Shown: piece by piece, positions 1 through 64,000 of the stretch
How positions within the stretch are numbered: position 1 is the stretch's first letter
How the letters are laid out: the number at the start of each line of letters is the position of its first letter
NCBI RefSeq assembly: GCF_020169415.1
Contig: NZ_JAIULG010000023.1
Span: 1 to 64,000, forward strand
Reading direction: 5' to 3'
From: Tsukamurella sp. M9C
GTDB taxonomy: Bacteria > Actinomycetota > Actinomycetes > Mycobacteriales > Mycobacteriaceae
Length of the DNA stretch: 64,000 nucleotides
Program-made: the position numbers and the translations under genes
The notes under the pieces: generated by a model
The model's input: only the letters and a program-made list of their open reading frames with translations
The model's database searches: none
Told to the model about the DNA's origin: nothing

Positions 1-1
1 C

Positions 2-1402
2 GCCGAGCCCGAGCCGGCCCCCGCGGCCGCCGCTCCGGCCGAGCCCGCCGCTCCTGCGGCTCCGGCCGCCCCCGCGGCGCCGGCGGCTCCGGCCGCGCCC
101 GCGTCGGGCACCGAGGTGACGATGCCCGAGCTGGGCGAGTCCGTCACCGAGGGCACCGTCACCCGCTGGCTCAAGAACGTCGGCGACGAGATCGCCGTCG
201 ACGAGCCGCTGCTCGAGGTCTCCACGGACAAGGTCGACACCGAGATCCCCTCGCCCGTCGCCGGCACGCTGCTGGAGATCAAGGCGAACGAGGACGACGT
301 CATCGCCGTGGGTGGCGTGCTCGCCGTCGTGGGTTCCGGCGCCCCCGCGGCACCGGCCGCGCCGACCCCTACTCCTGCTGCGGCCGCTCCCGCGGCCCCG
401 GCTGCTCCGGCCGCGCCCGCGGCGCCCGCCGCGCCGGCCGCGTCGTCGTCGGATTCGACGCCGTACGTCACCCCGCTGGTGCGCAAGCTGGCCGCGGAGA
501 ACAACGTGGACCTGAACGCGGTCAAGGGCACCGGCGTCGGTGGCCGCATCCGCAAGCAGGACGTGCTCGCCGCGGCCGAGGCCGCCAAGGCCCCCGCTCC
601 GGCGGCGGCTGCCGCCCCCGCGGCCGCCGCGGCTCCGGCACCGTCGGCCCCGAAGGGCGCCCGCCCCGAGCTGGCGGCGCTCCGCGGCACCTCGCAGAAG
701 ACCAACCGCATCCGCCAGATCACGGCGAAGGTCACCCGGGAGTCGCTGCAGGGTTCCGCGCAGCTCACCCAGGTCTTCGAGGTCGACTTCTCCAAGATCG
801 TGGCGCTGCGCGCGCAGGCCAAGGCCGCGTTCAAGGCGAACGAGGGCGTCAACCTCACCTACCTGCCCTTCATCGCCAAGGCGGTCATCGAGGCGCTCAA
901 GGTGCACCCGAACGTCAACGCGTCGATCAGCGACGATTTCAAGGAGATCACCTACCACGGTGTGGTGAACCTGGGCATCGCCGTCGACACCCCGCAGGGC
1001 CTGCTCTCGCCGGTGATCAAGAACGCCGACGACCTGTCGCTGGCCGGCCTGGCCCGCGCGATCGTCGACCTCGCCGAGCGCACCCGCAACAGCGGCCTCA
1101 AGCCCGACGAGCTGTCCGGCGGCACGTTCACCATCACCAACATCGGCAGCGAGGGCGCGCTCTTCGACACCCCGATCCTGGTTCCGCCGCAGGCGGCGAT
1201 GCTGGGCACCGGCGCGATCGTCAAGCGCCCGGTGGTGGTCAAGGACGCCGCGGGCACCGAGTCCATCGGCATCCACCCGATGGCGTTCCTCCCGCTGACC
1301 TACGACCACCGCCTCATCGACGGTGCCGACGCGGGCCGCTTCCTCACCACGGTCAAGCACCGTCTCGAGGAGGGCGCGTTCGAGGCCGACCTGGGCCTCT
1401 GA
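2..1402 (+). CDS. sucB: Dihydrolipoamide acyltransferase (E2 component), 5'-truncated by window edge
   Basis: This is the E2 core of a 2-oxoacid dehydrogenase complex, which carries acyl groups on a lipoyl arm and passes them to CoA. The frame is open from base 2, so the true start lies outside the window; an internal GTG at 116 is not the start. Visible parts are an Ala/Pro/Glu-rich linker (2-115), a lipoyl domain with the lipoylated Lys in the STDKVDTE motif (Lys codon 230-232), a second Ala/Pro linker, a peripheral subunit-binding domain (about 463-567), another linker, and the catalytic domain ending with the DHRLIDG signature (catalytic His codon 1307-1309). A linker preceding the visible lipoyl domain suggests at least one more lipoyl domain upstream. 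The position matches M. tuberculosis dlaT (Rv2215). Its lipoyl group depends on lipB and lipA nearby. Whether it serves PDH, OGDH or both cannot be read from sequence. Confidence 0.95.
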
Positions 1403-1419
1403 CCCCACACCCCGGACTC

Positions 1420-2328
1420 ATGGAACGACGGGTCGCCCTCGCCGGATCGTCGGGGCTCATCGGCACTGCGGTGTCGCGAGCGCTGGCGCGGCGGGGCGAC
1501 ACCGTCGTTCCGCTCGTTCGGGGGGAGTCCGCGCGCGGACTCCCCTGGGATCCGGCGCGCGGCGAGGTCCCCGATCTCGCCGGCTTCGACGCGGTGGTCG
1601 TGCTCAACGGCTCTCCCCTCGCGGGGCGCCGGTGGACCGGCGCGGTCAAGCAGCAGCTGCGCGACTCCCGGATCGAGGCGTCCGCCGCGCTCGCCGACGC
1701 CGCCGCCCGCGGAGGCGTCCCGGTGTTCCTGGGCGCGAGCGCGATCGGTGTCTACGGCGACGCGGGCGAGACGGAGTGCGTCGACGGTCCCTCCGGCACC
1801 CCGCCGGGTTCGGGCTTCCTCGCGAGCCTGTGCGTCGAATGGGAGGCGGCCGCGGCTCCCGCCCGCGCCGCCGGGGTCACGGTGGCGCACCTGCGCTTCG
1901 GGCACGTCCTCTCCGCAGCGGGCGGCCTCCTGCCGGTACTGCGCCGCGTCTACCGGCTCGGGCTGGGCGGCCGCCTCGGCAGCGGGCATCAGTGGATGTC
2001 GTGGGTCTCGCGCGACGACGCCGCCCGCGCGGTCCTGCACGTGCTCGACGGTGCCCTCGCCGGCACGGTCTCCGGGCCCGTCAACGTCGTCGCGCCGGCA
2101 CCCGTGCGGCAGCAGGCCTTCAGCGAGGCCCTGGGCCGCGAGGTGCACCGCCCGGCCCGCTGGGTGGTACCGCGGATCGCCCTGCGCGCCGCCGTCGGAG
2201 AGATCGCCGACGAGGGCCTGCTCACGTCGCAGCGCGCCGTCCCGCGCGTGCTCCACGAGAGCGGATTCCGGTTCGCGCACACCACACTTCCCGCCGCACT
2301 CGCCGCGGCCATGGCGGACGAGGCGTAG
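1420..2328 (+). CDS. TIGR01777-family NAD(P)-binding epimerase-like protein
   Basis: A 302-residue protein of the atypical SDR family TIGR01777. The N-terminus holds the Rossmann nucleotide-binding motif GSSGLIG (residues 9-15), followed by an extended-SDR body (GSSAIGVYG-like segment in mid protein) and a C-terminal DUF1731-type tail rich in Arg and Ala. The ATG lies 17 nt after the E2 stop codon and lipB starts 10 nt after its end, so the three genes look co-transcribed. The M. tuberculosis orthologue by position is Rv2216. Family members are called nucleoside-diphosphate-sugar epimerases by similarity, but no substrate is established and none can be inferred from this sequence. Conserved linkage with lipoate genes hints at a link to that pathway without proving it. 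Confidence 0.88.
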
Positions 2329-2338
2329 CGTCGAGGGC

Positions 2339-3040
2339 ATGCCCGCACGCTCCGCCCGCGCCGATTCCGCCCCGATCGTGGTCGAGGACCTCGGCACCAT
2401 CGGTTACCAGGAGGCCTTCGACCTCCAGCACGACCTCGCGAACCAGCGCGCCGACGGCGCCATCGGCGACCGGTTGCTCCTCCTCGAGCACCCGCCCACC
2501 TTCACCGCGGGCAAGCGCACCGAGCCGCAGGACCTGCCGACGGACGGCAGCACCGTCATCGACGTCGACCGCGGCGGCAAGATCACCTGGCACGGCCCGG
2601 GGCAGCTCGTCGGCTACCCGATCATCAAGCTCGGCTCCGCGATGGACGTGGTCGACTACGTGCGCCGGATCGAGCAGGCCCTCATCGAGGTCTGCCGCGG
2701 CCTCGGGCTCACCGTCGGCCGGGTCGAGGGTCGCTCGGGCGTCTGGTTCCCCGCCGACGGTGCGCGGCCCGAGCGCAAGGTGGCCGCCATCGGCATCCGG
2801 GTGGCGCGCGGCGTCACCCTGCACGGCTTCGCACTCAACTGCGACAACACGCTCGGCGGCTTCGACGCGATCATCCCCTGCGGCATCCCCGACGCGGGCG
2901 TGACCACGCTGAGCTCCGAGCTCGGCCGCGACGTCACCGTCGGCGAGGTGCGCGACGCCGTCGTCGACGCGGTCCAGCGCGCGCTCGACGGCGACCTCCC
3001 CGTCACCGACGAGGCCCTGCACGCCGCCGATCACGCCTGA
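2339..3040 (+). CDS. lipB: Octanoyltransferase LipB
   Basis: LipB moves the octanoyl group from octanoyl-ACP to the lipoyl domains of E2 proteins and the glycine cleavage H protein in the cytosol. The 233-residue product has the [17 protein letters not shown] segment typical of the family, the catalytic Lys147 in KVAAIGIRV and the catalytic Cys181 in IIPCGI, matching the Lys/Cys dyad of M. tuberculosis LipB. The ATG at 2339 lies 10 nt after the preceding stop codon; longer in-frame openings upstream overlap the epimerase gene and encode no family sequence. Its last 10 bases overlap the end of the convergent HxlR gene. Unlike in M. tuberculosis, lipA is not the next gene but sits 4.9 kb away behind a three-gene insertion. 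Confidence 0.96.
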
Positions 3041-3414
3041 TCGGCCGGGTCCTCCTCCACGCCGTCCCGGACGCCCTTCGCCCACGTCTTGGCCCACAGT
3101 TCGAGCGGCCCCAGGGCGATGAGCAGGGCCTTGCCCTGATAGCTGAGGCGGTAGGCACCGTCGGACGTCTGCGTCACGATGTGCGCCGCCGTGAGTTCCG
3201 AGAGGCGCTGCGAGAGCGTGCTCGACGAGATGCCCTCGATCTCGGTGCGCAGGTCGGAGAACCGCGACTTCCCGAAGCGCAGCTCCCACACGATCCGCAG
3301 GGCCCACCGTCGCCCGAACAGGTCGAGTGCGGCCATCATCGGCCGCCCGGTGTCCGACCCGCGGACCGGCCGCCCGGGTAGCGGGCGATCGACGTCCCCG
3401 TCGTTGTGACTCAT
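3031..3414 (-). CDS. HxlR-family winged-helix transcriptional regulator
   Basis: A 127-residue winged-helix protein of the HxlR/MarR-like family. The core runs from the [20 protein letters not shown] helix through the [18 protein letters not shown] recognition region and the wing ending in [10 protein letters not shown]. Most HxlR proteins have a conserved Cys just before the first helix; none is seen here, so thiol sensing of the HypR type is unlikely. The ATG at 3414 is preferred because GGGGAG stands 5 nt upstream; an in-frame ATG 12 codons earlier lacks such a site. It is divergent from the MMPL transporter gene, the usual arrangement for a local repressor or activator of an exporter, so it probably controls that gene. 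Ligand unknown. Confidence 0.87.
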
Positions 3415-3552
3415 GTCACTCCCCCTGCCGCTCTGCGTCGGAACCCACATCGAGACGCTCTAGGCGAGCCTCGTCGATAGAGATACGGTTCACACCTATC
3501 AGTCTAGTTCGATTTTTGGACCAGGGCCGGATCCCCTCCGGCGGACCGGAAG

Positions 3553-6500
3553 GTGACCGTGATCGACGCCCATAGTAATTCCGCAGCGAAGCAGCCCTTC
3601 TTCGCGCGGCTCGGCCGGCTCTGCGTGCGGTACGCGGCCTGGATCCTGCTGTTCTGGGTCGCCGTCGCCGGCGTCCTCAACGTCGCGGTGCCGCAGCTCG
3701 AGGTCACCGTCCACAAGCACTCCGCGCCGTTCATCCCGGGCGACCTGCCCGGCGTCGACGGGCTGCGCGCCATGGCCGAGGAGTTCGGCACCCCGTCGTC
3801 GACGGCGCAGGGCAACGTCATCGTCGCCGCCGAGGGGAAGATCGGCCCCGAGCAGGAGCAGTACTACCGCGCCCTCACCGCCGCGCTCGAGGCCGACAAG
3901 GAGCACGTCGCCTACGTCATCGACACCTTCGGCAAGCCCGCGGCCCGCGAGGTGGGTCTGAGCCCCGACGGCAAGGCGATCAACCTGCTCGTCGCCGAGG
4001 TGGGCGACATCGGCTCCACCCGAGCGCAATCGAGCACCGAGGCGATCCGCGCCACGATCCGCTCGATCCCCGCGCCGGCGGGTACCACCGTGGAGTTCAC
4101 GGGCACCGCGCCGACCCTCTCGGACCTGTTCACCGCGATCGACGCGTCGCTGCTGGTGATCACCGCGGTCTCGGTGGTGCTGATCATGGCGCTCCTGCTC
4201 ATCACCTACCGCTCGATCGGCGCGGCGATGGTGCCGCTGTTGACCATCGGGCTCTCGCTCGCCGTCTCGCGGCCCATCGTCTCGCTGCTGGGCGAGCACG
4301 AGGTGATCCCCGTGTCCAACTTCTCCATCGCGATCATGACGGCCATGGTGCTCGGCGCCGCCACCGACTACGCGATCTTCGCCGTCGCGGGGTACCACGA
4401 GGCGCGCCGCGCCGGAATCCCGTCCGACGAGGCCGCGGTCGCCGCGTCGACGCGGGTGGGACGCATCATCGTCGCCTCCGCGCTCACCATCGCCGTGGCG
4501 AGCGGCGCCATGATCTTCTGCAAGGTCGGCATCTTCGTCACCGCCGGCCTGCCCACGACGATCTCCATCATCGTCACCTGCCTCATCGCCCTGACCCTGC
4601 CGCCCGCGCTGCTGCGCTACCTCGGCGCGCGCGGCTGGGTGGAGCCGCGGCCCGGCACCGAGAAGCGCTGGCGTCGCACCGGCGCGCGGGTGATGCGCCG
4701 CGCCGTGCCGCTCTCGGCCGCAGCGCTCGTGGTGCTGCTCGCCGCCGCGGCGGTGCTCCCCAGCATGGTGATCGGCTTCGACGAGAACCGGATGCAGCTG
4801 CGGGCCACGGACTCCCGCAACGGCTACGAGACGGTGCAGGAACACTGGGGCGTCAACGAAGCGGTGCCGGAGTTCCTGCTCATCCGCGCCGATCACGACA
4901 TGCGCAACACCCACGACCTGGCGGCGCTCGAGGCCATCGCGATCGGGGTGTCGAACCTGCCGCAGGTGGCCTACGTCCGGTCGATCACCCGGCCCGACGG
5001 GAAGCCGATCCCCGAGTCCGCGGTCGGCTATCAGACGCAGCAGGTGGCGAACGGCCTCGGCGACGCCAACCGGCAGCTCATTCAGGCCTCGCCGCAGCTC
5101 AAGGCGCTCGCCTCCGGTGTCGATCAGCTCAACGCCGGCGCGAGCGAGGCGTCCCGTCGGGTCCCCGAGCTCGTCGCCGGCACGCAGCGCGTGACCGGAC
5201 TGGCGTCGGGCGTGCTCGACGCGCTGACCTCCGCCCAGCAGGCGCTGGCGACCGCGAGCGGCGGCACCGTCGACGTGAACGCCGCGACCGCCCTACTCCG
5301 CAGCGCCGTCTCAACCCTGACCACGGCCGCCGACGCCGTCCGGACCGCGCAACGGCAGAACGCCGGGATCGGCGAGGTGTTCGGCCCGCTCGTGGGCCCG
5401 GCCTCCCCCGCCTGCGCCGCCGACGCGAACTGCACCGCCGCGCGCCGGGCCTTCGCCGAGCTCGACCGCGCCACGTCCGGGCGGGCATCGACGGCGGTGC
5501 GCGCGGCCACCGTCGTGCTGCCCGCGGGCACCACTGATCGCGCCGCGACCGCGCTCGCGCAGGCCGACGACGCGCTGGCCCGACTGCAGGGGCTGCTCAC
5601 CGGTCTCGGCGGGCTCAGCCCGGAACAGGTGAAGGGAAAGCTCGCCGAGCTCAATGCGGGCGTCACCCAGCTCTCCACCGGCCTCACGCAGCTCAGCACG
5701 GGCCTCGGGCAGGTCAAGACCGGCACCGATCAGGTGGTGGAGATGACGGGCCGCCTGCAGGCCGGCCTCGGCACCGCCACCGACTACCTCACCGGGCTCA
5801 GCGCCGGCACCACCGACGGCCCGGGCCGCGGCTTCTACCTGCCCGCGCAGGGGCTGCAGTCGGACCGCTTCGTCGACGGCTCGCGAGTGCTCATGTCGCC
5901 GGACGGCCGGTCCGCCCGCATGCTCGTGGTGTGGGGCATCAACCCGTACTCGGACGAGGCGTTGAACACCTCCGCGTCGATCCCCGACGCCGCGCGCGCC
6001 GCGGCGAAGGGCACGGTGCTCGAACCCGCCACGATGGACGGCTTCGGCCTGGCGTCGATATCGGCGCAGATGCGCGAGCAGGTGCTGCGCGACTTCCTGC
6101 TCTTCGGCCTGGTCGCCGTGATCGGCGTCTTCCTCGTGCTGCTGGTGCTGCTCCGCGCGGTGATCGCGGCGGCGCTCATGGTCGCCACCGTGGTGCTGTC
6201 CTTCGCCGCCGCGGCGGGCGCATCGGTGCTCCTCTGGCAGCACGGGCTGGGCATCCCCGTCGACTGGTCGGTACTGCCGATCGCCTTCATGGCGCTGGTC
6301 GCGGTGGGCGCCGACTACAGCATGCTGTTCGCGGACCGCATCCGCGAGGAGGCCGCCGGGGATTCGACGGTGCGCGGCGTGCTCCGCGCGTTCGGCACCA
6401 CGGGCAGCGTGATCACCACCGCCGGGCTGGTCTTCGCGATCACGATGTTCGCGCTGATGAGCGGCAGCGTGATCAACCTGCTGCAGATCGGCTCGACGAT

Positions 6501-6603
6501 CGGCATCGGCCTCCTGATCGACATCGTGGTGGTGCGCACCGTCTTCGTGCCCGCGGCGATCACCGCGCTCGGCGACCGGGTGTGGTGGCCGTCGAAGCCC
6601 TGA
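3553..6603 (+). CDS. MMPL/RND-family transporter
   Basis: A 1016-residue inner-membrane protein of the MMPL subfamily of RND transporters, which export lipids, siderophores or drugs using the proton gradient. The order is TM1 (about residues 28-48), first periplasmic domain, TM2-6 (about 190-355), TM7 (about 384-408), a long second periplasmic domain with heptad-rich sequence around 510-750 (LSTGLTQLSTGLGQVKTG-like repeats), and TM8-12 (about 846-1005). The two Asp-Tyr pairs of the proton relay are present at D272-Y273 and D921-Y922, as in MmpL3. The extended coiled-coil second domain resembles MmpL4/MmpL5-type proteins, but no MmpS partner is adjacent. GTG at 3553 is chosen because AGG-rich sequence precedes it; a GTG two codons on is also possible. 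The HxlR gene upstream is a likely regulator. Substrate unknown. Confidence 0.92.
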   Translation: MTVIDAHSNSAAKQPFFARLGRLCVRYAAWILLFWVAVAGVLNVAVPQLEVTVHKHSAPFIPGDLPGVDGLRAMAEEFGTPSSTAQGNVIVAAEGKIGPEQEQYYRALTAALEADKEHVAYVIDTFGKPAAREVGLSPDGKAINLLVAEVGDIGSTRAQSSTEAIRATIRSIPAPAGTTVEFTGTAPTLSDLFTAIDASLLVITAVSVVLIMALLLITYRSIGAAMVPLLTIGLSLAVSRPIVSLLGEHEVIPVSNFSIAIMTAMVLGAATDYAIFAVAGYHEARRAGIPSDEAAVAASTRVGRIIVASALTIAVASGAMIFCKVGIFVTAGLPTTISIIVTCLIALTLPPALLRYLGARGWVEPRPGTEKRWRRTGARVMRRAVPLSAAALVVLLAAAAVLPSMVIGFDENRMQLRATDSRNGYETVQEHWGVNEAVPEFLLIRADHDMRNTHDLAALEAIAIGVSNLPQVAYVRSITRPDGKPIPESAVGYQTQQVANGLGDANRQLIQASPQLKALASGVDQLNAGASEASRRVPELVAGTQRVTGLASGVLDALTSAQQALATASGGTVDVNAATALLRSAVSTLTTAADAVRTAQRQNAGIGEVFGPLVGPASPACAADANCTAARRAFAELDRATSGRASTAVRAATVVLPAGTTDRAATALAQADDALARLQGLLTGLGGLSPEQVKGKLAELNAGVTQLSTGLTQLSTGLGQVKTGTDQVVEMTGRLQAGLGTATDYLTGLSAGTTDGPGRGFYLPAQGLQSDRFVDGSRVLMSPDGRSARMLVVWGINPYSDEALNTSASIPDAARAAAKGTVLEPATMDGFGLASISAQMREQVLRDFLLFGLVAVIGVFLVLLVLLRAVIAAALMVATVVLSFAAAAGASVLLWQHGLGIPVDWSVLPIAFMALVAVGADYSMLFADRIREEAAGDSTVRGVLRAFGTTGSVITTAGLVFAITMFALMSGSVINLLQIGSTIGIGLLIDIVVVRTVFVPAAITALGDRVWWPSKP

Positions 6604-6637
6604 CCGGCCCTGCCCGCGCCCGCTACCCGCGGGCCGG
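6604..6637. terminator. Hairpin between convergent MMPL and MFS genes
   Basis: A 6-bp stem, CCCGCG (6613-6618) with CGCGGG (6628-6633), is extended by an outer CCGG/CCGG pairing (6604-6607 with 6634-6637). It sits exactly where the two convergent genes end and overlaps the MFS stop codon. There is no U tract, as is common in actinobacteria, so the terminator role is inferred from position. Confidence 0.35.
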
Positions 6638-7804
6638 GGCGGTGCCGAGACGGACGGACGCGAAGCACAGGAGCGCGGCCGCCACGGCGAACGCGGTCGC
6701 CGTGGCGGCGAACCACGGGCCGCCCACCGCGAGCGCGCCCAGCACCGACGTGCCGGTCGCGACCCCGGCGTTCGTGCACGCGTTGTTCCAGCCGAGCACT
6801 GCGGCGCGGTTGTCGGGGTCGGCGGACGACAGGTAGGTCTGCTGCGCGGAGAAGAAGGCGCCGCCGCCCGCACACCAGACCGCCACGGCCGCGATCACCA
6901 CCGCCGGGACGGTCGCCGTGGTGGCCGTCGCGACCCCCGCGGCGACGACCAGCGCCGCGCCGGCGGGCACCCACGCCGGGTGCACGCCGCGCCGGGCCAG
7001 CCGGTCGACGAGCACGCCGGTGGTGACGGACCCGGCCATCGAGCCGATCCCGACCACGAGGCCCACCAGGCCGAGGGCGGTGAGGCCGTAGCCGAACCGC
7101 TGGGAGAGGAGGACGCCGACGTAGGTGTAGGCGCCGAGCCGCCCGGCCTGGAGCAGCAGCGACGACGAGAAGGCCAGCGCGATCCGCCGATCGCGCCAGG
7201 GGGCGAACAGGCCGCCCCGGTCGGGCCCGGGAGCGGACGGGCCCGCGGACGGCAGGCGCAGGGCCGTCACCGCGGCCACCGCCAGCATCGGCACACCGAT
7301 CAGCAGGTACGGCGCGCGCCACCCGAGCCCCGTCGCCAGGAGTGCGCCCAGCGGGACGCCCAGCACCTGGCCGCCGGCGTACGCGGCGGCGCCCAGCGAG
7401 ACCGCGCGGCCGCGCTGCGCGGGCGCGGCGTACTCGGCGAGGTACGCCCAGATCGACGGTGCGCCGAGGGCCGCGCCGAGGCCGGAGAGGGCGCGGGCCG
7501 CGACGAGCAGCTCCAGCGAGGGCGCGAGATAGCTGAGGACGTCCGCCACGGCGAAGACCGCCATCCCGGCGGCGATCGCGTGCCGCCGCGCGAGCCGGTC
7601 CGAGAGCCGGCCGAAGAGGGGCCCGGTGACGGCGTAGCAGAGGACGTAGGCGGTGACGACGTTGCCCGCAGCGCCGGTCGACGCGTCGAAGGCGCGCGCG
7701 ATGTCGGGCAGCAGCGGCGCGACGAGGTTCATCTCGGCGCCCATGAGGAAGAACACCAGGTAGAGCACGACGAACGTGCCCCACGGGGTCCGCCCCTGCG
7801 CCAT
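6623..7804 (-). CDS. Major facilitator superfamily transporter, DHA1-like
   Basis: A 393-residue polytopic membrane protein with twelve predicted hydrophobic segments and the MFS loop 2-3 motif (GRLSDRLARRHAIAAG). The N-terminal segment MGAEMNLVAPLLPDIARAF is typical of the DHA1/arabinose-efflux type of drug and metabolite exporters. The ATG at 7804 is preceded by AGGAGG at a spacing of 6 to 7 nt; upstream in-frame sequence to 8098 is Arg-rich antisense of lipA and is not coding. It is divergent from lipA and convergent with the MMPL gene. Together with the MMPL and HxlR genes it makes a transport cassette placed between lipB and lipA. Substrate cannot be assigned. Confidence 0.9.
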   Translation of the reverse strand: MAQGRTPWGTFVVLYLVFFLMGAEMNLVAPLLPDIARAFDASTGAAGNVVTAYVLCYAVTGPLFGRLSDRLARRHAIAAGMAVFAVADVLSYLAPSLELLVAARALSGLGAALGAPSIWAYLAEYAAPAQRGRAVSLGAAAYAGGQVLGVPLGALLATGLGWRAPYLLIGVPMLAVAAVTALRLPSAGPSAPGPDRGGLFAPWRDRRIALAFSSSLLLQAGRLGAYTYVGVLLSQRFGYGLTALGLVGLVVGIGSMAGSVTTGVLVDRLARRGVHPAWVPAGAALVVAAGVATATTATVPAVVIAAVAVWCAGGGAFFSAQQTYLSSADPDNRAAVLGWNNACTNAGVATGTSVLGALAVGGPWFAATATAFAVAAALLCFASVRLGTAPARG

Positions 7805-7901
7805 CGCCGCACCTCCTGCCCGAGTCAGATTAGATGATCGAACAATCGAGGTCGACGGGGCGTGACCCGCGCCACCGTCGGGCGGCGGGGCCGGGCGTAG
7901 C

Positions 7902-8930
7902 ATGGACCGAGTGAGTACCCCGGAGAACCCCCGCAAGCTACTCCGCCTCGAGGTCCGTAACGCACAGACCCCGATCGAGCGCAAGCCGAACTGGATCCGC
8001 ACGCGCGCGAAGATGGGCCCTGAATTCACCGAGCTCAAGGGCCTCGTCAAGCGTGAGGGCCTCCACACGGTGTGCGAGGAGGCGGGCTGCCCCAACATCT
8101 ACGAGTGCTGGGAGGACCGCGAGGCCACCTTCCTCATCGGCGGTGAGCAGTGCACCCGCCGGTGCGACTTCTGCCAGATCGACACGGGCAAGCCCGCGGA
8201 GCTGGACCGGGACGAGCCGCGCCGCGTCGCCGAGTCGGTGCAGGCGATGGGCCTGCGCTACTCCACCATCACGGGCGTCGCCCGCGACGACCTGCCCGAC
8301 GAGGGCGTCTGGCTGTACGCCGAGACGGTGCGCCAGATCCACAAGCTGAACCCCAACACGGGCGTCGAGAACCTGATCCCCGACTTCCACGCCAAGCCGG
8401 AGCTGCTGGCGGAGGTCTTCGAGTCGCGCCCCGAGGTGCTGGCCCACAACCTGGAGACGGTGCCGCGCATCTTCAAGCGCATCCGCCCGGCGTTCCGGTA
8501 CGACCGCTCGCTCGACGTGATCCGCCAGGCCCGCGACTTCGGCCTGGTCACCAAGTCGAACCTCATCCTCGGCATGGGCGAGACCCCCGAGGAGGTCACG
8601 GAGGCGATGCGCGACCTGCACGACGCGGGCTGCGACATCATCACCATCACGCAGTACCTGCGCCCGTCGCCGCGGCACCACCCCGTCGAGCGGTGGGTCA
8701 AGCCCGAGGAGTTCGTCGAGCACACCGCCGCCGCCGAGGAGATGGGCTTCGCCGGCGTCATGGCCGGACCGCTGGTGCGCTCGTCGTACCGCGCGGGCAA
8801 GCTCTACGCGAAGGCGATGGCGCACCACGGCCGCCCCATCCCGGAGAACATGGCGCACCTCACGGCCGAGGGTGACGCGGCACAGGAGGCCACCTCGGTG
8901 CTGAGCCGCATGGCCGCCGCCGCGAAGTAG
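7902..8930 (+). CDS. lipA: Lipoyl synthase LipA
   Basis: LipA is a radical-SAM enzyme that inserts two sulfur atoms into protein-bound octanoyl groups. Both iron-sulfur sites are visible: the auxiliary cluster cysteines C58, C63 and C69 ([12 protein letters not shown]) and the radical-SAM motif CTRRCDFC with C84, C88 and C91. The C-terminal [10 protein letters not shown] segment, which supplies the conserved Ser ligand region, is present. Length is 342 residues from ATG 7902; GTG at 7911 is an equally plausible start, giving 339 residues and the usual mycobacterial N-terminus. The DUF4191 gene follows after 18 nt, as in M. tuberculosis Rv2218-Rv2219. It completes the lipoate pathway begun by lipB and serves the E2 protein encoded at the window start. 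Confidence 0.97.
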
Positions 8931-8948
8931 AACATTAAGCTGGGAGAC

Positions 8949-9713
8949 ATGGCACAGGACAAGGCAGCCGCCGACAAGCTCAAGGCGCAGAAGGCCGCGG
9001 CGAAGCAGCAGCGACGGGAGAAGTCCCGCCAGAGCCGCAAGCAGATGTGGCAGGCGTTCCAGATGCAGCGCAAGGAGGACAAGGCGCTGCTGCCGATCAT
9101 GATCGGCGTGTTCGTCGGCGCGATCGTGCTGTCGATCGGCCTCGGCCTCCTGATCGGCCAGCCGTGGTGGATGTTCCTCATCCTCGGCGTGCTACTCGGT
9201 GCGCTCGGCGCGTTCATCGTCTTCACCCGCCGCCTCGAGCGCAGCGTGTACAGCAAGAACGAGGGCCAGGTCGGCGCCGCCGGCTGGGCGCTCGACAACA
9301 TGCGCGGCTCGTGGCGCGTGACGCAGGCCGTCGCGCGCACCACCCACGCCGACGCTGTGCACCGCGTGATCGGCAAGCCCGGCGTGATCCTCGTGGCCGA
9401 GGGCAACGAGGGCCGGATCAAGGGCCTGCTCGCGCAGGAGAAGAAGAAGACGGCCCGCGTCGTGGGCCAGACCCCGATCTACGAGTTCACCGTGGGCAAC
9501 GAGGAGGGACAGGTCCCGCTGCGGAAGCTGCAGCGCTCCCTGAACAAGCTCCCGTCGAACATCAACGGCAAGAAGATCGACGAGCTCGAGGGCCGCCTCG
9601 CGGCGCTCTCCACCCGCACGGGTGGCGCGCAGATGCCGCGCGGCCCGCTGCCGCAGGGCGCCAAGATGCGCAGCGTGCAGCGCACCGTCCGGCGCAAGAC
9701 CGGCTCGAACTGA
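8949..9713 (+). CDS. DUF4191 integral membrane protein
   Basis: A 254-residue conserved actinobacterial membrane protein, by order the equivalent of Rv2219. The N-terminus is highly basic and Gln/Lys-rich (residues 1-40), followed by two transmembrane helices (about 47-70 and 74-94, joined by a GQPWW turn) and a cytoplasmic C-terminal domain ending in a basic Arg-rich tail. ATG 8949 is preceded by TGGGAGAC. It is 18 nt from lipA and probably co-transcribed; a strong hairpin follows the stop codon. Function is unknown. The constant linkage with lipA suggests, but does not show, a role in lipoate-linked or membrane metabolism. Confidence 0.88.
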   Translation: MAQDKAAADKLKAQKAAAKQQRREKSRQSRKQMWQAFQMQRKEDKALLPIMIGVFVGAIVLSIGLGLLIGQPWWMFLILGVLLGALGAFIVFTRRLERSVYSKNEGQVGAAGWALDNMRGSWRVTQAVARTTHADAVHRVIGKPGVILVAEGNEGRIKGLLAQEKKKTARVVGQTPIYEFTVGNEEGQVPLRKLQRSLNKLPSNINGKKIDELEGRLAALSTRTGGAQMPRGPLPQGAKMRSVQRTVRRKTGSN

Positions 9714-9720
9714 TCCGCCC

Positions 9721-9748
9721 CTCAGGGCCCGCCACGGCGGGCCCTGAG
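9721..9748. terminator. Intrinsic terminator-like hairpin after the lipA-DUF4191 unit
   Basis: CTCAGGGCCCGCC (9721-9733) is the perfect complement of GGCGGGCCCTGAG (9736-9748). The 13-bp stem follows the DUF4191 stop codon by 7 nt and lies before the convergent RDD gene end, so it can stop transcription from both sides. Confidence 0.75.
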
Positions 9749-9768
9749 TCGTCAGCGGGGCCCGGGAC

Positions 9769-10251
9769 TCAGCGGGCCTTGACGAGGATCGTGCCGGTGG
9801 CGCGGTCGTGCATGCCGCGGCCGTCCACGTCCTGGATCAGCGGCGGCACGATGAAGACGATGAGCAGGTTGCGCGCCAGCGCGCGGACGAAGCCCACCCT
9901 CATCTGCGGGTTCTCGATCCGCGCGACGCGGAGCCCGACGAAGTACTGGCCGGGCGTGAAGCCGAAGAGCGTCACCGACAGCACGCCGACGGCGAACCAG
10001 ATGCCCAGCGCGAGCGTGTCGAAGGCCGTGGGCTCCCCCGCGAAGACGCGGCTCGGCCCCACGATCGCCACCGCGATCAGCGCGGACGGCACCCAGTCGA
10101 GGAACAGACCCAGCACGCGGCGGCCCGATCCGGCCGCGGACCCGACACCGTCGCGCGGCAGGCCCAGGGCCTGCCCGCGGTAGTCCCCGTGGGAACCCTC
10201 CGGCAGGGCCGCGGAGGCTCCGGACAGCCATGATCCCGTTTCTCGACGCAT
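9769..10251 (-). CDS. RDD-family membrane protein
   Basis: A 160-residue protein of the RDD family, named for conserved Arg and Asp residues in its membrane segments. Visible are the RVLGLFLDWVPSALI first membrane segment with the Arg and Asp, a second hydrophobic segment (LALGIWFAVGVLSVTLFG), the GFTPGQYFVGLRV family motif, and a third segment ahead of a DVDGRGMHDRATGT motif near the C-terminus. ATG 10251 is chosen because the family N-terminus begins there; extension to 10323 adds unrelated sequence. In M. tuberculosis an RDD protein (Rv2219A) has the same place between DUF4191 and glnA1. The biochemical role is unknown; RDD proteins have been proposed as ion transporters. It is divergent from glnA across the GlnR-like site. 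Confidence 0.87.
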   Translation of the reverse strand: MRRETGSWLSGASAALPEGSHGDYRGQALGLPRDGVGSAAGSGRRVLGLFLDWVPSALIAVAIVGPSRVFAGEPTAFDTLALGIWFAVGVLSVTLFGFTPGQYFVGLRVARIENPQMRVGFVRALARNLLIVFIVPPLIQDVDGRGMHDRATGTILVKAR

Positions 10252-10305
10252 GCACTCAGGGTACGTGGGGTCCGATTCGGCGGCCTTCCGGACGGCCCTC
10301 GATGT

Positions 10306-10343
10306 GTAACACCGATGAAACATTGCGTTAGTTCTCGGGCAAC
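10306..10343 (+). promoter_or_regulatory. Candidate GlnR operator upstream of glnA
   Basis: Four pentamers are spaced by exactly 6 nt: GTAAC (10306-10310), GAAAC (10317-10321), TTAGT (10328-10332) and GCAAC (10339-10343). Three fit the actinobacterial GlnR pattern of GTNAC/GAAAC-like boxes separated by n6; the third box is degenerate. The site lies 95 nt before the glnA start, where GlnR acts in mycobacteria. Assignment is by pattern only. Confidence 0.6.
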
Positions 10344-10438
10344 ACCTCGTCCATACCGTTCATTCTCGTAACCTCGGTGGTGGTGCGAACGGTACGACCG
10401 CGACCGTCACCGCCGGACGACGAAGGAGCCAGTAACAG

Positions 10439-11872
10439 GTGTTCACTACCAAAGAGGAACTTCTCGACTACCTGAAGAAGGAAGACGTCGAGTACGTCGA
10501 CATCCGCTTCTGCGATCTGCCCGGCACGATGCAGCACTTCAGCATCCCCGCCTCGGCGTTCGACGAGAGCGTCTTCGAGGACGGCCTGGCCTTCGACGGT
10601 TCGTCGATCCGCGGCTTCCAGTCGATCGACGAGTCGGACATGATGCTGCTGCCGGACGTCACCACGGCGCGCATCGACCCCTTCCGTGCGGCGAAGACCC
10701 TGAACATCTCGTTCTTCGTGCACGACCCGTTCACCCGCGAGGCCTACAGCCGCGACCCGCGCAACATCGCGCGTAAGGCGGAGGAGTACCTCCAGAGCAC
10801 CGGCATCGCCGACACCTGCTTCTTCGGTGCCGAGGCCGAGTTCTACATCTTCGACTCGGTCTCCTTCGACTCGACGATCAACGGCTCGTTCTACGAGGTC
10901 GACTCGATCTCGGGCTCGTGGAACACCGGCCGCGCGGTCGAGGAGGACGGCTCCCCGAACCTCGGCTACAAGGTCAAGACCAAGGGCGGCTACTTCCCCG
11001 TCGCGCCGTACGACCACTACGTGGACCTGCGCGACAAGATCTCGACCAACCTGCAGAACGCCGGCTTCACGCTCGAGCGCGGCCACCACGAGGTGGGCAC
11101 CGGCGGCCAGGCCGAGATCAACTACAAGTTCGACACGCTGCTGCACGCGGCCGACGACGTCCAGCTCTTCAAGTACATCGTGAAGAACACCGCGTGGCAG
11201 GAGGGCAAGACCGTCACGTTCATGCCGAAGCCGCTGTTCGGCGACAACGGCTCGGGCATGCACGCCCACCAGTCGCTCTGGAAGGACGGCAAGCCGCTGT
11301 TCTACGACGAGGCCGGCTACGGCGGTCTGTCGGACCTGGCGCGCTGGTACATCGGCGGCATCCTGCACCACGCCCCGTCGCTGCTCGCGTTCACCAACCC
11401 GACGATCAACTCGTACAAGCGCCTGGTCCCGGGTTACGAGGCCCCGATCAACCTGGTGTACAGCCAGCGCAACCGCTCGGCGTGCGTCCGTATCCCGATC
11501 ACGGGCAACAACCCCAAGGCCAAGCGCATCGAGTTCCGTTGCCCCGATTCCTCGGGCAACCCGTACCTGGCCTTCGCCGCCATGATGATGGCGGGCCTCG
11601 ACGGCATCAAGAACAAGATCGAGCCGCACGCCCCCGTCGACAAGGACCTCTACGAGCTGCCGCCCGAGGAGGCCAAGGGCATCCCGCAGGCCCCGACGCA
11701 GCTCGCGGACGTGATCGACCGTCTCGAGGAGGACCACGAGTACCTCACCGCCGGTGGCGTCTTCACCGAGGACCTCATCGAGGAGTGGATCTCCTACAAG
11801 CGCGAGAACGAGATCGCGCCGGTGAACCTGCGCCCGCACCCGTACGAGTTCCAGCTCTACTACGACGTGTGA
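10439..11872 (+). CDS. glnA: Glutamine synthetase type I (adenylylation-regulated form)
   Basis: This enzyme makes glutamine from glutamate, ammonia and ATP and is the main nitrogen-assimilation enzyme. The 477-residue protein is the GSI-beta type: it has the [10 protein letters not shown] latch region, the metal-site [11 protein letters not shown] segment, [10 protein letters not shown] with catalytic residues, and the adenylylation site Tyr405 in DLYELPPEE. It corresponds to M. tuberculosis GlnA1 (Rv2220). GTG at 10439 follows GAAGGAG by about 11 nt. Regulation is visible at two levels: a GlnR-like operator upstream, and the glnE adenylyltransferase gene 5 kb downstream. A strong terminator hairpin follows. 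In M. tuberculosis glnE directly follows glnA1; here a 5-kb accessory block intervenes. Confidence 0.97.
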
Positions 11873-11893
11873 TCGACTGAGCTCCACCCGGTT

Positions 11894-11924
11894 CGGCCCC
11901 GCACCTGCTCCAGGTGCGGGGCCG
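11894..11924 (+). terminator. Terminator-like hairpin after glnA
   Basis: CGGCCCCGCACCTG (11894-11907) pairs perfectly with CAGGTGCGGGGCCG (11911-11924) across a 3-nt loop. The stem lies 22 nt after the glnA stop codon and isolates glnA from the downstream accessory block. Confidence 0.78.
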
Positions 11925-11964
11925 AGCCCGTTCCGGGGCCGCGCGGCGCGGCTACGCTGAACGG

Positions 11965-12255
11965 GTGACGTTGCAGGTGATCGCGCAGGACTTCATCCGA
12001 GTCGACGCCGTCGACGAGGTGCGGCCCCTGATCGACGAGCTGGTCCGCCTCACCCGGCGGGAACCGCTCTGCATCAGCTACGACCTGTTCGTCGACCGCC
12101 AGGACGCCGGTCACTTCGTCTACATCGAGACCTGGCCCGACCAGGACGCCCTCGACGCGCACTGCGCCTCCGAGCACTTCCGCAGGCTCGTCCCGCAGAT
12201 CGACGCCCACCGCCGGCAGGACGGCACCGCCCTCCTCATGGACCGGCTCGCCTGA
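11965..12255 (+). CDS. Antibiotic biosynthesis monooxygenase (ABM)-domain protein
   Basis: A 96-residue single-domain protein with the dimeric alpha/beta-barrel ABM fold (PF03992-like). The pattern of a first strand (LQVIAQDFIRV), helix rich in Val-Arg-Pro-Leu, then CISYDLFVDRQDAGHFVYIE and WPDQDALDAHCASEHFRRLV is typical of quinol monooxygenase YgiN-like proteins and of many unassigned small ABM proteins. GTG at 11965 is used because the family begins there; the upstream in-frame stretch lies in the glnA terminator. Specific substrate is unknown. It starts the accessory block inserted between glnA and glnE. Confidence 0.82.
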   Translation: MTLQVIAQDFIRVDAVDEVRPLIDELVRLTRREPLCISYDLFVDRQDAGHFVYIETWPDQDALDAHCASEHFRRLVPQIDAHRRQDGTALLMDRLA

Positions 12256-12333
12256 CGCTCGACGCCGGCTCGGAAACGGCCCCGTCGAATCCGCCACGAC
12301 GCGCGTATCGTCGGTGGAGAACAGGAGGCGACG

Positions 12334-12644
12334 ATGTTCGAGACGAAGCTCAAGGGGAACGACGTGGTCGACCGGTCGGGCGCCGGTTCCGGCCCGGCGC
12401 GCCCGCAGATCAGCACGACGCTGCCCGACGGCGAGGTGCTCGTCATCCCCACCGCGGACATGAGCCGGCAGCACGACGCCGAGGAACTCGGCCGAAGCTC
12501 CGCACGCCCGAAGCCGTCGCAGCCTTCAACCGGGCAGGGCCGCCAGGACCTCGTCCGCGAGTTCACCCGGACCGAGCCGATCGGAGCGCAGGATCAGGGT
12601 TCCCTCGGGCTGCCGGGCCGCGGCGTCGGGATCGAGGCGGCTGA
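12334..12644 (+). pseudogene. Small ORF with strong ribosome binding site, possibly frameshifted
   Basis: AGGAGG stands 7 nt before ATG 12334, one of the best ribosome-binding sites in the window, and the first 50 or so codons read plausibly (MFETKLKGND, then a DGEVLVIPTADMSR stretch). After about 12495 the same frame becomes antisense of the TmrB-like gene with no protein-like character and stays open to 13236. In the frame entered at 12495 the sequence KLRTPEAVAAFNRAG appears and a stop follows at 12642-12644. This looks like a short gene of about 60 to 100 codons with a one-base frameshift near 12490-12495, natural or from sequencing. No family is recognised. Only the N-terminal part (12334 to about 12495) is well supported. 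Confidence 0.35.
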
Positions 12645-13044
12645 AGGCCCACTCCTCCGCCCCGGGCGGCACCTCGCCCTCGGGAGCGCGACTCAGCAAC
12701 CGGTCCCGCTGTACCGCGAGGTCCAGATCCAGGAAGACGTGCAGGATCTCCTCCCCCGCGGCGGCCAGCCCGCCCAGGATCTCCTCGCGGTAGGCGTCGC
12801 GCACGAGCGCCATCGGGACGATCAGGACCTCCGCGTGGTGCCGGCGCAGAGCCAGCGCGGTGTGCACAACCAGTTCGCGCCAGCTGTCCAGGTCTTGGAA
12901 GTCCTCGTTCCGCGGCACCCACCGCCACAGCGTGATGCCCAGTTCCTCCGGGTCGAAGACGACTGCCGCCGGCAGCCGACGGTGCAACTCGCCCGCCAGG
13001 GTCGTCTTGCCGGCACCGAAACCGCCGTTGAGCCAGATGATCAC
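12526..13044 (-). CDS. TmrB-like P-loop ATP-binding protein
   Basis: A 172-residue P-loop NTPase. The N-terminus MIIWLNGGFGAGKTT holds Walker A (residues 7-15) and closely resembles the start of TmrB, the Bacillus tunicamycin-resistance ATP-binding protein, and of related AAA-type small kinases. The body shows the DSWRELVVHTALALRR helix, a hydrophobic strand (EVLIVPMALV) and a HVFLDLDLAVQRDRLL segment as in nucleoside-kinase-like folds, ending with a lid region. Activity could be resistance-related ATP binding or phosphorylation of a small molecule; sequence does not decide. It lies head to tail with the pyruvyl transferase gene on the minus strand (39 nt apart) and its 3' end overlaps the doubtful small ORF on the plus strand. 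Confidence 0.8.
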   Translation of the reverse strand: MIIWLNGGFGAGKTTLAGELHRRLPAAVVFDPEELGITLWRWVPRNEDFQDLDSWRELVVHTALALRRHHAEVLIVPMALVRDAYREEILGGLAAAGEEILHVFLDLDLAVQRDRLLSRAPEGEVPPGAEEWAFSRLDPDAAARQPEGTLILRSDRLGPGELADEVLAALPG

Positions 13045-13083
13045 GACTCCACGCTAGCGGGAGGCGCGCCGCGAACCCGTTCC

Positions 13084-14394
13084 TCAGACACTCGGGTACA
13101 ACCGCGCCGCCAGCGCCGTCTTCCGCGCGACATTGGCCCGACGGTCCGCTTCCGGGAAACCACCGGCATCGGGCCGTGCGGGCACGGGAGAGTCGTCGTG
13201 CACGACGGTCCACCGCGACCCGGCATCGACCAGTGATCCGTGCTTGATGTCGTAGTACTCCCGCTTGGGCACCACCGCGACGCCGCTGTCGCCCGCCGCC
13301 GCGGCGAGGAGGTGTGGGTGGAACCGGGAGCTGATCCAGGTGCGCCCCTCGCCGACGGGCAGCCCCGCGCGCCAGACGTCGAGGAACGGGATGATCCGCG
13401 CACCGTCGATCCTGTCCCCCAACAGCTTCGGGACGGTGTAGTCGTGGCCGGGGATGCCCTCGACGACGGTGACCCGGTCGCCCGGCACGTCCCACGCGTC
13501 GAGCACCTCGCGAGCGAGGGCCGCCAGCGCCGGCGCACCGACCAGGCCGCCCCGGACGAAGCCCTCGGACAGGTCCTCCTGCATGCACAGCACCACCCCA
13601 CCGGGCCGCGCCGGAATCGCTGGCGCTCGACCGAATCCCGATGCGGCGCCGGATCGTCCCGCGGCGGTGCCCAGCCCGAGCCAGATGTCGTCGCCGGTCA
13701 GCGACGCGCCCGGCACGTCGCGCAGCGCCGCATAGGACGGGCGGTCCCGCACGTCGAACACCGCGAACGCCGCGGCGTCCGCGAGGAACCGGTCGAGGTC
13801 GGCACCGTCGGGCAGCGGGAGCAGACCGAGCCCCGATGCGTAGGCCGCCGCGCCGGTGCGCGCCGTGACGGCGGCGACCGCCGAGATCACCGGGAACCAC
13901 TGGGGCCACTGCCGGTTCACGTATCCACCGCCGATGACGTGGATGCTGGAGGCGCGCAGCAGATGGTCGACGCCCTCGGCCAGGCCGGGGGCGATCCGCA
14001 GGTCGGTGGCGGCGCTCGCGACCCAGTCCTGCGCGGCGGTGCCCTCCTGCAGGTCCGGGTTCTCGTCGGCGGCGCGGGCGAGCCGCCACAGCGTGTCCAC
14101 GAAGACGGCGCGGGGATGGTCGCCGGCGAACAGCAACGCGGCCTCGCCCACGTGGGCGACGTCCACCACGACCGTGGCCGTGGGCCTGACCCTGGCCAGG
14201 TAGCGCAGCCAGATCCGCAGCACCAGTTCGTCGCCCAGGTTGGGATGCCCGGCGACTCCGATGAGGTAGATGATCTCGCCGCGCCCGACGCCGCCGAGGA
14301 GCCGCTCCGCGGCGCCCACGGCCCGCCGCGCGGCGCCGTCCAGACGCGCGATCCGCACCAGCTCCGCCACCGTCCCGCGCGTACCCACGGCCAC
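13084..14394 (-). CDS. Polysaccharide pyruvyl transferase family protein
   Basis: A 436-residue protein of the PF04230 family, whose members add pyruvate ketals to cell-wall or capsular polysaccharides. The family start is visible as the EIIYLIGVAGHPNLGDELVL segment near residues 40-59, followed by alternating strands and helices, a GGGYVNRQWPQWF loop, VFDVRDRPSY, and a C-terminal FHPHLLAAAAGD region with the conserved His. No signal peptide or membrane helix is seen, so it is cytosolic. GTG at 14394 begins the reading frame. It precedes the TmrB-like gene on the same strand. A role in envelope glycan modification is inferred from family only; the acceptor is unknown. Confidence 0.82.
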   Translation of the reverse strand: MAVGTRGTVAELVRIARLDGAARRAVGAAERLLGGVGRGEIIYLIGVAGHPNLGDELVLRIWLRYLARVRPTATVVVDVAHVGEAALLFAGDHPRAVFVDTLWRLARAADENPDLQEGTAAQDWVASAATDLRIAPGLAEGVDHLLRASSIHVIGGGYVNRQWPQWFPVISAVAAVTARTGAAAYASGLGLLPLPDGADLDRFLADAAAFAVFDVRDRPSYAALRDVPGASLTGDDIWLGLGTAAGRSGAASGFGRAPAIPARPGGVVLCMQEDLSEGFVRGGLVGAPALAALAREVLDAWDVPGDRVTVVEGIPGHDYTVPKLLGDRIDGARIIPFLDVWRAGLPVGEGRTWISSRFHPHLLAAAAGDSGVAVVPKREYYDIKHGSLVDAGSRWTVVHDDSPVPARPDAGGFPEADRRANVARKTALAARLYPSV

Positions 14395-14478
14395 ACGCTA
14401 CCCAAGGGGAGTCCCGGATCCGGTCGGTCCGCCTGGGACGCTGCTGAGAACCTCCGGCGAGGCGGTAGGTTCGAGACC

Positions 14479-15027
14479 ATGCGTGCCTCCCGTTCGACCC
14501 TCGCCGTCGCCTCCGTCGTCCTCGCGGCGGCGTCCCTGACCGCCTGCAGCACGCCGGAGGCCTCCGCGGCCTGCCCCACGGGCGCCCCGAGCACGGCGAA
14601 CTCCCCCGACTGGACCTACCAGGGACAGACCGGCTCCATCGTGGTCACCGGGCCCTCGGACACCGCGTCCCCACAGATCACCGTCGAGAAGCCCTTCTCC
14701 GTCGAGCAGACGCACGTCCAGGCCTTCAACCCGCCCGGCGACGGCGCCGTCGTCGGCGACACCGCGACGGTCTCGGTCTGCTACCTCGGTGTGAACGGCC
14801 GCACCGGCGAGCGCTTCGACAGCACCTACGACCGCGGCAAGCCCGCCTCGTTCTCGCTGGACGGCGTGATCCCCGGCTTCAAGAAGGCCATCGCGGGCCA
14901 GAAGGTCGGCACCTCGGTGGGCGTGGCGATCGCGCCCGCCGACGGCTACGTGACGGGACAGCCCTCCGCCGGCATCCAGGCGGGCGACACGCTGATCTTC
15001 GCGATCAAGATCCTCTCCGCGAACTGA
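14479..15027 (+). CDS. FKBP-type peptidyl-prolyl isomerase lipoprotein (copy 1)
   Basis: A 182-residue exported lipoprotein. The signal peptide ends in the lipobox ASLTAC with lipidated Cys23, and the C-terminal half (about residues 95-182) is an FKBP domain with SVCYLGVNGRTGERFDSTY, GVIPGFKKAIAGQKVG and GDTLIFAIKIL. Several aromatic pocket positions (Tyr of CY, Phe-Asp of RFDS, Phe of FAIKIL) are kept, though the usual Trp at the pocket floor is Phe, so isomerase activity is likely but not certain. It would act outside the membrane on folding of exported proteins. A second, clearly paralogous gene lies at 21729-22301 with Cys at the same residue. The methyltransferase gene follows 3 nt after the stop codon. 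Confidence 0.87.
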   Translation: MRASRSTLAVASVVLAAASLTACSTPEASAACPTGAPSTANSPDWTYQGQTGSIVVTGPSDTASPQITVEKPFSVEQTHVQAFNPPGDGAVVGDTATVSVCYLGVNGRTGERFDSTYDRGKPASFSLDGVIPGFKKAIAGQKVGTSVGVAIAPADGYVTGQPSAGIQAGDTLIFAIKILSAN

Positions 15028-15030
15028 GCG

Positions 15031-15684
15031 GTGGACATCCGCACCAGCCCCGCTCTCGGGCCGCCCATACGTGCGCTCAACTGGTTCAACGCCCGGCATC
15101 CTTTCAGCCACAACGACCATTTCCACGGATGGATCCTGCGCAACCTGCCCACGCACCGCGGGCGGGCCCTCGACGTCGGTTGTGGCGAGGGACTCCTCGC
15201 GGAGCGCTTGGCGAGGCGATTCCGCGCCGTCGACGCCGCGGACGCCGATGCCGGGATGCGCGCGACCACCGCCGAGCGGGGCGTCGAGAACGTCCGGGTC
15301 CTCGACGGGTTCGACGCAGCGGAGGGACCGTACGACCTGGTGACCATGATCGCCACCCTGCACCACCTGGACCTGGAGTCGACGCTGGCCCGGTTCGCGG
15401 ACCTGCTCGCTCCGGGCGGTCGACTGTCGGTCGTGGGACTGGCTCGGCCCGAGACGATCGCGGACGCACTGTGGGTCAGCCGGTCCGCGCTGGCCAATCC
15501 CGTCATGGGCTTCCTCCGGCACCCCATCCCCGTCGCCGAACCTTCCCCGCGCCCGGCGTTCCCGACCCGCGACCCCCAGGAGTCCTTCGACGAGGTCGCG
15601 GCCGCGGCGTCCGCGATACTGCCGGGCGCGGTCCTGCACCGGCGGGTGCCTTTCCGGTTCACGCTCGCCTGGCGAGCCCCCTGA
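15031..15684 (+). CDS. Class I SAM-dependent methyltransferase
   Basis: A 217-residue methyltransferase with the SAM-binding motif I ALDVGCGEGLLAERLA, followed by an acidic loop (AVDAADADAGM) and motif IV-like PYDLVTMIATLHHLDLE. The domain belongs to the PF13489/PF08241-type group used for many small molecules and lipids. GTG 15031 lies 3 nt after the FKBP stop codon, so the two genes are probably co-transcribed and perhaps translationally coupled. The N-terminus (IRALNWFNARHPFSHNDHFH) is His-rich and resembles methyltransferases of unknown specificity in mycolic-acid bacteria. The substrate is unknown. Confidence 0.86.
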   Translation: MDIRTSPALGPPIRALNWFNARHPFSHNDHFHGWILRNLPTHRGRALDVGCGEGLLAERLARRFRAVDAADADAGMRATTAERGVENVRVLDGFDAAEGPYDLVTMIATLHHLDLESTLARFADLLAPGGRLSVVGLARPETIADALWVSRSALANPVMGFLRHPIPVAEPSPRPAFPTRDPQESFDEVAAAASAILPGAVLHRRVPFRFTLAWRAP

Positions 15685-15761
15685 CGGATCTCAGGGATTC
15701 ACCGGAGGTGCTGTCCGCGCGTCGCGGCAAGACTGGGAGCACACCGATCCCTGGAGGCGTC

Positions 15762-16238
15762 ATGCGGAAGCTGTCCATCGTCGTCGGAGCCGTGGTGCTC
15801 CTCCCCCTCGCGGCGCTGGCCGTGATCCTCGCGGGCATCCGGTTCCGGATACGCCCGGTCCTCGACGTCGTGCGCCGGTTCAACCGGGACTTCACGAACC
15901 CGCGCGCGGTCCACGACGCCGAATCGCCCGACTCGACCCGCACCGTGGTGCGGCACGTGGGGCGGCGCAGCGGCACCGCCTACGAGACGCCGGTCGACGC
16001 GTTCGCGACCGATCGCGGCACGCTCGTCATCGCGCTGCCCTACGGTCCGGACACCGACTGGGTGCGCAACATCCGCGCGGCCGGCACCGTCGACCTCCTG
16101 CGGCAGGGCGCGACGCTGAGCGCGACGGAGCCCCGCGTCGTCGCGACGACGGATGTCATCGACGAGATCCCGGCGGGCGCGCGCCGCACCCTGCGGCTGT
16201 TCGGCGTGGAGAACTGCCTGGAACTGACCGTGGCCTGA
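15762..16238 (+). CDS. F420-dependent nitroreductase (Ddn)-like protein
   Basis: A 158-residue protein of the deazaflavin-dependent nitroreductase family (PF04075). An N-terminal hydrophobic helix (residues 5-27) anchors or targets it to the membrane, followed by a basic region and the family core: VRHVGRRSGTAYETPVDAF, LVIALPYGPDTDWVRNIRAAG and a C-terminal strand. These split-beta-barrel proteins bind F420 and reduce quinones or nitroaromatics in mycobacteria. ATG 15762 is preceded by GGAGG at 4-nt spacing. It ends 15 nt before the convergent EEP gene. The natural substrate is not inferable. Confidence 0.86.
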   Translation: MRKLSIVVGAVVLLPLAALAVILAGIRFRIRPVLDVVRRFNRDFTNPRAVHDAESPDSTRTVVRHVGRRSGTAYETPVDAFATDRGTLVIALPYGPDTDWVRNIRAAGTVDLLRQGATLSATEPRVVATTDVIDEIPAGARRTLRLFGVENCLELTVA

Positions 16239-16253
16239 TCGCCGGCCGGCGGC

Positions 16254-17192
16254 TCAGCCCACCCGGGCGAGCAGCGCCCGGTGATCCGCCCCGGGCACCT
16301 CGTGACCGGTGACCTCGGCCGCCCCGAGCCCGCGCAGCAGCACGTGATCGATCCCCACCACGGGCGGGTAGACCTTGTCCGTCGGGTACGTCGGCAGCCA
16401 GCCGGCGCCCGCGAGTTGCCCCGCGTCGCGGTAGCCGCCGGTGAGCAGGCTGCGGAAGCGCACGTGGTCGTAGGTGGCGTTGTAGTCGCCGAGGGCCACG
16501 ACGGGACGGCCCTCGGGCACGCCCTGCAGCAGGGCACCGATCCGGCGCAGCTCGGAGTCCCAGGTCTCGGGGTCCAGGGGCGGCATCGGGTGCAGCGCGA
16601 ACAACTGCACGTCGCCGCGTCCGGGGACGGTGGCGACGGCGGTCAGCGCGTTCATGACGAAGCCGGGGACGGTGCCGGTGCTCTTGAGGGGGTGACGGCT
16701 GTAGAGCGCGGTCCCGTCGGCCAGAGCGGCGGGCCGGACGATCGAGTGCGGCAGGTCCGTGGCGATGCTCGACGCGGCGATCCGCCGGGCAGCGTCGTCC
16801 GTCACCTCGAGCACGGCGAGCACGTCGACGCGGTTCTCGCGGACCAGTGTCGCGAGCGCGTCCACGTCGCCCGCACCCACCTGGATGTTCGCGCTGAGCA
16901 CGGTGAGCGTCGGGCCGGCGGGCGCCGGCTCACCCCGCCACAGCGGCGCCTGCACCCAGATCCCGGCCGCCACCACGGCCACCGCCAGCACGAGGCGCAG
17001 CAGCGCGCGGACGTACAGCAGACACACCAGGGCGATCGCGACGCAGGCGACCCAGAGCACCGGCGAGACCGCGGCGGCGGCCACCGTGATCTTGTCGGTG
17101 CCGGGCCAGAAGTGCAGCACGAGCGCCAGGAGCGCGCCGAGCAGGGCCGCGGTGCCGACGATGCTCGCCGCCATCCGGAAGAAGATCCTCAT
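16254..17192 (-). CDS. Membrane-anchored endonuclease/exonuclease/phosphatase-family protein
   Basis: A 312-residue protein with three N-terminal membrane helices (about residues 7-30, 36-60 and 62-85) and an extracytoplasmic EEP domain (about 95-312). Catalytic signatures are present: LSANIQVG (metal/Asn), DVLAVLEVTD (metal-binding Glu), ALGDYNATYDH (Asp-Asn pair), GIDHVLLRG and the final DHRALLARV with the catalytic His. Such proteins are phosphodiesterases or phosphatases acting outside the membrane on lipids, nucleotides or nucleic acid. It follows glnE by 24 nt on the same strand and may be the last gene of a glutamine synthetase-glnE unit. Substrate unknown. Confidence 0.86.
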   Translation of the reverse strand: MRIFFRMAASIVGTAALLGALLALVLHFWPGTDKITVAAAAVSPVLWVACVAIALVCLLYVRALLRLVLAVAVVAAGIWVQAPLWRGEPAPAGPTLTVLSANIQVGAGDVDALATLVRENRVDVLAVLEVTDDAARRIAASSIATDLPHSIVRPAALADGTALYSRHPLKSTGTVPGFVMNALTAVATVPGRGDVQLFALHPMPPLDPETWDSELRRIGALLQGVPEGRPVVALGDYNATYDHVRFRSLLTGGYRDAGQLAGAGWLPTYPTDKVYPPVVGIDHVLLRGLGAAEVTGHEVPGADHRALLARVG

Positions 17193-17216
17193 GCGGACAT
17201 CCTGCCCGCTGCGGCG

Positions 17217-20200
17217 CTATTCGCCCCAGAAGACCCGGTCGACCACGGCGCGCCCGCGCCGCGTGGTGCGCAGGTAGTCGTCGAGGTAGTCCAGCGAGCT
17301 GCCCCGCCACCCGGCCACGTAGGCCACGTTGGAGAGCACTGCGCCGGGGCCCGGCAGCTGGTCGACGGGCTTGCCGCGCACCAGGAACAGGGCGTTGCGA
17401 GCGCGGGTGGCTGTGAGCCACGCCGCCCGCAGCAGCTCGACGTCGCTCGCCGGGAGCAGCTCGTTGGCGTCGATCGCGTCGAGCGATTCGAGCGTCGAGG
17501 TGTTGCGCAGCGCGGGAACGGCACTGGCGTGCCGCAGTTGCTCCAGCTGGACCGTCCACTCGACGTCGGAGAGCCCGCCGCGACCCAGCTTGGTGTGCGT
17601 CGCGGGGTCCGCGCCGCGGGGCAGCCGCTCGGAGTCGACGCGGGCCTTGATGCGCCGCAGCTCGTTGACCGTCGCGGGCGAGACGCCGCCCTCGGGGTAC
17701 CGGGTCTCGTCCACCATGTGCAGGAATTCACGGGCGATGCCCTCGTCGCCGGCGACGTGGGTGGCGCGCAGGAGCGCCTGCACCTCCCAGGGCTGCGCCC
17801 ACTGCTGGTAGTACGCCCGGTACGCGGCCAGGGTCCGCACGACCGGCCCGTTGCGGCCCTCGGGGCGCAGGCCCGTGTCGACCTCCAGGCCCGGGTCCAC
17901 CGACGGTGCGCCGAGCCGGGTCCGCACTGCATCGGCCACGTGGTTCGCCCACCGCACCGCGTCGGAATCCTCGTAGCCCTCGTTGGGCACGCAGACGAAC
18001 AGCACGTCCGCATCGGAGCCGTAGCCGATCTCGTGCCCGCCGAGCCGCCCCATCCCGATGACTGCGATCCGCGCCGGCGCGCCGGGCGCGTAGGCGCTGC
18101 GGCTGGACTCGCGCTCGACCACGGACGTCGCGACCTCGGAGACGAGTGCGGCGTCGAGGGCGGCACCCCAGACCGACGAGAGCGCCGCGCAGACCTCGGG
18201 CACCGTCATCATGCCGAGGATGTCCGCGGAGGCGACGCGGGCGATCTCGCTGCGCCGCATGGCCCGCGCCACCGCGATCGCCCGGTCGCGGTGCGGCGCA
18301 CGACTGACCGCCGCGAGCATGCCGTCGTAGACCGACTTCGGCGAGGGCTCCGTGAGCTTCGGTCCCGCAGCGCCGTCGGCGTAGAGGCGGATCACGTCGG
18401 GCGAGCGGCCCAGCAGCTCCGCGACGAAAGTCGACGAGCCCAGCACCGTCATGAGCCGCTGCGCGACCACCGACTCGTCGCGCAGCACGCGCAGGTACCA
18501 CTCGACGTCGCGCAGGTCCTCGGAGAGCTTGCGGTAGTTCAGCAGGCCGGCATCGGGATTCGGGGTCTCGCTGAGCCATTCGAGCAGGGTGGGCAGCAGG
18601 ATGGTCTGGATCCGGCCGCGCCGCGAGGAGTCGGCCATCGCCTTCAGGTGCGCCAGGGCGTGCTGCGGCTGGAGGAAGCCGAGCGCGGCCAGTCGCGCGA
18701 CGATCGCGTCGTCGCTCAGGCTCACCGCGTCCGCGTCGAGGTTCGCGATCGAGTCCAGCAGCGGGCGGTAGAAGAGTTTGGTGTGCAGTCGGCGCACCCG
18801 CGCCGACTGCCGCTTGAGCTCCGCCCGCAGCACCCCGGCCGCGTCGCGGTCCCCGTCGGGCCGGATGTGCGCGGCGCGGGCCAGCCAGCGCCACGCCTCC
18901 TCGTGGTCGGTCGGCGGGAGCAGATGCGTGCGCTCCATGCGACGCAGCTGCAGCCGGTGCTCCAGGGTGCGCAGGAACTCGTAGGAGGCGGTGAAGTTCG
19001 CGCCGTCGTCGCGACCCACGTAGCCGCCGACGGTGAGCGCCTCCAGGGCGTCGACGGTGCTCCGCTCCCGCAGCGTCTCGTCGGTGCGACCGTGCACCAA
19101 TTGCAGGAGCTGGACAGCGAACTCGACGTCGCGGAGGCCGCCTCGGCCCAGCTTCAGCTCGCGCTCGCGGAGGTCGGGAGCGATGTTCTCCTCGACGCGG
19201 CGGCGCATCTCCTGCACGTCCTGCACGAAGTCCTCGCGCTCGGCGGCCTCCCACACCATGGGGCTGAGCGCGCCCAGGTAGTCGTGGCCCAGCTCCATGT
19301 CGCCGGTCTGCGGGCGGGCCTTGAGGAGCGCCTGGAACTCCCACGTCTTCGCCCACCGCTTGTAGTACGCCACATGGGATTCCAGCGTGCGAGTGAGGCT
19401 GCCGGCCTTGCCCTCCGGGCGGAGCGCGGCATCCACGTCGAAGAAGGCCGCGGAGCCGATCCGCATCATCTCGCCGGCGAGCCGCGCCGAGGCCCCGTCG
19501 GCGGGCTCGGCGACGAAGATCACGTCCACGTCGGAGACGTAGTTCAGTTCCCGCGCACCGCACTTGCCCATCGCGACCACGGCGAGGCGGCCCTGCGGGT
19601 CGGAGTCCGGGAAGACCGAGGCGACGGCGACGGACAGCGCCGCGGTGAGCGCGGCGTCCGCGAGGTCCGCGAGATGCGCGCCCACGATCGCGAAGGGCAG
19701 GGTGGGCTCGTTCTCCACGAGCTCGGCCAGGTCCCGCGCGGCGAGCACCATCACCAGGTCGCGGTAGCCGTCCCGCAGCGCGGCGATCGCGGCGCCGCCG
19801 GTGACCGCGGCGCGGTAGATCAGGTCGTCGTCGCGGCGACCCGGGACCTTCACCGCGTCGACGGTGGCGAGCATCGCGGCGATCAGGTCGTCGCGCGACT
19901 TGAGCGGGGCGGTGTCCCGCAGCAGGCGCCACGACGCGGGGTGGCTGATGAGGTGGTCACCGAGGGCGTCGGACGCGCCGAGCAGCCCGAAGAGCCTGCC
20001 GCGAAAGGTGGTGTCGCCGCGGATCAGGCCGTCGATCTCCGCCCAGTCAGCGGCCGCGGATTCCCGCAGCCGCACCAGGGCGCGCAGCGTCCAATCCGGG
20101 TCGGCGGCACGGGAGAGCGCCCACAGGACGTCGGCACTCTCGATGTTCGCCCACCCCAGGGATTCGAGGTTCGGCTCGGCGTTGGAGTCCAGGAGCCCCA

Positions 20201-20246
20201 GCCGGCCCGCACTCGGGCGGCGGACCTCGCGATTCGTGGGCGGCAC
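17217..20246 (-). CDS. glnE: Bifunctional glutamine synthetase adenylyltransferase/adenylyl-removing enzyme
   Basis: GlnE attaches AMP to and removes it from the target Tyr of glutamine synthetase, tuning nitrogen assimilation to nitrogen supply. The 1009-residue protein has both nucleotidyltransferase halves: the N-terminal one with [17 protein letters not shown] (about residue 235) and the C-terminal one with [19 protein letters not shown] (about residue 744), each followed by a helical domain containing [11 protein letters not shown] or [14 protein letters not shown] 20246 is chosen because it lies 13 nt after the second glutamine synthetase stop codon and the GRLGLLD start resembles mycobacterial GlnE; longer openings run back into that gene. 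Its likely target is the type I enzyme at 10439, which has the modified Tyr; the adjacent paralogue lacks it. Confidence 0.95.
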
Positions 20247-20259
20247 CGTCGGCCCCGCC

Positions 20260-21600
20260 CTACAGCGAGAGGAAGCGGTCGAGCTCGAACGGCGTGACCA
20301 CCGCGCGGTAGTCGTTCCACTCCGACCACTTGTTGCGCAGGAAGTACTCGAAGACGTGCTCCCCCAGCGTCTCCGCGACCAGCTCGCTCTTCTCCATGAG
20401 CACGAGCGCATCGTCGAGGCTGGCGGGCAGGTCCTTGAAGCCCATGGAGCGGCGCTCGCGCGCCGTCATCTGCCGCACGTCGTCCTCGGCGGCCTCGGGC
20501 AGCTCGTAGCCGCCCTTGATGCCCTCGAGGCCGGCGGCGCACAGGACCGCGAAGGCCAGGTACGGGTTGCAGGCCGAATCGGGCGAGCGCACCTCGATGC
20601 GGCGGCTGCTCGCCTTGTTCGGCGTGTACAGGGGCACCCGGACCATCGCGGAGCGGTTGGCGGCGCCCCAGGTGGCCGCGGTCGGCGCCTCGTCGCCCGT
20701 CACCAGGCGCTTGTAGGAGTTGACCCATTGGTTGGTGACGGCGGAGATCTCGGGCGCGTGGTGCAGGATGCCCGCGATGAACGCCTTGCCGGTGGTGGAG
20801 AGCTGCAGCTCGTCGTCGGGGTCGTGGAAGGCGTTGGAGTCGCCCTCGAAGAGGCTCATGTGGGTGTGCATGCCCGAGCCCGGGTGGATCGAGAAGGGCT
20901 TCGGCATGAAGGAGGCCTTCACGCCCTCGGTCATCGCCACCTCCTTGACCAGGTAGCGGAAGGTCATCACGTTGTCGGCCATCGAGAGCGCGTCCGCGTA
21001 GCGCAGGTCGATCTCCTGCTGGCCGGGCCCCGCCTCGTGGTGGCTGAACTCGACGGAGATCCCCATCGCCTCGAGCGCCTCGATCGCCTTGCGCCGGAAG
21101 TTCGGCGCCGACTCGTGCACCGCCTGGTCGAAGTAGCCGCCGTTGTCGGCGGGGATCGGCATGCCGTGCGGGCCGGACTCCTTCTTCAGGAGGTAGAACT
21201 CGATCTCCGGGTGCACGTAGCAGGAGAAGCCCAGATCGGCGGCGCGGTTGAGCTGGCGTCGCAGCACGTGCCGGCTGTCGCCCCACGAGGGCGTCCCGTC
21301 GGGCATCGCGATGTCGCAGAACATGCGGACGGAGTGCATCTCCCCGTCGCCGCTGGTCCAGGGCAGCACCTGGAAGGTCGACGGGTCGGGCTTGGCGACG
21401 GTGTCCGCCTCCGAGACCCGGGAGAAGCCCTCGATCGAGCTGCCGTCGAAGCCGATCCCCTCCGTGAACGCGCCCTCCAGCTCCGCGGGCGCGATCGCCA
21501 CGGACTTGAGGAAACCGAGGACGTCGGTGAACCACAGCCGCACGAAGCGGATGTCCCGTTCCTCGATGGTGCGAAGCACGAACTCCTGCTGCCGGTCCAT
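20260..21600 (-). CDS. glnA: Glutamine synthetase, GlnA2-like paralogue
   Basis: A 446-residue class I glutamine synthetase, shorter than the enzyme at 10439 and matching M. tuberculosis GlnA2 (Rv2222c) by position next to glnE. Family landmarks are [54 protein letters not shown] and [15 protein letters not shown]. The adenylylation-site Tyr segment of the main enzyme is replaced ([13 protein letters not shown]), so GlnE probably does not modify it. In M. tuberculosis this paralogue is not the major assimilatory enzyme, and some homologues act on other amines. It is the first gene of the minus-strand unit with glnE and the EEP gene. A half GlnR-like site (21624-21639) precedes it. Confidence 0.93.
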
Positions 21601-21623
21601 GTCTCAACCCTAAGCGAGGAGGT

Positions 21624-21639
21624 GTTAACTGCGTGTTAC
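21624..21639 (-). promoter_or_regulatory. Possible GlnR half-operator upstream of the glnA2-like gene
   Basis: Read on the minus strand, GTAAC (21639-21635) and TTAAC (21628-21624) are separated by exactly 6 nt, 24 nt before the start codon. This is half of a full GlnR site and may be chance; the pair occurs in an AT-richer stretch typical of a promoter. Confidence 0.35.
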
Positions 21640-21728
21640 AACCCGAGAAGGTTGCAGGCCACCGAACGCCTCCCCCGGGTTCCGGCCGATTCGCACCTGC
21701 GAAGGGGATACCGAGTAGCGTCCCCGGC

Positions 21729-22301
21729 GTGGATGCACCGTTCGCTCGCCTCACCGTCGCCGCCGCGGCGGCCTGCGCCCTCGCCCTCGCCGGGTGCGGT
21801 GCGGCGACGGAGCCCCCCGCCCCGTCCAGGGCGACCGGCACGATCGACACCTGCCCCGCCGCAGCGCCGGCCGCGGATGCCAAGGCGGTCGCCCTGACCG
21901 GGGTCACCGGCCGGGCGGTCGTCGTCCCGCCGACCGAGCACACAGCGCCGCGCATCACGGTCGACGCGCCGTACCGGGTCGACCGGTCGCAGGCCGTCGT
22001 CGCGGCGGCCGGGTTCGGTGCCGAGCTCACCGAGCGGTCGGTGGTCACCGTCTGCTACCAGGGCGTGAACGGCCGTACGGGGGCGGTCTTCGACGACGCG
22101 TTCGGCCGTGCGACCTCGGCCGAGATCGCCCTCCCCGACGTGGTCCCCGGCTTCCGGGCGGCGCTCGTCGGGCAGCGGTCCGGCACGACGGTCATCACCG
22201 CGGTCACCGCGGCCGACGGCTACCCGAAGGGCGAGCCGCAGGCCGGCGTCGAGCCGGGCGACACCCTGATCTTCGCGATCCGCGTGCTCGCCGCGAACTG
22301 A
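21729..22301 (+). CDS. FKBP-type lipoprotein (copy 2)
   Basis: A 190-residue exported lipoprotein with lipobox LALAGC (Cys23) and a C-terminal FKBP-like domain. It is a clear paralogue of the protein at 14479: both share VCYxGVNGRTG, a VxPGF segment, GxxDGYxxGxPxAG in the last third, and end in GDTLIFAI followed by a short Leu/Ala-Ala-Asn tail. Pocket residues have drifted more here (the RFDST segment is VFDDA), so catalysis is less certain than in copy 1. GTG 21729 is used because the signal peptide begins there; earlier in-frame codons do not form one. The gene abuts the convergent peptidase gene with no gap between the stop codons. Confidence 0.82.
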   Translation: MDAPFARLTVAAAAACALALAGCGAATEPPAPSRATGTIDTCPAAAPAADAKAVALTGVTGRAVVVPPTEHTAPRITVDAPYRVDRSQAVVAAAGFGAELTERSVVTVCYQGVNGRTGAVFDDAFGRATSAEIALPDVVPGFRAALVGQRSGTTVITAVTAADGYPKGEPQAGVEPGDTLIFAIRVLAAN

Positions 22302-23909
22302 TCAGGCGGTGCAGCGCAGGTCCGCCGCCGGGGTCTTCAGGTCGCGCAGATAGGCGGTCACGGCGTCGTCGACGCAGGCGTTGCCCTCGAGCGAGACGGT
22401 GTGCTGGCTGCCCTCGAAGCTGATCAGGGAGGCGCCGAGCTGCTTGGCCAGGCTCACCCCGTTCTCGTACGGCGTCGCCGGGTCGTGCGTGGTCGAGACC
22501 ACGACCAGCTTCGGCGCGCCGACGGCGTTCACCTCGTGCGGCTTGAGGGTGGGAGCCGCCGCCCAGAACGCGCAGGTGCCCTTCGCGCCGCGGCCGGTGC
22601 CGCGGCCGTCGTCGAGGAAGGGCGCGGCCTTGCGGATCTCGGTGTCGAGCCGGGCCAGGTCCGCGGGCGCGGTGACAGCGGGGCCGTCGACGCAGTTGAT
22701 CGCGGTGTTGGCGTCCATCATCGGCGAATAGCGGCCGATCTCGTCGCGGTTCAGATAGAGGTCGGCGATCCGCTGCAGCAGCGAGCCGTCGCCGCGCTGC
22801 AGGCCCGTGAGCGCCCGCCGCAGGGGCTCCCACAGCTGCTGCGCGTACATGGCCTGGATGGTGGCGGTGGTCGCGTCGCTGTAGCTGAGCTGCCGGCCGC
22901 CCTGGCCGCGCACCGTCTTGTCGATGAGCGGGCGCACCAACTGCTGGTACCGCGCCGTCGCCTGCGCCGGGTCGGCCCCGACCGGGCACGTGGGGTACTT
23001 GGCGCAGTCCTTCGCCCAGTCGTCGAAGACCGTCTGGAAGCCGGCCATCTGCTGCACGTTCGCGGTGATCTGGTCGAGGGCGGGGTCGACGGCACCGTCG
23101 AGCACCATGGCCCGGACCCGCTCGGGGAAGGTCTCCGCGTAGATGGCGCCGATGAAGGTGCCGTAGCTGTAGCCGAGGTAGGTGAGCTTCTCGTCGCCGA
23201 GCACGGCGCGCAGCACGTCCAGGTCCCGCACCGTCTGCGCGGTGCCGACGTTGGCCAGGAAGGCCTTCCCCATCTTCTCGGCGCACAGGTCCGCCTGGGA
23301 CTTGTTGAACGCCTCCTGCTTCGCGATGCCCGCCGGGGAGTTGTCGAAGGCGAGGGTGGAGAGGCGGTTCTCATCGCGCTGCTTGTCGCTGAAGCACTTC
23401 ACGGCGGGCGAGCTGGCACCCACGCCGCGCGGGTCCCAGCCGACCAGGTCGAAGCTCTGCGCGATCTCGAACTTGTCGGCCTCCATCGACTTGCCCGCCA
23501 CCTGCTGCACGCCGGAGCCGCCGGGGCCGCCGGGGTTCATCAGCAGCGAGCCCCGCCGCTGCCCGGTCGCCTTGACCCGGGCGACGGCGAGCTTCGTCTC
23601 GCCCGCCGACGGATCGTCGTAGTCGATCGGCACCGTCACGCGGCCGCACTCGAGTTTCGTCTTGTCGTACTCGGCGATGTCGTCGGCCTTGGCGATCGCG
23701 GCGCAGGAGCCCCACTCGACCTTCTGCCCGTAGTACTTCCCGAGGCTCGCGGGCACGCCCGCGACCGACGTCCGAGTGGGGGTGGCGCTGCCCGGCGCGG
23801 ACGATCCGCCCGCCGGTTCCGCGGTCCCCCCGATCTGGACCGAGCATCCCGCGAGTACCGCCGCGGCGAGGACCGCGGTCGCGGTCAGGAGGGGCTTGCC
23901 TGCCTTCAT
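22302..23909 (-). CDS. Exported alpha/beta-hydrolase peptidase, CaeA/tripeptidyl aminopeptidase-like lipoprotein
   Basis: A 535-residue lipoprotein (lipobox VLAGC, Cys22) with an S33-type alpha/beta-hydrolase fold. The oxyanion-hole motif MNPGGPGGSG (residues 124-133), nucleophile Ser248 in GYSYG, acidic VVVSTTHDPATPYE segment and catalytic His in SFEGSQHTV make a complete triad. The C-terminal TAP-like domain is present. It corresponds by position and features to M. tuberculosis Rv2223c/Rv2224c; Rv2224c (CaeA, Hip1) is an envelope-associated serine protease affecting cell-wall properties. M. tuberculosis has two tandem copies, only one is seen here. ATG 23909 starts the signal peptide; sequence further upstream is antisense of nadE. 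Divergent from nadE. Confidence 0.92.
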   Translation of the reverse strand: MKAGKPLLTATAVLAAAVLAGCSVQIGGTAEPAGGSSAPGSATPTRTSVAGVPASLGKYYGQKVEWGSCAAIAKADDIAEYDKTKLECGRVTVPIDYDDPSAGETKLAVARVKATGQRRGSLLMNPGGPGGSGVQQVAGKSMEADKFEIAQSFDLVGWDPRGVGASSPAVKCFSDKQRDENRLSTLAFDNSPAGIAKQEAFNKSQADLCAEKMGKAFLANVGTAQTVRDLDVLRAVLGDEKLTYLGYSYGTFIGAIYAETFPERVRAMVLDGAVDPALDQITANVQQMAGFQTVFDDWAKDCAKYPTCPVGADPAQATARYQQLVRPLIDKTVRGQGGRQLSYSDATTATIQAMYAQQLWEPLRRALTGLQRGDGSLLQRIADLYLNRDEIGRYSPMMDANTAINCVDGPAVTAPADLARLDTEIRKAAPFLDDGRGTGRGAKGTCAFWAAAPTLKPHEVNAVGAPKLVVVSTTHDPATPYENGVSLAKQLGASLISFEGSQHTVSLEGNACVDDAVTAYLRDLKTPAADLRCTA

Positions 23910-23963
23910 CCTTCCGATCCTGCCACGCGGCGCTCCCGGTTCCCGGGACGCTAGGGTTGAGCC

Positions 23964-25712
23964 ATGACGCCCCTTCGTGTCGCGGCGTGCCAGATCAACC
24001 CCGTCGTGGGTGACCTGGACGCGAATGTCACTCGGATCACCGCCGCAGCCCGGGACGCCGCGCAGCGCGGCGCGCAGGTCGCCGTCTTCGGCGAGATGGC
24101 CCTCACGGGCTACCCGGTGGAGGACCTGCTCCTGCGCCGGTCCTTCGCCGTCGACTCGCGCGAGGCCGTGCACGAGCTGGCCCGATCGCTGGACGCGGCC
24201 GGCTGCGGGGATCTGATCGTGGTGGTCGGCTTCCTCGACCGCGACCCGGACGCGCCGGAGACCAGCACCAACCCCACCGGCGGCGCCCGCAACGCCGCAG
24301 GTGTGCTGCACGGCGGCGAGCTCGTCGCGCGGTACGACAAGCACTTCCTGCCGAACTACGGCGTCTTCGACGAGAAGCGCTGGTTCACCCCCGGCGACCG
24401 GCTGGTCGTCCTCGACGTCGACGGGGTGCGGCTCGGCCTCGCGATCTGCGAGGACGTCTGGTGGCCCGACGGTCCCGTCGCCGGACTGGCGGAGCTCGGC
24501 GTCGACGCGGTGCTGTGCCTCAACGCCAGCCCCTTCGAGGCCGGCAAGCCCGCGCAGCGCCGCGAGGTGGTCGCGGCCCGCGTCGCCGAGGGCGGCGCCC
24601 CGGTGGTCTACGTCAACCTCGTCGGCGGGCAGGACGAGCTCGTCTTCGACGGTGACTCCTTCGTCTTCCGGCCCGACGCCGGGGCGCTGACGCCGGGGCC
24701 GCAGTTCATCGAGTTCACACAGTTCGCCGACATCGCGCCGCTGGGCCGCGAACGGGCCCGCGCCGTCGATGGGTGGCAGGTCGAGGAGGTCGCCCTCCCC
24801 GCGCGGCCGACCGACCTGGTGCCGATCGTCACCGGTTGGACGGAGCTCGACGAGCTCGCGCAGATCTGGGCGGCCCTGGTCACCGGCACGCGGGACTACG
24901 TCCACAAGGTGGGCGGGCGCACCGTCGGCCTGGGCATGTCCGGCGGCATCGACTCGGCGCTGGTCGCGGTCATCGCCGCCGACGCGGTGGGCGCTGACAA
25001 CGTGTACGGCGTGGGCATGCCCTCGAAGTACAGCTCGGACCACTCGAAGGACGACGCCGCGGATCAGGCGCAGCGCATGGGGATCGACTTCCGGTTCGAG
25101 CCGATCGAGCACATGGTGGAGGCGTTCGTCGGCCAGTTGCACCTGTCCGGCCTGGCCGAGGAGAACATCCAGGCCCGTTGCCGCGGGATGACGCTGATGT
25201 CGCTGTCGAACCTCGACGGCCACCTGGTGCTGGCCACCGGCAACAAGAGCGAACTGGCCGTGGGCTATTCGACGATCTACGGCGACGCTGTGGGCGCCTA
25301 CGCCCCCATCCGCGACGTGGAGAAGTCGCTCGTCTGGGAGCTGGCGCGGTGGCGCAACAAGGTCGCCGTCGAGCGCGGCGAGACGCCGCCGATCCCGGAG
25401 AACTCCATCACCAAGGAGCCCTCGGCGGAGCTGCGCCCCGGCCAGAAGGACAGCGATTCGCTGCCCGATTACGAGATCCTCGACGACATCCTGCGTCGCT
25501 ATGTGGAGCAGGACCAGGGCGTCGCCGAGATCGCCGCGGAGGGGAACAACGGCGCCGGCTACGACCCGGACCTCATCCGCAAGGTCGCGCGCCTCGTCGA
25601 CCGCGCCGAGTACAAGCGGCGCCAGTACCCGCTCGGCCCGAAGATCACGCCCAAGGCGTTCGGCCGCGACCGCAGGATGCCGATCACGAACCGCTGGCAC
25701 GACCCGGCCTAG
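23964..25712 (+). CDS. nadE: Glutamine-dependent NAD+ synthetase
   Basis: This enzyme amidates nicotinic acid adenine dinucleotide to NAD+, using ammonia released from glutamine. The 582-residue protein joins an N-terminal nitrilase-type glutaminase domain (about 1-275) with the catalytic triad Glu44, Lys126 and Cys162, and a C-terminal synthetase domain with the ATP-pyrophosphatase motif SGGIDS (326-331), a [10 protein letters not shown] loop and the ENIQARCRG segment. It is about 100 residues shorter than the M. tuberculosis enzyme (Rv2438c, 679 residues) and resembles the shorter bacterial type. It stands in a position where M. tuberculosis has no nadE, between the CaeA-like gene and panB. 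ATG 23964 is 54 nt from the divergent peptidase start. Confidence 0.96.
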
Positions 25713-25764
25713 AGACTGCCCGGACCGGAGATTCCGGCTGGGACTGTTGAAATGGAGTGACGAG

Positions 25765-26628
25765 ATGAGCGAGACCCCGTTGTACGGAGGCGGATCCACT
25801 GGGGAGGGCGGCGAGACCGCCGCGAAGCCCCCGCGCAAGAAGGTGCGCATCCACCACCTGGCCGAGCTCAAGGAGCGCGGCGAGAAGTGGGCGATGCTCA
25901 CCAGCTACGACTTCATGACCGCGTCGATCTTCGACGAGGCCGGCGTCACCGCCCTACTGATCGGCGACAGCGCAGCGAACACCGTGTACGGGTTCGACTC
26001 CACGCTGCCGATGGAGCTGGACGTGATGGCGGCGATGGTCGCGGCGGTGCGTCGCGGCACGAAGTACGCACTGGTGGTGGCGGACATGCCCTTCGCCAGC
26101 TACGAGGCGTCCCCCGAGCAGGCCTACCGCAGCGCCGCGACGCTGATGAAGGCCGGCGCCGAGGCGGTCAAGCTCGAGGGCGGCGAGCACATGGCGCCCA
26201 CCATCGAGTTCCTGCAGCGCCGCGGCATCCCGGTGATGGCGCACATCGGCTTCACCCCGCAGTCGGTGAACTCGCTGGGCGGCAACCGGGTTCAGGGCCG
26301 CGGCGACGACGCGGCCCACAAGATCCGCCTCGACGCGAAGGCGGTCGACGCCGCCGGTGCCTTCTCGGTCGTGCTGGAGATGGTGCCCTCCGACGTGGCC
26401 GCGCAGGTCACGAAGGAGATCGCGATCCCGACGATCGGGATCGGCGCCGGCAACCAGTGCGACGGCCAGGTCCTGGTGTGGCAGGACTTCTCCGGCCTCA
26501 ACCGCGGCCGCACTGCGCGATTCGTCAAGAAGTACGCGAACATCGGCGACGAGCTGCTGCGCGGCGCCCAGGAGTACGTGGCGGAGGTCGCCTCCGGCGA
26601 GTTCCCCGGACCGGAGCACGGATTCTGA
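25765..26628 (+). CDS. panB: 3-methyl-2-oxobutanoate hydroxymethyltransferase
   Basis: PanB makes ketopantoate from 2-oxoisovalerate and methylenetetrahydrofolate, the first committed step of pantothenate and CoA synthesis. The 287-residue protein has a disordered N-terminus and then the TIM-barrel family sequence: [31 protein letters not shown] with a metal-binding Asp, [39 protein letters not shown] and [24 protein letters not shown] lies 7 nt before ATG 25765. Its TGA overlaps the ATG of the prolyl aminopeptidase gene by one base (TGATG), indicating translational coupling. Same neighbourhood as M. tuberculosis Rv2225. The decameric enzyme is cytosolic. Confidence 0.96.
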
Positions 26629-27620
26629 TGCGAGAGTTCTATCCCGAGATCGAGGCCTACAGCACCGAGCTGCTGGACGTCGGCGACGGACAGCTGCTGT
26701 ACGTCGAGCAGAGCGGCAACCCCGAGGGCAAGCCCGTGGTGTTCATCCACGGCGGCCCCGGTGGCGGCACCTCCCCCGACTGCCGGCGGTTCTTCGACCC
26801 GGCGGCGTACCGCATCGTCGTCTTCGACCAGCGCGGCTGCGGGCAGTCCAAGCCGCACATCGCCGATCCCTCGACGGGCGAGGGTGATTCGCTCGCCGAC
26901 CGGCTCGCGGTGAACACCACCGCGCACCTCATCGCCGACATCGAGCGGATCCGGGAGCACCTCGGCATCGACCGCTGGCAGGTCTTCGGCGGTTCCTGGG
27001 GCTCCACGCTGGGACTGGCCTACGCGCAGACCCATCCGGAGCGGGTGACCGAGCTGGTGCTGCGCGGCATCTTCCTGCTGCGCCGCAGCGAGCTGGACTG
27101 GTACTACAACGAGGGCGCCTCGCACGTCTACCCCGACAACTGGGAGGACTACCTGGCGCCGCTCGACGAGGCGGACCGGGCACCGTCGGCCGATAAGATC
27201 GCGGCCTACCACCGGCTCCTGCACGCGGACGACCAGGAGGTCGCGCTGGCCGCCGCCAAGGCGTGGTCGAAGTGGGAGCGCAGCACGAGCCACCTCATCA
27301 ACACGCCCGAGAGCTCGGCCGACGCCGACGACCCGCGGTTCGCGATCCCCTTCGCGCAGATCGAGAACCACTACTTCGTGAACGGCGGCTTCCTCGACGA
27401 GGGGCAGCTGCTGCGGGACATCGGCCGCATCGCCGGCATTCCGGGCGTCATCGTGCAGGGCCGCTACGACGTCGTGTGCCCCGCCCGCAGCGCCTGGGAC
27501 CTGCACCGCGCCTGGCCCACCGCCGACCTGGTGATGGTGCCCGACGCCGGCCACTCGGCCTTCGAGCCGGGGATCCGTTCGGCCCTCATCGAGGCCACCG
27601 ACCGCTTCGCGAAGGGCTGA
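26628..27620 (+). CDS. pip: Prolyl aminopeptidase (proline iminopeptidase)
   Basis: A 330-residue alpha/beta-hydrolase that removes N-terminal proline from peptides (family S33). It has the oxyanion HGGPGGG motif (41-47), DQRGCGQS, nucleophile Ser123 in GGSWGST, the RYDVVCP segment holding the catalytic Asp, and the His of AGHSAFEPG. The substrate-cap WSKWERSTSHL segment is also typical. No signal peptide, so cytosolic. ATG 26628 overlaps the panB stop codon by one base, and the CYTH-CHAD gene follows 2 nt after its end. The gene has no counterpart at this place in M. tuberculosis. Confidence 0.94.
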   Translation: MREFYPEIEAYSTELLDVGDGQLLYVEQSGNPEGKPVVFIHGGPGGGTSPDCRRFFDPAAYRIVVFDQRGCGQSKPHIADPSTGEGDSLADRLAVNTTAHLIADIERIREHLGIDRWQVFGGSWGSTLGLAYAQTHPERVTELVLRGIFLLRRSELDWYYNEGASHVYPDNWEDYLAPLDEADRAPSADKIAAYHRLLHADDQEVALAAAKAWSKWERSTSHLINTPESSADADDPRFAIPFAQIENHYFVNGGFLDEGQLLRDIGRIAGIPGVIVQGRYDVVCPARSAWDLHRAWPTADLVMVPDAGHSAFEPGIRSALIEATDRFAKG

Positions 27621-27622
27621 GC

Positions 27623-29119
27623 ATGGCCGAGCAGCGTGAGATCGAGACGAAGTACGAGGTCGGCCCCGAGACCGCGGCGCCCTCGCTGGCCGCCGTCCCC
27701 GGCGTCGACCACGTCTCGACCGACGAGGTCTTCCACCTGGTGGCGGTGTACTACGACACCGACGCCCTGGACCTCGCCGCCAACCGGATCACGCTGCGCC
27801 GCCGCACCGGCGGCAAGGACGACGGGTGGCACCTCAAGCTGCCCGACGGTGCCGACCGCCGCGAGGTGACGGTGCCGCTGGGCGACGAGGAGGACGCGCC
27901 GGAGGGCGCCGCCTCCGAGGTGCCCGAGGAGCTGGTGGAGCGCGTCCGCGCCGTCGTGCGCGGGCGCGCTCTCGCCCCCATCGCCATCGTCGAGAACGAG
28001 CGGCACACCACCTACTGCCACGCGGTCGACGGCGAGCTCCTCGGCGAGTTCGTCGACGACCACGTGCACTCGGTGTCGCTGCTGCCCGACGGGCCCGAGA
28101 AGCAGTGGCGCGAGTGGGAGTTCGAGGTGCCGGACACCTCGCTGGGCCGGAAGACGGCGGTGGCCGTCGACAAGGCGTTGCGGGCTGCGGGCGGCGTCGA
28201 GCCGGACGCGGCGTCGAAGCTGGCGCGCGCGATCGACGCCGACGCGGCGCGGGAGCCCGTCGACCTGCCGAAGAAGATCGCGCACGCGACGGCCGGGCAG
28301 CTGCTGACCGCGGCGCTGGCGGCGTACCGCGACAAGCTGCTCCGCGAAGATCCGCGGGTGCGGTCCCACGGCGACGACTCCGTGCACCAGATGCGCATCG
28401 CGACCCGGCAACTGCGCAGCGTGCTCACCGAATTCTCCGGCTTCTTCGAAGGTCCGGCCCGCGCCGCGCTGAGCTCGGAGCTCAAGCTGCTCGCGTCGAT
28501 CCTGGGTGCCGTGCGCGACGCCGAGGTGCTCGCGCAGCGGTTCGCGCAGTTCGACGCCGACGGCGAGCTCGGCGGCGCCGGCGCCGCCCTCGCACAGCGG
28601 CAGCACGCCGCGGAGGCCCGCGGCTGGACGCGCGTGGACATCGCGCTGAACTCGGACCGGTACTTCGTGCTGCTGGACGCGATCGACGCCTTCCTCGCCG
28701 ACCCGCCACTGCGGGAGCGGGCCGACCGGCCCGCGGTGAAGAGCCTGGCGCCGCTGCTGGACAAGCGGATCCGCTCCTTCGCCCGGCAGTCTATGGTGCT
28801 GCTCGCCGACCCGGCGTGCACCGATCACGACGTGCACGCGATCCGCAAGCACGCGAAGCGCCTGCGCTACGCCTCCGCCGTGGTCGATCCCGTGGTGCGC
28901 GGCGACCTGCGCGCCGAGGTCAAGGCGCTCGCGAAGGTGCAGAACCGGCTCGGCGAGTTCCAGGACGCGACGATCGCGCGGGATGCGGTGGCCGAGCTGG
29001 CGGCGGAGACCACCGATCCCGCCATCGCCTTCCGCCTCGGCCGCCTCGACGCCGTCGAGGAGTTCCGTGCCGCGCAGGCGCGCGCGAGCCTGGCGGGCAT
29101 GCTGCGCGGGCTGCGCTGA
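27623..29119 (+). CDS. CYTH and CHAD domain-containing protein
   Basis: A 498-residue two-domain protein. The N-terminal CYTH domain (about 1-205) begins with the EIETK signature (Glu6, Glu8, Lys10) and contains paired acidic and basic strands forming the triphosphate tunnel, including DGWHLKLP and WREWEFEVPDTS. The C-terminal CHAD domain (about 215-498) is helical and rich in conserved His and Arg: SVHQMRIATRQLRSVL and HDVHAIRKHAKRLRYA. CYTH proteins hydrolyse inorganic or organic triphosphates and CHAD domains bind polyphosphate, so a polyphosphate-related role is likely. It corresponds to M. tuberculosis Rv2226, also next to panB. It follows pip by 2 nt. Confidence 0.93.
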   Translation: MAEQREIETKYEVGPETAAPSLAAVPGVDHVSTDEVFHLVAVYYDTDALDLAANRITLRRRTGGKDDGWHLKLPDGADRREVTVPLGDEEDAPEGAASEVPEELVERVRAVVRGRALAPIAIVENERHTTYCHAVDGELLGEFVDDHVHSVSLLPDGPEKQWREWEFEVPDTSLGRKTAVAVDKALRAAGGVEPDAASKLARAIDADAAREPVDLPKKIAHATAGQLLTAALAAYRDKLLREDPRVRSHGDDSVHQMRIATRQLRSVLTEFSGFFEGPARAALSSELKLLASILGAVRDAEVLAQRFAQFDADGELGGAGAALAQRQHAAEARGWTRVDIALNSDRYFVLLDAIDAFLADPPLRERADRPAVKSLAPLLDKRIRSFARQSMVLLADPACTDHDVHAIRKHAKRLRYASAVVDPVVRGDLRAEVKALAKVQNRLGEFQDATIARDAVAELAAETTDPAIAFRLGRLDAVEEFRAAQARASLAGMLRGLR

Positions 29120-29134
29120 CCCGGGGCCTCCCCG
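29118..29134. terminator. Hairpin between convergent CYTH-CHAD and cutinase genes
   Basis: CCCGGGG (29118-29124) pairs with CCCCGGG (29128-29134) across a 3-nt loop, starting at the CYTH-CHAD stop codon and ending 7 nt before the cutinase stop codon. The position fits a bidirectional terminator. Confidence 0.5.
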
Positions 29135-29140
29135 GGCCCG

Positions 29141-29872
29141 TCAGAGGCCGGCGATGCCGGCCAGCCGGCCGCCGATGTCGGCTCCCGAGTAGGAGTCGTG
29201 CGAGTTCGGGACCGTCTTCGCGAGGTCACCGGTCCAGTGGCACACCGGGTCGCCGGAGGTGCAGATGCTCAGGGTGCGGCCGCCGATGCGCGGGGCCAGC
29301 GGCGCGGGGTTAGCGCCGCTGATCATCGCCGAGGCCTGCGCCATCCCCTGCGAGCGCGGCGCCGAGCCGAGGTAGCGGGTGGTGTCGTTCGGGATCCGGT
29401 CCGGGTCGGCGATGAGTGCCGCCGCCGTGATCTGCTTCCGGTCGCCGAGCCGCTGCAGCGCCCGGTGCACCGCGGACGCGCCTTGGGAGTAGCCGGCGAG
29501 CACGATCTTCGTCGATGGGCAGGCCTTGAGGACGATGTCGACGTCCCCCTGGGTGTTCGCGGCGCCGGTGTTCATGCTGGCGAGGAAGCCGCCGAACTGG
29601 TCCACCCGGGTGGGGACGGCCGCGGCCGGGTAGTAGATCGGGCGGATCGCCACCGTCTTCCCCGCGGCGCGGGCCCGGCCGGCGAAGGCCTGGGCTGCGG
29701 AGTTCACGGTGGCCCCGAGGCCGCCGGCGGAGTGCCCCTCGCCGGAGCCCGCGGCGCCGATGAAGGTGTAGTCGGCGCACTCCGGAGCCGCCGTTGCGGG
29801 TGCCGCGAGGGCGGGGATCAGGGGCGCGAGCAGGGCTGCCAACGCGGGGATGAGGACGAGGCGACGGCTCAT
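29141..29872 (-). CDS. Secreted cutinase-family hydrolase
   Basis: A 243-residue exported serine esterase of the cutinase (Culp) family. A Sec-type signal peptide ends near the APATAAPE site (about residue 29). The mature protein has an early Cys32 and Cys118 likely paired, the nucleophile Ser129 in AGYSQGAS, the SICTSGDPVC segment with catalytic Asp between two cysteines, and a C-terminal NSHDSY with the His. Mycobacterial cutinase-like proteins hydrolyse lipids, fatty esters and polysorbates outside the cell. It is the last gene of a long minus-strand run and starts 4 nt after the RNB gene stop codon, so it may depend on the same transcript. Confidence 0.9.
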   Translation of the reverse strand: MSRRLVLIPALAALLAPLIPALAAPATAAPECADYTFIGAAGSGEGHSAGGLGATVNSAAQAFAGRARAAGKTVAIRPIYYPAAAVPTRVDQFGGFLASMNTGAANTQGDVDIVLKACPSTKIVLAGYSQGASAVHRALQRLGDRKQITAAALIADPDRIPNDTTRYLGSAPRSQGMAQASAMISGANPAPLAPRIGGRTLSICTSGDPVCHWTGDLAKTVPNSHDSYSGADIGGRLAGIAGL

Positions 29873-29876
29873 GGCC

Positions 29877-31298
29877 TCACGCTAGCGCCTTCTCGTACGC
29901 GAAGGACACCTTTCGGGACGCAACGTCGGCCGTCTCGAGCCGCACGGTGACCCTGCTGCCCTCCGGCGGGCCGCCCGTGCAGGGCGCGATGACCGCGGGC
30001 TCGTCGAGGAGCACCTGATCGGCGCGCATCGTGACGGCGGCGAACTCCTCACCCACCCGGCCCGCGAGGATCACGGCCTCGGTGACGTCGATGCACGCCC
30101 GGTCCACCTTGTTCGCCAGCGTGTTGGTGCGGCGCATCGTCTCGGCGACGTCGTCGAGCGCGCCGCGGGCCCAGTCCGGAATCGGGCTGCCCGCGCACGC
30201 GGCGAGGCACACCTCGGTGGCGTAGCGATCGGCCAGGCGGCGCAGCGGCGCGGTGACGTGGGCGTAGGGCGCGCCCACGCCGGCGTGCCCGCGGTCGGCG
30301 GGCGGTTCCGGCGCGGCGGCGGTGCCGAAGGCGGCGTAGCCCGAGCCGCGCAGGAGCCGCGCGGCGTCGGTCATCACCGCGAGGCCCTGCGGAGTGGCGA
30401 CGTCGAGACCGGCGAGGAAGTCGCCGACGGTGACCTCGCGCGGCCAGTCCTGCCCGAGCGCCCCGGCGGTGCGGCGCAGGTCGGCGACCGCGTCCTCGGG
30501 CGCGGCCGGCAGAGTGCGGAGCAGCCCCACCCCCGCGCGGAGCATGATGTCGGCGGCGCAGACTCCGGTGAGCAGGGAGATCTGCGCGTTGTGGGCGTCG
30601 AAATCGGTGCGCGGCTCGATCCGCACGGTCCAGCCGCCGGGAGCCTCCACCGCCTCCTGCGCAGGCAGCCGCAGGTCGATGGCGCCGTGGGCGCGACCCC
30701 ACGCGGCGCGGAGCTTCCCCACTTCGGGCAGCAGCGCGATGCTCGGGTGCACGCGGCCGGCGTCGAAGTCGGCCTGCACGCCCGCGTAGTCGAGCTGCGC
30801 GCGGGAGCGGACCAGGGCGCGGCGCACGGTCGCCGACGTGACCTCGCCCGCGGCGTCGAGGTGGATCTCCCACAGGGCGGCCGCGCGATCCTCGCCGGGC
30901 AACAGGGACCCGGCGCCCTCGGAGAGCGGCCGGGGATGCAGCGGCACGGAACCGTCGGGCAGGTACATCGTCTGGCCGCGGCGGCGGGTCTCCGCCTCGA
31001 GCGGGCCGCCGGGCGCGACGAGCGCGCCGACGTCGGCGATCGCGTAGCGCACGAGGTAGCCGTCGCCCTCGGCGGCGATGTGCACCGCCTGGTCGAGGTC
31101 CTTCGCTCCGGGCGGGTCGATGGTGACGAACTCGATGTCGCGGCGGTCCTCGCGCCCCTCCGGGAACCGGTCGGTGCTCGCCTGCGCCTCGGCCAGCACG
31201 TCGGCCGGGAAGTCCTCGACGAGCTCGAACTCGGTGCGGACGGCCCCGAAGTCGACCGCGCTGGACGGGACGGGGCCGCGCATCGGGATACCGGTCAC
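29877..31298 (-). CDS. RNB-domain ribonuclease
   Basis: A 473-residue protein built around the RNB catalytic domain of RNase II/R, which degrades RNA 3' to 5'. The active-site loop is IDPPGAKDLDQAVHI: Asp61, Asp67 and Asp69 match the E. coli RNase II Asp201, Asp207 and Asp209, but the fourth acidic position (Asp210) is Gln70. The MYLPDGSVPLHPRPLSEGAGSLLPG segment and APYAHVTAPLRRLADRYAT motif are typical. No cold-shock domain is recognised ahead of it; a short beta-rich tail that could be S1-like follows. GTG 31298 lies 2 nt after the thioesterase stop codon, indicating coupling. Upstream in-frame sequence is antisense-like Arg-rich and rejected. Confidence 0.88.
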   Translation of the reverse strand: MTGIPMRGPVPSSAVDFGAVRTEFELVEDFPADVLAEAQASTDRFPEGREDRRDIEFVTIDPPGAKDLDQAVHIAAEGDGYLVRYAIADVGALVAPGGPLEAETRRRGQTMYLPDGSVPLHPRPLSEGAGSLLPGEDRAAALWEIHLDAAGEVTSATVRRALVRSRAQLDYAGVQADFDAGRVHPSIALLPEVGKLRAAWGRAHGAIDLRLPAQEAVEAPGGWTVRIEPRTDFDAHNAQISLLTGVCAADIMLRAGVGLLRTLPAAPEDAVADLRRTAGALGQDWPREVTVGDFLAGLDVATPQGLAVMTDAARLLRGSGYAAFGTAAAPEPPADRGHAGVGAPYAHVTAPLRRLADRYATEVCLAACAGSPIPDWARGALDDVAETMRRTNTLANKVDRACIDVTEAVILAGRVGEEFAAVTMRADQVLLDEPAVIAPCTGGPPEGSRVTVRLETADVASRKVSFAYEKALA

Positions 31299-31300
31299 GT

Positions 31301-32083
31301 CTACTCCGCCAGCGCCTCGACGCTCATGGCCGCGGCGGTGCGGTCCCCCGCGACGAGCCAGGCGTGCACGACGTCGCCCTCGCGGTGCGCCAGCAACCGC
31401 GGCTCGTCCTCGAGCTGCAGCGCCGAGTTGTGCTCGACGACGCCGCGCAGCGGCAGTCGCTCTCGCAGGTCCGGGTAGGTGGCGAGCACCTCCTCGAGCG
31501 CCGTCCAGTACACCGCGTTGTTGACGTGCTGGATGATGTCGAGGTCGGCGGCGCGCAGCAGGAAGGGCACCTCGACCGCGTCGGGGTGCGGTGTGGGATC
31601 GAGCCACTGCTTCCAGCGCAGCACGCCCGGCTCGGCGGCCGCACCGAAGGTGCTAAGGAAGGTCTCGCTCAGCGCCGACGGGGTGAGGGTGTCGATGTTG
31701 AAGTTGATCCAGAAGGCCTCGGTCTCGATCCGGGTGCCCTTCTGCCCGTCGATGCCGATGCGCACGTTGCACCACCGCGAACCCATCTTGGAGCCCCAGC
31801 GCTCGACCGTGAGGATGTCGGGCTGCTCGCCGCCCTCGAGAATCTCGATCACAGTGCGCCGCACCACCCAGTACGGGTGGATGTCCTCGTAGTCGACGTG
31901 GCGCAGGTGGTCCTGCCCCGTGTCCTGCAGGTAGCGGGCCACCCCGTCGAACTTGAGGCGGCGGTCGGGGCTGACGGCGTCGCCGCGCACGGATCGCTGC
32001 GCCGTGTAGATGGCGCCGCTGTCCAGCAGCTCGCGGCGTCGCTCGGGCTCGGTGATGCGCGGGGGCAGGGGGTCTCCGATCAC
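31301..32083 (-). CDS. Acyl-ACP thioesterase-like hotdog protein
   Basis: A 260-residue protein with two hotdog folds, as in the FatA/acyl-ACP thioesterase family (PF01643) and actinobacterial homologues. The first fold carries KFDGVARYLQDTGQDHL and YEDIHPYWVVRRTVIEI; the second has RAADLDIIQHVNNAVYWTALEEVL, the usual place for the catalytic Asn-His pair. It probably releases fatty acids from ACP or CoA in the cytosol. It lies between the ABC permease (10 nt upstream) and the RNB ribonuclease (2 nt downstream) on the same strand. Substrate chain length cannot be read from sequence. Confidence 0.85.
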   Translation of the reverse strand: MIGDPLPPRITEPERRRELLDSGAIYTAQRSVRGDAVSPDRRLKFDGVARYLQDTGQDHLRHVDYEDIHPYWVVRRTVIEILEGGEQPDILTVERWGSKMGSRWCNVRIGIDGQKGTRIETEAFWINFNIDTLTPSALSETFLSTFGAAAEPGVLRWKQWLDPTPHPDAVEVPFLLRAADLDIIQHVNNAVYWTALEEVLATYPDLRERLPLRGVVEHNSALQLEDEPRLLAHREGDVVHAWLVAGDRTAAAMSVEALAE

Positions 32084-32093
32084 CCGCCCGAGC

Positions 32094-32933
32094 CTAGTCG
32101 ACGGTGCGCTTGTTGAAGGCGCGCACGGCCAGCGGCGCGAATACGGCGGTGAGTGCGATCGACCAGATCACGGTCGCGAGCACGGGGTGCTGCAGGGACC
32201 ACGGCGCGCCGTCGCGCAGCGGCAGGTCATTGCCCCACAGCTCCCGCATGGACTGGACCAGCGACGAAACCGGGTTCCACTCCGCGATCGCCCGCAGCCA
32301 CGGCGCCATCCCCGCCGTGGGGACGAAGGCGTTCGAGAGGAAGGTGATCGGGAACATCGTCGCGAACATGAAGCCGTTCACGGCCTCGATCGACTGCATC
32401 ATGCAGCCGACGAGGATGCCGAACCAGATCATGGCGAAGCCGAAGACCAGGAGCACGAGAAAGCCGAGGACCGCGTCCACCGGGTTCGTGCGGATCCGCC
32501 ACCCGATGGCGAGGCCCGTCAGGCACATGACGACGATGCCGATCGACGAGTGCAGCAGGCTCGCGATGCTGCGCCCGATCAACACGGAGGCGCGGCTGAT
32601 CGGCAGCGACCGGAATCGGTCGATGACGCCCTTGTCCAGGTCGGTCGTCAGGCCGCCCGCCACGACGAAGCAGGTGAAGACCATCGTCTGCCCCAGGATG
32701 CCGGGCAGCAGGTACTCGCGGTAGGAGACGCCTTCGGTGGGGATCGCGGAGCCGAAGACGAACGCGAACAGCACCGTGAACATGATCGGCTGGATCGTCA
32801 CGTCGGAAAGCATCTCCGGCATGCGCTTGGTGTGGATCATGCTGCGGCGAACCATGATCCAGGACTGCTGCCACAGGCTGGTCTGATGCGTCTCGACGCC
32901 GCCCACTCCGGCGGCCTCGGTGGTGGCGGTCAT
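32094..32933 (-). CDS. ABC-2 type transporter permease, DrrB-like
   Basis: A 279-residue inner-membrane protein with six predicted helices and the ABC-2 family pattern: an N-terminal cytoplasmic helix (QSWIMVRRSMIHTKRMP), TM1 at PIMFTVLFAFVFGSAI, the LLPGILGQTMVF segment, the conserved DRFRSLPISRASVLIGR coupling loop, and a late NPVSSLVQSMRELWG segment before the last helix. It resembles daunorubicin-resistance DrrB and mycobacterial lipid exporters. Its ATG overlaps the ATPase stop codon by 4 nt (ATGA), so the two subunits are co-translated. Cargo is unknown; no biosynthetic cluster is adjacent. Confidence 0.92.
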   Translation of the reverse strand: MTATTEAAGVGGVETHQTSLWQQSWIMVRRSMIHTKRMPEMLSDVTIQPIMFTVLFAFVFGSAIPTEGVSYREYLLPGILGQTMVFTCFVVAGGLTTDLDKGVIDRFRSLPISRASVLIGRSIASLLHSSIGIVVMCLTGLAIGWRIRTNPVDAVLGFLVLLVFGFAMIWFGILVGCMMQSIEAVNGFMFATMFPITFLSNAFVPTAGMAPWLRAIAEWNPVSSLVQSMRELWGNDLPLRDGAPWSLQHPVLATVIWSIALTAVFAPLAVRAFNKRTVD

Positions 32934-33916
32934 GCGGAGGCCTCCTCGGCGGCGCTGTCGTCGGCTTCGGTGCGGTGCCCGGTGAGGGAGAGGAAGACGT
33001 CGTCGAGGCTGGGGCGGGAGAGGCCGAGGTCGTCGACCTTGATCCCGCTCTCCCCCAGCAACGCGCCGGCCCGGTTGAGGTCGTCCAGCCCGTTGGCCGG
33101 GCTGCTCACCTGGCGCGCGCCCTCGTCGACGAAGACCTCGCTGCCGAGCTGCGCCAGGATGTCGCGGGCGCGAGGCAGGTCGGCCGCGTCGGACACCGTC
33201 AGCACCAGGCTGGCGGCGCCCGCGCGCTCCTTGAGCTGCAGCGGAGTGCCCTGCGCGATGATCCGGCCCTTGTCGATGACGATGATCTCGTCGGCCAGCT
33301 GATCGGCCTCCTCGAGGTACTGCGTGGTGAGCAGCAGCGTGGTGCCGTTCGCCACCAGCGTGCGCAGCACGTCCCACAGCTCGGAGCGGGCGCGCGGGTC
33401 GAGGCCGGTGGTCGGCTCGTCGAGGAAGAGCACCGGCGGCGCGGTGAGCAGGCTGACGGCCAGGTCGAGCCGGCGGCGCATGCCGCCCGAATAGGCCTTG
33501 ACCTGCTTGTCCGCCGCCGCGGTCAGCGAGAACTGTTCGAGCAGCTCCGCGCTGCGCCGCTTGAGCGCGGCCCGCGGGATGCCGTAGAGGCCGCCGATCA
33601 TCGCCAGGTTCTCGCGCCCCGTCAGGATCTCGTCCACCGTGGCGGCCTGCCCGGTGAGGCCCATGTTGCGCCGTACCTCGATGGGGTGTTCCCGCACGTC
33701 GTACCCCGCGATGCGGGCCGTGCCCTCGGTGGGCGGCGACAGGGTGGTCATCATGCGGACCGTGGTCGTCTTGCCCGCGCCGTTGGGGCCCAGCAGGCCG
33801 AGCACCGAGCCCCGCGGCACCTGGAAACTGACCCCGTCCACCGCCGTGAAGTCACCGAACCGTTTCACCAGGCCGATGGCTTCGATCGCCCAGTCACCGC
33901 TCTCACCCTGTGTCAT
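32930..33916 (-). CDS. ABC transporter ATP-binding protein, DrrA-like
   Basis: A 328-residue ABC ATPase. Walker A is GPNGAGKT (43-50), the signature is YSGGMRRR (142-149), Walker B is VLFLDEP (162-168) and the switch His position carries Gln in LLTTQYLEE, as is usual for the DrrA subfamily. The C-terminal extension (about 230-328), ending with the LSRPSLDDVFLSLTG motif, is a DrrA hallmark. It energises the permease encoded by the overlapping downstream gene to export a drug-like or lipid molecule. It is preceded on the same strand by the DUF6194 gene after a 34-nt gap that holds the ribosome-binding site. Confidence 0.94.
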   Translation of the reverse strand: MTQGESGDWAIEAIGLVKRFGDFTAVDGVSFQVPRGSVLGLLGPNGAGKTTTVRMMTTLSPPTEGTARIAGYDVREHPIEVRRNMGLTGQAATVDEILTGRENLAMIGGLYGIPRAALKRRSAELLEQFSLTAAADKQVKAYSGGMRRRLDLAVSLLTAPPVLFLDEPTTGLDPRARSELWDVLRTLVANGTTLLLTTQYLEEADQLADEIIVIDKGRIIAQGTPLQLKERAGAASLVLTVSDAADLPRARDILAQLGSEVFVDEGARQVSSPANGLDDLNRAGALLGESGIKVDDLGLSRPSLDDVFLSLTGHRTEADDSAAEEASA

Positions 33917-33950
33917 GGCTCACACGGTAGTGGGGACCGCCGACAAGTTT

Positions 33951-34424
33951 CTATTGCTTTTGCACGTGGGCGCGGGCGCGCTCCAGGAGGTCGACGACGT
34001 CGGGCCCGGCCCCGGGGTTCACCACGGACACCCAGCCCAGCTTGGCGTACAGCGGGTGCGGGATCACGACGCCGTCGGCGGCGTAGTCCCACTCGCCCGC
34101 GCGGTCGGCGTGCTCCGCGGGCGGATAGCCGATCAGCTCGGTGAAGGCCTCGCGCCCGACGTTGGCGTTGAGCCGGAAGGCGCCGGGCCGGTCCAGGCCG
34201 GACTGCTCGTCGTCGGGGTAGTTCTTGGTGATGATCGTGAGGTACGGCATGACGCCGGGCTCGCCGTTCGGCGTGGAGTAGACGAAGGTGTCACCCCAGG
34301 CGATCTCGGGCACGGGCGTCTTCCCGTCGGCGGCGATCGCGCCGGGCGCGATGGTGTCGACAGTGGATTCGGGGAGGCTCTGCAGGAGGGCGATGACGGC
34401 GTCGCGGGCGCTCGAATCGGTCAC
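33951..34424 (-). CDS. DUF6194-family protein
   Basis: A 157-residue soluble protein resembling the actinobacterial DUF6194 family. It shows an N-terminal helix, a YLTIITKNYPDDEQSGLDRPGAFRLNANVGREAF core typical in spirit of that family (a lysine-rich strand followed by a conserved LDRPGxFRLN), and a C-terminal LGWVSVVNPG turn and helix. No catalytic motif, signal peptide or membrane segment is seen. It sits 9 nt after the DUF2127 gene and before the ABC exporter genes on the same strand. The function is unknown. Confidence 0.75.
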   Translation of the reverse strand: MTDSSARDAVIALLQSLPESTVDTIAPGAIAADGKTPVPEIAWGDTFVYSTPNGEPGVMPYLTIITKNYPDDEQSGLDRPGAFRLNANVGREAFTELIGYPPAEHADRAGEWDYAADGVVIPHPLYAKLGWVSVVNPGAGPDVVDLLERARAHVQKQ

Positions 34425-34433
34425 CTCTGCACG

Positions 34434-35171
34434 CTACTCGCCGGCGCGACGGACCGTCAGGACACTGTCGGACTCCCGCTCGGCGCGGTACGCCGCCGCG
34501 CCGCCGTTGACCCCGAACAGCCGCTTGCTCCACACGAGCCACGCGACGGCGGCGACGTTGATCAGCAGCGCGCCGGCGCGCAGTGCGGTCACCTTCTCCG
34601 TGATCTCGTAGATCTCCAGCGGGAGGAACGCGGAGGTCGCGATCACCGCGAAGTACTCGCCCCAGCGCTTGCCGAGCCAGAGCCCCACCGCCTCGACGAC
34701 CTCGATCACGGCGTAGGCGACGAGGCCGGCGGCGATCCAGGCGAGCGTCGTACTCGACAGGCCCAGCGCCGTGTCCACGGTCTGCACGATCCTCGAGTCG
34801 CCCACGTTGAAGCCGAGCTGACTCAGCACCGGCAGCTTGGACTGGAACACTTCGCGCAGGTGCTCGTGGGTGCCGCGGAACTGCCACACGACGACGCCGG
34901 CGGCCGCGAAGACGATCCCGCGCAGCAACCGCTCGACCGCGAGGAAGCGCATGATCAGCTCGTCGCGCAGCGCCCGGCCCCGGGGAACCGACGGTGCGTG
35001 CGCGGCCGGTCCCGAACCGTGCGGCGGGCCGACGACGAAGTCGTCGCAGCGCAGGCAGCGCCACGCCTCGCCCTCGGGGGTGTCCGTCCGGACCCGGGCG
35101 CGGAGATCCGCCTCGTCGGGGTCGTAGGTGACGTGACCGCGGAGGCCGCAGGACAGCACGGAGAGGTCCAT
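34434..35171 (-). CDS. DUF2127-family membrane protein with N-terminal cysteine motif
   Basis: A 245-residue membrane protein. An N-terminal soluble part contains LSCGLRGH and WRCLRCDDF cysteines, which could form a small zinc site. The rest has about four hydrophobic segments (LLRGIVFAAAGVVVWQF; LAWIAAGLVAYAVIEVVEAVGLWL; YFAVIATSAFLPLEIYEI; LLINVAAVAWLVWSKRLF), a pattern of the DUF2127 family, whose conserved Glu-rich helix (VIEVVEAVGLW) is visible. Function unknown. It is the first protein gene after RNase P RNA on the same strand, starting 39 nt from the RNA 3' end. Confidence 0.8.
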   Translation of the reverse strand: MDLSVLSCGLRGHVTYDPDEADLRARVRTDTPEGEAWRCLRCDDFVVGPPHGSGPAAHAPSVPRGRALRDELIMRFLAVERLLRGIVFAAAGVVVWQFRGTHEHLREVFQSKLPVLSQLGFNVGDSRIVQTVDTALGLSSTTLAWIAAGLVAYAVIEVVEAVGLWLGKRWGEYFAVIATSAFLPLEIYEITEKVTALRAGALLINVAAVAWLVWSKRLFGVNGGAAAYRAERESDSVLTVRRAGE

Positions 35172-35210
35172 CGGACCAGGTTAAGCCCGGCAGCGGCGGG
35201 ACGTCGGGGC

Positions 35211-35625
<415 letters not shown>

Positions 35626-35648
35626 GCGCGGTACAGAGTACCCGAGCC

Positions 35649-36296
35649 TCAGAGCCCCGCGGTCCGGTTGACCTGCCGCACGGAGGCGCCGCCGTCGGGG
35701 TAGAAGTCGGCGATCGAGATCGAGGCCAGGTCGAGGTGCAGCCGGTAGAGCAGCTGCGGGCCGACGTCGAGGGCGATCCGCAGCGCCGTCTTGATCGGCG
35801 TGACGTGCGAGACCAGCAGCACGGTGCGGCCGGCGTGCTCGGCGGTGACCCGCTCCAGCAGCGCCGCGACGCGGCTGTGCACCTCGTCGAAGCTCTCGCC
35901 GCCGGGCGCCGCCACCGCGGTGTCGCCGAGCCATCGGGCGTGCAGCTCCGGGTCGCGGTCCCGGGCCTCGCCGAACGAGAGACCCTCCCACGCACCGAAG
36001 TCCGTCTCGATCAGCGCGTCCTCGATCTCGACGGTGAGCGCCCGGCCGGCGGCCACGGCGTCGGCGGTCTGCCGCGCGCGGTCGAGCGGCGACGAGAGGA
36101 CGGCGTCGATCGGCGTGAGCCGCAGCAGTTCCGCGGCCTCGGCGGCCTGCTCGCGCCCGAGGTCGGTGAGCGACGGATTGCCGCGGCCCGAGTACAGCCG
36201 CCGCACCGATGCCGGAGTCTGCCCGTGCCGCAACAGGATCACGCGGGTGGGCTCGTGCGCGGAGGCGGTCCAGCCCCCGCGCTGCGCTCCCGTCAC
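35649..36296 (-). CDS. Histidine phosphatase (phosphoglycerate-mutase-like), CobC/acid phosphatase type
   Basis: A 215-residue histidine phosphatase superfamily enzyme. The phospho-His motif LLRHGQT, the IDAVLSSPLDRARQTADAV segment, the ETDFGAWEGL acid/base region and the second catalytic His in LLVSHVTPIK are all present. By position it matches Rv2228c, which in M. tuberculosis is a fusion of RNase HI with this CobC-like acid phosphatase domain. Here the RNase HI half is missing: GTG 36296 overlaps the stop codon of the upstream zinc-ribbon gene by 4 nt (GTGA), leaving no room for another domain. Likely roles are alpha-ribazole phosphate or general phosphomonoester hydrolysis; cobD is nearby. 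Confidence 0.9.
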   Translation of the reverse strand: MTGAQRGGWTASAHEPTRVILLRHGQTPASVRRLYSGRGNPSLTDLGREQAAEAAELLRLTPIDAVLSSPLDRARQTADAVAAGRALTVEIEDALIETDFGAWEGLSFGEARDRDPELHARWLGDTAVAAPGGESFDEVHSRVAALLERVTAEHAGRTVLLVSHVTPIKTALRIALDVGPQLLYRLHLDLASISIADFYPDGGASVRQVNRTAGL

Positions 36297-37051
36297 TCCT
36301 CGGGCTTGGGCTGGGGCAGCCCGGACTCGTTGGTCCGCACCAGGATCGCGCCGCACTCGTCGCAGTGCACCACGAGATCGGCGGGCTTGCGGTTCACACC
36401 GTCGAGGAAGCCCCGGTCGAGCTCCAGGCGGCAGGCGCCGCACCGTCGGGCCTGCAGGAGCCCCGCGCCGGCACCGGAGTTCTTGCGGCACCGCTCGTAC
36501 TCGGCGTACAGGTCCTCCGGCAGCTTCCCGACGACGTCCTCGCGGGTGGCGGTCGTGCGGTTGCGCGCGACGTCGATGTCCTTGACGGTCTCCTCGCGGC
36601 GGCGCTGCACCGCGGCGATCTCGTCGCTCGTCGCGGTCACCACGGCCTCGGCGCGCTGCTGATCGAGCTCGACCGCCTCACGCTTCTCCATGAGCTCGAG
36701 CTCCTCGTCCTCCAGCACCGACTGGCGCCGCTCGAGGCCGCGCAGCTCGTGCTCGATCTCCGTGAGCTGCTTCGCCGGGACGGCGCCGGCGGCGAGCAGC
36801 TCGCGGTCCTTCTGCTCCCGGAGGCGGGTCTGCTCGACCTCCTTCTCGAGCTTGCTGATGTCGCGGTCCAGGTCCTCGACCAGGATCGACACGCGCACCG
36901 ATTCGTCGCGCTCGGTGGTCGCGCGCTTCTCGAGCTCGGCGAGCTCGGCGTCCTCGGGCAGGTGGGTGGCGCGGTGGGCCAGACGGGAGATCTCCGCGTC
37001 GACCTCGGCGAGGTCCAGCAGGATGCGTTGGGCGGCCGGATCAGCGTTCAT
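36293..37051 (-). CDS. Coiled-coil zinc-ribbon protein (C4-type, Rv2229c-like)
   Basis: A 252-residue protein with a long antiparallel coiled coil (about residues 5-185, rich in Glu, Arg, Leu heptads such as LVEDLDRDISKLEKEVEQTRLRE) and a C-terminal zinc ribbon made by CGAC and CDEC pairs (family PF02591). It matches the conserved actinobacterial gene Rv2229c, always next to the Nif3 gene. Related proteins have been linked to flagellar or nucleic-acid-binding scaffolds, but the actinobacterial member has no settled function. ATG 37051 lies 10 nt after the Nif3 stop codon; the end overlaps the phosphatase start by 4 nt. Soluble, cytosolic. Confidence 0.9.
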   Translation of the reverse strand: MNADPAAQRILLDLAEVDAEISRLAHRATHLPEDAELAELEKRATTERDESVRVSILVEDLDRDISKLEKEVEQTRLREQKDRELLAAGAVPAKQLTEIEHELRGLERRQSVLEDEELELMEKREAVELDQQRAEAVVTATSDEIAAVQRRREETVKDIDVARNRTTATREDVVGKLPEDLYAEYERCRKNSGAGAGLLQARRCGACRLELDRGFLDGVNRKPADLVVHCDECGAILVRTNESGLPQPKPEE

Positions 37052-37061
37052 CTGCGCCACT

Positions 37062-38177
37062 CTACGCATCCGGTGCGGGCGCGGCCCGCACCGTGAACGG
37101 ATCCGTCGGGGCGTCGTGCACGGCGACGTCGAGGTAGGGCCACAGCAGCTCGGCGACGGTAGCGCACCAGGGGAACTCGGTGCCCCAGTGCCCGCCATCC
37201 ACGAGTGCGGGCCCGCCGGCGCGCAGGTGCTCGTCGACGGGGTGGTGTCGCAGGTCGCCGGTCACGTAGGCGTCCACGCCGAGGCGCGCGACGGTGCCCA
37301 GCAGCGAATCCCCCGCTCCCCCGCAGACCGCGACGGTGCGGATCAGGGCGGCGGGGTCGCCCGCGGCCCGGGCCGGCGCGCCGAGCGCCGACGCGACGTG
37401 GGCGGTGAACGCCTCCAGGGTCATCGGCTCGGGCAGTGCGCCGACGCGGCCGAGGCCCCATTCCCGCTCGCCGCCGACGAGCTCGACGATGTCGTGGGCG
37501 GGCTCCTCGTACGGGTGGGCGCTGCGCAGCGCGGCGAGGACGTCGGCGCGACGGCCGCGGGCGGCCACCAGCTCGGCCCGCGTCTCGGCGACCGTCGTCA
37601 GCTCGCCGTTCTCCCCGATCGCCGGGTTCGCCGACGCGCCGGGCCGGAACTGGCCGACACCGTCGACCCGCCAGGCGCACTCGGAGTACTCCCCGACCTC
37701 GCCGGCCCCGGCCTCGAACATCGCGGAGAGCACTTCGTCGGCATGGGCGGGCGGGACCATCACGCCCCATCTGTCGAGCGCGAGCGGCGCGTCGAGGTGT
37801 TCGACGGGGCCGGTCACCTCGAGGCCGAGCGCGGCTGCGAGGGCGTCGTTGACACCGCCCCGCGCGCGGTCGGCGTTGGTGTGCGCCGTGAACAGCGCGC
37901 AGCCGCCACGGATCAGGCGGTGGATGAGCGCGCCCTTCGGCGTGCTCGCCGCGACGGTGTCCACGCCGCGCAGCAGCAGCGGGTGGTGGGCGATCACCAG
38001 CTGCGCGCCGCGGGCGAGCGCGGCGTCCACCACGTCCGCGGTCACGTCCACGCAGACCAGGACGTGCGTGACCTCGGATTCCGGGTCGCCGCACACGAGC
38101 CCGACGCTGTCCCACCCCTCCGCGAGCCGGGGCGGATACGCCTGATCGAGCACCTCGATGACCTCTGCCAGCTTCAT
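37062..38177 (-). CDS. Nif3-like dinuclear metal center protein (GTP cyclohydrolase I type 2-like)
   Basis: A 371-residue member of the NIF3/DUF34 family. The start MKLAEVIEVLDQAYPP, the AHHPLLL metal-binding His pair, the FTAHTNADRARGGVND metal motif and the C-terminal VDGGHWGTEFP motif with the last metal ligands are all visible, with the extra PII-like middle insertion of the longer members (YSECAWRVDGVGQFRPG). The family binds two metal ions and forms toroidal hexamers; an enzymatic role has not been settled. First gene of the minus-strand run that continues to 29141, and the equivalent of Rv2230c. It is divergent from ptpA across a perfect inverted repeat. Confidence 0.93.
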   Translation of the reverse strand: MKLAEVIEVLDQAYPPRLAEGWDSVGLVCGDPESEVTHVLVCVDVTADVVDAALARGAQLVIAHHPLLLRGVDTVAASTPKGALIHRLIRGGCALFTAHTNADRARGGVNDALAAALGLEVTGPVEHLDAPLALDRWGVMVPPAHADEVLSAMFEAGAGEVGEYSECAWRVDGVGQFRPGASANPAIGENGELTTVAETRAELVAARGRRADVLAALRSAHPYEEPAHDIVELVGGEREWGLGRVGALPEPMTLEAFTAHVASALGAPARAAGDPAALIRTVAVCGGAGDSLLGTVARLGVDAYVTGDLRHHPVDEHLRAGGPALVDGGHWGTEFPWCATVAELLWPYLDVAVHDAPTDPFTVRAAPAPDA

Positions 38178-38232
38178 GGCTGTCAGCGTAGATCCGTCGG
38201 GACCGTCTGGAGCCGAGGCCGCCCGCTCACCC

Positions 38233-38271
38233 GCTATGAAATCGTGACCGCCAGTGACACGATTTCATAGC
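38233..38271. repeat. Perfect 14-bp inverted repeat between Nif3 and phosphatase genes
   Basis: GCTATGAAATCGTG (38233-38246) is the exact reverse complement of CACGATTTCATAGC (38258-38271), with an 11-nt spacer. It is much richer in A+T than its surroundings and lies between two divergent starts (38177 and 38348), so it is better explained as an operator or a dispersed palindromic element than as a terminator. No second copy was noticed in the window. Confidence 0.8.
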
Positions 38272-38347
38272 CGGACGCGAACGGCATGCGCTCCGTCACC
38301 GTCGGGTGCGGCGGCCTGGCCCGCACCGTTTCGGGCAAGATGGAGGC

Positions 38348-38818
38348 GTGATTACTCCGCTGCATGTCACCTTCGTGTGCACCGGCAACATCTGCCGTTC
38401 GCCGATCGCCAAGATCGTCTACGAGCAGTCGGTCGCTGACGCCGGACTGGCCGAGGCGGTGCGGGTCACCAGCGCCGGCACCGACGGCTGGCACGAGGGA
38501 GGACTGGCGGACCGGCGCGCACGGGACGTCCTCGCGGAGGCCGGCTACCCCACCGAACACACCGCCGCGGAGCTGACGGACGACCACCTCGCCGCGGACC
38601 TGGTCGTGGCGCTGCATCGCTCCCACGTCGGGCCGCTGCGGCAGCGCGGCGTCCCCGCGGAGCGGATCCGCCTGCTCCGCAGCTTCGACCCCGAGGCCGC
38701 TCACGAGAGCGTGCCCGATCCCTACTACGGCGACCACGACGACTTCCGCGCGACGCTCGCGCAGGTCGAGGGCGCGATGCCCGGGCTCCTCGAGTGGACG
38801 CGAGCGAATCTTGCCTAG
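38348..38818 (+). CDS. ptpA: Low molecular weight protein tyrosine phosphatase
   Basis: A 156-residue phosphatase that removes phosphate from tyrosine residues. The P-loop VCTGNICRS gives nucleophile Cys11 and Arg17; the general acid Asp124 is in the DPYYGD loop with the two following tyrosines typical of PtpA. It matches M. tuberculosis Rv2234 in type and neighbourhood, next to the SURF1 gene. GTG 38348 is the only start that fits the family N-terminus; a GGAGG lies just one base before it, which is unusually close, so translation may be weak. In M. tuberculosis PtpA is secreted into macrophages, but nothing in the sequence here shows secretion. Its stop codon overlaps the SURF1 start. Confidence 0.92.
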   Translation: MITPLHVTFVCTGNICRSPIAKIVYEQSVADAGLAEAVRVTSAGTDGWHEGGLADRRARDVLAEAGYPTEHTAAELTDDHLAADLVVALHRSHVGPLRQRGVPAERIRLLRSFDPEAAHESVPDPYYGDHDDFRATLAQVEGAMPGLLEWTRANLA

Positions 38819-39680
38819 CTGGATCAAGGTGATCTTCCAGCCGCGGTGGATCGCCCTCGCCGTCGCAGCCATCGCCTTCACCGCGCTGTGCTGGTCGGTG
38901 CTCGCGCCGTGGCAGCTGGGCAAGAACTCCTCCACCAGCCACCGCAACCAGCAGATCGCCGACTCCGTTAACGCCGAGCCCGTGCCGGCGGCGCAGGTCC
39001 TCGGCGGTCGCACCGAGGTGCCGAAGGACGCCGAATGGCGACGCGTCGTGCTCACCGGGCAGTACCTCGCCGACAAGCAGTCGCTCGCCCGCCTGCGGAA
39101 CCAGAACGGCAAGCCCGCGTACGAGGTGCTGGTGCCCTTCGCCGCGAACGACGGCGCGACCTACCTCGTGGACCGCGGTTTCGTGCAGACCCCGACCGGC
39201 GGCGTCGTGCCGGAGTTCGCGCCGCCACCGTCGGGCACGGTGACGGTCCAGGCGCGCGTCCGCGCGCCGGAGAAGACCGACCCGGCCCGCGGGCCGCGCA
39301 CGGAGGGCGGTTACCTGCAGGTCTTCGCGATCGACCCGGGGGCGATCGGGCCCGCGCAGGGCGTCGCCTTCGCGCCCGGCTACCTCAATCTCGACGAGGG
39401 CCAGCCCGGCGGCCTCGACCCGATCCCGCTCCCGATGCTCGACGCGGGCCCGTACCTCTCGTACGGCCTGCAGTGGCTGGCGTTCGGCATCATGGCGCCG
39501 CTCGCGATCGGCTACTTCGTGTGGTCGGAGGTGCGCCGCCGGCGCGAGGACAAGGCGGTGTTCGACGCGGGTACGGCGGACGCCGGGGAGACGCCGGAGG
39601 ACGAGCCGTCGCCGGAGATCACGCCCGAGGCCGCGCGCGCCGCACGGCTCGCCGACCGGTACGGACGCAAAGGACAGTAG
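38811..39680 (+). CDS. SURF1-family protein
   Basis: A 289-residue membrane protein of the SURF1 family, involved in cytochrome c oxidase assembly. It has an N-terminal helix (about 12-32), a large extracytoplasmic domain with the family motifs WRRVVLTGQYL, YEVLVPF and YLVDRGFVQ, and a C-terminal helix (about 218-242), followed by an acidic cytoplasmic tail. TTG 38811 overlaps the ptpA stop codon by 8 nt, so translation is likely coupled. It is the counterpart of Rv2235. The last 62 bases overlap the 3' end of the convergent cobD gene. Confidence 0.9.
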   Translation: MPSWIKVIFQPRWIALAVAAIAFTALCWSVLAPWQLGKNSSTSHRNQQIADSVNAEPVPAAQVLGGRTEVPKDAEWRRVVLTGQYLADKQSLARLRNQNGKPAYEVLVPFAANDGATYLVDRGFVQTPTGGVVPEFAPPPSGTVTVQARVRAPEKTDPARGPRTEGGYLQVFAIDPGAIGPAQGVAFAPGYLNLDEGQPGGLDPIPLPMLDAGPYLSYGLQWLAFGIMAPLAIGYFVWSEVRRRREDKAVFDAGTADAGETPEDEPSPEITPEAARAARLADRYGRKGQ

Positions 39681-40551
39681 CGGCCAGCGCGCCCAGTTCG
39701 ACGGTCAGCGACAGGCGGGCCGCCCGCGCCAGGTCGCGCGGCTCGGGCGCGCGACCGTCGCCCAGGGTGGGGCGCAGTTCCACGCCGTGCGCGTACTGCG
39801 TCCGCCCGCCCAGTTGCAGGCCCAGCGCGCCCGCGGCGGTCGCCTCCGCCACCCCGGCGTTGGGGCTGGGGTGCTTCGCCGCGTCCCGCCACCACGCCCG
39901 CGCCGCGTCCGACGGTGCCCCGGCGACGGCCGGCGCGAGCCCGACGGTGACCGCTCCGGCGAGCCGGGCGGGGACGTAGTTGAGCACGTCGTCGAGGCGC
40001 GCGGACGCCCAGCCGAAGTCGGCGTAGCGGTCGTTGCGGTAGCCGACCATCGCGTCGAGGGTGTTGGCCGCGCGGTACGCGAGCAGGCCGGGCAGGCCCG
40101 CGACGGCGCCCCAGAACAGCGGCGCGACCGCCGCGTCGGAGGTGTTCTCGGCGACCGACTCCGTGGCCGCGCGGGCGAGCCCCGCGGTGTCGAGCACCGA
40201 CGGATCGCGCCCGCACAGGCTGGGCAGCAGGGTGCGCGCGCCGTCGAGGTCGCCGCGCTCGAGGTCGGCGCCCAGCGTGGAGCCGACCTTCCGCAGGCCC
40301 GCTCCCCCGACCACCGCCCAGGTGCCGACGGCGGTGGCGCCCGGCACGTTCCGCAGCGTGTATCCGAGCGCGGCGGCGCCCCCGACGAGGATCGCGGTGT
40401 AGGCGGCGCCCCGCAGCTTCGACGGCGCGTACATCCGCGCCTCCAGCGCCTGCGCGACGGTGCCGAAGCCCGCGACCGGGTGGTACCGGCGCGGGTCGCC
40501 GAAGACCTCGTCGGCGAGGACGCCGAGTGCGAGCTCGGTGGAACGGTTCAC
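39619..40551 (-). CDS. cobD: Adenosylcobinamide-phosphate synthase CobD/CbiB
   Basis: CobD joins adenosylcobyric acid to aminopropanol (phosphate) in the cobalamin pathway, in the membrane. The 310-residue protein has the family start VLADEVFGDPRRYHPVAGFG, several hydrophobic segments, and the conserved ESVAENTSDAAVAPLFWGAV motif, the NTLDAMVGYRNDRYADFGWASAR motif and the KHPSPNAGVAEATAAGALG motif. GTG 40551 gives the expected N-terminus. It is the counterpart of Rv2236c at the same place after the SURF1 gene. The 3' end overlaps the SURF1 gene by 62 bases on the opposite strand, both ends being supported by in-frame stop codons. Confidence 0.94.
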   Translation of the reverse strand: MNRSTELALGVLADEVFGDPRRYHPVAGFGTVAQALEARMYAPSKLRGAAYTAILVGGAAALGYTLRNVPGATAVGTWAVVGGAGLRKVGSTLGADLERGDLDGARTLLPSLCGRDPSVLDTAGLARAATESVAENTSDAAVAPLFWGAVAGLPGLLAYRAANTLDAMVGYRNDRYADFGWASARLDDVLNYVPARLAGAVTVGLAPAVAGAPSDAARAWWRDAAKHPSPNAGVAEATAAGALGLQLGGRTQYAHGVELRPTLGDGRAPEPRDLARAARLSLTVELGALAATVLCVRTGRRAVRRARPRA

Positions 40552-40588
40552 GGGGCTCGACGCTACCGGTCGTCGTCCCGGCCGGTCG

Positions 40589-41206
40589 TCACTGCCAGAC
40601 GAAGCCGTCGGGGTCGGTGAGGGATCCGAGCGCACCGTCGATGCGGAGGCGGTGGGAGCCGCTCCCCTCCGCCGGGACCCCTGCGTCCTTGGCCGCGGCC
40701 TTGCGGCCGTAGAGCGCGAGCTTCACCGCGCCGGGCGCGGCGTCGAACTCGACGTACTTGCGGCCGAAGCTCTTCGCGACGGTGAGCCCGCGCTCGGTGT
40801 AGAAGGCCTTGGTGACCGCGACGTCGTCGACGCCGAGGAGCAGCACGATGTCGTCGATGGTGCGCAGCGGCGCTCCGGTGTTCTTCTTCGACGAGGAGGC
40901 GATCTTCCAGACGGTGCCGTCGGGCGCGCGGAAGACGGCGCCGTAGCCCCAGAAGGACTTCCGGGCGGGCTTGATCTCCGTCGCGCCCGCCGCGAGGGCG
41001 GGCGCGACGAAGGAGTCGACGACAGCGGGTTCCGCCACGACGAGGGAGACCACGAAGCCGCGGAAGCCCTCGGACGGGCCGCCGGCGGGCGCGGACCGGA
41101 GCCGCGGGTCGGGGCCGAACGCGGCGTCGTAGAAGGCCTGGGCGGAGGCCGGGTCGGCCGCCTCCAGGGTGAGGGACCGGACCGGGGTGCTGAGCGAGGT
41201 TGTCAT
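40589..41206 (-). CDS. VOC (glyoxalase/bleomycin-resistance) family protein
   Basis: A 205-residue protein with two vicinal-oxygen-chelate modules in tandem: one from VRSLTLEAADPASAQAFYDAAFG to VFRAPDGTVWKI, the other from IDDIVLLLGVDDVAVTKAFYTERG to LTDPDGFVWQ. The GxxxxFRAPDG and LTDPDG turns are the usual metal-site positions, but the full set of metal ligands is not obvious, so enzymatic activity is uncertain. A YGRKAAAKDAG insertion precedes the last strand. It stands 37 nt upstream of cobD on the same strand. Cytosolic; substrate unknown. Confidence 0.82.
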   Translation of the reverse strand: MTTSLSTPVRSLTLEAADPASAQAFYDAAFGPDPRLRSAPAGGPSEGFRGFVVSLVVAEPAVVDSFVAPALAAGATEIKPARKSFWGYGAVFRAPDGTVWKIASSSKKNTGAPLRTIDDIVLLLGVDDVAVTKAFYTERGLTVAKSFGRKYVEFDAAPGAVKLALYGRKAAAKDAGVPAEGSGSHRLRIDGALGSLTDPDGFVWQ

Positions 41207-41271
41207 GCCGACAACGCTATGAGCTGCGCTTTCGGGACGCTTCTCGATTCCTGACCGATCCGGCCCCGCCG

Positions 41272-41496
41272 TCAGTTCCGGTAGCGGAAGACGATCCGGC
41301 CTCGACTGAGGTCGTAGGGACTGATCTCCACGAGCACGCGGTCGAGCGGGACGATCTTGATGTAGTTCTTCCGGATCTTCCCGCTGATGTGCGCCAGGAC
41401 GACGTGCCCGTTGTCGAGCTCCACCCGGAACGTGGCCGCGCGGAGCCCTTCGATGACGGTGCCGGCGGCCTCGATGCCGCGCGAGGTCTTGGTCAT
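41272..41496 (-). CDS. infA: Translation initiation factor IF-1 paralogue
   Basis: A 74-residue S1/OB-fold protein clearly of the IF-1 family: [20 protein letters not shown], then [24 protein letters not shown]-1 binds the ribosomal A site during initiation. The normal actinobacterial infA, with a MAKKDGAIEVEG start, lies in the rpmJ-rpsM cluster; this copy has a divergent start ([12 protein letters not shown]) and a different neighbourhood, so it is a second copy. Its ATG overlaps the stop codon of the upstream 152-residue protein by 4 nt (ATGA), showing translational coupling. A leader ORF precedes the pair. It may be a stress- or antibiotic-responsive variant. Confidence 0.9.
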
Positions 41497-41951
41497 GACC
41501 GCACCAGCTCGACGGTGGTCTCGACCGCGATGCCGCCGGCCTGCTCGATCACGGCGACGGCGGCACCGTCGGCGGGATCGGCCTGCGCCGCCAGGAAGGG
41601 CGCGACCCCGGGCGCGGATCGGACCCGCCACGCCCCGGGCGGGGTGACGGCGGGCGGCGGGTCGAGCGGGATCCGGTACAGCGCCTCCCGCCGGTGCGGG
41701 GCGAAGCCGTGCCGGCGCCAGGCGGCGAGCAACTCATGGTCGCCGTCCGCCACGAGGGTGAACAGCGGTGGCGGCAGCTCGGCGAGGAGCGCTGCGGCGA
41801 GCAGGTCGAAAGCCGCTGCGGTCCAGGCGTCGACGCTGATGAATCCGGCCCGTCGTGACGGTCCGGCGCGGCCGATGACGCGGTCCTCGGCGTCGATCGC
41901 GAGCCAGTCGCCGTCCTCGGCGCGCACGAGAGTGAGAGGGGAGTCGTTCAT
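41493..41951 (-). CDS. Unknown protein coupled to the IF-1 paralogue, possibly GNAT-like
   Basis: A 152-residue protein without a recognised family. The first half ([22 protein letters not shown], then a helix rich in Ala and Leu) and the segment [18 protein letters not shown] resemble the last strands of GNAT acetyltransferases, in which a Tyr near the end follows a GF turn; no clear acetyl-CoA binding loop (R/Q-x-x-G-x-G/A) is seen. The second half ([37 protein letters not shown]) could be the start of a second such module. GGAAGG lies 7 nt before ATG 41951 and falls partly inside a hairpin. Its stop codon overlaps the IF-1 start, so the two proteins are made together. Confidence 0.65.
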
Positions 41952-41962
41952 GGTGATGCCTT

Positions 41963-41991
41963 CCAGGAATGCCTGCGTGCGGCGCTCCTGG
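41963..41991 (-). promoter_or_regulatory. Hairpin overlapping the ribosome-binding site of the IF-1 paralogue operon
   Basis: On the minus strand CCAGGA (41991-41986) can pair with TCCTGG (41968-41963), with an inner GCC/GGC pair. The 3' arm shares two bases with the GGAAGG ribosome-binding site (41964-41959). A competing hairpin, GGTG-TCGC-CACC (about 42001-41990), shares bases with the 5' arm, so the two cannot form together. This arrangement fits translational attenuation controlled by the leader ORF. Confidence 0.45.
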
Positions 41992-42000
41992 TGGCGACAC

Positions 42001-42051
42001 CTAGGTCGACCGTGAGAACGGAGGGAGCACCCACATGCGTGAAACGTTCAC
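42001..42051 (-). CDS. Probable 16-residue leader peptide upstream of the IF-1 paralogue operon
   Basis: A short ORF encodes MNVSRMWVLPPFSRST and ends with TAG at 42003-42001. GAGGAGG (42066-42060) lies 8 nt before the GTG start, a stronger ribosome-binding site than that of the gene it precedes. A possible -10 element TACGCT (42094-42089) stands about 40 nt upstream. The leader is followed by two mutually exclusive hairpins, one covering the next ribosome-binding site, then by the 152-residue protein and the IF-1 paralogue. This is the layout of ribosome-stalling leaders that sense translation inhibitors or aminoacyl-tRNA supply. The peptide has no run of a single amino acid, which argues for the former. 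Existence of the peptide is inferred, not shown. Confidence 0.5.
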   Translation of the reverse strand: MNVSRMWVLPPFSRST

Positions 42052-42174
42052 GGGTCTCACCTCCTCAGGTCCTGTCACGGTTGCGCCCAGCGTATCCCCC
42101 GGCCCGGACCGTCCGCATCCCCTTTTTCGCGGGCCCGCCGCCGGCGGACGTACGGTGGTCGAAGGAGGTGCGCC

Positions 42175-43584
42175 ATGGACGAATTCGACGTGGTCGTGAT
42201 CGGCGGTGGGCCGGTGGGCGAGAACGTGGCCGACCGCGCGGTGCGGGGCGGGCTCACCGCCGCGCTGGTGGAGAGCGAGAAGTTCGGCGGTGAGTGCTCC
42301 TACTGGGCGTGCATGCCGTCGAAGGCGCTGCTTCGGCCGGGACAGGCGCTGCGCGAGGCGCAGCACGTCCGCGGCGCGCTCGCCGGCGAGGCCTCGCTCG
42401 ACCCGTCGGAGGTCTTCGCCCGACGGGACGCCGTGGTCGGGAACTGGGACGACGCCGGGCAGGTGCGGTGGGCGACGAACGCCGGGATCACCGCGATCCG
42501 CGGCCAGGGGCGACTCTCCGGGCCGCGCCGGGTCACCGTCGTCGGGCCCGACGGTGCCGAGACCGCCCTGTCCGCGAAGCACGCCGTCGTCCTCGCGACG
42601 GGCACCGATGCGGCCGTTCCCGACATCCCGGGCCTGCGGGCCGCGCGCCCGTGGACCAGCCGCGAGGCCACCAGCGCGAAGGCGGCGCCGCGGCGTCTCG
42701 CGGTGATCGGCGGTGGCGTGGTCGCTGCCGAAATGGCCACGGCGTACGCGTCTCTCGGCTCGGAGGTGACGCTGCTCGCGCGCAGCGGGTTGCTCACCGG
42801 CCTGGAGCCCTTCGCGGGCGAGGCGGTCGGCGACGGCCTCCGCGCGCTCGGCGTGGAGGTGGTGACCGGCGAGTCCCCGACCCGGGTCACCCGCGCGGAC
42901 GGCGAGGTGACGATCGAGACCTCGGCCGGGCGGACCGTCGTCGCCGACGAGGTGCTCGCGGCCACCGGGCGTACGCCGCGGACCGTCGACCTGGGGCTGG
43001 AGACCGTCGGGCTGGAGCCCGGGTCGTGGCTCGCCGTGGACGACACGCTGCGGGTCGAGGGCTTCGACTGGCTGTACGCGGCGGGCGATGTGAACCACCG
43101 GGCGCTGCTCACGCACCAGGGCAAGTACCAGGCGCGGGCGGTCGGCGACGCGATCGCCGCCCGGGCGCGCGGAGCCGCCGTGGACGACGCGCCCTGGGGC
43201 GCGCACGTCGCGACGGCGGACCACACCGCGGTGCCGCAGGTGATCTTCACCGAGCCGGAGGTCGCGGCCATCGGCGTCACGGAGGCGCAGGCGCGGAAGG
43301 CCGGCACGGACGTGGCCGTAGTCGACTACGACCTCGGCTGGGTGGCCGGCGCAACCCTGTACGCCGACGGCTACGCGGGCCGCGCGCGGATGGTCGTCGA
43401 CGAGGCCCGCGGTGTGGTGATCGGCATGACGCTGGTGGGTCCCGCGGTCGCGGAACTGCTGCACGCGGCCACGATCGCCGTGGTGGGAGAGGTGCCGATC
43501 GCGCGGCTGTGGCACGCGGTGCCCGCCTACCCCACGATCAGCGAGGTGTGGCTGCGACTCCTGGAGGCGTACCGGGACCGGTGA
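42175..43584 (+). CDS. FAD/NAD(P)-dependent pyridine nucleotide-disulfide oxidoreductase
   Basis: A 469-residue flavoenzyme of the dihydrolipoamide/mercuric/mycothione reductase family. It has the N-terminal FAD motif VVVIGGGPVGENVA, the redox-active disulfide Cys41 and Cys46 in GGECSYWACMPSKALLR, the second nucleotide-binding motif RLAVIGGGVVAAEMA, the FAD-binding LYAAGDVNH, and a dimerisation domain with LWHAVPAYPTISEVW supplying the His. The substrate disulfide is not defined; the CxxxxC spacing is normal but the surrounding residues differ from lipoamide dehydrogenase. GAAGGAGG lies just before ATG 42175. It is divergent from the IF-1 paralogue operon and convergent with tRNA-Val. Confidence 0.9.
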   Translation: MDEFDVVVIGGGPVGENVADRAVRGGLTAALVESEKFGGECSYWACMPSKALLRPGQALREAQHVRGALAGEASLDPSEVFARRDAVVGNWDDAGQVRWATNAGITAIRGQGRLSGPRRVTVVGPDGAETALSAKHAVVLATGTDAAVPDIPGLRAARPWTSREATSAKAAPRRLAVIGGGVVAAEMATAYASLGSEVTLLARSGLLTGLEPFAGEAVGDGLRALGVEVVTGESPTRVTRADGEVTIETSAGRTVVADEVLAATGRTPRTVDLGLETVGLEPGSWLAVDDTLRVEGFDWLYAAGDVNHRALLTHQGKYQARAVGDAIAARARGAAVDDAPWGAHVATADHTAVPQVIFTEPEVAAIGVTEAQARKAGTDVAVVDYDLGWVAGATLYADGYAGRARMVVDEARGVVIGMTLVGPAVAELLHAATIAVVGEVPIARLWHAVPAYPTISEVWLRLLEAYRDR

Positions 43585-43589
43585 GGCCG

Positions 43590-43666
43590 TGGTGCGCACA
43601 GAGGGACTCGAACCCCCGACAACCGGTGTGTAAGACCGGGACTCTAACCAACTGAGCTATGTGCGC
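43590..43666 (-). tRNA. tRNA-Val (anticodon UAC)
   Basis: On the minus strand the sequence folds as a cloverleaf starting GCGCACA (43666-43660). The anticodon arm is CCGGT-CTTACAC-ACCGG with anticodon TAC, and the T arm carries GGTTCGAGTCC. The acceptor 3' strand TGTGCGC is followed by A and an encoded CCA (to 43590). The first 10 bases overlap the end of the ahpE-like coding region, whose TAG is at 43659-43657. Confidence 0.96.
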
Positions 43667-44157
43667 TTGCCGGTCGAAGATAGCGCAGCGAGGGCGTCTT
43701 CCCAAAGCGACTGATCGCGGGGCACGCCGGGCTCGTTCATCTCGGAGAACCGGATCACGCCCTCGCGGTCGATGACGAAGGTGCCGCGGTTCGGGTAGCC
43801 GTTCTTGCCGTTGAGCACGCCGTACGCGTTCGCGACGTCGCCGTGCGGCCAGAAGTCCGAGAGGATCGGGAACAGGTAGCCCTGCGAGCCGGACCACACC
43901 TTGTGCGTGGGCGGCGGGCCCACGGAGACGGCGAGAACGGCGGCATCGTCGTTCTCGAACGACGGGAGGGAATCGCGGATCCCGCCCAGCTCGCTCTCGC
44001 AGGTGCCCGTGAAGGCCAGCGGGAAGAACACGAGCAGCACGTTCTTGCGGCCGCGGTAGGACTCCAGCGAGACCGGCCGGTTGTTCTGATCACGCAGCGT
44101 GAACGACGGCGCCTCGGCACCGACCTCCAGCGGACCGTCGAGCCGGGGAGATGTCAC
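43657..44157 (-). CDS. ahpE: Peroxiredoxin, AhpE-type
   Basis: A 166-residue one-cysteine-type peroxiredoxin that reduces hydroperoxides. The peroxidatic Cys53 lies in FFPLAFTGTCESELGGIRD, with the TxxC Thr at residue 50, as in M. tuberculosis AhpE (Rv2238c). No second (resolving) cysteine is seen, so a small thiol such as mycothiol or a mycoredoxin probably regenerates it. GTG 44157 overlaps the DUF3052 stop codon by 4 nt (GTGA), indicating coupled translation as in the Rv2239c-Rv2238c pair. The end of the coding region overlaps the 5' end of tRNA-Val by 10 bases on the same strand. Confidence 0.93.
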   Translation of the reverse strand: MTSPRLDGPLEVGAEAPSFTLRDQNNRPVSLESYRGRKNVLLVFFPLAFTGTCESELGGIRDSLPSFENDDAAVLAVSVGPPPTHKVWSGSQGYLFPILSDFWPHGDVANAYGVLNGKNGYPNRGTFVIDREGVIRFSEMNEPGVPRDQSLWEDALAALSSTGKRT

Positions 44158-44570
44158 CTCTTGGCCACGCGGCCGGACTTCGGCTGCACGAGCCGCGAGC
44201 CGATCCAGGAGCCGAGATTGGTCGACGAGGTCTGCGTGAGGCCAGCCGTCGGCGCGGCCTCGGCGATCTCGCTGGGCTGCACGTGCCCCGGCTGACCGGT
44301 CTTGGGGCTGAGCACCCAGACGTAGCCGTCGTCGGAGAGCGGGGTGATCACGTCCATGAGGGTGTCGACGAGGTCCCCGTCGTCGTCGCGCCACCACAGC
44401 ACGACCACGTCGATCACCTCATCGGTGTCCTCGTCGAGCATCTCCGCGCCGGTGAGCTCCTCGATGGCAAGGCGCAGGTCGTCGTCGGTGTCGTCGTCCC
44501 AACCGATCTCCTGCACGATGTTGCCGGGCTGCAGGCCCATCTTCTGGGCGAATGACCCATTCGTGGACAC
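44154..44570 (-). CDS. DUF3052-family protein
   Basis: A 138-residue soluble protein of the actinobacterial DUF3052 family, equivalent of Rv2239c. It begins with FAQKMGLQPGNIVQEIGWDDDTDDDLR, followed by an acidic stretch, a hydrophobic strand (VIDVVVLWWRDDDGD) and GYVWVLSPKTGQPGHVQPSEI, with a basic C-terminal tail. The fold resembles small PhnB/YjdN or PDZ-like proteins only loosely; no function is known. GTG 44570 faces the divergent aceE promoter region. The stop codon overlaps the peroxiredoxin start by 4 nt, so both are expressed together. Confidence 0.9.
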   Translation of the reverse strand: MSTNGSFAQKMGLQPGNIVQEIGWDDDTDDDLRLAIEELTGAEMLDEDTDEVIDVVVLWWRDDDGDLVDTLMDVITPLSDDGYVWVLSPKTGQPGHVQPSEIAEAAPTAGLTQTSSTNLGSWIGSRLVQPKSGRVAKR

Positions 44571-44699
44571 CGGTGGGAGCCTCCTCGCGTCAGCGCGGGC
44601 GGCCCGTTGCCACCCGCATACAGCTGTTCGGTGTCAACTTACGGCACCTGCGCGTGCGCGCAAGCGGGGTACGCCGAACTCGCGCTGCAGACCTGGCGA

Positions 44700-44716
44700 A
44701 TTCCACCACGCGGAAT
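44700..44716. promoter_or_regulatory. Inverted repeat in the aceE upstream region
   Basis: ATTCC (44700-44704) and GGAAT (44712-44716) form a 5-bp inverted repeat with a 7-nt spacer, 93 nt before the aceE start, in a relatively A+T-rich part of the divergent promoter region. A dimeric regulator site is possible; no specific regulator is suggested by the sequence. Confidence 0.3.
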
Positions 44717-44808
44717 ACGACTGTCGAGTAACTTTCGAATGCGGCAGGATGGGATCTGCGACACACCGCAGACCTACGCACCGCCTTCGCGACCCGTGAG
44801 GAGCACCA

Positions 44809-47619
44809 GTGACAGACTCGATCGCCACCACCCCGGCACCCGCCTCAGGAGAGGGTCCCGCACCGTCGAACGACGGTCGCCCGGACCGCGTCCGCGTGAT
44901 TCGCGAGGGGGTGGCGTCGTATCTCCCGGACATCGATCCGGACGAGACCGGCGAGTGGATCGAGTCCTTCGACGATCTGATCGCGACCCACGGCCCCGCC
45001 CGCGCCCGCTACCTGATGCTGCGCCTGCTTGAGCGCGCGAGCGAGCAGCGCGTCTCCATCCCGTCGCTCACGTCGACCGACTACGTCAACACCATCCCCA
45101 CCGATCTCGAGCCCTGGTTCCCGGGCGACGAGGAGATCGAGCGCCGCTACCGCGCCTACATCCGGTGGAACGCCGCGATCATGGTGCACCGCGCGCAGCG
45201 GCCCGGCGTCGGCGTCGGCGGCCACATCTCGACGTACGCCGGCGCGGCGTCGCTGTACGAGGTGGGCTTCAACCACTTCTTCCGCGGCAAGGAGCACCCC
45301 GGCGGCGGCGACCAGGTCTTCATCCAGGGCCACGCCTCCCCCGGCATCTACGCCCGCGCCTTCCTCGAGGGCCGCATCCCCGCGGAGCGCCTCGACGGCT
45401 TCCGCCAGGAGAAGTCGCACGAGGACAAAGGCAAGGGCCTCCCCTCCTACCCGCACCCCCGGCTGCTGTCGAACTTCTGGGAGTTCCCGACGGTGTCGAT
45501 GGGCCTCGGCCCGATGAACGCCATCCAGCAGGCGCGGTTCAACCACTACCTGCACGACCGCGGCATCAAGGACACGTCCGACCAGCACGTCTGGGCGTTC
45601 CTCGGCGACGGCGAGATGGACGAGCCCGAATCGCGCGGCCAGATCCAGATCGCCGCGACCGAGGGGCTCGACAACCTCACCTTCGTCGTGAACTGCAACC
45701 TGCAGCGCCTCGACGGGCCCGTCCGCGGCAACGGCAAGATCATCCAGGAGCTGGAGTCCTTCTTCCGCGGCGCCGGCTGGAACGTGATCAAGGTGATCTG
45801 GGGCCGCGAGTGGGACGAGTTGCTGCACAAGGACCGCGACGGCGCCCTCGTCAACATCATGAACAACACGCCCGACGGCGACTACCAGACGTTCAAGGCG
45901 AACGACGGCGCGTTCGTGCGTGAGCACTTCTTCGGCCGCGACCCGCGGACCAAGGAACTGGTCCAGGACATGACCGACGAGCAGATCTGGGGCCTGCGCC
46001 GCGGCGGCCACGACTACCGCAAGCTGTACGCGGCCTACAAGTCGGCGATGGAGCACAAGGGCCAGCCGACGGTGATCCTGGCGCACACCGTCAAGGGCTT
46101 CGGCCTGGGCCACAACTTCGAGGGCCGCAACGCCACGCACCAGATGAAGAAGCTCACCCTCGACGACCTCAAGGGCTTCCGCGATCACCTGCGGATCCCG
46201 ATCTCGGACGCCGAGCTCGAGAAGGACCCCTACCTCCCGCCGTACTACAACCCGGGACCGGAGTCGAAGGAGATCCAGTACATGCTGGATCGCCGCAAGC
46301 AGCTCGGCGGCTTCCTGCCGACCCGCCGCACGCAGGCCCAGGTTCTCCAGACCCCCGGCATCGACGCGGTGAAGGTGATGCTCAAGGGCTCGGGCAAGCA
46401 GGAGGTCGCGACCACGCAGGCCGTGGTGCGCATCTTCAAGGAGCTGCTGCGCGATAAGGAGGTGGGCCCGCGGATCGTCCCGATCATCCCCGACGAGGCG
46501 CGCACCTTCGGCATGGACAGCTGGTTCCCCACGCTGAAGATCTACAACCGCCTCGGCCAGACGTACACGGCCGTCGACGCACAGCTGATGCTCGCGTACA
46601 AGGAGAACCCGCAGGGCGTGATCCTGCACGAGGGCATCAACGAGGCCGGCTCGACCGCGTCGTTCACCGCGGTGGGTACCTCATATGCCACGCACGACGT
46701 GCCGATGATCCCGCTGTACATCTTCTACTCGATGTTCGGCTTCCAGCGCACGGGCGACGGCCTGTGGGCGGCCGCCGACCAGATGGCCCGCGGCTTCGTG
46801 CTCGGCGCCACCGCCGGCCGCACCACACTGACCGGCGAGGGCCTGCAGCACGCCGACGGCCACAGCCACGTGCTCGCGTCGACCAACCCGGCGGTCGTCG
46901 CCTACGACCCCGCGTTCGCCTACGAGCTGGCGCACATCGTGATCGACGGCCTGCGGCGGATGTACGGGGAGAACCCGGAGAACATCTACTACTACATCAC
47001 CGTCTACAACGAGCCGATCCACCAGCCGGCGGAGCCGGAGAACCTGGACGTCGACGGTCTGCTCAAGGGCCTGTACCTGTTCAAGCCCGCCGACACCGCG
47101 CACGAGAAGAAGGCGAACATCCTCGCCTCCGGCGTCACGATGCCCGACGCGCTCAAGGCCCAGCAGATGCTGGCCGAGGAGTGGGGCGTCTCCGCGTCGG
47201 TGTTCTCGGTGACCAGCTGGGTCGAACTGTCGCGCGACGGCATCGAGTCCGAGAAGGCGGCGCTGCGCGACCCGGGCGCCGAATTCCGCACCCCGCACGT
47301 CACCAAGATCCTCGGCGGCACCGAGGGCCCGACGATCGCGGCGTCCGACTTCATGCGCGGCACGCAGGACCTCATCCGGCAGTGGGTGCCCGGCACCTAC
47401 GTCACCCTGGGCACCGACGGCTTCGGCTTCTCGGACACGCGCCCGGCGGCCCGGCGGTACTTCAACGTGGACGCCGAGTCGATCGTCGTGGGCGTTCTCC
47501 TGGGGCTCGCCCGGGACGGAGCACTCGATTTCTCGGTCGCCGCGGACGCCGCGAAGCGGTACCGGATCGACGACGTGCTCGCCGCCCCGAAGCAGACGTC
47601 GGACCCCGGCGTAGCCTAG
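44809..47619 (+). CDS. aceE: Pyruvate dehydrogenase E1 component, homodimeric type
   Basis: AceE decarboxylates pyruvate with thiamine diphosphate and transfers the acetyl unit to the lipoyl arm of E2. The 936-residue protein is the homodimeric form, like M. tuberculosis Rv2241. Landmarks are [22 protein letters not shown], the ThDP-binding motif starting at [13 protein letters not shown] (266-) and ending [14 protein letters not shown], the HTVKGFGLG segment and the central transketolase-like pyrimidine-binding region ([25 protein letters not shown]). GTG 44809 follows GAGGAG by 6 nt. The MabR-like gene starts 6 nt after its stop codon. Its E2 partner could be the lipoyl protein at the window start. 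Confidence 0.97.
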
Positions 47620-47625
47620 GACTCC

Positions 47626-48915
47626 ATGACCGCTGATACGGGCTCGTTCCCCCTCCCCGGGAAGCCGGGGAAGGGGAGCTTCAACCGGAAGCGTCCCGAG
47701 CCTCGCGACGTGCTGCCCGAAGCGATCCTCGCCAGGATTCGCCAGTACTCGGGCCGCGTCGCGACGGAGGCGGTGCGCTCCATGGAGGAGCAGCTCCCGT
47801 ACTTTGCGGACCTGGAGGCCAGTCAGCGGGCGTCGATCCAGCTGGTCGTGCAGACGGCGGTGGTCAACTTCGCCGAGTGGATCGAGAACCCGAGCAACGT
47901 CGAGTACACGGTCGCCTCCTTCCAGACGGTGCCGCAGGACCTGGCCCGCAAGGTCTCGCTCCTGCAGACCGTGGAGATGGTCCGCGTGGCGATGGAGTTC
48001 TTCGAGCGCTGGCTGCCGCTGCTGGCCCGCAACGAGGACCAGCTCATCGCGCTCACCGAGGCCGTCCTGCGGTACGGCCGGGAGATCGGCTTCGGCGCCG
48101 CGTCGATCTACGCCTCGGCCGCCGAGGCCCGGGGCGCGTGGGACTCGCGGATGGAGGCGCTGGTGGTCGACGCGGTGGTCCGCGGCGACACCGGCGCCAA
48201 CCTGCTCTCCCGCGCCGCGGCGCTGAACTGGGATCCGGTGGCGTCGGCCACCGTCATCGTCGGCAATCCCCCGCCGGACCAGAACGTCTCCGTCGCGGGA
48301 TCGGTGCACGACACCGCTCGATCGCACGGCCGGTCGGCGCTCGCCGTTGTACAAGGCACCAAATTGGTGGTCATCGTCAGCGGTGCCGTCACGACAGGGG
48401 ACCCCTTCGCGGACGCCCTCATGCGCCACTTCGCCGACGGCCCCGTCGTGATCGGGCACACCACGCCGACGCTGGAGGACGCCCACGCCTCGGCGGTCGA
48501 GGCCATCGCGGGCGTCAACGCCGTCGCCGGCTGGCCAGGCGCGCCGCGTCCGGTGCACAGCTGGGAGCTCCTGCCCGAGCGCGCGCTGATCGGCGACACG
48601 CACGCCGGCCGCACCCTCTACGAGCTCCTGGTGAAACCCCTCGAAGAGGCCGGATCCGCCCTGTCGGACACGCTGGACGCCTATCTGGACTCCGGCGGCG
48701 CGGTCGAATCGTGCGCCCGCGAGCTGTTCGTTCACCCCAACACGGTGCGGTACCGCCTGAAGAAGATCGCCGAGATCACCGGGCGGGACCCGCAGGACCC
48801 GCGCGACGCCTTCGTGTTGCGTGTGGCAGCGACGATCGGGCGTCTCGCGGCAGCGAATCCTGACCGCTTCACCCCCGCCGCTATGACGCGGATCACAGAC
48901 ATCTCGCTGAGCTAA
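47626..48915 (+). CDS. mabR: PucR-type transcriptional regulator, MabR-like
   Basis: A 429-residue regulator with a long N-terminal region and a C-terminal PucR-type helix-turn-helix (about residues 355-405: AVESCARELFVHPNTVRYRLKKIAEITGRDP). By position and architecture it equals Rv2242, MabR, known in mycobacteria as an essential regulator of the fasII operon (fabD-acpM-kasA) that follows. The middle portion holds a CdaR-like GGDEF-related fold (SALAVVQGTKLVVIVSG). ATG 47626 lies 6 nt after the aceE stop codon. A TTTGTGG-n5-CCACAAA inverted repeat in the fabD upstream region (48967-48985) is a candidate target. Ligand unknown here; acyl-CoAs affect the mycobacterial protein. Confidence 0.88.
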   Translation: MTADTGSFPLPGKPGKGSFNRKRPEPRDVLPEAILARIRQYSGRVATEAVRSMEEQLPYFADLEASQRASIQLVVQTAVVNFAEWIENPSNVEYTVASFQTVPQDLARKVSLLQTVEMVRVAMEFFERWLPLLARNEDQLIALTEAVLRYGREIGFGAASIYASAAEARGAWDSRMEALVVDAVVRGDTGANLLSRAAALNWDPVASATVIVGNPPPDQNVSVAGSVHDTARSHGRSALAVVQGTKLVVIVSGAVTTGDPFADALMRHFADGPVVIGHTTPTLEDAHASAVEAIAGVNAVAGWPGAPRPVHSWELLPERALIGDTHAGRTLYELLVKPLEEAGSALSDTLDAYLDSGGAVESCARELFVHPNTVRYRLKKIAEITGRDPQDPRDAFVLRVAATIGRLAAANPDRFTPAAMTRITDISLS

Positions 48916-48966
48916 TCCAGTCACACATAACACTCTGGTAACAGGCAGGACTCGCTGAGCAGCACT

Positions 48967-48985
48967 TTTGTGGAAACCCCACAAA
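48967..48985. promoter_or_regulatory. Candidate MabR operator upstream of fabD
   Basis: TTTGTGG (48967-48973) and CCACAAA (48979-48985) make a perfect 7-bp inverted repeat with a 5-nt spacer, 68 nt before the fabD start, in the short gap following the MabR-like gene. Position and symmetry fit an operator of a dimeric regulator; assignment to MabR rests on gene order. Confidence 0.5.
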
Positions 48986-49052
48986 TTCGATGAGCCAGGT
49001 TCTCAGGCTCCAACACCTTCTTTTCAGGTTCCCGGGGTGTTTCCTGGTACAC

Positions 49053-49955
49053 GTGATTGCACTGCTCGCACCCGGACAGGGTTCCCAGAAGCCCGGCATG
49101 CTGACCGCATGGCTCGATCAGCCTTCTGCCGTGGAGCGCCTGCGCGCTTGGTCCGAGATCGCCGATCTCGACCTGGTCCGCCTCGGCACCATCGCCGAGG
49201 CCGACGAGATCACGGACACCGCCGTGACTCAGCCCCTCGTGGTCGCCGCCGCACTGCTCGCCTTCGAGCAGATGGGCACGCAGCCCTCGGACACGGTCGT
49301 CGCCGGCCACTCCGTCGGTGAGCTCGCCGCCGCCGCCGTCGCCGGTGTCATCACGGCCGACGACGCCGTGCGCCTGGCCGCCATCCGCGGCCGCGCCATG
49401 GCCGCCGCGTGCGCCCTGGTCCCCACCTCGATGACCGCCGTCCTCGGCGGCGACGAGGCGGACGTGCTCGCCACGCTCGAGTCCTTCGACCTGATCCCCG
49501 CCAACATGAACGCCTCCGGGCAGATCGTGGCCGCGGGCACCGTCGAGAACCTGCAGAAGCTCGCCGACAACGCCCCCGAGAAGGCGCGCCTGCGCCCGCT
49601 CGCCGTGGCCGGCGCCTTCCACACCGAGTTCATGGCCCCCGCACAGGAGGCCGTTGCGGCCGCCGCGCAGGCCATCACCCCGCGCGACCCGCAGTTGACG
49701 CTGCTCTCGAACCGCGACGGCAAGCCCGTCGTCTCCGGCGAGGCCGCCCTGGCGCAGATCGTCGCGCAGGTCACCCGCCCGGTCCGCTGGGACCTGTGCA
49801 CCGCCACCATGCGCGAGGCCGAGGTCTCGATGGTCGTGGAGCTGCCCCCGGCCGGCGCCCTCGTGGGCATCGCCAAGCGCGAGCTCAAGGGTGTGCCGCA
49901 GGTCGCCGTCAAGACCCCGGCCGACCTCACCGAGCTGCTCGCCCCCGCGCAGTAG
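49053..49955 (+). CDS. fabD: Malonyl-CoA:ACP acyltransferase
   Basis: FabD loads malonate onto the acyl carrier protein for fatty-acid and mycolate elongation (FAS-II). The 300-residue protein has the start VIALLAPGQGSQKPGM, nucleophile Ser87 in AGHSVGELAAA, the MAAACALVP segment and the second active-site His in AVAGAFHTEFM. GTG 49053 is chosen because the family N-terminus begins there; an earlier ATG at 48990 adds 21 residues unlike the family and lies within the promoter region. It matches Rv2243, first gene of the fasII operon, with acpM starting 120 nt downstream. Cytosolic. Confidence 0.96.
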   Translation: MIALLAPGQGSQKPGMLTAWLDQPSAVERLRAWSEIADLDLVRLGTIAEADEITDTAVTQPLVVAAALLAFEQMGTQPSDTVVAGHSVGELAAAAVAGVITADDAVRLAAIRGRAMAAACALVPTSMTAVLGGDEADVLATLESFDLIPANMNASGQIVAAGTVENLQKLADNAPEKARLRPLAVAGAFHTEFMAPAQEAVAAAAQAITPRDPQLTLLSNRDGKPVVSGEAALAQIVAQVTRPVRWDLCTATMREAEVSMVVELPPAGALVGIAKRELKGVPQVAVKTPADLTELLAPAQ

Positions 49956-50075
49956 CGAGAAGACCACCCGACGGGCCGCCCGGCACCGTCGAACCCCGCG
50001 ACGCCCGTCGTCGCACGGATAGACTCCCGTCTCCGCGAAATCGCGGGTCGGGTCACACAAGGAAAGGGACCCACT

Positions 50076-50381
50076 GTGGCCACCAGCCAGGACGAAATCG
50101 TCGCCGCCATCGCCGAGATCATCGAAGAGGTCACCGGCATCGAGCCCTCCGAGGTCACCCTGGACAAGGCGTTCATCGACGACCTGGACATCGACTCGCT
50201 GTCGATGGTCGAGATCGCCGTGCAGCTCGAGGACAAGTACGGCGTCAAGGTGCCGGACGAGGACCTCGCGGGCCTGAAGACCGTCGGCGACGCCGTCGCG
50301 TACATCCAGAAGCTCGAGGCCGAGAACGCTGATCTCGCTGCCGAGCTCAAGGGCAAGTACGAGGCCGAGAAGGGCAAGTAA
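50076..50381 (+). CDS. acpM: Meromycolate extension acyl carrier protein AcpM
   Basis: A 101-residue acyl carrier protein of FAS-II. The phosphopantetheine attachment Ser41 is in [18 protein letters not shown], and the helical fold is followed by a charged C-terminal extension ([22 protein letters not shown]), the feature that separates mycobacterial AcpM from ordinary ACP. GTG 50076 is preceded by the strong site AAGGAAAGGG. A separate promoter in the 120-nt gap after fabD is possible (GATAGACT near 50020). KasA starts 4 nt after its stop codon. Equivalent of Rv2244. Confidence 0.96.
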
Positions 50382-50385
50382 GCCC

Positions 50386-51693
50386 TTGCCTTCGCTGAGG
50401 AATTTCTCGACGCGCGGTGGCGACTTCCCGAGTGTCGTCGTCACCGCCATCGAGCTGACCACGTCGATCGGCGTCGATACCGACTCCACTTGGCAGGGTC
50501 TGCTCGAGGGTAAGAGCGGCATCCGTCCGCTCGAGGGAGATTTCATCGGCGTGCAGATCCCCGATCTGCCGGTGCGGTTCGGCGGCCAGCTGCTGTCGGA
50601 CCCGTCGGACGACGTACCCGAGCGGCCCGACCGCCAGTACGCCGGGGACATCAGCAAGCAGCATGTGTCGAAGCGGCGCATGTCCTACGTCGAGCAGGTC
50701 TCCCACGTGATGACCAAGCGGCTGTGGGACGGCGCCGGACGCCCGGATGTCGACCCGACGCGCCTCGCGGCGGTTGTCGGCACCGGGCTCGGCGGCGGCG
50801 AGACGATGGTGGAGGCCGTGGACGCGCTGCGCGATCACGGTGTCCGCAAGGTCTCGCCGTTCGCCGTGCAGATGTCCATGCCGAACGGCGCGTGCGCCGT
50901 CTCGGCATTGGAGATCGGTGCCCGCGCGGGTGCCATCGCGCCGGTCTCGGCCTGTTCGACGGGCAACGAGGCCATCGCGCACGCCTGGCGCCAGATCGTG
51001 CTCGGCGATGCCGACATCGCGGTCTGCGGTGGCGTGGAGGGCCGGATCGACTCGCCGCCCATCGCCTCCTTCGCGATGATGCGCGCACTGTCGACCCGCA
51101 ACGACGACCCGCAGGCCGCTTCGCGTCCGTTCGACAAGGACCGCGACGGCTTCGTCTTCGGCGAGGCACAGGCCCTCATGATCATCGAGACCGAGGAGCA
51201 CGCCCTGGCGCGCGGCGCGAAGCCGATCGCGCGGCTGCTCGGCGCCGGCATCACCTCCGACGGCTATCACATGGTCTCCCCCGACGTGGAGGGCGGCGGC
51301 GCCGCCCGCGCGATGAAGAGGGCGATGGAGACCGCGGGCCTGTCCCGCTCCGACATCGACTTCATCAACGCGCATGCCACGGCCACGCCGATCGGCGACG
51401 CCGCGGAGGCGAAGGCCATCAACGCCGTCGTCGGCACGGACGCCGCGATCTACGCGCCCAAGGGCGCGCTGGGCCACTCCATCGGCGCCGTGGGTGCTCT
51501 CGAAGCCGCACTGACCGTACTCTCGATCCGCGACGGGATCATCCCGCCCACCCTGAACCTGGAGAACCAGGATCCGGAGATCGAGCTGGACGTGGTCCAC
51601 GGTTCCGCCCGCACGGGCGACATCTCCTACGCGCTGAACAACTCCTTCGGATTCGGCGGCCACAACGTGGCGCTGGCGTTCGGCAAGTACTGA
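50386..51693 (+). CDS. kasA: 3-oxoacyl-ACP synthase KasA
   Basis: KasA condenses malonyl-AcpM with growing acyl chains in the FAS-II system that builds meromycolate chains. The 435-residue protein has the catalytic triad Cys190 ([10 protein letters not shown]), His330 ([11 protein letters not shown], where the usual Gly after His is Ala) and His364 ([13 protein letters not shown]), and ends [21 protein letters not shown] 50386 is the only in-frame start that leaves the family N-terminus intact, 4 nt after the acpM stop codon. A terminator-like hairpin follows. In M. tuberculosis kasB and accD6 come next; neither is present here, so the operon appears to be fabD-acpM-kasA only. Confidence 0.96.
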
Positions 51694-52703
51694 AACTTCT
51701 CTCCAGAAGCCGGTCGTCGAGGATCTCCTCGGCGGCCGGTTTCGCATGTCCCGACGGTGCCGATCGAGTAGTCCGCAGGGCACCGTCCCTGCAGGTCGAG
51801 TAGTCCGCTACGCGTGTCAACGCGCCTGGGGCACCGCCATTCTGATCCGGCAAGCACTCCCCGAATCAGAAGGACAAGCCCATGAACACCTCCGCCAAGC
51901 GTCTGGCCGCCACGGCCGCCGCCCTCGCACTCGTTCCCGCCGCCGGCGTCGTCGGCTCCGGCGTCGCCAACGCCTGGACGACCGTGACGTTCAGCAATCC
52001 GGTCGCCACGTGGGCCGGCGCCCGGGTGATCGTCCGGAATCAGACGTACGGCGACGCCGGGTGGTGCACCTACCACTCGCGTCCGTCCGGCTGGAACTTC
52101 GACACCGTCAACATCCCGTTCCCCCTGCCGGGCAAGGCGGTTCGCGAGGTGATCGTGCCCGGCGCCCAGCCCACCGGGAAGTGGTACTGGGTGCGGGTCA
52201 CCTGCAGCAGCGCGCCCACGACGGCGCGCTGGGTCAAGTACTGAACGCACCGACGGTGCCGGCGGCCCCGGCACCGTCGGGCGATCCATCGTGAGGTCGG
52301 CGCCGAGCCAGTGCTCGGGCTCGAGGACCACGGTGAGGTGCTCCCCCAGCTGGCCGAAGGCGAACTCGAGGTAGCCGTCGAGCGCGGCGCCGGAGAGGTA
52401 GCGGGCCGCCATCGCGCGGACCTCCTCGTCGGTCGACGGCCGCGATTCGGCGACCGCTCCCTCGACGCTCACGTACATCGTGCGGGGCTCGACCGTGTCG
52501 ACCATCAGCGAGAACCGGCCGGCCGCAGCGAGCGCCGTCGCCTTGCGGGACCCGGGACCGATGGTGATCCAGGGCTTTCCGCCCGGCTCGTAGGCGTACC
52601 AGACGGGCACTGTGAGCGGCCCGCGACCGGGTTCGGCGACGGAGAACGCCGCGACGTGGGGTTGTGCGAGGAATTCCTGCTTCTCAGACGTGGAGAGTGC
52701 CAT
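51627..52703 (-). CDS. Pyridoxamine 5'-phosphate oxidase-like flavin/F420 protein; frame runs on beyond the domain
   Basis: The first about 137 codons from ATG 52703 encode a split-barrel PPOX-family protein: [52 protein letters not shown] and [25 protein letters not shown], a normal full length for this family. No stop codon follows; the frame stays open for 220 further codons, antisense through a terminator hairpin, a secreted-protein gene and the end of kasA, to TGA at 51627. The extension has no protein-like features, so the functional product is probably the domain to about 52290, with a lost or frameshifted stop codon. Family members bind FMN or F420 and reduce or oxidise small molecules. 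Confidence 0.6.
51710..51739 (+). terminator. Terminator-like hairpin after kasA
   Basis: CCGGTCGTCGAGGA (51710-51723) pairs with TCCTCGGCGGCCGG (51726-51739), using two G-U pairs, 17 nt after the kasA stop codon. The stem supports the view that the FAS-II operon ends here without kasB. Confidence 0.6.
51764..51808. repeat. Two direct copies of TCGAGTAGTCCGC
   Basis: The 13-mer TCGAGTAGTCCGC occurs at 51764-51776 and again at 51796-51808, 32 bp apart (about three helical turns), between the kasA terminator and a small secreted-protein gene. Spacing on one helix face suggests a regulator site for the downstream gene at 51882. Function is inferred from position only. Confidence 0.5.
51882..52244 (+). 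CDS. Small secreted protein of unknown function
   Basis: A 120-residue protein with a Sec signal peptide (basic start, hydrophobic core, cleavage expected after VANA, residue 31). The 89-residue mature part is aromatic and beta-rich ([28 protein letters not shown]) and has exactly two cysteines, Cys62 and Cys108, likely disulfide-bonded outside the cell. AAGGA lies about 8 nt before ATG 51882. No family is recognised. A 13-bp direct repeat lies upstream and a perfect hairpin terminator downstream, so it forms its own transcription unit. An open frame of a neighbouring gene runs antisense through it. Confidence 0.75.
   Translation: MNTSAKRLAATAAALALVPAAGVVGSGVANAWTTVTFSNPVATWAGARVIVRNQTYGDAGWCTYHSRPSGWNFDTVNIPFPLPGKAVREVIVPGAQPTGKWYWVRVTCSSAPTTARWVKY
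52251..52279. terminator. Terminator hairpin formed by inverted copies of the CGACGGTGC / GCACCGTCG word
   Basis: CGACGGTGCCGG (52251-52262) and CCGGCACCGTCG (52268-52279) form a perfect 12-bp stem with a 5-nt loop, 7 nt after the stop codon of the secreted-protein gene. Both arms contain the 9-mer that is strongly over-represented throughout the window. A bidirectional terminator between convergent genes is the likely role. Confidence 0.75.
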
Positions 52704-52843
52704 GTCCCGATGGTGGCAGATCGGGCCGACAACTTTTCGCGCTCGAGGAATCGCACGGGAATCCTCACCCGTGTCCCGGTCCCGGCGGGGCGCCGTCGCC
52801 ACAGCGCCGCGCTCGCCCGCCAGGGCCGGGTTTCAGGCAGGTC

Positions 52844-53359
52844 TCAGCCGACGGCCTGGGACAGCCAGGTGACCTCAGCGCCCTGGCCGCCCATGCGGAA
52901 GGGCTCGAGGGCCTCGTCCCAGGCGGTGCCCAGGAGCGAGTCGAGGGACGTCTGCAGGCCCTCGGGACCCTGGTCGAGCATCATCGAGCGCAGCTGCGCC
53001 TCGCCCAGCAGGGTGTCGCCGGACGCGCTCATGGTGCCGCGCCACAGCCCCAGACCCGGGGCGTAGCAGAACCGCTCACCGTCGACCCCCTCGGAGGGGT
53101 CCTCGGTGACCTCGAACCTGAGGGAGTTCCACTCCCTCAGGGTGTTCGCCATCCGCGCACCGCTGCCGACCGGGCCCACCCAGTCGACGACGGCACGCTG
53201 CATGCCGGGGACGGCCTCCTGCGCGGACCACTTGAGGGTGGCCCGGGCGTCGAGGGTCCTCGACAGTGCCCACTCCACGTGCGGGCACAGGGCAGCAGGT
53301 GCGGCGTGGATCCACACGACTCCCGTCGTCACCTCTGCAAACTGACTCAGCTGCTGCAT
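52844..53359 (-). CDS. DUF3145-family protein
   Basis: A 171-residue soluble protein of the actinobacterial DUF3145 family. The conserved opening FAEVTTGVVWIHAAPAALCPHVEWALSRTL, a central tryptophan-rich strand (AVVDWVGPVGSG), the GERFCYAPGLGLWRG segment and the C-terminal LDSLLGTAWDEALEPFR helix are typical. ATG 53359 is preferred over GTG 53368 because the GAAGG ribosome-binding site lies 9 nt before the ATG but almost touches the GTG. No catalytic motif is known for the family. The upstream 135 bases to the next gene hold an A+T-rich promoter-like stretch. Confidence 0.9.
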   Translation of the reverse strand: MQQLSQFAEVTTGVVWIHAAPAALCPHVEWALSRTLDARATLKWSAQEAVPGMQRAVVDWVGPVGSGARMANTLREWNSLRFEVTEDPSEGVDGERFCYAPGLGLWRGTMSASGDTLLGEAQLRSMMLDQGPEGLQTSLDSLLGTAWDEALEPFRMGGQGAEVTWLSQAVG

Positions 53360-53494
53360 GGTTGCCACCTTCTTCGTTTCGACGAGGACGTCTTCCCCAA
53401 GCCACCTGTCGAAACGTGCCGGCTACCAGCTGCGCTTTATCACATCGATGTAGTTATGAAGCCATTGTGCACCATGATGCGCGTGTTGCGCCAG

Positions 53495-54316
53495 TTACTC
53501 GCCTTGAAGTTCCTGAGAAATCAGCCGATCGTTGAACTCGGACCACAGCGCCTTGGCCCAGGCGCCGAAGGGCCGGTCGGTGAGGACGACCGCGGCGAGC
53601 TGCAGATCGGGGTCGATCCACAGGAAGGTTCCCGCCTGTCCGAAGTGCCCGACGGTCCGCGGCGAGTTCCGCGTACCCGTCCAGTGCGCCCGCTTGTCGC
53701 CCTTCACCTCGAAGCCGAGCCCCCAGGTGTTGTTCGCGAACTTCCCGTAGCCGGGCACGAAGCCCGGCAGGCCCGGGAAGTGGACGCCGCGCGCACGGTC
53801 GACGGTGCCCGGGTCGAGCAGCGTGGGCGCGGCGACCTCCGCGGCGAACCGCGCCAGATCGGACACCGTCGACCGGGCGCCGTGCCCGGCCGGCCCCACG
53901 AGCTCCGAGTTCCCCATCCCCAGGGGCTCGAAGACGGCCTCGCCGAGGTACTCGGGAAATGCGATTCCGGCTTCCTTTTCGATCAGATCGGCCAGGAGCT
54001 CGTACCCGTACGAGCTGTAGATGCGCTGCGTTGCCGGCGGAGCCACGACGTCGGGGGAATCGAACGCGACGCCCGACGCGTGCGCCAGGAGATGCTCGAC
54101 GGTGCTGCCCTCCGGTCCGGCCGGCTGCCGGAGGTCGATCGCCTCCTCCTCGATCGCGACAAGGACGCCGTAGGCCACGAGAAGTTTGGTGACGGAAGCC
54201 AATTCGTATTGCCGATCCAGGCCCCCATGGGTCTCGACGGTGCCCGCCCCATCCGTGCGCAGGAGCGCACCGGCGGCCGTGCCGACCGGCCATTCCGACA
54301 GTTCCGCGAGGCTCAT
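53495..54316 (-). CDS. Serine hydrolase, beta-lactamase/penicillin-binding-like family
   Basis: A 273-residue enzyme of the class C beta-lactamase-like (PF00144) group. The SxxK nucleophile motif is SVTK (Ser41, Lys44), the Tyr motif is YSSYGYELL, where the usual Asn/Ser after Tyr is Ser, and HFGQAG takes the place of the KTG triad. GLGFEVKGDKRAHWTG and the LQLAAVVLTDRPFG strand fit. No signal peptide is seen from ATG 54316 (AAGGGA 7 nt upstream), so it is probably cytosolic; esterase or peptidase activity is more likely than beta-lactam hydrolysis. A longer open frame to 54601 has no family sequence. Divergent from the secreted-protein gene at 54525. Confidence 0.85.
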   Translation of the reverse strand: MSLAELSEWPVGTAAGALLRTDGAGTVETHGGLDRQYELASVTKLLVAYGVLVAIEEEAIDLRQPAGPEGSTVEHLLAHASGVAFDSPDVVAPPATQRIYSSYGYELLADLIEKEAGIAFPEYLGEAVFEPLGMGNSELVGPAGHGARSTVSDLARFAAEVAAPTLLDPGTVDRARGVHFPGLPGFVPGYGKFANNTWGLGFEVKGDKRAHWTGTRNSPRTVGHFGQAGTFLWIDPDLQLAAVVLTDRPFGAWAKALWSEFNDRLISQELQGE

Positions 54317-54524
54317 CCGAATCCCTTCGATCGTTCCCCCAGACCCTATCGCGACGCCGTCGAGGACCTTAGATTCGGTCAATAGCAGAGCGTCGAATCG
54401 GTGACGTAGAACTCCGGATATTTGCTGTAGCGCAAAGGAAGTTCTTTCAGGCTTCAACACTCTTATTCTCACCGTGGATGCGCGATTGCGGCATCTGCAT
54501 TTCGTCCGAGAGGAACCTCCCACC

Positions 54525-56534
54525 ATGAGTGCGAAGCATCGCAAGGCCTCGAAGCTGGCCGCCAAGCGCACCGCCGTCGCCGCGACTGCCATCGGCGCCA
54601 CTGCGGCCGTCGGCCTGATGAGCGCCCCGGCGCAGGCGGCCGCGCCCGACTACAGCAAGGCGATCAGCGACTACTCGCACGCGCTGGACAACTTCCTCAA
54701 CGCCTCGAACAACGTCACCAACAGCGCCGGCTCCGTGTGGAACCCGATCGCGGGCCAGACCGGCGGCATCCTGCCGACCTTCGGCTCGTCGTACAACAAG
54801 GTCGATGTCACCAAGATCTCGAGCCTCCCGGCCGTCCTCCGCAACATCGCAGGCCTGAACCTGCCCACCGGAGTCCCCGGCGTGGTGCCCAACGTCGTGC
54901 TCCCCGGTGGCACGCAGCTCGACCTGTCGAAGATCCTGCCCACGTCGATGCCGGGCGGCGCGCTCCTGAACGGCGCCGCGACGGTGCTCGACGGTGCGCT
55001 CGGCCTCCCGGTCATCGGCCAGTACATCAGCGATCTCCCCGCGCTCAGCGAGATCGTCGACGGCCTCACCGCCACGCAAAGCAAGTACACCAGCTCGTAC
55101 GCGTGGAAGCTCCTGCAGCTGAGCGGGACGACCAACGTCCTCAACACCTTCGTCCAGACCCCGAGTGGGCTGGCGATCAAGAAGTTCATCCTCCCCAACC
55201 CTATTCCCGGCCTGCCCGATATTCCGCTAGGGCCGCTGGAGATCCTCCCCGAGGGCAGCCTCCCCTCGGGGACCGTCTGGCTGCCGCAGGCCGACGGCAC
55301 CTACACCTTCCCGCTGGGCGCGAAGGCGGGCTTCTGGGGTGCTGCTCCCACCGCGGCGCTGAAGATCCCCGGGTGGCTCGGCGGCTCCGAGACTGTGGTG
55401 TCGGTGCCGATCGGCGCGGCCGGCGTGGAGCTGCCGCTCGGTCTCGCGAAGGCCGGCGTGCTCGGCGCGAACGTGCTGCTGCCCACGCAGAACGGCGTCT
55501 ACTCCCCCATCGGCCTCACGATGACGAACGTCAACACGATCCTGCCGGTCGGTTTCACCAACATCAACGTGACGACGGGCAACTACGTCGGCACCAACGG
55601 GATCAACGTCAACAACGGCCAGAACCTGCTGTTGCTGCAGAACCCGCTGGGCGTGCCTCTGCCGATCCTCTACGGCCTGGGCGGATTCAACTTCGGCGTC
55701 GAGGGTGCCGGACTCACGTCGCCGTCGCTCTTCGGCGTCAAGCTGTTCTCGGACAACCTGCTCCAGGTCGGGAGCCAGACCGGCCCCAACTCCAGCGCGG
55801 GCCTGATTCCTGACGGCCTCCTGCCGACGGATCCGCTGAGCCAGATCATCACGGGTGTGACATCGCCGCTCGGCGTCAGCTCGTTGACCCAGCTCCTCGG
55901 GATCGACGCGTTCATCAAGCCCGTGATGACGGCGTTCGGCCCCGTCTACCAGGCGATCTCCGCCGTCACGCTCAAGCCGCTGTCGGACTTCGCCACCAGC
56001 CAGTACGGCCCGTTCATCAACGGCTCGGCCTCGCAGCTGCTGGACCTGTCGAAGACCTTGTCCGAGCAGACGGCGGGCCTGCCCGGCGCCCCGGCACAGT
56101 CCGCCGCGGATTCGAATGCGAGCGCACGGTCGACGACCTTGACCGCGACCGGGCAAGAGGCGGTCTCCGACACCTCGTCGAAGGTCGCCGTGCCCGAGAC
56201 CGGCGGCGACCACAGTCTCGACAAGGGCGGCGAGCCGTTGCCCGACCTGCTGGCACGACTCCAGGGCGACAAGGACAAGCGTGACGACGGCAAGTCGACG
56301 CCGATCACTCAGACCCCGGCGAGCGATCCGGCACCCGAGCCCTCTGCACCCGACCCGGCACCGTCGGCTGGAGATCCCGCGCCCGAACCTCCCGCAGCGG
56401 ATCCCGTGACGGCTCCCGAACCGGCCGCCGCAGAGACGGAGACAGCGACCGCACCGTCGACCACCGACACCACGACGACCACGGACGACGGGACCACGGG
56501 CGCCGGGGACGCCGGCGCGGACAAGGCCGCGTAA
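54525..56534 (+). CDS. Large secreted protein of unknown function with acidic Pro/Thr tail
   Basis: A 669-residue exported protein. A long signal peptide with a basic start ends at SAPAQA (about residue 38). The mature part to about residue 515 is rich in Gly, Leu, Pro, Asn and Ser with repeated hydrophobic PGVPGVVPNVVLPGG-like and LPVGFTNINVTTGNYVG-like stretches and few charges, typical of beta-rich surface proteins; no catalytic motif or cysteines were seen. The last about 130 residues are low-complexity, alternating Pro-Ala-Glu and Thr-Thr-Asp (PAPEPSAPDPAPSAGDP), probably a flexible wall-spanning tail. GAGAGGAA lies about 10 nt before ATG 54525. Ends at a strong terminator. Similar unassigned proteins occur in mycolic-acid actinobacteria; I know no function. 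Confidence 0.8.
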   Translation: MSAKHRKASKLAAKRTAVAATAIGATAAVGLMSAPAQAAAPDYSKAISDYSHALDNFLNASNNVTNSAGSVWNPIAGQTGGILPTFGSSYNKVDVTKISSLPAVLRNIAGLNLPTGVPGVVPNVVLPGGTQLDLSKILPTSMPGGALLNGAATVLDGALGLPVIGQYISDLPALSEIVDGLTATQSKYTSSYAWKLLQLSGTTNVLNTFVQTPSGLAIKKFILPNPIPGLPDIPLGPLEILPEGSLPSGTVWLPQADGTYTFPLGAKAGFWGAAPTAALKIPGWLGGSETVVSVPIGAAGVELPLGLAKAGVLGANVLLPTQNGVYSPIGLTMTNVNTILPVGFTNINVTTGNYVGTNGINVNNGQNLLLLQNPLGVPLPILYGLGGFNFGVEGAGLTSPSLFGVKLFSDNLLQVGSQTGPNSSAGLIPDGLLPTDPLSQIITGVTSPLGVSSLTQLLGIDAFIKPVMTAFGPVYQAISAVTLKPLSDFATSQYGPFINGSASQLLDLSKTLSEQTAGLPGAPAQSAADSNASARSTTLTATGQEAVSDTSSKVAVPETGGDHSLDKGGEPLPDLLARLQGDKDKRDDGKSTPITQTPASDPAPEPSAPDPAPSAGDPAPEPPAADPVTAPEPAAAETETATAPSTTDTTTTTDDGTTGAGDAGADKAA

Positions 56535-56545
56535 CCCGCGGACTC

Positions 56546-56581
56546 GATCACCGGCCCGGCCGCCCCTCCGGGCCGGTGATC
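56546..56581. terminator. Bidirectional terminator hairpin
   Basis: GATCACCGGCCCGG (56546-56559) and CCGGGCCGGTGATC (56568-56581) pair perfectly over 14 bp with an 8-nt loop, followed by GTTCT. It lies 12 nt after the stop codon of the large secreted-protein gene and 4 nt before that of the convergent PPOX-like gene. Confidence 0.85.
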
Positions 56582-56584
56582 GTT

Positions 56585-57130
56585 CTACCGCACGGGGATT
56601 CCCGTCGGGAAACCGTCGATGCTGTGGGTGTTGCGCTCGCGGTGATACCGCTCGATGCCCTCGTCGCCCTTGTTCTCGGCCCACGAGTCCATGAGCGTGC
56701 GCTGCCCGTCGTACTCGTAGAGCGGCACGCCGAAACCACACGACGTCTGCACCAGATCGACGGTCACGTCGAAGACGTTGCGGGCGCCGCGCATCGGCGG
56801 GAACAACGCAATCAGCTCATCCCAGTCCGCGTCACCGTCGTGGACGGCCCGCGCCGTTCCGTACAGCCGCAGGATGAGCGGCTTGCCCTCGAAGGCGCAG
56901 AACATCACGGTGATCCGCGGGTTCCGCAGCAGGTGCGCCGCGGTCTCGTTGCCGCTCCCGGTGCCGTTGAGCCACGCCACGCGGTTCGGGCCGAGCACGC
57001 GCAGGGAGTCGAGTCCCTTCGGGGACACGTTGACCCGCCCGTCGGGCGCCGCGGTGCCCACGAAGAACATCTGCTGCCCCTCGATGAACCGCTGGAGCCG
57101 ATCGCTGATCCGGTCGTACTGCGTCGCCAT
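56585..57130 (-). CDS. Pyridoxamine 5'-phosphate oxidase-family protein
   Basis: A 181-residue split-barrel flavin-type protein. It has an N-terminal helix with FIEGQQMFFVGTAAPDGRVNVSPKG, the PNRVAWLNGTGSGNETAAHLLRNPRITVMFCAF core typical of the PPOX/pyridoxamine oxidase-related group, and a C-terminal part with CGFGVPLYEYDGQR followed by a helix-rich tail (WAENKGDEGIERYHRERNT). Such proteins bind FMN or F420 and act on small molecules or are involved in redox defence. ATG 57130 starts at the family N-terminus. Its end meets a strong terminator shared with the convergent secreted-protein gene. It is not related closely to the PPOX protein at 52703. Substrate unknown. Confidence 0.88.
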   Translation of the reverse strand: MATQYDRISDRLQRFIEGQQMFFVGTAAPDGRVNVSPKGLDSLRVLGPNRVAWLNGTGSGNETAAHLLRNPRITVMFCAFEGKPLILRLYGTARAVHDGDADWDELIALFPPMRGARNVFDVTVDLVQTSCGFGVPLYEYDGQRTLMDSWAENKGDEGIERYHRERNTHSIDGFPTGIPVR

Positions 57131-57176
57131 GCACCCCAGTATCGCGCCGGCGGCCCCGCCACCCCAATCGATTTAC

Positions 57177-57192
57177 ACGACCAGTCGCCGGG
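57177..57192. repeat. 16-bp direct repeat, copy A (ACGACCAGTCGCCGGG)
   Basis: Identical to 58145-58160, the very end of the AraC-family gene. With one or two gaps the likeness extends to about 28 bp (GCGCACCGA against GCGGCACCGA). The two copies bracket the transglutaminase-like gene, which suggests insertion or duplication at the 3' end of the AraC gene. Confidence 0.7.
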
Positions 57193-57227
57193 GCGCACCG
57201 AGATACCCCGGCGTGCGCAGACTGGTC
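57179..57227 (-). terminator. Terminator-like hairpin after the transglutaminase-like gene
   Basis: Outer arms GACCAGT (57179-57185) and ACTGGTC (57221-57227) and inner arms CGCCGGGG (57186-57193) and CCCCGGCG (57206-57213) can form one long stem with a 7-nt bulge. It begins immediately after the stop codon of the minus-strand gene at 57228. Confidence 0.6.
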
Positions 57228-58064
57228 TCAGCGCACGAGCTCGTCCGGAACACGAAGATCCGCATGTTCGTATATCGACGCGACAGCGGTTGCATCCTCC
57301 GAGGCACACGCGTCAGCGATCTCGTCGAGGAGAGAATCGTAGTCGGGCCCCGTCTCGCCGTCGTACGCCTCGGTCATCCGTCCCCACTCGTCCCACGGCA
57401 ACATCTCGACCTTGTTCAGAGCGGCGAGATCCTTGACCACATTGCCGCGGATCTCCGCAGGTCCCCAATTCGCGGTCCCATGTACGCCGAACCGCGACGC
57501 GTCGATCGCCCCTCGACGGTAGGCCATCCACGCCTCACACCCTGACAAGAACTGACCATCCGCAAGGTCGTCGGGATTCCCGACGACCTTCTGCCCGAGA
57601 ATCTCCGGGTCCAGGCGAACCCAACGACGATTGTCGGCGACGCGATACTCAACGATCCAATGGTCCACCGCCCTATCGTGCTCGAAGTAGGTCGCGAAGC
57701 CGCAGCGGACCCGGGCGGCAATACCTCGATACCGAAGCAGGGCACAGGCGAGTACAGCGAAGTGGCGGCACGTACCGACCACGCGTAGCAGCGGCTCTCG
57801 AAACTCGGCAAGCGACCTTGAATCCAGCCCCTGGAGGCGGGCGATCACTTCAGCAGCGGGTCGGATCTGATTCTCCGCCAAGCGATGTTCAGGGAAGCCG
57901 CGAGCCTCCGCGTCACCGGGCTGAATGATCAACGCGTGAACGGGCGCGCAGATGTCCACCGGCTCGGTACCCAGCCCCTCGAGCAGCCCGGAAGGTACCG
58001 CATCCAGGTCGGTCAGAGCCCCTGGCAGGCGATAGTCGATCGTCACCCCTGTCAGCGTAGACAC
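57228..58064 (-). CDS. Transglutaminase-like cysteine protease superfamily protein
   Basis: A 278-residue protein with the transglutaminase-like core: Cys99 in VVGTCRHFAVLACALLRYRGI, His135 in AVDHWIVEYRV and Asp152 in WVRLDPE form the catalytic triad. Bacterial members act as peptidases, peptide cyclising or cross-linking enzymes, and some modify small molecules. GTG 58064 fits the start; no signal peptide is seen. The coding region is noticeably lower in G+C than its neighbours and uses codons such as CGA, AGA and TAT that are rare in the window. It is bracketed by a 16-bp direct repeat that copies the 3' end of the AraC gene, which suggests acquisition from elsewhere. Substrate unknown. 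Confidence 0.82.
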   Translation of the reverse strand: MSTLTGVTIDYRLPGALTDLDAVPSGLLEGLGTEPVDICAPVHALIIQPGDAEARGFPEHRLAENQIRPAAEVIARLQGLDSRSLAEFREPLLRVVGTCRHFAVLACALLRYRGIAARVRCGFATYFEHDRAVDHWIVEYRVADNRRWVRLDPEILGQKVVGNPDDLADGQFLSGCEAWMAYRRGAIDASRFGVHGTANWGPAEIRGNVVKDLAALNKVEMLPWDEWGRMTEAYDGETGPDYDSLLDEIADACASEDATAVASIYEHADLRVPDELVR

Positions 58065-58142
58065 ATGGGCACCCGGGCGGCGTTCGCGGCGGGACCGCCC
58101 GTCGGCCGACACCACTGCTAACACGCTCCTACCGGTCGCTTT

Positions 58143-58916
58143 CTACGACCAGTCGCCGGGTGCGGCACCGACGACGAGGCGCGATCCGGTGCCGAACAGG
58201 GCCGTGGCGCTGAGCCCGAACATCGCGAGGAAGGCGTCGCTGAAATGCGACGGCGAGGCGAAGCCCGCATCGGCGGCGGCCCTCGTCAGATCGGCGCCCG
58301 CGGCGATCGACTCGGCGGCCCGCAGCATCCGCACCCACAGTCGGTACCGCCGGAAACTCGTGCCGGTCTCCCTGCCGAACACCCGGAGGAAGTACGGCGT
58401 CGACAGGTGCTCGGCCTGCGCCAGCACCGTCGCGGAGCAGCCGGCCGGGTCCGCCCGCACCCGCTCGATGGAACGCCGCACCCTGGGCTCCGGCGGCGCC
58501 CCCGCACCGAAGGCCGCCGCGACCAGCGCCGCGCCCGAGGGATCGCGCTCCTCGCACAACCGCAGCAACTCGGCCTCGGCCCGGTGGCCCGTCGCGGACT
58601 CCCCGGGCTCCGTCATCCGAGCCGTCAGGTCCCGCGCGCGCACCGCGGTCGCGTCGTTGTAGCAGAACAGGATCCGGGCTCCGGGCTCGGCGACTACGCG
58701 GTGCACGGTCCGCGGCGGCACCAGGATGCTGCGGGCCGACACCGTGCGGGAACCCACCTGCACGTCGAGCGGACCGTCGACCCCGACGACGAGGCAGTGC
58801 ACGGACGTCGAGTGGGCCGCGAGCCCCAACGACGGCCCCAGGTACAGCGCGGTCGCGGGCGAGACCCACAGCACGCCCGGGACTGCGCACGTTTCCGGAA
58901 GCGCGGTGGTGGTCAC
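58143..58916 (-). CDS. AraC-family transcriptional regulator
   Basis: A 257-residue regulator with an N-terminal cupin-like sensor domain (GVLWVSPATALYLGPSLGLAAHS, SILVPPRTVHRVVAEPGARILF) and a C-terminal AraC DNA-binding domain (about 165-250) whose two helix-turn-helix units are LAQAEHLSTPYFLRVFGRETGTSFRRY and LTRAAADAGFASPSHFSDAFLAMFG. The sensor half binds an unknown small molecule. GTG 58916 is 48 nt from the divergent start of the small membrane-protein gene, which is a plausible target. Its 3' end carries the direct repeat copied at 57177. Confidence 0.88.
   Translation of the reverse strand: MTTTALPETCAVPGVLWVSPATALYLGPSLGLAAHSTSVHCLVVGVDGPLDVQVGSRTVSARSILVPPRTVHRVVAEPGARILFCYNDATAVRARDLTARMTEPGESATGHRAEAELLRLCEERDPSGAALVAAAFGAGAPPEPRVRRSIERVRADPAGCSATVLAQAEHLSTPYFLRVFGRETGTSFRRYRLWVRMLRAAESIAAGADLTRAAADAGFASPSHFSDAFLAMFGLSATALFGTGSRLVVGAAPGDWS
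58145..58160. repeat. 16-bp direct repeat, copy B (ACGACCAGTCGCCGGG)
   Basis: Second copy of the repeat at 57177-57192, 968 bp away, in direct orientation. This copy is part of the AraC gene and includes its last four codons and stop codon region. Confidence 0.7.
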
Positions 58917-58964
58917 CTCACCGATGCTAGGAGCATCACTCGCCGACCACCGGAGGTTCCACCC

Positions 58965-59354
58965 GTGACCATGCACCGTATCGCCGGCCCGCTCCTCGCC
59001 GCCGTGGGCGTTGCGCACCTGCTGCCCGCCACCGCCGTCCTCTCCCGCGATCGCGTCGAACGCGCCTACGGCGTGACGGTGCCGGACCCCGACACCGAGC
59101 TCCTGTTGCGGCACCGCGCGACCTTCTTCGGGATCCTGGGCACCGCCCTCCTCGCCGGCTCCGCGGACCAACGCTTCCGCTGGCCCGCGATCGCCGCCGG
59201 GACCGCGTCCGTCGGTTCCTTCCTCGTCCTGGCGGCTGCCGCCGAGGGCCCCAGCGCGCAGCTGAGGCGGGTACAGCACGTCGACGTGGTCCTGCTGGCC
59301 GCCCTGGGTGCCGCGGCCGCCTGCGAGGCGCTGGGCGCGCGAACCTCCGCTTGA
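58965..59354 (+). CDS. Small four-helix membrane protein
   Basis: A 129-residue membrane protein with about four hydrophobic segments (IAGPLLAAVGVAHLLPATAV; FFGILGTALLAGS; WPAIAAGTASVGSFLVLAAAA; VVLLAALGAAAACEAL). The first loop contains RAYGVTVPDPDTELLLRHRATFFG, a pattern seen in small phosphopantetheine-adenylyltransferase-misnamed or DoxX-like membrane proteins of actinobacteria. GGAGG lies 8 nt before GTG 58965, which is therefore preferred over ATG 58971. Divergent from the AraC gene and so probably its target. Function unknown. Confidence 0.75.
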   Translation: MTMHRIAGPLLAAVGVAHLLPATAVLSRDRVERAYGVTVPDPDTELLLRHRATFFGILGTALLAGSADQRFRWPAIAAGTASVGSFLVLAAAAEGPSAQLRRVQHVDVVLLAALGAAAACEALGARTSA

Positions 59355-59379
59355 GCGGCCGCGCGGCTATCGTCGCGCT

Positions 59380-59973
59380 GTGTCCACCTACGACCGGCAC
59401 GCCGCCGACTACGACGCCACCCGCGGCGGTGCTCCCCGCGCCTCCGCTGCGGCCGAGGCGATCAGCTCGCTCCTCCCGCAGGGAGGCACGGTGCTGGACC
59501 TCGCCACCGGCACGGGCATCGTCGCGGCGGAGCTCCGCCGTCTCGGGCACTCCGTCGTCGGCGTCGACGTCTCCGACGGCATGCTGCGGCACGCCGCGAA
59601 CCGGCTACCGGGGTCGGTCGCTCGAGCCGACGCGGAGGCCATCCCTCTGCACACCGCGAGCGCCGCGGCGGTGGTGGCGATCTGGTTCCTCCACCTGCTC
59701 GACGATGCGACGCCGGTGCTGAACGAGGTCGCCCGCGTACTGGCGCCGGGCGGGGTGTTCGTCACGACCGCGGACAAGCGCGCGGCGAGCAGATTGTCGT
59801 GGGGCGCCTCCGTCGACGACGGGACCGAGGCGGACCGTCCCGCGCTCCTCGTGCGGGACTGCGCAGCAGTCGGTCTGGACCTGGCGGCGGCCACCACGTT
59901 CGTCGGCGTCGGGCAGGCCACCGGTGCCCGGCAGGACCCCGTCTACCCGGTTCTCGCCTTCCGCCGCACGTAG
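59380..59973 (+). CDS. Class I SAM-dependent methyltransferase (UbiE-like)
   Basis: A 197-residue methyltransferase. STYDRHAADYDATRGGAP at the start, motif I VLDLATGTGIVAAEL, VGVDVSDGMLRHAANRLPG and VWIFL-like motif IV (AVVAIWFLHLLDD) with ARVLAPGGVFVTTADK match the ubiquinone/menaquinone methyltransferase-like PF08241 group. GTG 59380 gives the family N-terminus, 25 nt after the membrane-protein gene. The end is followed by a bidirectional terminator shared with tRNA-Asn. Substrate unknown; it may belong with the preceding small membrane protein. Confidence 0.86.
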   Translation: MSTYDRHAADYDATRGGAPRASAAAEAISSLLPQGGTVLDLATGTGIVAAELRRLGHSVVGVDVSDGMLRHAANRLPGSVARADAEAIPLHTASAAAVVAIWFLHLLDDATPVLNEVARVLAPGGVFVTTADKRAASRLSWGASVDDGTEADRPALLVRDCAAVGLDLAAATTFVGVGQATGARQDPVYPVLAFRRT

Positions 59974-59990
59974 CCATCCCGAAAAGCAGA

Positions 59991-60014
59991 AAACCGCCTC
60001 CGAAGAGGCGGTTT
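59991..60014. terminator. Bidirectional terminator between methyltransferase gene and tRNA-Asn
   Basis: AAACCGCCTC (59991-60000) and GAGGCGGTTT (60005-60014) pair perfectly with a 4-nt CGAA loop. On the minus strand the stem follows the end of tRNA-Asn by 6 nt and is followed by a TTTTC run, a classical intrinsic terminator; on the plus strand it follows the methyltransferase gene. Confidence 0.88.
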
Positions 60015-60020
60015 CACTTG

Positions 60021-60093
60021 CTCCCCCAACTGGACTCGAACCAGTAACCCTTCGATTAACAGTCGAATGCTCTGCCAATTGAGCTATGGGGGA
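60021..60093 (-). tRNA. tRNA-Asn (anticodon GUU)
   Basis: On the minus strand the 73-nt cloverleaf begins TCCCCCA (60093-60087) and ends TGGGGGA plus discriminator G (to 60021). The D arm is GCTCAATTGGCAGAGC, the anticodon arm TTCGA-CTGTTAA-TCGAA with anticodon GTT, and the T arm contains GGTTCGAGTCC. CCA is not encoded, unlike the tRNA-Val gene in this window. A strong terminator follows. Confidence 0.97.
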
Positions 60094-60131
60094 TTGAACT
60101 TTGACCGAGAAGAGACTCTAGCGCATACGCG

Positions 60132-60182
60132 CTCGGGGAGACCAATCGGCAGGTCAGAGGGCCTGCCGGAGGTCTCCCCGAG
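60132..60182 (-). terminator. Long terminator hairpin after the repeat-rich lipoprotein gene
   Basis: CTCGGGGAGACC (60132-60143) pairs with GGTCTCCCCGAG (60171-60182), and inside it CGGCAGG (60147-60153) pairs with CCTGCCG (60162-60168). The 12-bp plus 7-bp stem lies 11 nt after the stop codon of the minus-strand lipoprotein gene. Confidence 0.8.
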
Positions 60183-60193
60183 GGCGTCGGCGA

Positions 60194-61774
60194 TCAGTTA
60201 CCGGTGGTGCAGGTACCCGCCTCGACCTGAGCCGGGGCGCAGGTGGGAGCGGTCGCCGGCTTGGTGGCCGTCGGCGCCTGGGTCTGCGTCCGGGTCGCGG
60301 CCTGCGGGGTCGCGGCCGGGGTGGTGGTCGTCGGCTGAGCCTGCGTCGGCTGCTGCGTCTGCGTCTGCGTCGGCTCCTGGGTCTGCGTCTGCGTCTGCGT
60401 GGGCTGCTGCGTCTGCGTCTGCGTCGGGGTCGCCGGGCGCTCGGCCGGCTTGGTGGTGGTCGTGGTGGCCGCACCGGCACCGCCGGTCACGGTCGCACCC
60501 GCACCGCCGGACACCGTCTCACCCGCACCGCCGGGCACCGTGGCGCCCGCACCGGCACCCGCACCGCCGGTGACGGTGCCGTTACCCGCACCGGCGCCGC
60601 CGGTCACGGTCGCACCCGCACCCGCACCGCCGGAGACGGTCGCGCCGGCGTTGCCGTCGACCGCGACGCGATTGCCGTTGTCGGAGCTGGGCTTCGCGAC
60701 GGTCGCCTCGACCGAGGTGCCCACGGCCGCGTTCAGCGAGGCGGTGGTACCGGCCTGGATCGTCGCGCCCTTGAGCGCGGCGGCGGTCGGAACGGTCACG
60801 TTCGCGTCGAGGTTCACGTTGCCGGTCACCTTCGCACCGGGCACCGCGGTCACGGGAACCACCGTCGCCGAGGTCGGCAGCGGGGCGAGAACCGTGCCCG
60901 GGAAGACGGGCGCCGTCGTGGTGGTGGTCGTGGTGGTCGTCGACGTGGTGGTCGTGGTGGTGTAGATCGGCGCCACGACGCGAGCCTGGTCACGCACGTC
61001 GATCACGCGACCGGGGGTGACCGCCCACACGGGGTAGTACGGCTGATCCCACGCCGGGTTGACGCGGCGGTACGGGTTGTTGCCCAGGTTCAGGCTGATC
61101 GACACCGAGATGATCGGCTGCGGGCGCGGCTGGGTCCAGTTCTGGGGGTAGACCCAGAAGACCGGCACGTCGACCTTGAAGTCGGCCGAGAACCACGGCT
61201 TCGGGTAATCCGGGCGCTGCCACGGACGCGGCTGGCTCGGGTGCCACGGCTTCACGCCGAGCTGGCGGCCGTAGAGGGTGTAGCAGGTCTGGGTCTGCAC
61301 CTCGGTGCTGACGGTGCCACCCGGGCCGGACGCGGTCTGCTTCCAGGAGCCCGTCTCACAGATCTGCTGGTAGACGGCGATCTCCGCCGGGGTGTAGTTC
61401 CACGGCTTGTAGTTCGCCGGGCGCACCATGGGCGCGGGGGGCGCCGGCTGGGGCGCGACGCGCAGGCCGGGGATCGACGGGGCCGGCGGGTAGTACACGG
61501 TGGTGTTGTTCGCGGTCGACGTGATCGTGCCCTGCGGCAGGCCGGAGTTCGCCACGGCCTGCGCGGCGACGGTGTTACCCACCATCGTCACTTCCTTGGG
61601 CGGCACGGCGACGCCGTCGGTCTGGAAGGCGCCCGGGTTCGCGGTGAACTGGTCGCCCGTCACGGGCGAGAAGGCGACGGGGCTGTCACCCTCGGTCGAC
61701 TTGCCACATCCGGCGAGGAGGCCGGCGGCGGCCACGACGGCGAACGACGCGGCTCCGATCTTCTTCGTATTCAT
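60194..61774 (-). CDS. Repeat-rich surface lipoprotein of unknown function
   Basis: A 526-residue lipoprotein (lipobox LLAGC, Cys23). The first folded part (about 30-270) is Pro/Trp/Tyr-rich with VYYPPAPSIPG, NYKPWNYTPAEIAVYQQICETGSW and a Cys pair (CETG, TCYTLYG), plus WHPSQPRPWQRPDYPKPW and VFWVYPQNWTQPRPQPII segments. Three low-complexity blocks follow: a Thr run (about codons at 60905-60965), Gly-Ala repeats of TVTGGAGAG type (about 60470-60660) and Thr-Gln repeats such as TQTQTQQPTQ (about 60290-60440). A final CAPAQVEAGTC pair ends the protein. It is probably a wall-anchored or wall-spanning protein. A promoter-like TATAGA (61852-61847) lies upstream. No family recognised. Confidence 0.82.
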   Translation of the reverse strand: MNTKKIGAASFAVVAAAGLLAGCGKSTEGDSPVAFSPVTGDQFTANPGAFQTDGVAVPPKEVTMVGNTVAAQAVANSGLPQGTITSTANNTTVYYPPAPSIPGLRVAPQPAPPAPMVRPANYKPWNYTPAEIAVYQQICETGSWKQTASGPGGTVSTEVQTQTCYTLYGRQLGVKPWHPSQPRPWQRPDYPKPWFSADFKVDVPVFWVYPQNWTQPRPQPIISVSISLNLGNNPYRRVNPAWDQPYYPVWAVTPGRVIDVRDQARVVAPIYTTTTTTSTTTTTTTTTAPVFPGTVLAPLPTSATVVPVTAVPGAKVTGNVNLDANVTVPTAAALKGATIQAGTTASLNAAVGTSVEATVAKPSSDNGNRVAVDGNAGATVSGGAGAGATVTGGAGAGNGTVTGGAGAGAGATVPGGAGETVSGGAGATVTGGAGAATTTTTKPAERPATPTQTQTQQPTQTQTQTQEPTQTQTQQPTQAQPTTTTPAATPQAATRTQTQAPTATKPATAPTCAPAQVEAGTCTTGN

Positions 61775-61846
61775 CTGGTTCCCATCCTTGGAAATGGAGA
61801 CGGGGCACGAAGGCCGCCGCTGGACTCTAGGACTCAAGTCACACGC

Positions 61847-61852
61847 TCTATA
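61847..61852 (-). promoter_or_regulatory. Possible -10 element of the lipoprotein gene
   Basis: TATAGA on the minus strand lies 73 nt before the lipoprotein start codon, in an otherwise G+C-rich region. A GTAACG-type -35 candidate is about 17 nt further upstream. Support is by consensus only. Confidence 0.3.
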
Positions 61853-61920
61853 GGGACCTTGCCACGGTTCGTTACAGCCCGGCTCCGGTATTTCGGGAAG
61901 TTCAGGGAAATCCCGGAGGT

Positions 61921-62748
61921 TCAGTACAGCGGGCGCACAGAGAAGACCTGTAGCTTCTGGGGCGCGCCCTTGGCCTTGAATCGGCGCGGTCGCACCTGGT
62001 AGCGGGCCTTATCGGCGATGGTGAAGACGGTCTCCGAGGCCAGCACCTCGCCCCCGTTCGCCGCCTCCGCGACGCGTGCCGCGATGTTCACGTCGACGCC
62101 GATGAGATCGCCCTTGACCCGCCGCGGGGTGCCGGTGTGCAGGCCCGCGCGCAGTGTCGGCCGGTAGCCCTCGGCCACCTCGATGGCCCCGACGGCCTCG
62201 ATCGCCTCGTACGCCGCCTCGATCGCGGTCTCGCCGTCGAAGGCGACCAGGGCACCGTCGCCCATGGTCTTGACCACGACGCCGCCGTGCCGCCCGACGA
62301 TCTCCGCGGTCGTCCGGTTGACGGCGTGCAGCAGCCGCACGATCTCGTCGTCCGTGCGATCCAATGCCCAGGTCGAGAACGCCACGAGGTCGGTGAACAG
62401 GATCGTGATGGGCTTCGGCGGCAGGTAGTCGCGGTCGCGGCGGCTGATCATCGCCTGCCACGTCGCGGTCGCCAGGTTGCCGAGCTCGCGCGTCACCGTC
62501 GGCTCGTCGCCGACGATGCGATCGACCAGACTCGCCAGTCGCTCCGTCGACTCCGCATCGGGCTGGAACAGGTCCTTCTTGGGCCCGCCGGGCAGATTCT
62601 CCCGCGCGGCCCGCACGAGGCCCGTCATCGCCGCGCTGCGATTCGCGCGGTGCGCGGCCTCCGCACCCCTGGCCAGCAGCTTCCGCCCCTTACCCGCGTC
62701 GGCCGCGGCACCGTCGTCGTCGGGCAGCTGGCGTGCGTCGTCGGCCAT
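61921..62748 (-). CDS. Class III adenylate/guanylate cyclase-domain protein
   Basis: A 275-residue soluble protein with a basic N-terminal region (about 1-108) and a class III nucleotidyl cyclase domain (about 112-275). Metal-binding Asp120 (ITILFTDLVAFS) and Asp164 (VKTMGDGALVAF) and the purine-contact Lys160 are present, as are the transition-state Asn221 and Arg225 in DVNIAARV. The partner Asp that selects adenine (three residues before Asn in many cyclases) is Val218, with Asp219 next to it, so substrate (ATP or GTP) is uncertain. Actinobacteria have many such proteins, often with unknown signals. No membrane segment. It stands on its own strand unit upstream of the lipoprotein gene. Confidence 0.88.
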   Translation of the reverse strand: MADDARQLPDDDGAAADAGKGRKLLARGAEAAHRANRSAAMTGLVRAARENLPGGPKKDLFQPDAESTERLASLVDRIVGDEPTVTRELGNLATATWQAMISRRDRDYLPPKPITILFTDLVAFSTWALDRTDDEIVRLLHAVNRTTAEIVGRHGGVVVKTMGDGALVAFDGETAIEAAYEAIEAVGAIEVAEGYRPTLRAGLHTGTPRRVKGDLIGVDVNIAARVAEAANGGEVLASETVFTIADKARYQVRPRRFKAKGAPQKLQVFSVRPLY

Positions 62749-62778
62749 GCGACCGAGACTAGCCGTGCGGCCCCGGTG

Positions 62779-63021
62779 CTACGACGGTGCCCAGCGCTCG
62801 CCGTGCGCTCCGTGTCGCGCGGCGCAGACGTAGACGTCGAGCTCGGCGGCGGAGTTGAGCACCGCCTTGATCACGCGCCACACCCCCAGGCCTGCTCGCC
62901 GGCCCGCGGGCGGACGGATTCCCAGACTGAACTCACCGCTGCGCACGTCGTAGTGATCGAGCACTCCGACCCCCTCGTTCGATTCGAGTGACCTGAGCCA
63001 CACGTTAGGCGTCGTTCTCAC
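62779..63021 (-). CDS. Small conserved-looking hypothetical protein
   Basis: An 80-residue ORF from GTG 63021 to TAG at 62779 (a GTG at 63003 giving 74 residues is also possible). It has G+C-rich third positions like real genes here and a mixed composition (SLESNEGVGVLDHYDVRSGEFSLGI, then a basic helix WRVIKAVLNSAAELDVYVCAARH). No family is recognised and no signal or membrane segment is seen. It lies 30 nt from the cyclase start and 45 nt from the next gene on the same strand. Confidence 0.5.
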   Translation of the reverse strand: MRTTPNVWLRSLESNEGVGVLDHYDVRSGEFSLGIRPPAGRRAGLGVWRVIKAVLNSAAELDVYVCAARHGAHGERWAPS

Positions 63022-63066
63022 GCGGCGGGAGGAATTGGCGCACGACGCGCCGATCGGCGGGCCCGG

Positions 63067-64000
63067 TCAGCGTTGCTGGTTGCAGCCCGGGTCGTCGGCG
63101 CGGTCGAGGTAGACGTCGGGCGACGAGATCGTGGGCGTGAGGAACCGGATGTGCTCGATCAGCGCGTCCGGCAGCCCCTGGGGTGCCTGGGCGTACGTCG
63201 TGCCGTCGAGGGTGCTGCGCGCGTACAACGCGAAAACGTCCCCGTGATCGGCGTTGAAACCGCCGTACACCTGTAGGGCGCGGGCGACCATGAGCTGGAA
63301 GGGCGTCAGCCCGAACCGGGTGAGATCGAGGCTCGGGTCGAGCTGGAGGCGCGTCCCCTGCGGCACGCCGCCCAGCACGGAGCCGTCGGACCGCGTGCCC
63401 GGGTAGACGAAAGTGGGAGAGCCGCCCGGCAATGCGTACCGCAGTGCGTGGTCGATGACGCCGGCCTGCACGTCCTGCGGCGTGATCATCCCCGCGAGAT
63501 AGGACAGATCGCCGCCCGCGTGACTCGGCCCCGCGGTGTGACCGCCGGATCCCGTGTACACCCGGTAGGTCGCCGACGCGTTGGCCGTCCGGCTCCACTG
63601 ATTGAAGGTCTGGAACTCGTAGAGGCAGCCGGTGGCGTCGTCGATCACCGCGAGGTGCGCATCCCCGTCCGTGGTGGGCCGATACGACGACAGATACGGA
63701 ATCGTGAGTCGGCGATTGGAATTGCTCACGTGAATGTCGGTGGTCGGCGTTCCGGGCGGAGCGTTGTAGACCGTGGTCGTCCAGTCCCGGCTGTTCACCG
63801 AGATGCCGTTGCTACTCGCGTTCACCGCGGCGACCCACCCGGGGCTCCGCGGATCGACGGTGGCGTTGGGCGGCACGGGCTGGTTCCAGAAGGAATCGGC
63901 CGCGAAGTAGTTGCCGTTGTTCGACGGCGCGCTCGGCGTCGCCCGGGAGAACGAGGCGCCGAAGTGCGCGATCCCCGAGGTGTTGAGGTAGGTCGCGCGC
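63067..64000 (-). CDS. Secreted-type protein of unknown function, 5' end outside window
   Basis: The frame is open through base 64000, so the start lies beyond the window; an internal ATG-like position near 63876 is not the start. About 310 codons are present. Recognisable segments are FAADSFWNQPVPPNATVDP, SNSNRRLTIPYLSSYRP, a HTAGPSHAGGDLSYLAGMI stretch and IDHALRYALPGGSPTFVYPGTRSDGS followed by LQLDPSLDLTRFGLTPFQLMVARALQVYGGFNADHG and FALYARSTLDG. This set of motifs recurs in actinobacterial secreted hypothetical proteins with a beta-helix-like or lectin-like look. No catalytic residues are known to me. The last codons contain a lone Cys. Confidence 0.75.
   Translation of the reverse strand, partial: RATYLNTSGIAHFGASFSRATPSAPSNNGNYFAADSFWNQPVPPNATVDPRSPGWVAAVNASSNGISVNSRDWTTTVYNAPPGTPTTDIHVSNSNRRLTIPYLSSYRPTTDGDAHLAVIDDATGCLYEFQTFNQWSRTANASATYRVYTGSGGHTAGPSHAGGDLSYLAGMITPQDVQAGVIDHALRYALPGGSPTFVYPGTRSDGSVLGGVPQGTRLQLDPSLDLTRFGLTPFQLMVARALQVYGGFNADHGDVFALYARSTLDGTTYAQAPQGLPDALIEHIRFLTPTISSPDVYLDRADDPGCNQQR

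Follow-up and report, generated by a model that had tools for sequence, protein, structure and literature searches.

The window, a 64,000-nt stretch of the genome of Tsukamurella sp. M9C, carries an operon in which a GNAT-type protein and a second copy of translation initiation factor IF-1 follow a leader with a short open reading frame (ORF) and four segments that are predicted to pair in alternative ways. This leader belongs to an RNA family that has no entry in Rfam and that also precedes genes of four other families. The operon is probably controlled by a promoter of the WhiB7 type together with an attenuator of translation that resembles ermC and responds to ribosomes held up at the start of the leader ORF. 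We prefer this account because it is the simplest one that uses all the evidence.

The locus and its gene pair

The leader peptide of the window is VNVSRMWVLPPFSRST, and its GTG start is preceded by the Shine-Dalgarno (SD) sequence GGAGGTGAGACCC, which agrees with the 16-codon ORF with a ribosome-binding site that an earlier note on this DNA had described (Table 1). From the leader stop to the start of the 152-residue ORF (ORF152) the distance is 49 nt. ORF152 and the IF-1 gene share 4 nt (ATGA), and this 4-nt overlap is found in all 10 Tsukamurella copies checked. The operon has a glyoxalase-like gene on one side and a divergent FAD oxidoreductase gene on the other, and the matching gene order in T. 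tyrosinosolvens (NZ_LR134460) is annotated as “hypothetical protein” and “infA”. PADLOC gave no match for the four proteins submitted. Two tRNA genes, tRNA-Val(tac) at 43590-43666 and tRNA-Asn(gtt) at 60020-60093, are also located in the window, both on the minus strand.

Table 1. Features of the IF-1 paralogue operon and its leader, in window coordinates. Pairings and regulatory roles are predictions.
Feature	Position	Strand	Remark
IF-1 paralogue (infA-like)	41272..41496	-	start overlaps ORF152 stop
ORF152, GNAT-type protein of 152 aa with an internal deletion and the GNAT fold	41493..41951	-	
Putative SD-sequestering hairpin 3:4	41952..42001	-	60-nt fold -29.6 kcal/mol, z -5.07
Segment 4, TCCTGG, continues into gene SD GGAAGG	41959..41968	-	
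Segment 3, GGAGCGCC	41981..41988	-	8 pairs with segment 2
Segment 3, part facing the alternative partner, segment 4	41991-41986	-	via CCAGGA
Leader ORF, 16 codons	42001..42051	-	GTG start (42051), TAG stop (42001)
Segment A2, TCACGG	42010..42015	-	partner A1
Segment 2, GGTGCTCC, within leader ORF	42024..42031	-	partner segment 1 or 3
Segment 1 = leader Shine-Dalgarno, GGAGGTGAGACCC	42052..42064	-	
Segment A1, CCGTGA	42075..42080	-	partner A2; compensatory changes
-10-like TACGCT	42089..42094	-	TAnnnT 14 nt before A1 in 82/101 leaders
A-run (GAAAAAG) of WhiB7/WblC-type promoter	42123..42127	-	first A to -10 = 33 nt

The window's IF-1 matches TIGR00008 over its full length with 104.5 bits (cut-off 61.15) and PF01176 with 84.4 bits (cut-off 30.2), so the extra IF-1 gene overlapped by the 152-residue protein, as first noted from the sequence, is confirmed. 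Its genome contains two IF-1 matches, the second being canonical IF-1. The paralogue is spread over at least two actinobacterial orders. In the order-wide search with the window's IF-1, at least 16 of 397 genomes match at 102 bits or more; the next among the matches listed have at most 100.1 bits, and those inspected are canonical IF-1, while two genomes (G101 and G163) have two IF-1 matches each among the matches listed. Class-wide, the paralogue is present in 10 of 394 genomes besides the window's own; in the order of genome G711 it is present in 11 of 197 (E 1e-32), and a Streptomyces record, from another order, also has the GNAT-infA pair. Within Tsukamurella, 11 of the 16 genomes have the paralogue and five are without it. 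In a tree of 47 distinct proteins, built on only 74 columns, a branch (100/99) parts 36 paralogues from canonical IF-1. Within Tsukamurella, the median dN/dS of the paralogue is 0.09 and that of ORF152 is 0.27 (10 sequences and 44 pairs in each case); canonical IF-1, compared over its matched part in 16 sequences, has 0.00. Selection therefore acts on both the paralogue and ORF152, and the housekeeping IF-1 evolves more slowly than the paralogue. Because IF-1 sits in the A site of the 30S subunit, near several drug sites, an altered IF-1 could restore initiation under drugs. The paralogue presumably replaces or supplements IF-1 on ribosomes that are blocked at initiation.

The full-length partner of the IF-1 paralogue is an acetyltransferase (GNAT). 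Full-length partners carry the acetyl-CoA loop motif R-x-x-G-x-A (e.g., RRRGIARALL, seen by eye). In Tsukamurella, the stretch with this motif is deleted, and by eye the motif is absent from ORF152. ORF152, called “unknown” in the earlier note, is not a new family; it is an internally deleted GNAT-type copy that has the GNAT fold, its C-terminal alignment being weak. Six relatives of ORF152 were found in the genome contigs searched, all in Tsukamurella. A script found an ORF of at least 140 aa ending within 70 nt of the IF-1 start in 38 of the 42 genomes with the paralogue; in three genomes (G690, G814 and G838) the reported ORF begins 160-542 nt past segment 2 and may not be a GNAT, and upstream of IF-1 in G842 and G857 there is no ORF within the 70-nt limit.

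The leader in IF-1 operons

The leader was found in 39 of the 42 genomes with an IF-1 paralogue. As for the exceptions, IF-1 stands alone in G724 (L086), with a WhiB7-like promoter seen by eye and without the leader; in G015 (L039) it lacks both leader and partner, its N-terminus is replaced, and a tRNA-like sequence lies nearby; and in T. spumae (G011; L048 and L248) a transposase-like sequence, presumably IS630-like, splits the leader at its CTAG stop, so that the halves lie on two contigs. Alignment A3 comprises 38 leaders before IF-1 paralogues, the 39th (L113) being excluded. All 38 have a closed ORF of 16-19 codons, with 17-21 nt from the start to the sequence GG(T/C)GCTC, and the pattern MN(A/V)xSxWVLP is frequent among their peptides. 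GG(T/C)GCTC lies in the WVLP frame in 33 of the 38 leaders and in other frames, with its nucleotides unchanged, in the remaining five (L051, L053, L055, L082 and L083). As the segment 2 nucleotides are kept despite this frame shift, selection acts on the RNA and not on the peptide. The leader start, its length, the hairpin arms and the promoter all recur before other IF-1 paralogues, and the leader of the window is therefore not a product of chance. Conservation of the leader ORF, the hairpins and the gene pair, which had been proposed as a check, thus extends to relatives and beyond.

RNA structure and covariation

In its typical form, segment 1 is GGAGGTGAGACCC, preceded by CCGTGAC; segment 2 is GGTGCTCCC, segment 3 is GGGAGCGCC, and segment 4 is GGCACTCCC, which continues into the SD of the gene. 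Segment 2 mimics segment 4. Two pairing states are predicted from these sequences: 1:2 plus 3:4, in which the gene SD would be hidden, and 2:3, in which it would be free. The 60-nt hairpin at the gene SD folds better than 200 of 200 shuffles (z -5.07), which upholds the early description of a hairpin touching the next ribosome-binding site; the 135-nt leader fold has a z of -2.91, and 1 of 200 shuffles is equally good. In the cells of A3, standard pairs make up 82.9% of 1:2, 94.6% of 2:3 and 85.9% of 3:4, against 33-61% in slid controls.

Covariation gave a divided answer to the check that had been suggested for the hairpins. On the 38 leaders, neither 1:2 nor 2:3 rises above shuffles, and 3:4 stands out on two measures only, the score (reached by 14 of 500 shuffles) and the number of cells paired (22 of 500). 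On 89 leaders, the core of 1:2 and 3:4 has 7 pairs changed on both sides against 2.8 in shuffles and beats 500 of 500 shuffles on all five measures, in an alignment of related sequences that was fitted to the tested structure; in the same test, a slid control (-3) has 30 cells changed on both sides against 22 for the real structure. Round the gene SD, differing sequences (e.g., GGTCGT:ACGACC and GGTGT:ACACC) preserve the lower stem, whose mean run is 6.17 against 5.34 (sd 0.09) when the partners are re-dealt (n = 101). The 2:3 helix does not rise above shuffles in the 38-leader or the wider set; it is too invariant for covariation to show. No terminator-like site was found in the leader, and transcription attenuation was rejected on that ground, except for a possible Rho-dependent termination.

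Folding and the position of the ribosome

The switch was tested by folding truncated transcripts that end after segment 3, for 102 leaders (81 at codon 17). With a ribosome at codon 1, helix 2:3 has a mean probability of 0.75; the value falls to 0.61 for codon 2, to 0.03 for codon 3 and to 0.00 for codons 4-8, 11 and 13, and then rises to 0.42 for codon 15 and 0.45 for codon 17. A 30S-sized block gives 0.74, and the absence of a ribosome 0.00. Counted by leader, 2:3 exceeds 0.5 in 76 of the 102 at codon 1, in 64 at codon 2 and in 2 at codon 3, in none at codons 4-8, 11 and 13 or without a ribosome, and in 42 of 102 at codon 15 and 35 of 81 at codon 17. The leader of the window has 0.95 at codon 1 and 0.21 at codon 2; the inner codons tested give 0.0, as does the absence of a ribosome, and codon 15 gives 1.0. 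A gain of more than 0.5 in the pairing of segment 3 is seen in 74 of the 102 real leaders, against 33 of 306 with dinucleotide-shuffled upstream parts.

Full-length folding at equilibrium, with ribosomes as blocks, produced no switch, and 3:4 forms nearly always. Of 91 leaders, 88 have it above 0.5 when free and 82 when a ribosome sits at the start, and the accessibility of the SD is 0.57 free, 0.57 with the ribosome at the start and 0.53 at the stop; of the 102 leaders, 7 (accessibility) and 11 (3:4), without a recognised segment or SD, were skipped here. Since 3:4 persists at equilibrium, the switch could only be kinetic. The start-arrest model is weakened by the 2:3 pairing that is also permitted when the ribosome has reached the leader end; termination must then be fast, or the region must refold.

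A promoter of the WhiB7/WblC type

Among 101 leaders with enough upstream sequence, 81 have both an A-run and TAnnnT at the expected spacing, and AAA runs cluster 44-47 nt before segment A1. In the background, AAA occurs at 30 of 21,332 positions; only 5 TAnnnT sites were available for the joint test, none with AAA. The motif occurs in none of 16 regions (400 nt) upstream of canonical infA. The spacing from the A-run to the -10 is 33 nt in the window and 32 nt in the genome's own whiB7 promoter (L192). It should be mentioned that the last base of GAAAWY is mismatched in the window's promoter and that its -35 is poor. The published WblC site, GAAAWY, sits 3 nt upstream of the -35 (PMC7157823), and an AT-rich sequence 3 bp upstream of the -35 is described for 56 ChIP regions (PMC10727445). 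The host WhiB7 (L191) ends in RKRPRGRPRKNAA, an AT hook. The whiB7 region of the same genome (L192) has a long leader, an upstream ORF and an A-run promoter. We infer from its promoter sequence that the operon is under WhiB7 control, a layer that the earlier note had not contained.

A wider RNA family

A covariance model built on the 38 leaders found 138 matches (E ≤0.01) in 87 of 296 genomes of the class, with up to five per genome. In a phylum sample, 12 of 246 genomes match at 0.001, and all 12 belong to the same class or nearer. A search against Rfam gave two matches up to E 1, both within ORF152 and none in the leader, and eight further-searched loci gave no match up to E 0.1. The downstream genes were examined for 110 of the 138 matches, and 105 of these 110 fall into five families: alpha/beta hydrolases (53), PrmC-like methyltransferases (18), rifampin monooxygenases (15), GNAT proteins (10, one of them the window's) and patatin-like proteins (9). 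At the cut-off of the class search, six genomes (G441, G478, G600, G615, G630 and G654) have the GNAT without the IF-1 paralogue. The leader is thus not specific to IF-1, as it had first been taken to be: this RNA is also found before four further gene families and before GNAT genes without IF-1. As for the names, one rifampin monooxygenase tested matches NF033145 (846.8 bits, cut-off 800), two downstream genes tested match TIGR03704 (451 and 426 bits, cut-off 248.8), and one patatin-like protein tested matches PF01734; the name alpha/beta hydrolase rests on weak similarity, with sub-cut-off matches at best, and on annotations of plasmid records.

The leader is also found on 40 records of a plasmid collection, and in Streptomyces records of that collection it stands before rox, alpha/beta hydrolase and GNAT genes. 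Rifampin monooxygenase-like genes lie behind the leader at L117-L127, L129-L131 and L133, and in NZ_CP109481 and NZ_CP016083. By eye, several rox copies have an N-terminal extension that resembles the start of the leader-controlled hydrolase, as if they had been fused behind a captured 5' end. Patatin-like genes follow the leader at L143, L160, L163, L201, L203, L210, L225, L238 and L240; three of their upstream regions were inspected, and the A-run is missing in L143 and L160. A phage origin of the leader was considered and rejected: the leader of L058 has no match in phage records, and an exact 20-base pattern has none in viral contigs.

The slot of the leader start codon holds GTG in 50, ATG in 29, ATC in 18 and ATT in 9 of the 110 leaders. 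The 27 leaders with ATC or ATT precede PrmC-like genes in 15 cases and hydrolase genes in 7, and in 5 no gene family was assigned. In 4 of the 110 leaders no leader ORF was detected by script; inspection by eye shows GTT in the slot of L207 and GTC in that of L217, each with an in-frame TAG, and no nearby stop in L226 and L229. Among the 18 PrmC-like leaders, 17 keep the SD and carry ATC, ATT, GTT or GTC in the slot (L204, L207-L209, L211, L212, L214, L216-L218, L222, L227, L230-L233 and L235), and L228 has ATG.

Proposed mechanism and rival explanations

The first layer, suggested by the sequence, would be the WhiB7/WblC-type promoter, which would switch the operon on when translation is disturbed. 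In the second, for which comparison and folding argue, the leader would act as a translational attenuator like that of ermC. In RNA free of ribosomes, segment 1, the leader SD, would pair with segment 2 and segment 3 with segment 4, and the gene SD would be hidden. A ribosome or 30S subunit held at the leader start would cover segment 1 and leave uncovered segment 2, which begins about 20 nt downstream; segment 2 could then capture segment 3 while segment 4 is still to be transcribed, and the gene SD would stay free. The GNAT-type protein would thereby be made and, through the overlap, the IF-1 paralogue. The leader may therefore be regarded as a reusable module, placed also before lone GNAT, alpha/beta hydrolase, rifampin monooxygenase, patatin-like and PrmC-like genes.

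What counts for this attenuator is the presence of the leader in nearly all genomes with the paralogue, the closed ORF in every aligned leader, the pairing, the compensatory changes, the frame-independent segment 2, the folding of truncated RNA, the promoter motif and the absence of a terminator-like site. Against it count the equilibrium folding without a switch, the 2:3 pairing allowed at the leader end, the lack of covariation in 2:3 and, on 38 leaders, in 1:2, the excess of the slid control, the ATC/ATT slots, the five Tsukamurella genomes without the paralogue and the loss of the acetyl-CoA motif stretch. That a ribosome is sensed by the leader is our reading of the comparison and the truncated-RNA folding, which also favour the attenuator part of the earlier proposal of ribosome stalling; a peptide-specific stall is unlikely in view of the frame shifts in 5 of 38 leaders. 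Such an arrest inside the leader, specific to the peptide or codons of WVLP as in macrolide-dependent erm leaders, was our first idea, and the frequent MN(A/V)xSxWVLP pattern speaks for it. It was dropped when five leaders proved to keep the nucleotides out of frame, and in folding 2:3 is blocked when the ribosome occupies any of the inner positions tested (codons 3-8, 11 and 13), so that we now consider it quite improbable. A related possibility, unlikely on balance but worth keeping in mind, is that the leader senses initiation itself: a 30S or 70S particle would be parked at the start, the ATC, ATT, GTC and GTT slots would reflect poor initiation, and the IF-1 made would close a feedback loop. 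In leaders with such slots, where the 30S subunit binds, the fidelity factors IF-1 and IF-3 would set the switch, and in IF-1 operons a stress-specific IF-1 would act on the very step being sensed.

It is rather unlikely that the leader is passive, merely lowering translation or allowing reinitiation, with all the regulation at the WhiB7-type promoter. The strong promoter motif, the leaderless paralogue of G724 and the full-length folding without a switch are in its favour, whereas a passive leader needs neither the mimicry of segment 4 by segment 2 nor the compensatory changes and the frame-independent conservation, and in the window the distance from leader stop to gene start also weighs against it. 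The ATC/ATT slots and the four leaders in which the script finds no ORF would suit a leader bound by a protein or a small RNA, with an incidental ORF at least in the ATC/ATT subgroup; as ATG or GTG fills the slot in 79 of the 110 leaders and the ORF is closed in all 38 before IF-1, we give this little credence. Least probable of all is that the likeness of the leaders reflects the transfer of one promoter-leader cassette and not selection on an RNA switch. Although the module stands before unrelated genes and on plasmid-collection records, and several rox copies begin with a hydrolase-like piece, the leaders of different groups differ with compensating changes, and the IF-1 clade has a single origin in the tree.

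If the start-sensing attenuator behind a WhiB7-type promoter is real, an RNA family in about three of ten sampled genomes of the class ties ribosome arrest to resistance and repair genes, and rifampin monooxygenase is among the genes so controlled even though ribosomes are not the target of rifampin. If IF-1 is inducible, cells may exchange an initiation factor under drug stress. The leader RNA alone would also be a handle for finding further actinobacterial antibiotic-response genes.

Comparison with known systems

In translational attenuators of the ermC/cat type, a leader peptide is followed by four pairing segments, and the SD of the gene is hidden in 3:4 and freed by 2:3. The leader described here is alike in its ORF, which has its own SD upstream of the gene, in its four segments and in its mutually exclusive helices, one of which hides the gene SD that the other would free. 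It differs in four respects: conservation is of the RNA instead of the peptide, sensing is predicted to take place at the leader start, a single RNA family serves five gene families, and a promoter of the WhiB7 type lies upstream.

This leader, an IF-1 paralogue in the WhiB7/WblC regulon and the gene pair were not found in the titles and abstract beginnings of the open-access papers searched. According to the available parts of PMC7157823 and PMC10727445, the WhiB7/WblC regulon shares the promoter architecture and includes GNATs, methyltransferases and hydrolases, and infB is among the WhiB7 binding targets in M. abscessus; in those parts, the regulon is presented without an IF-1 paralogue and without a translational attenuator on its genes. 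The attenuator of whiB7/wblC itself (PMC10727445) is likewise actinobacterial and responds to translation stress through an upstream ORF (uORF) and alternative hairpins, but it works by transcription attenuation of the regulator gene. Also similar are are5sc and tiaA, actinobacterial ARE ABCF genes whose uORFs are stalled at the start codon, in Streptomyces, by start-codon-stalling drugs and in a WblC context (PMC12421871). Their uORFs are short (MLV and MVGDDDISG) and are coupled to terminator/anti-terminator folds, whereas the leader described here has 16-19 codons, no terminator-like site and a predicted switch that hides the SD of the gene.
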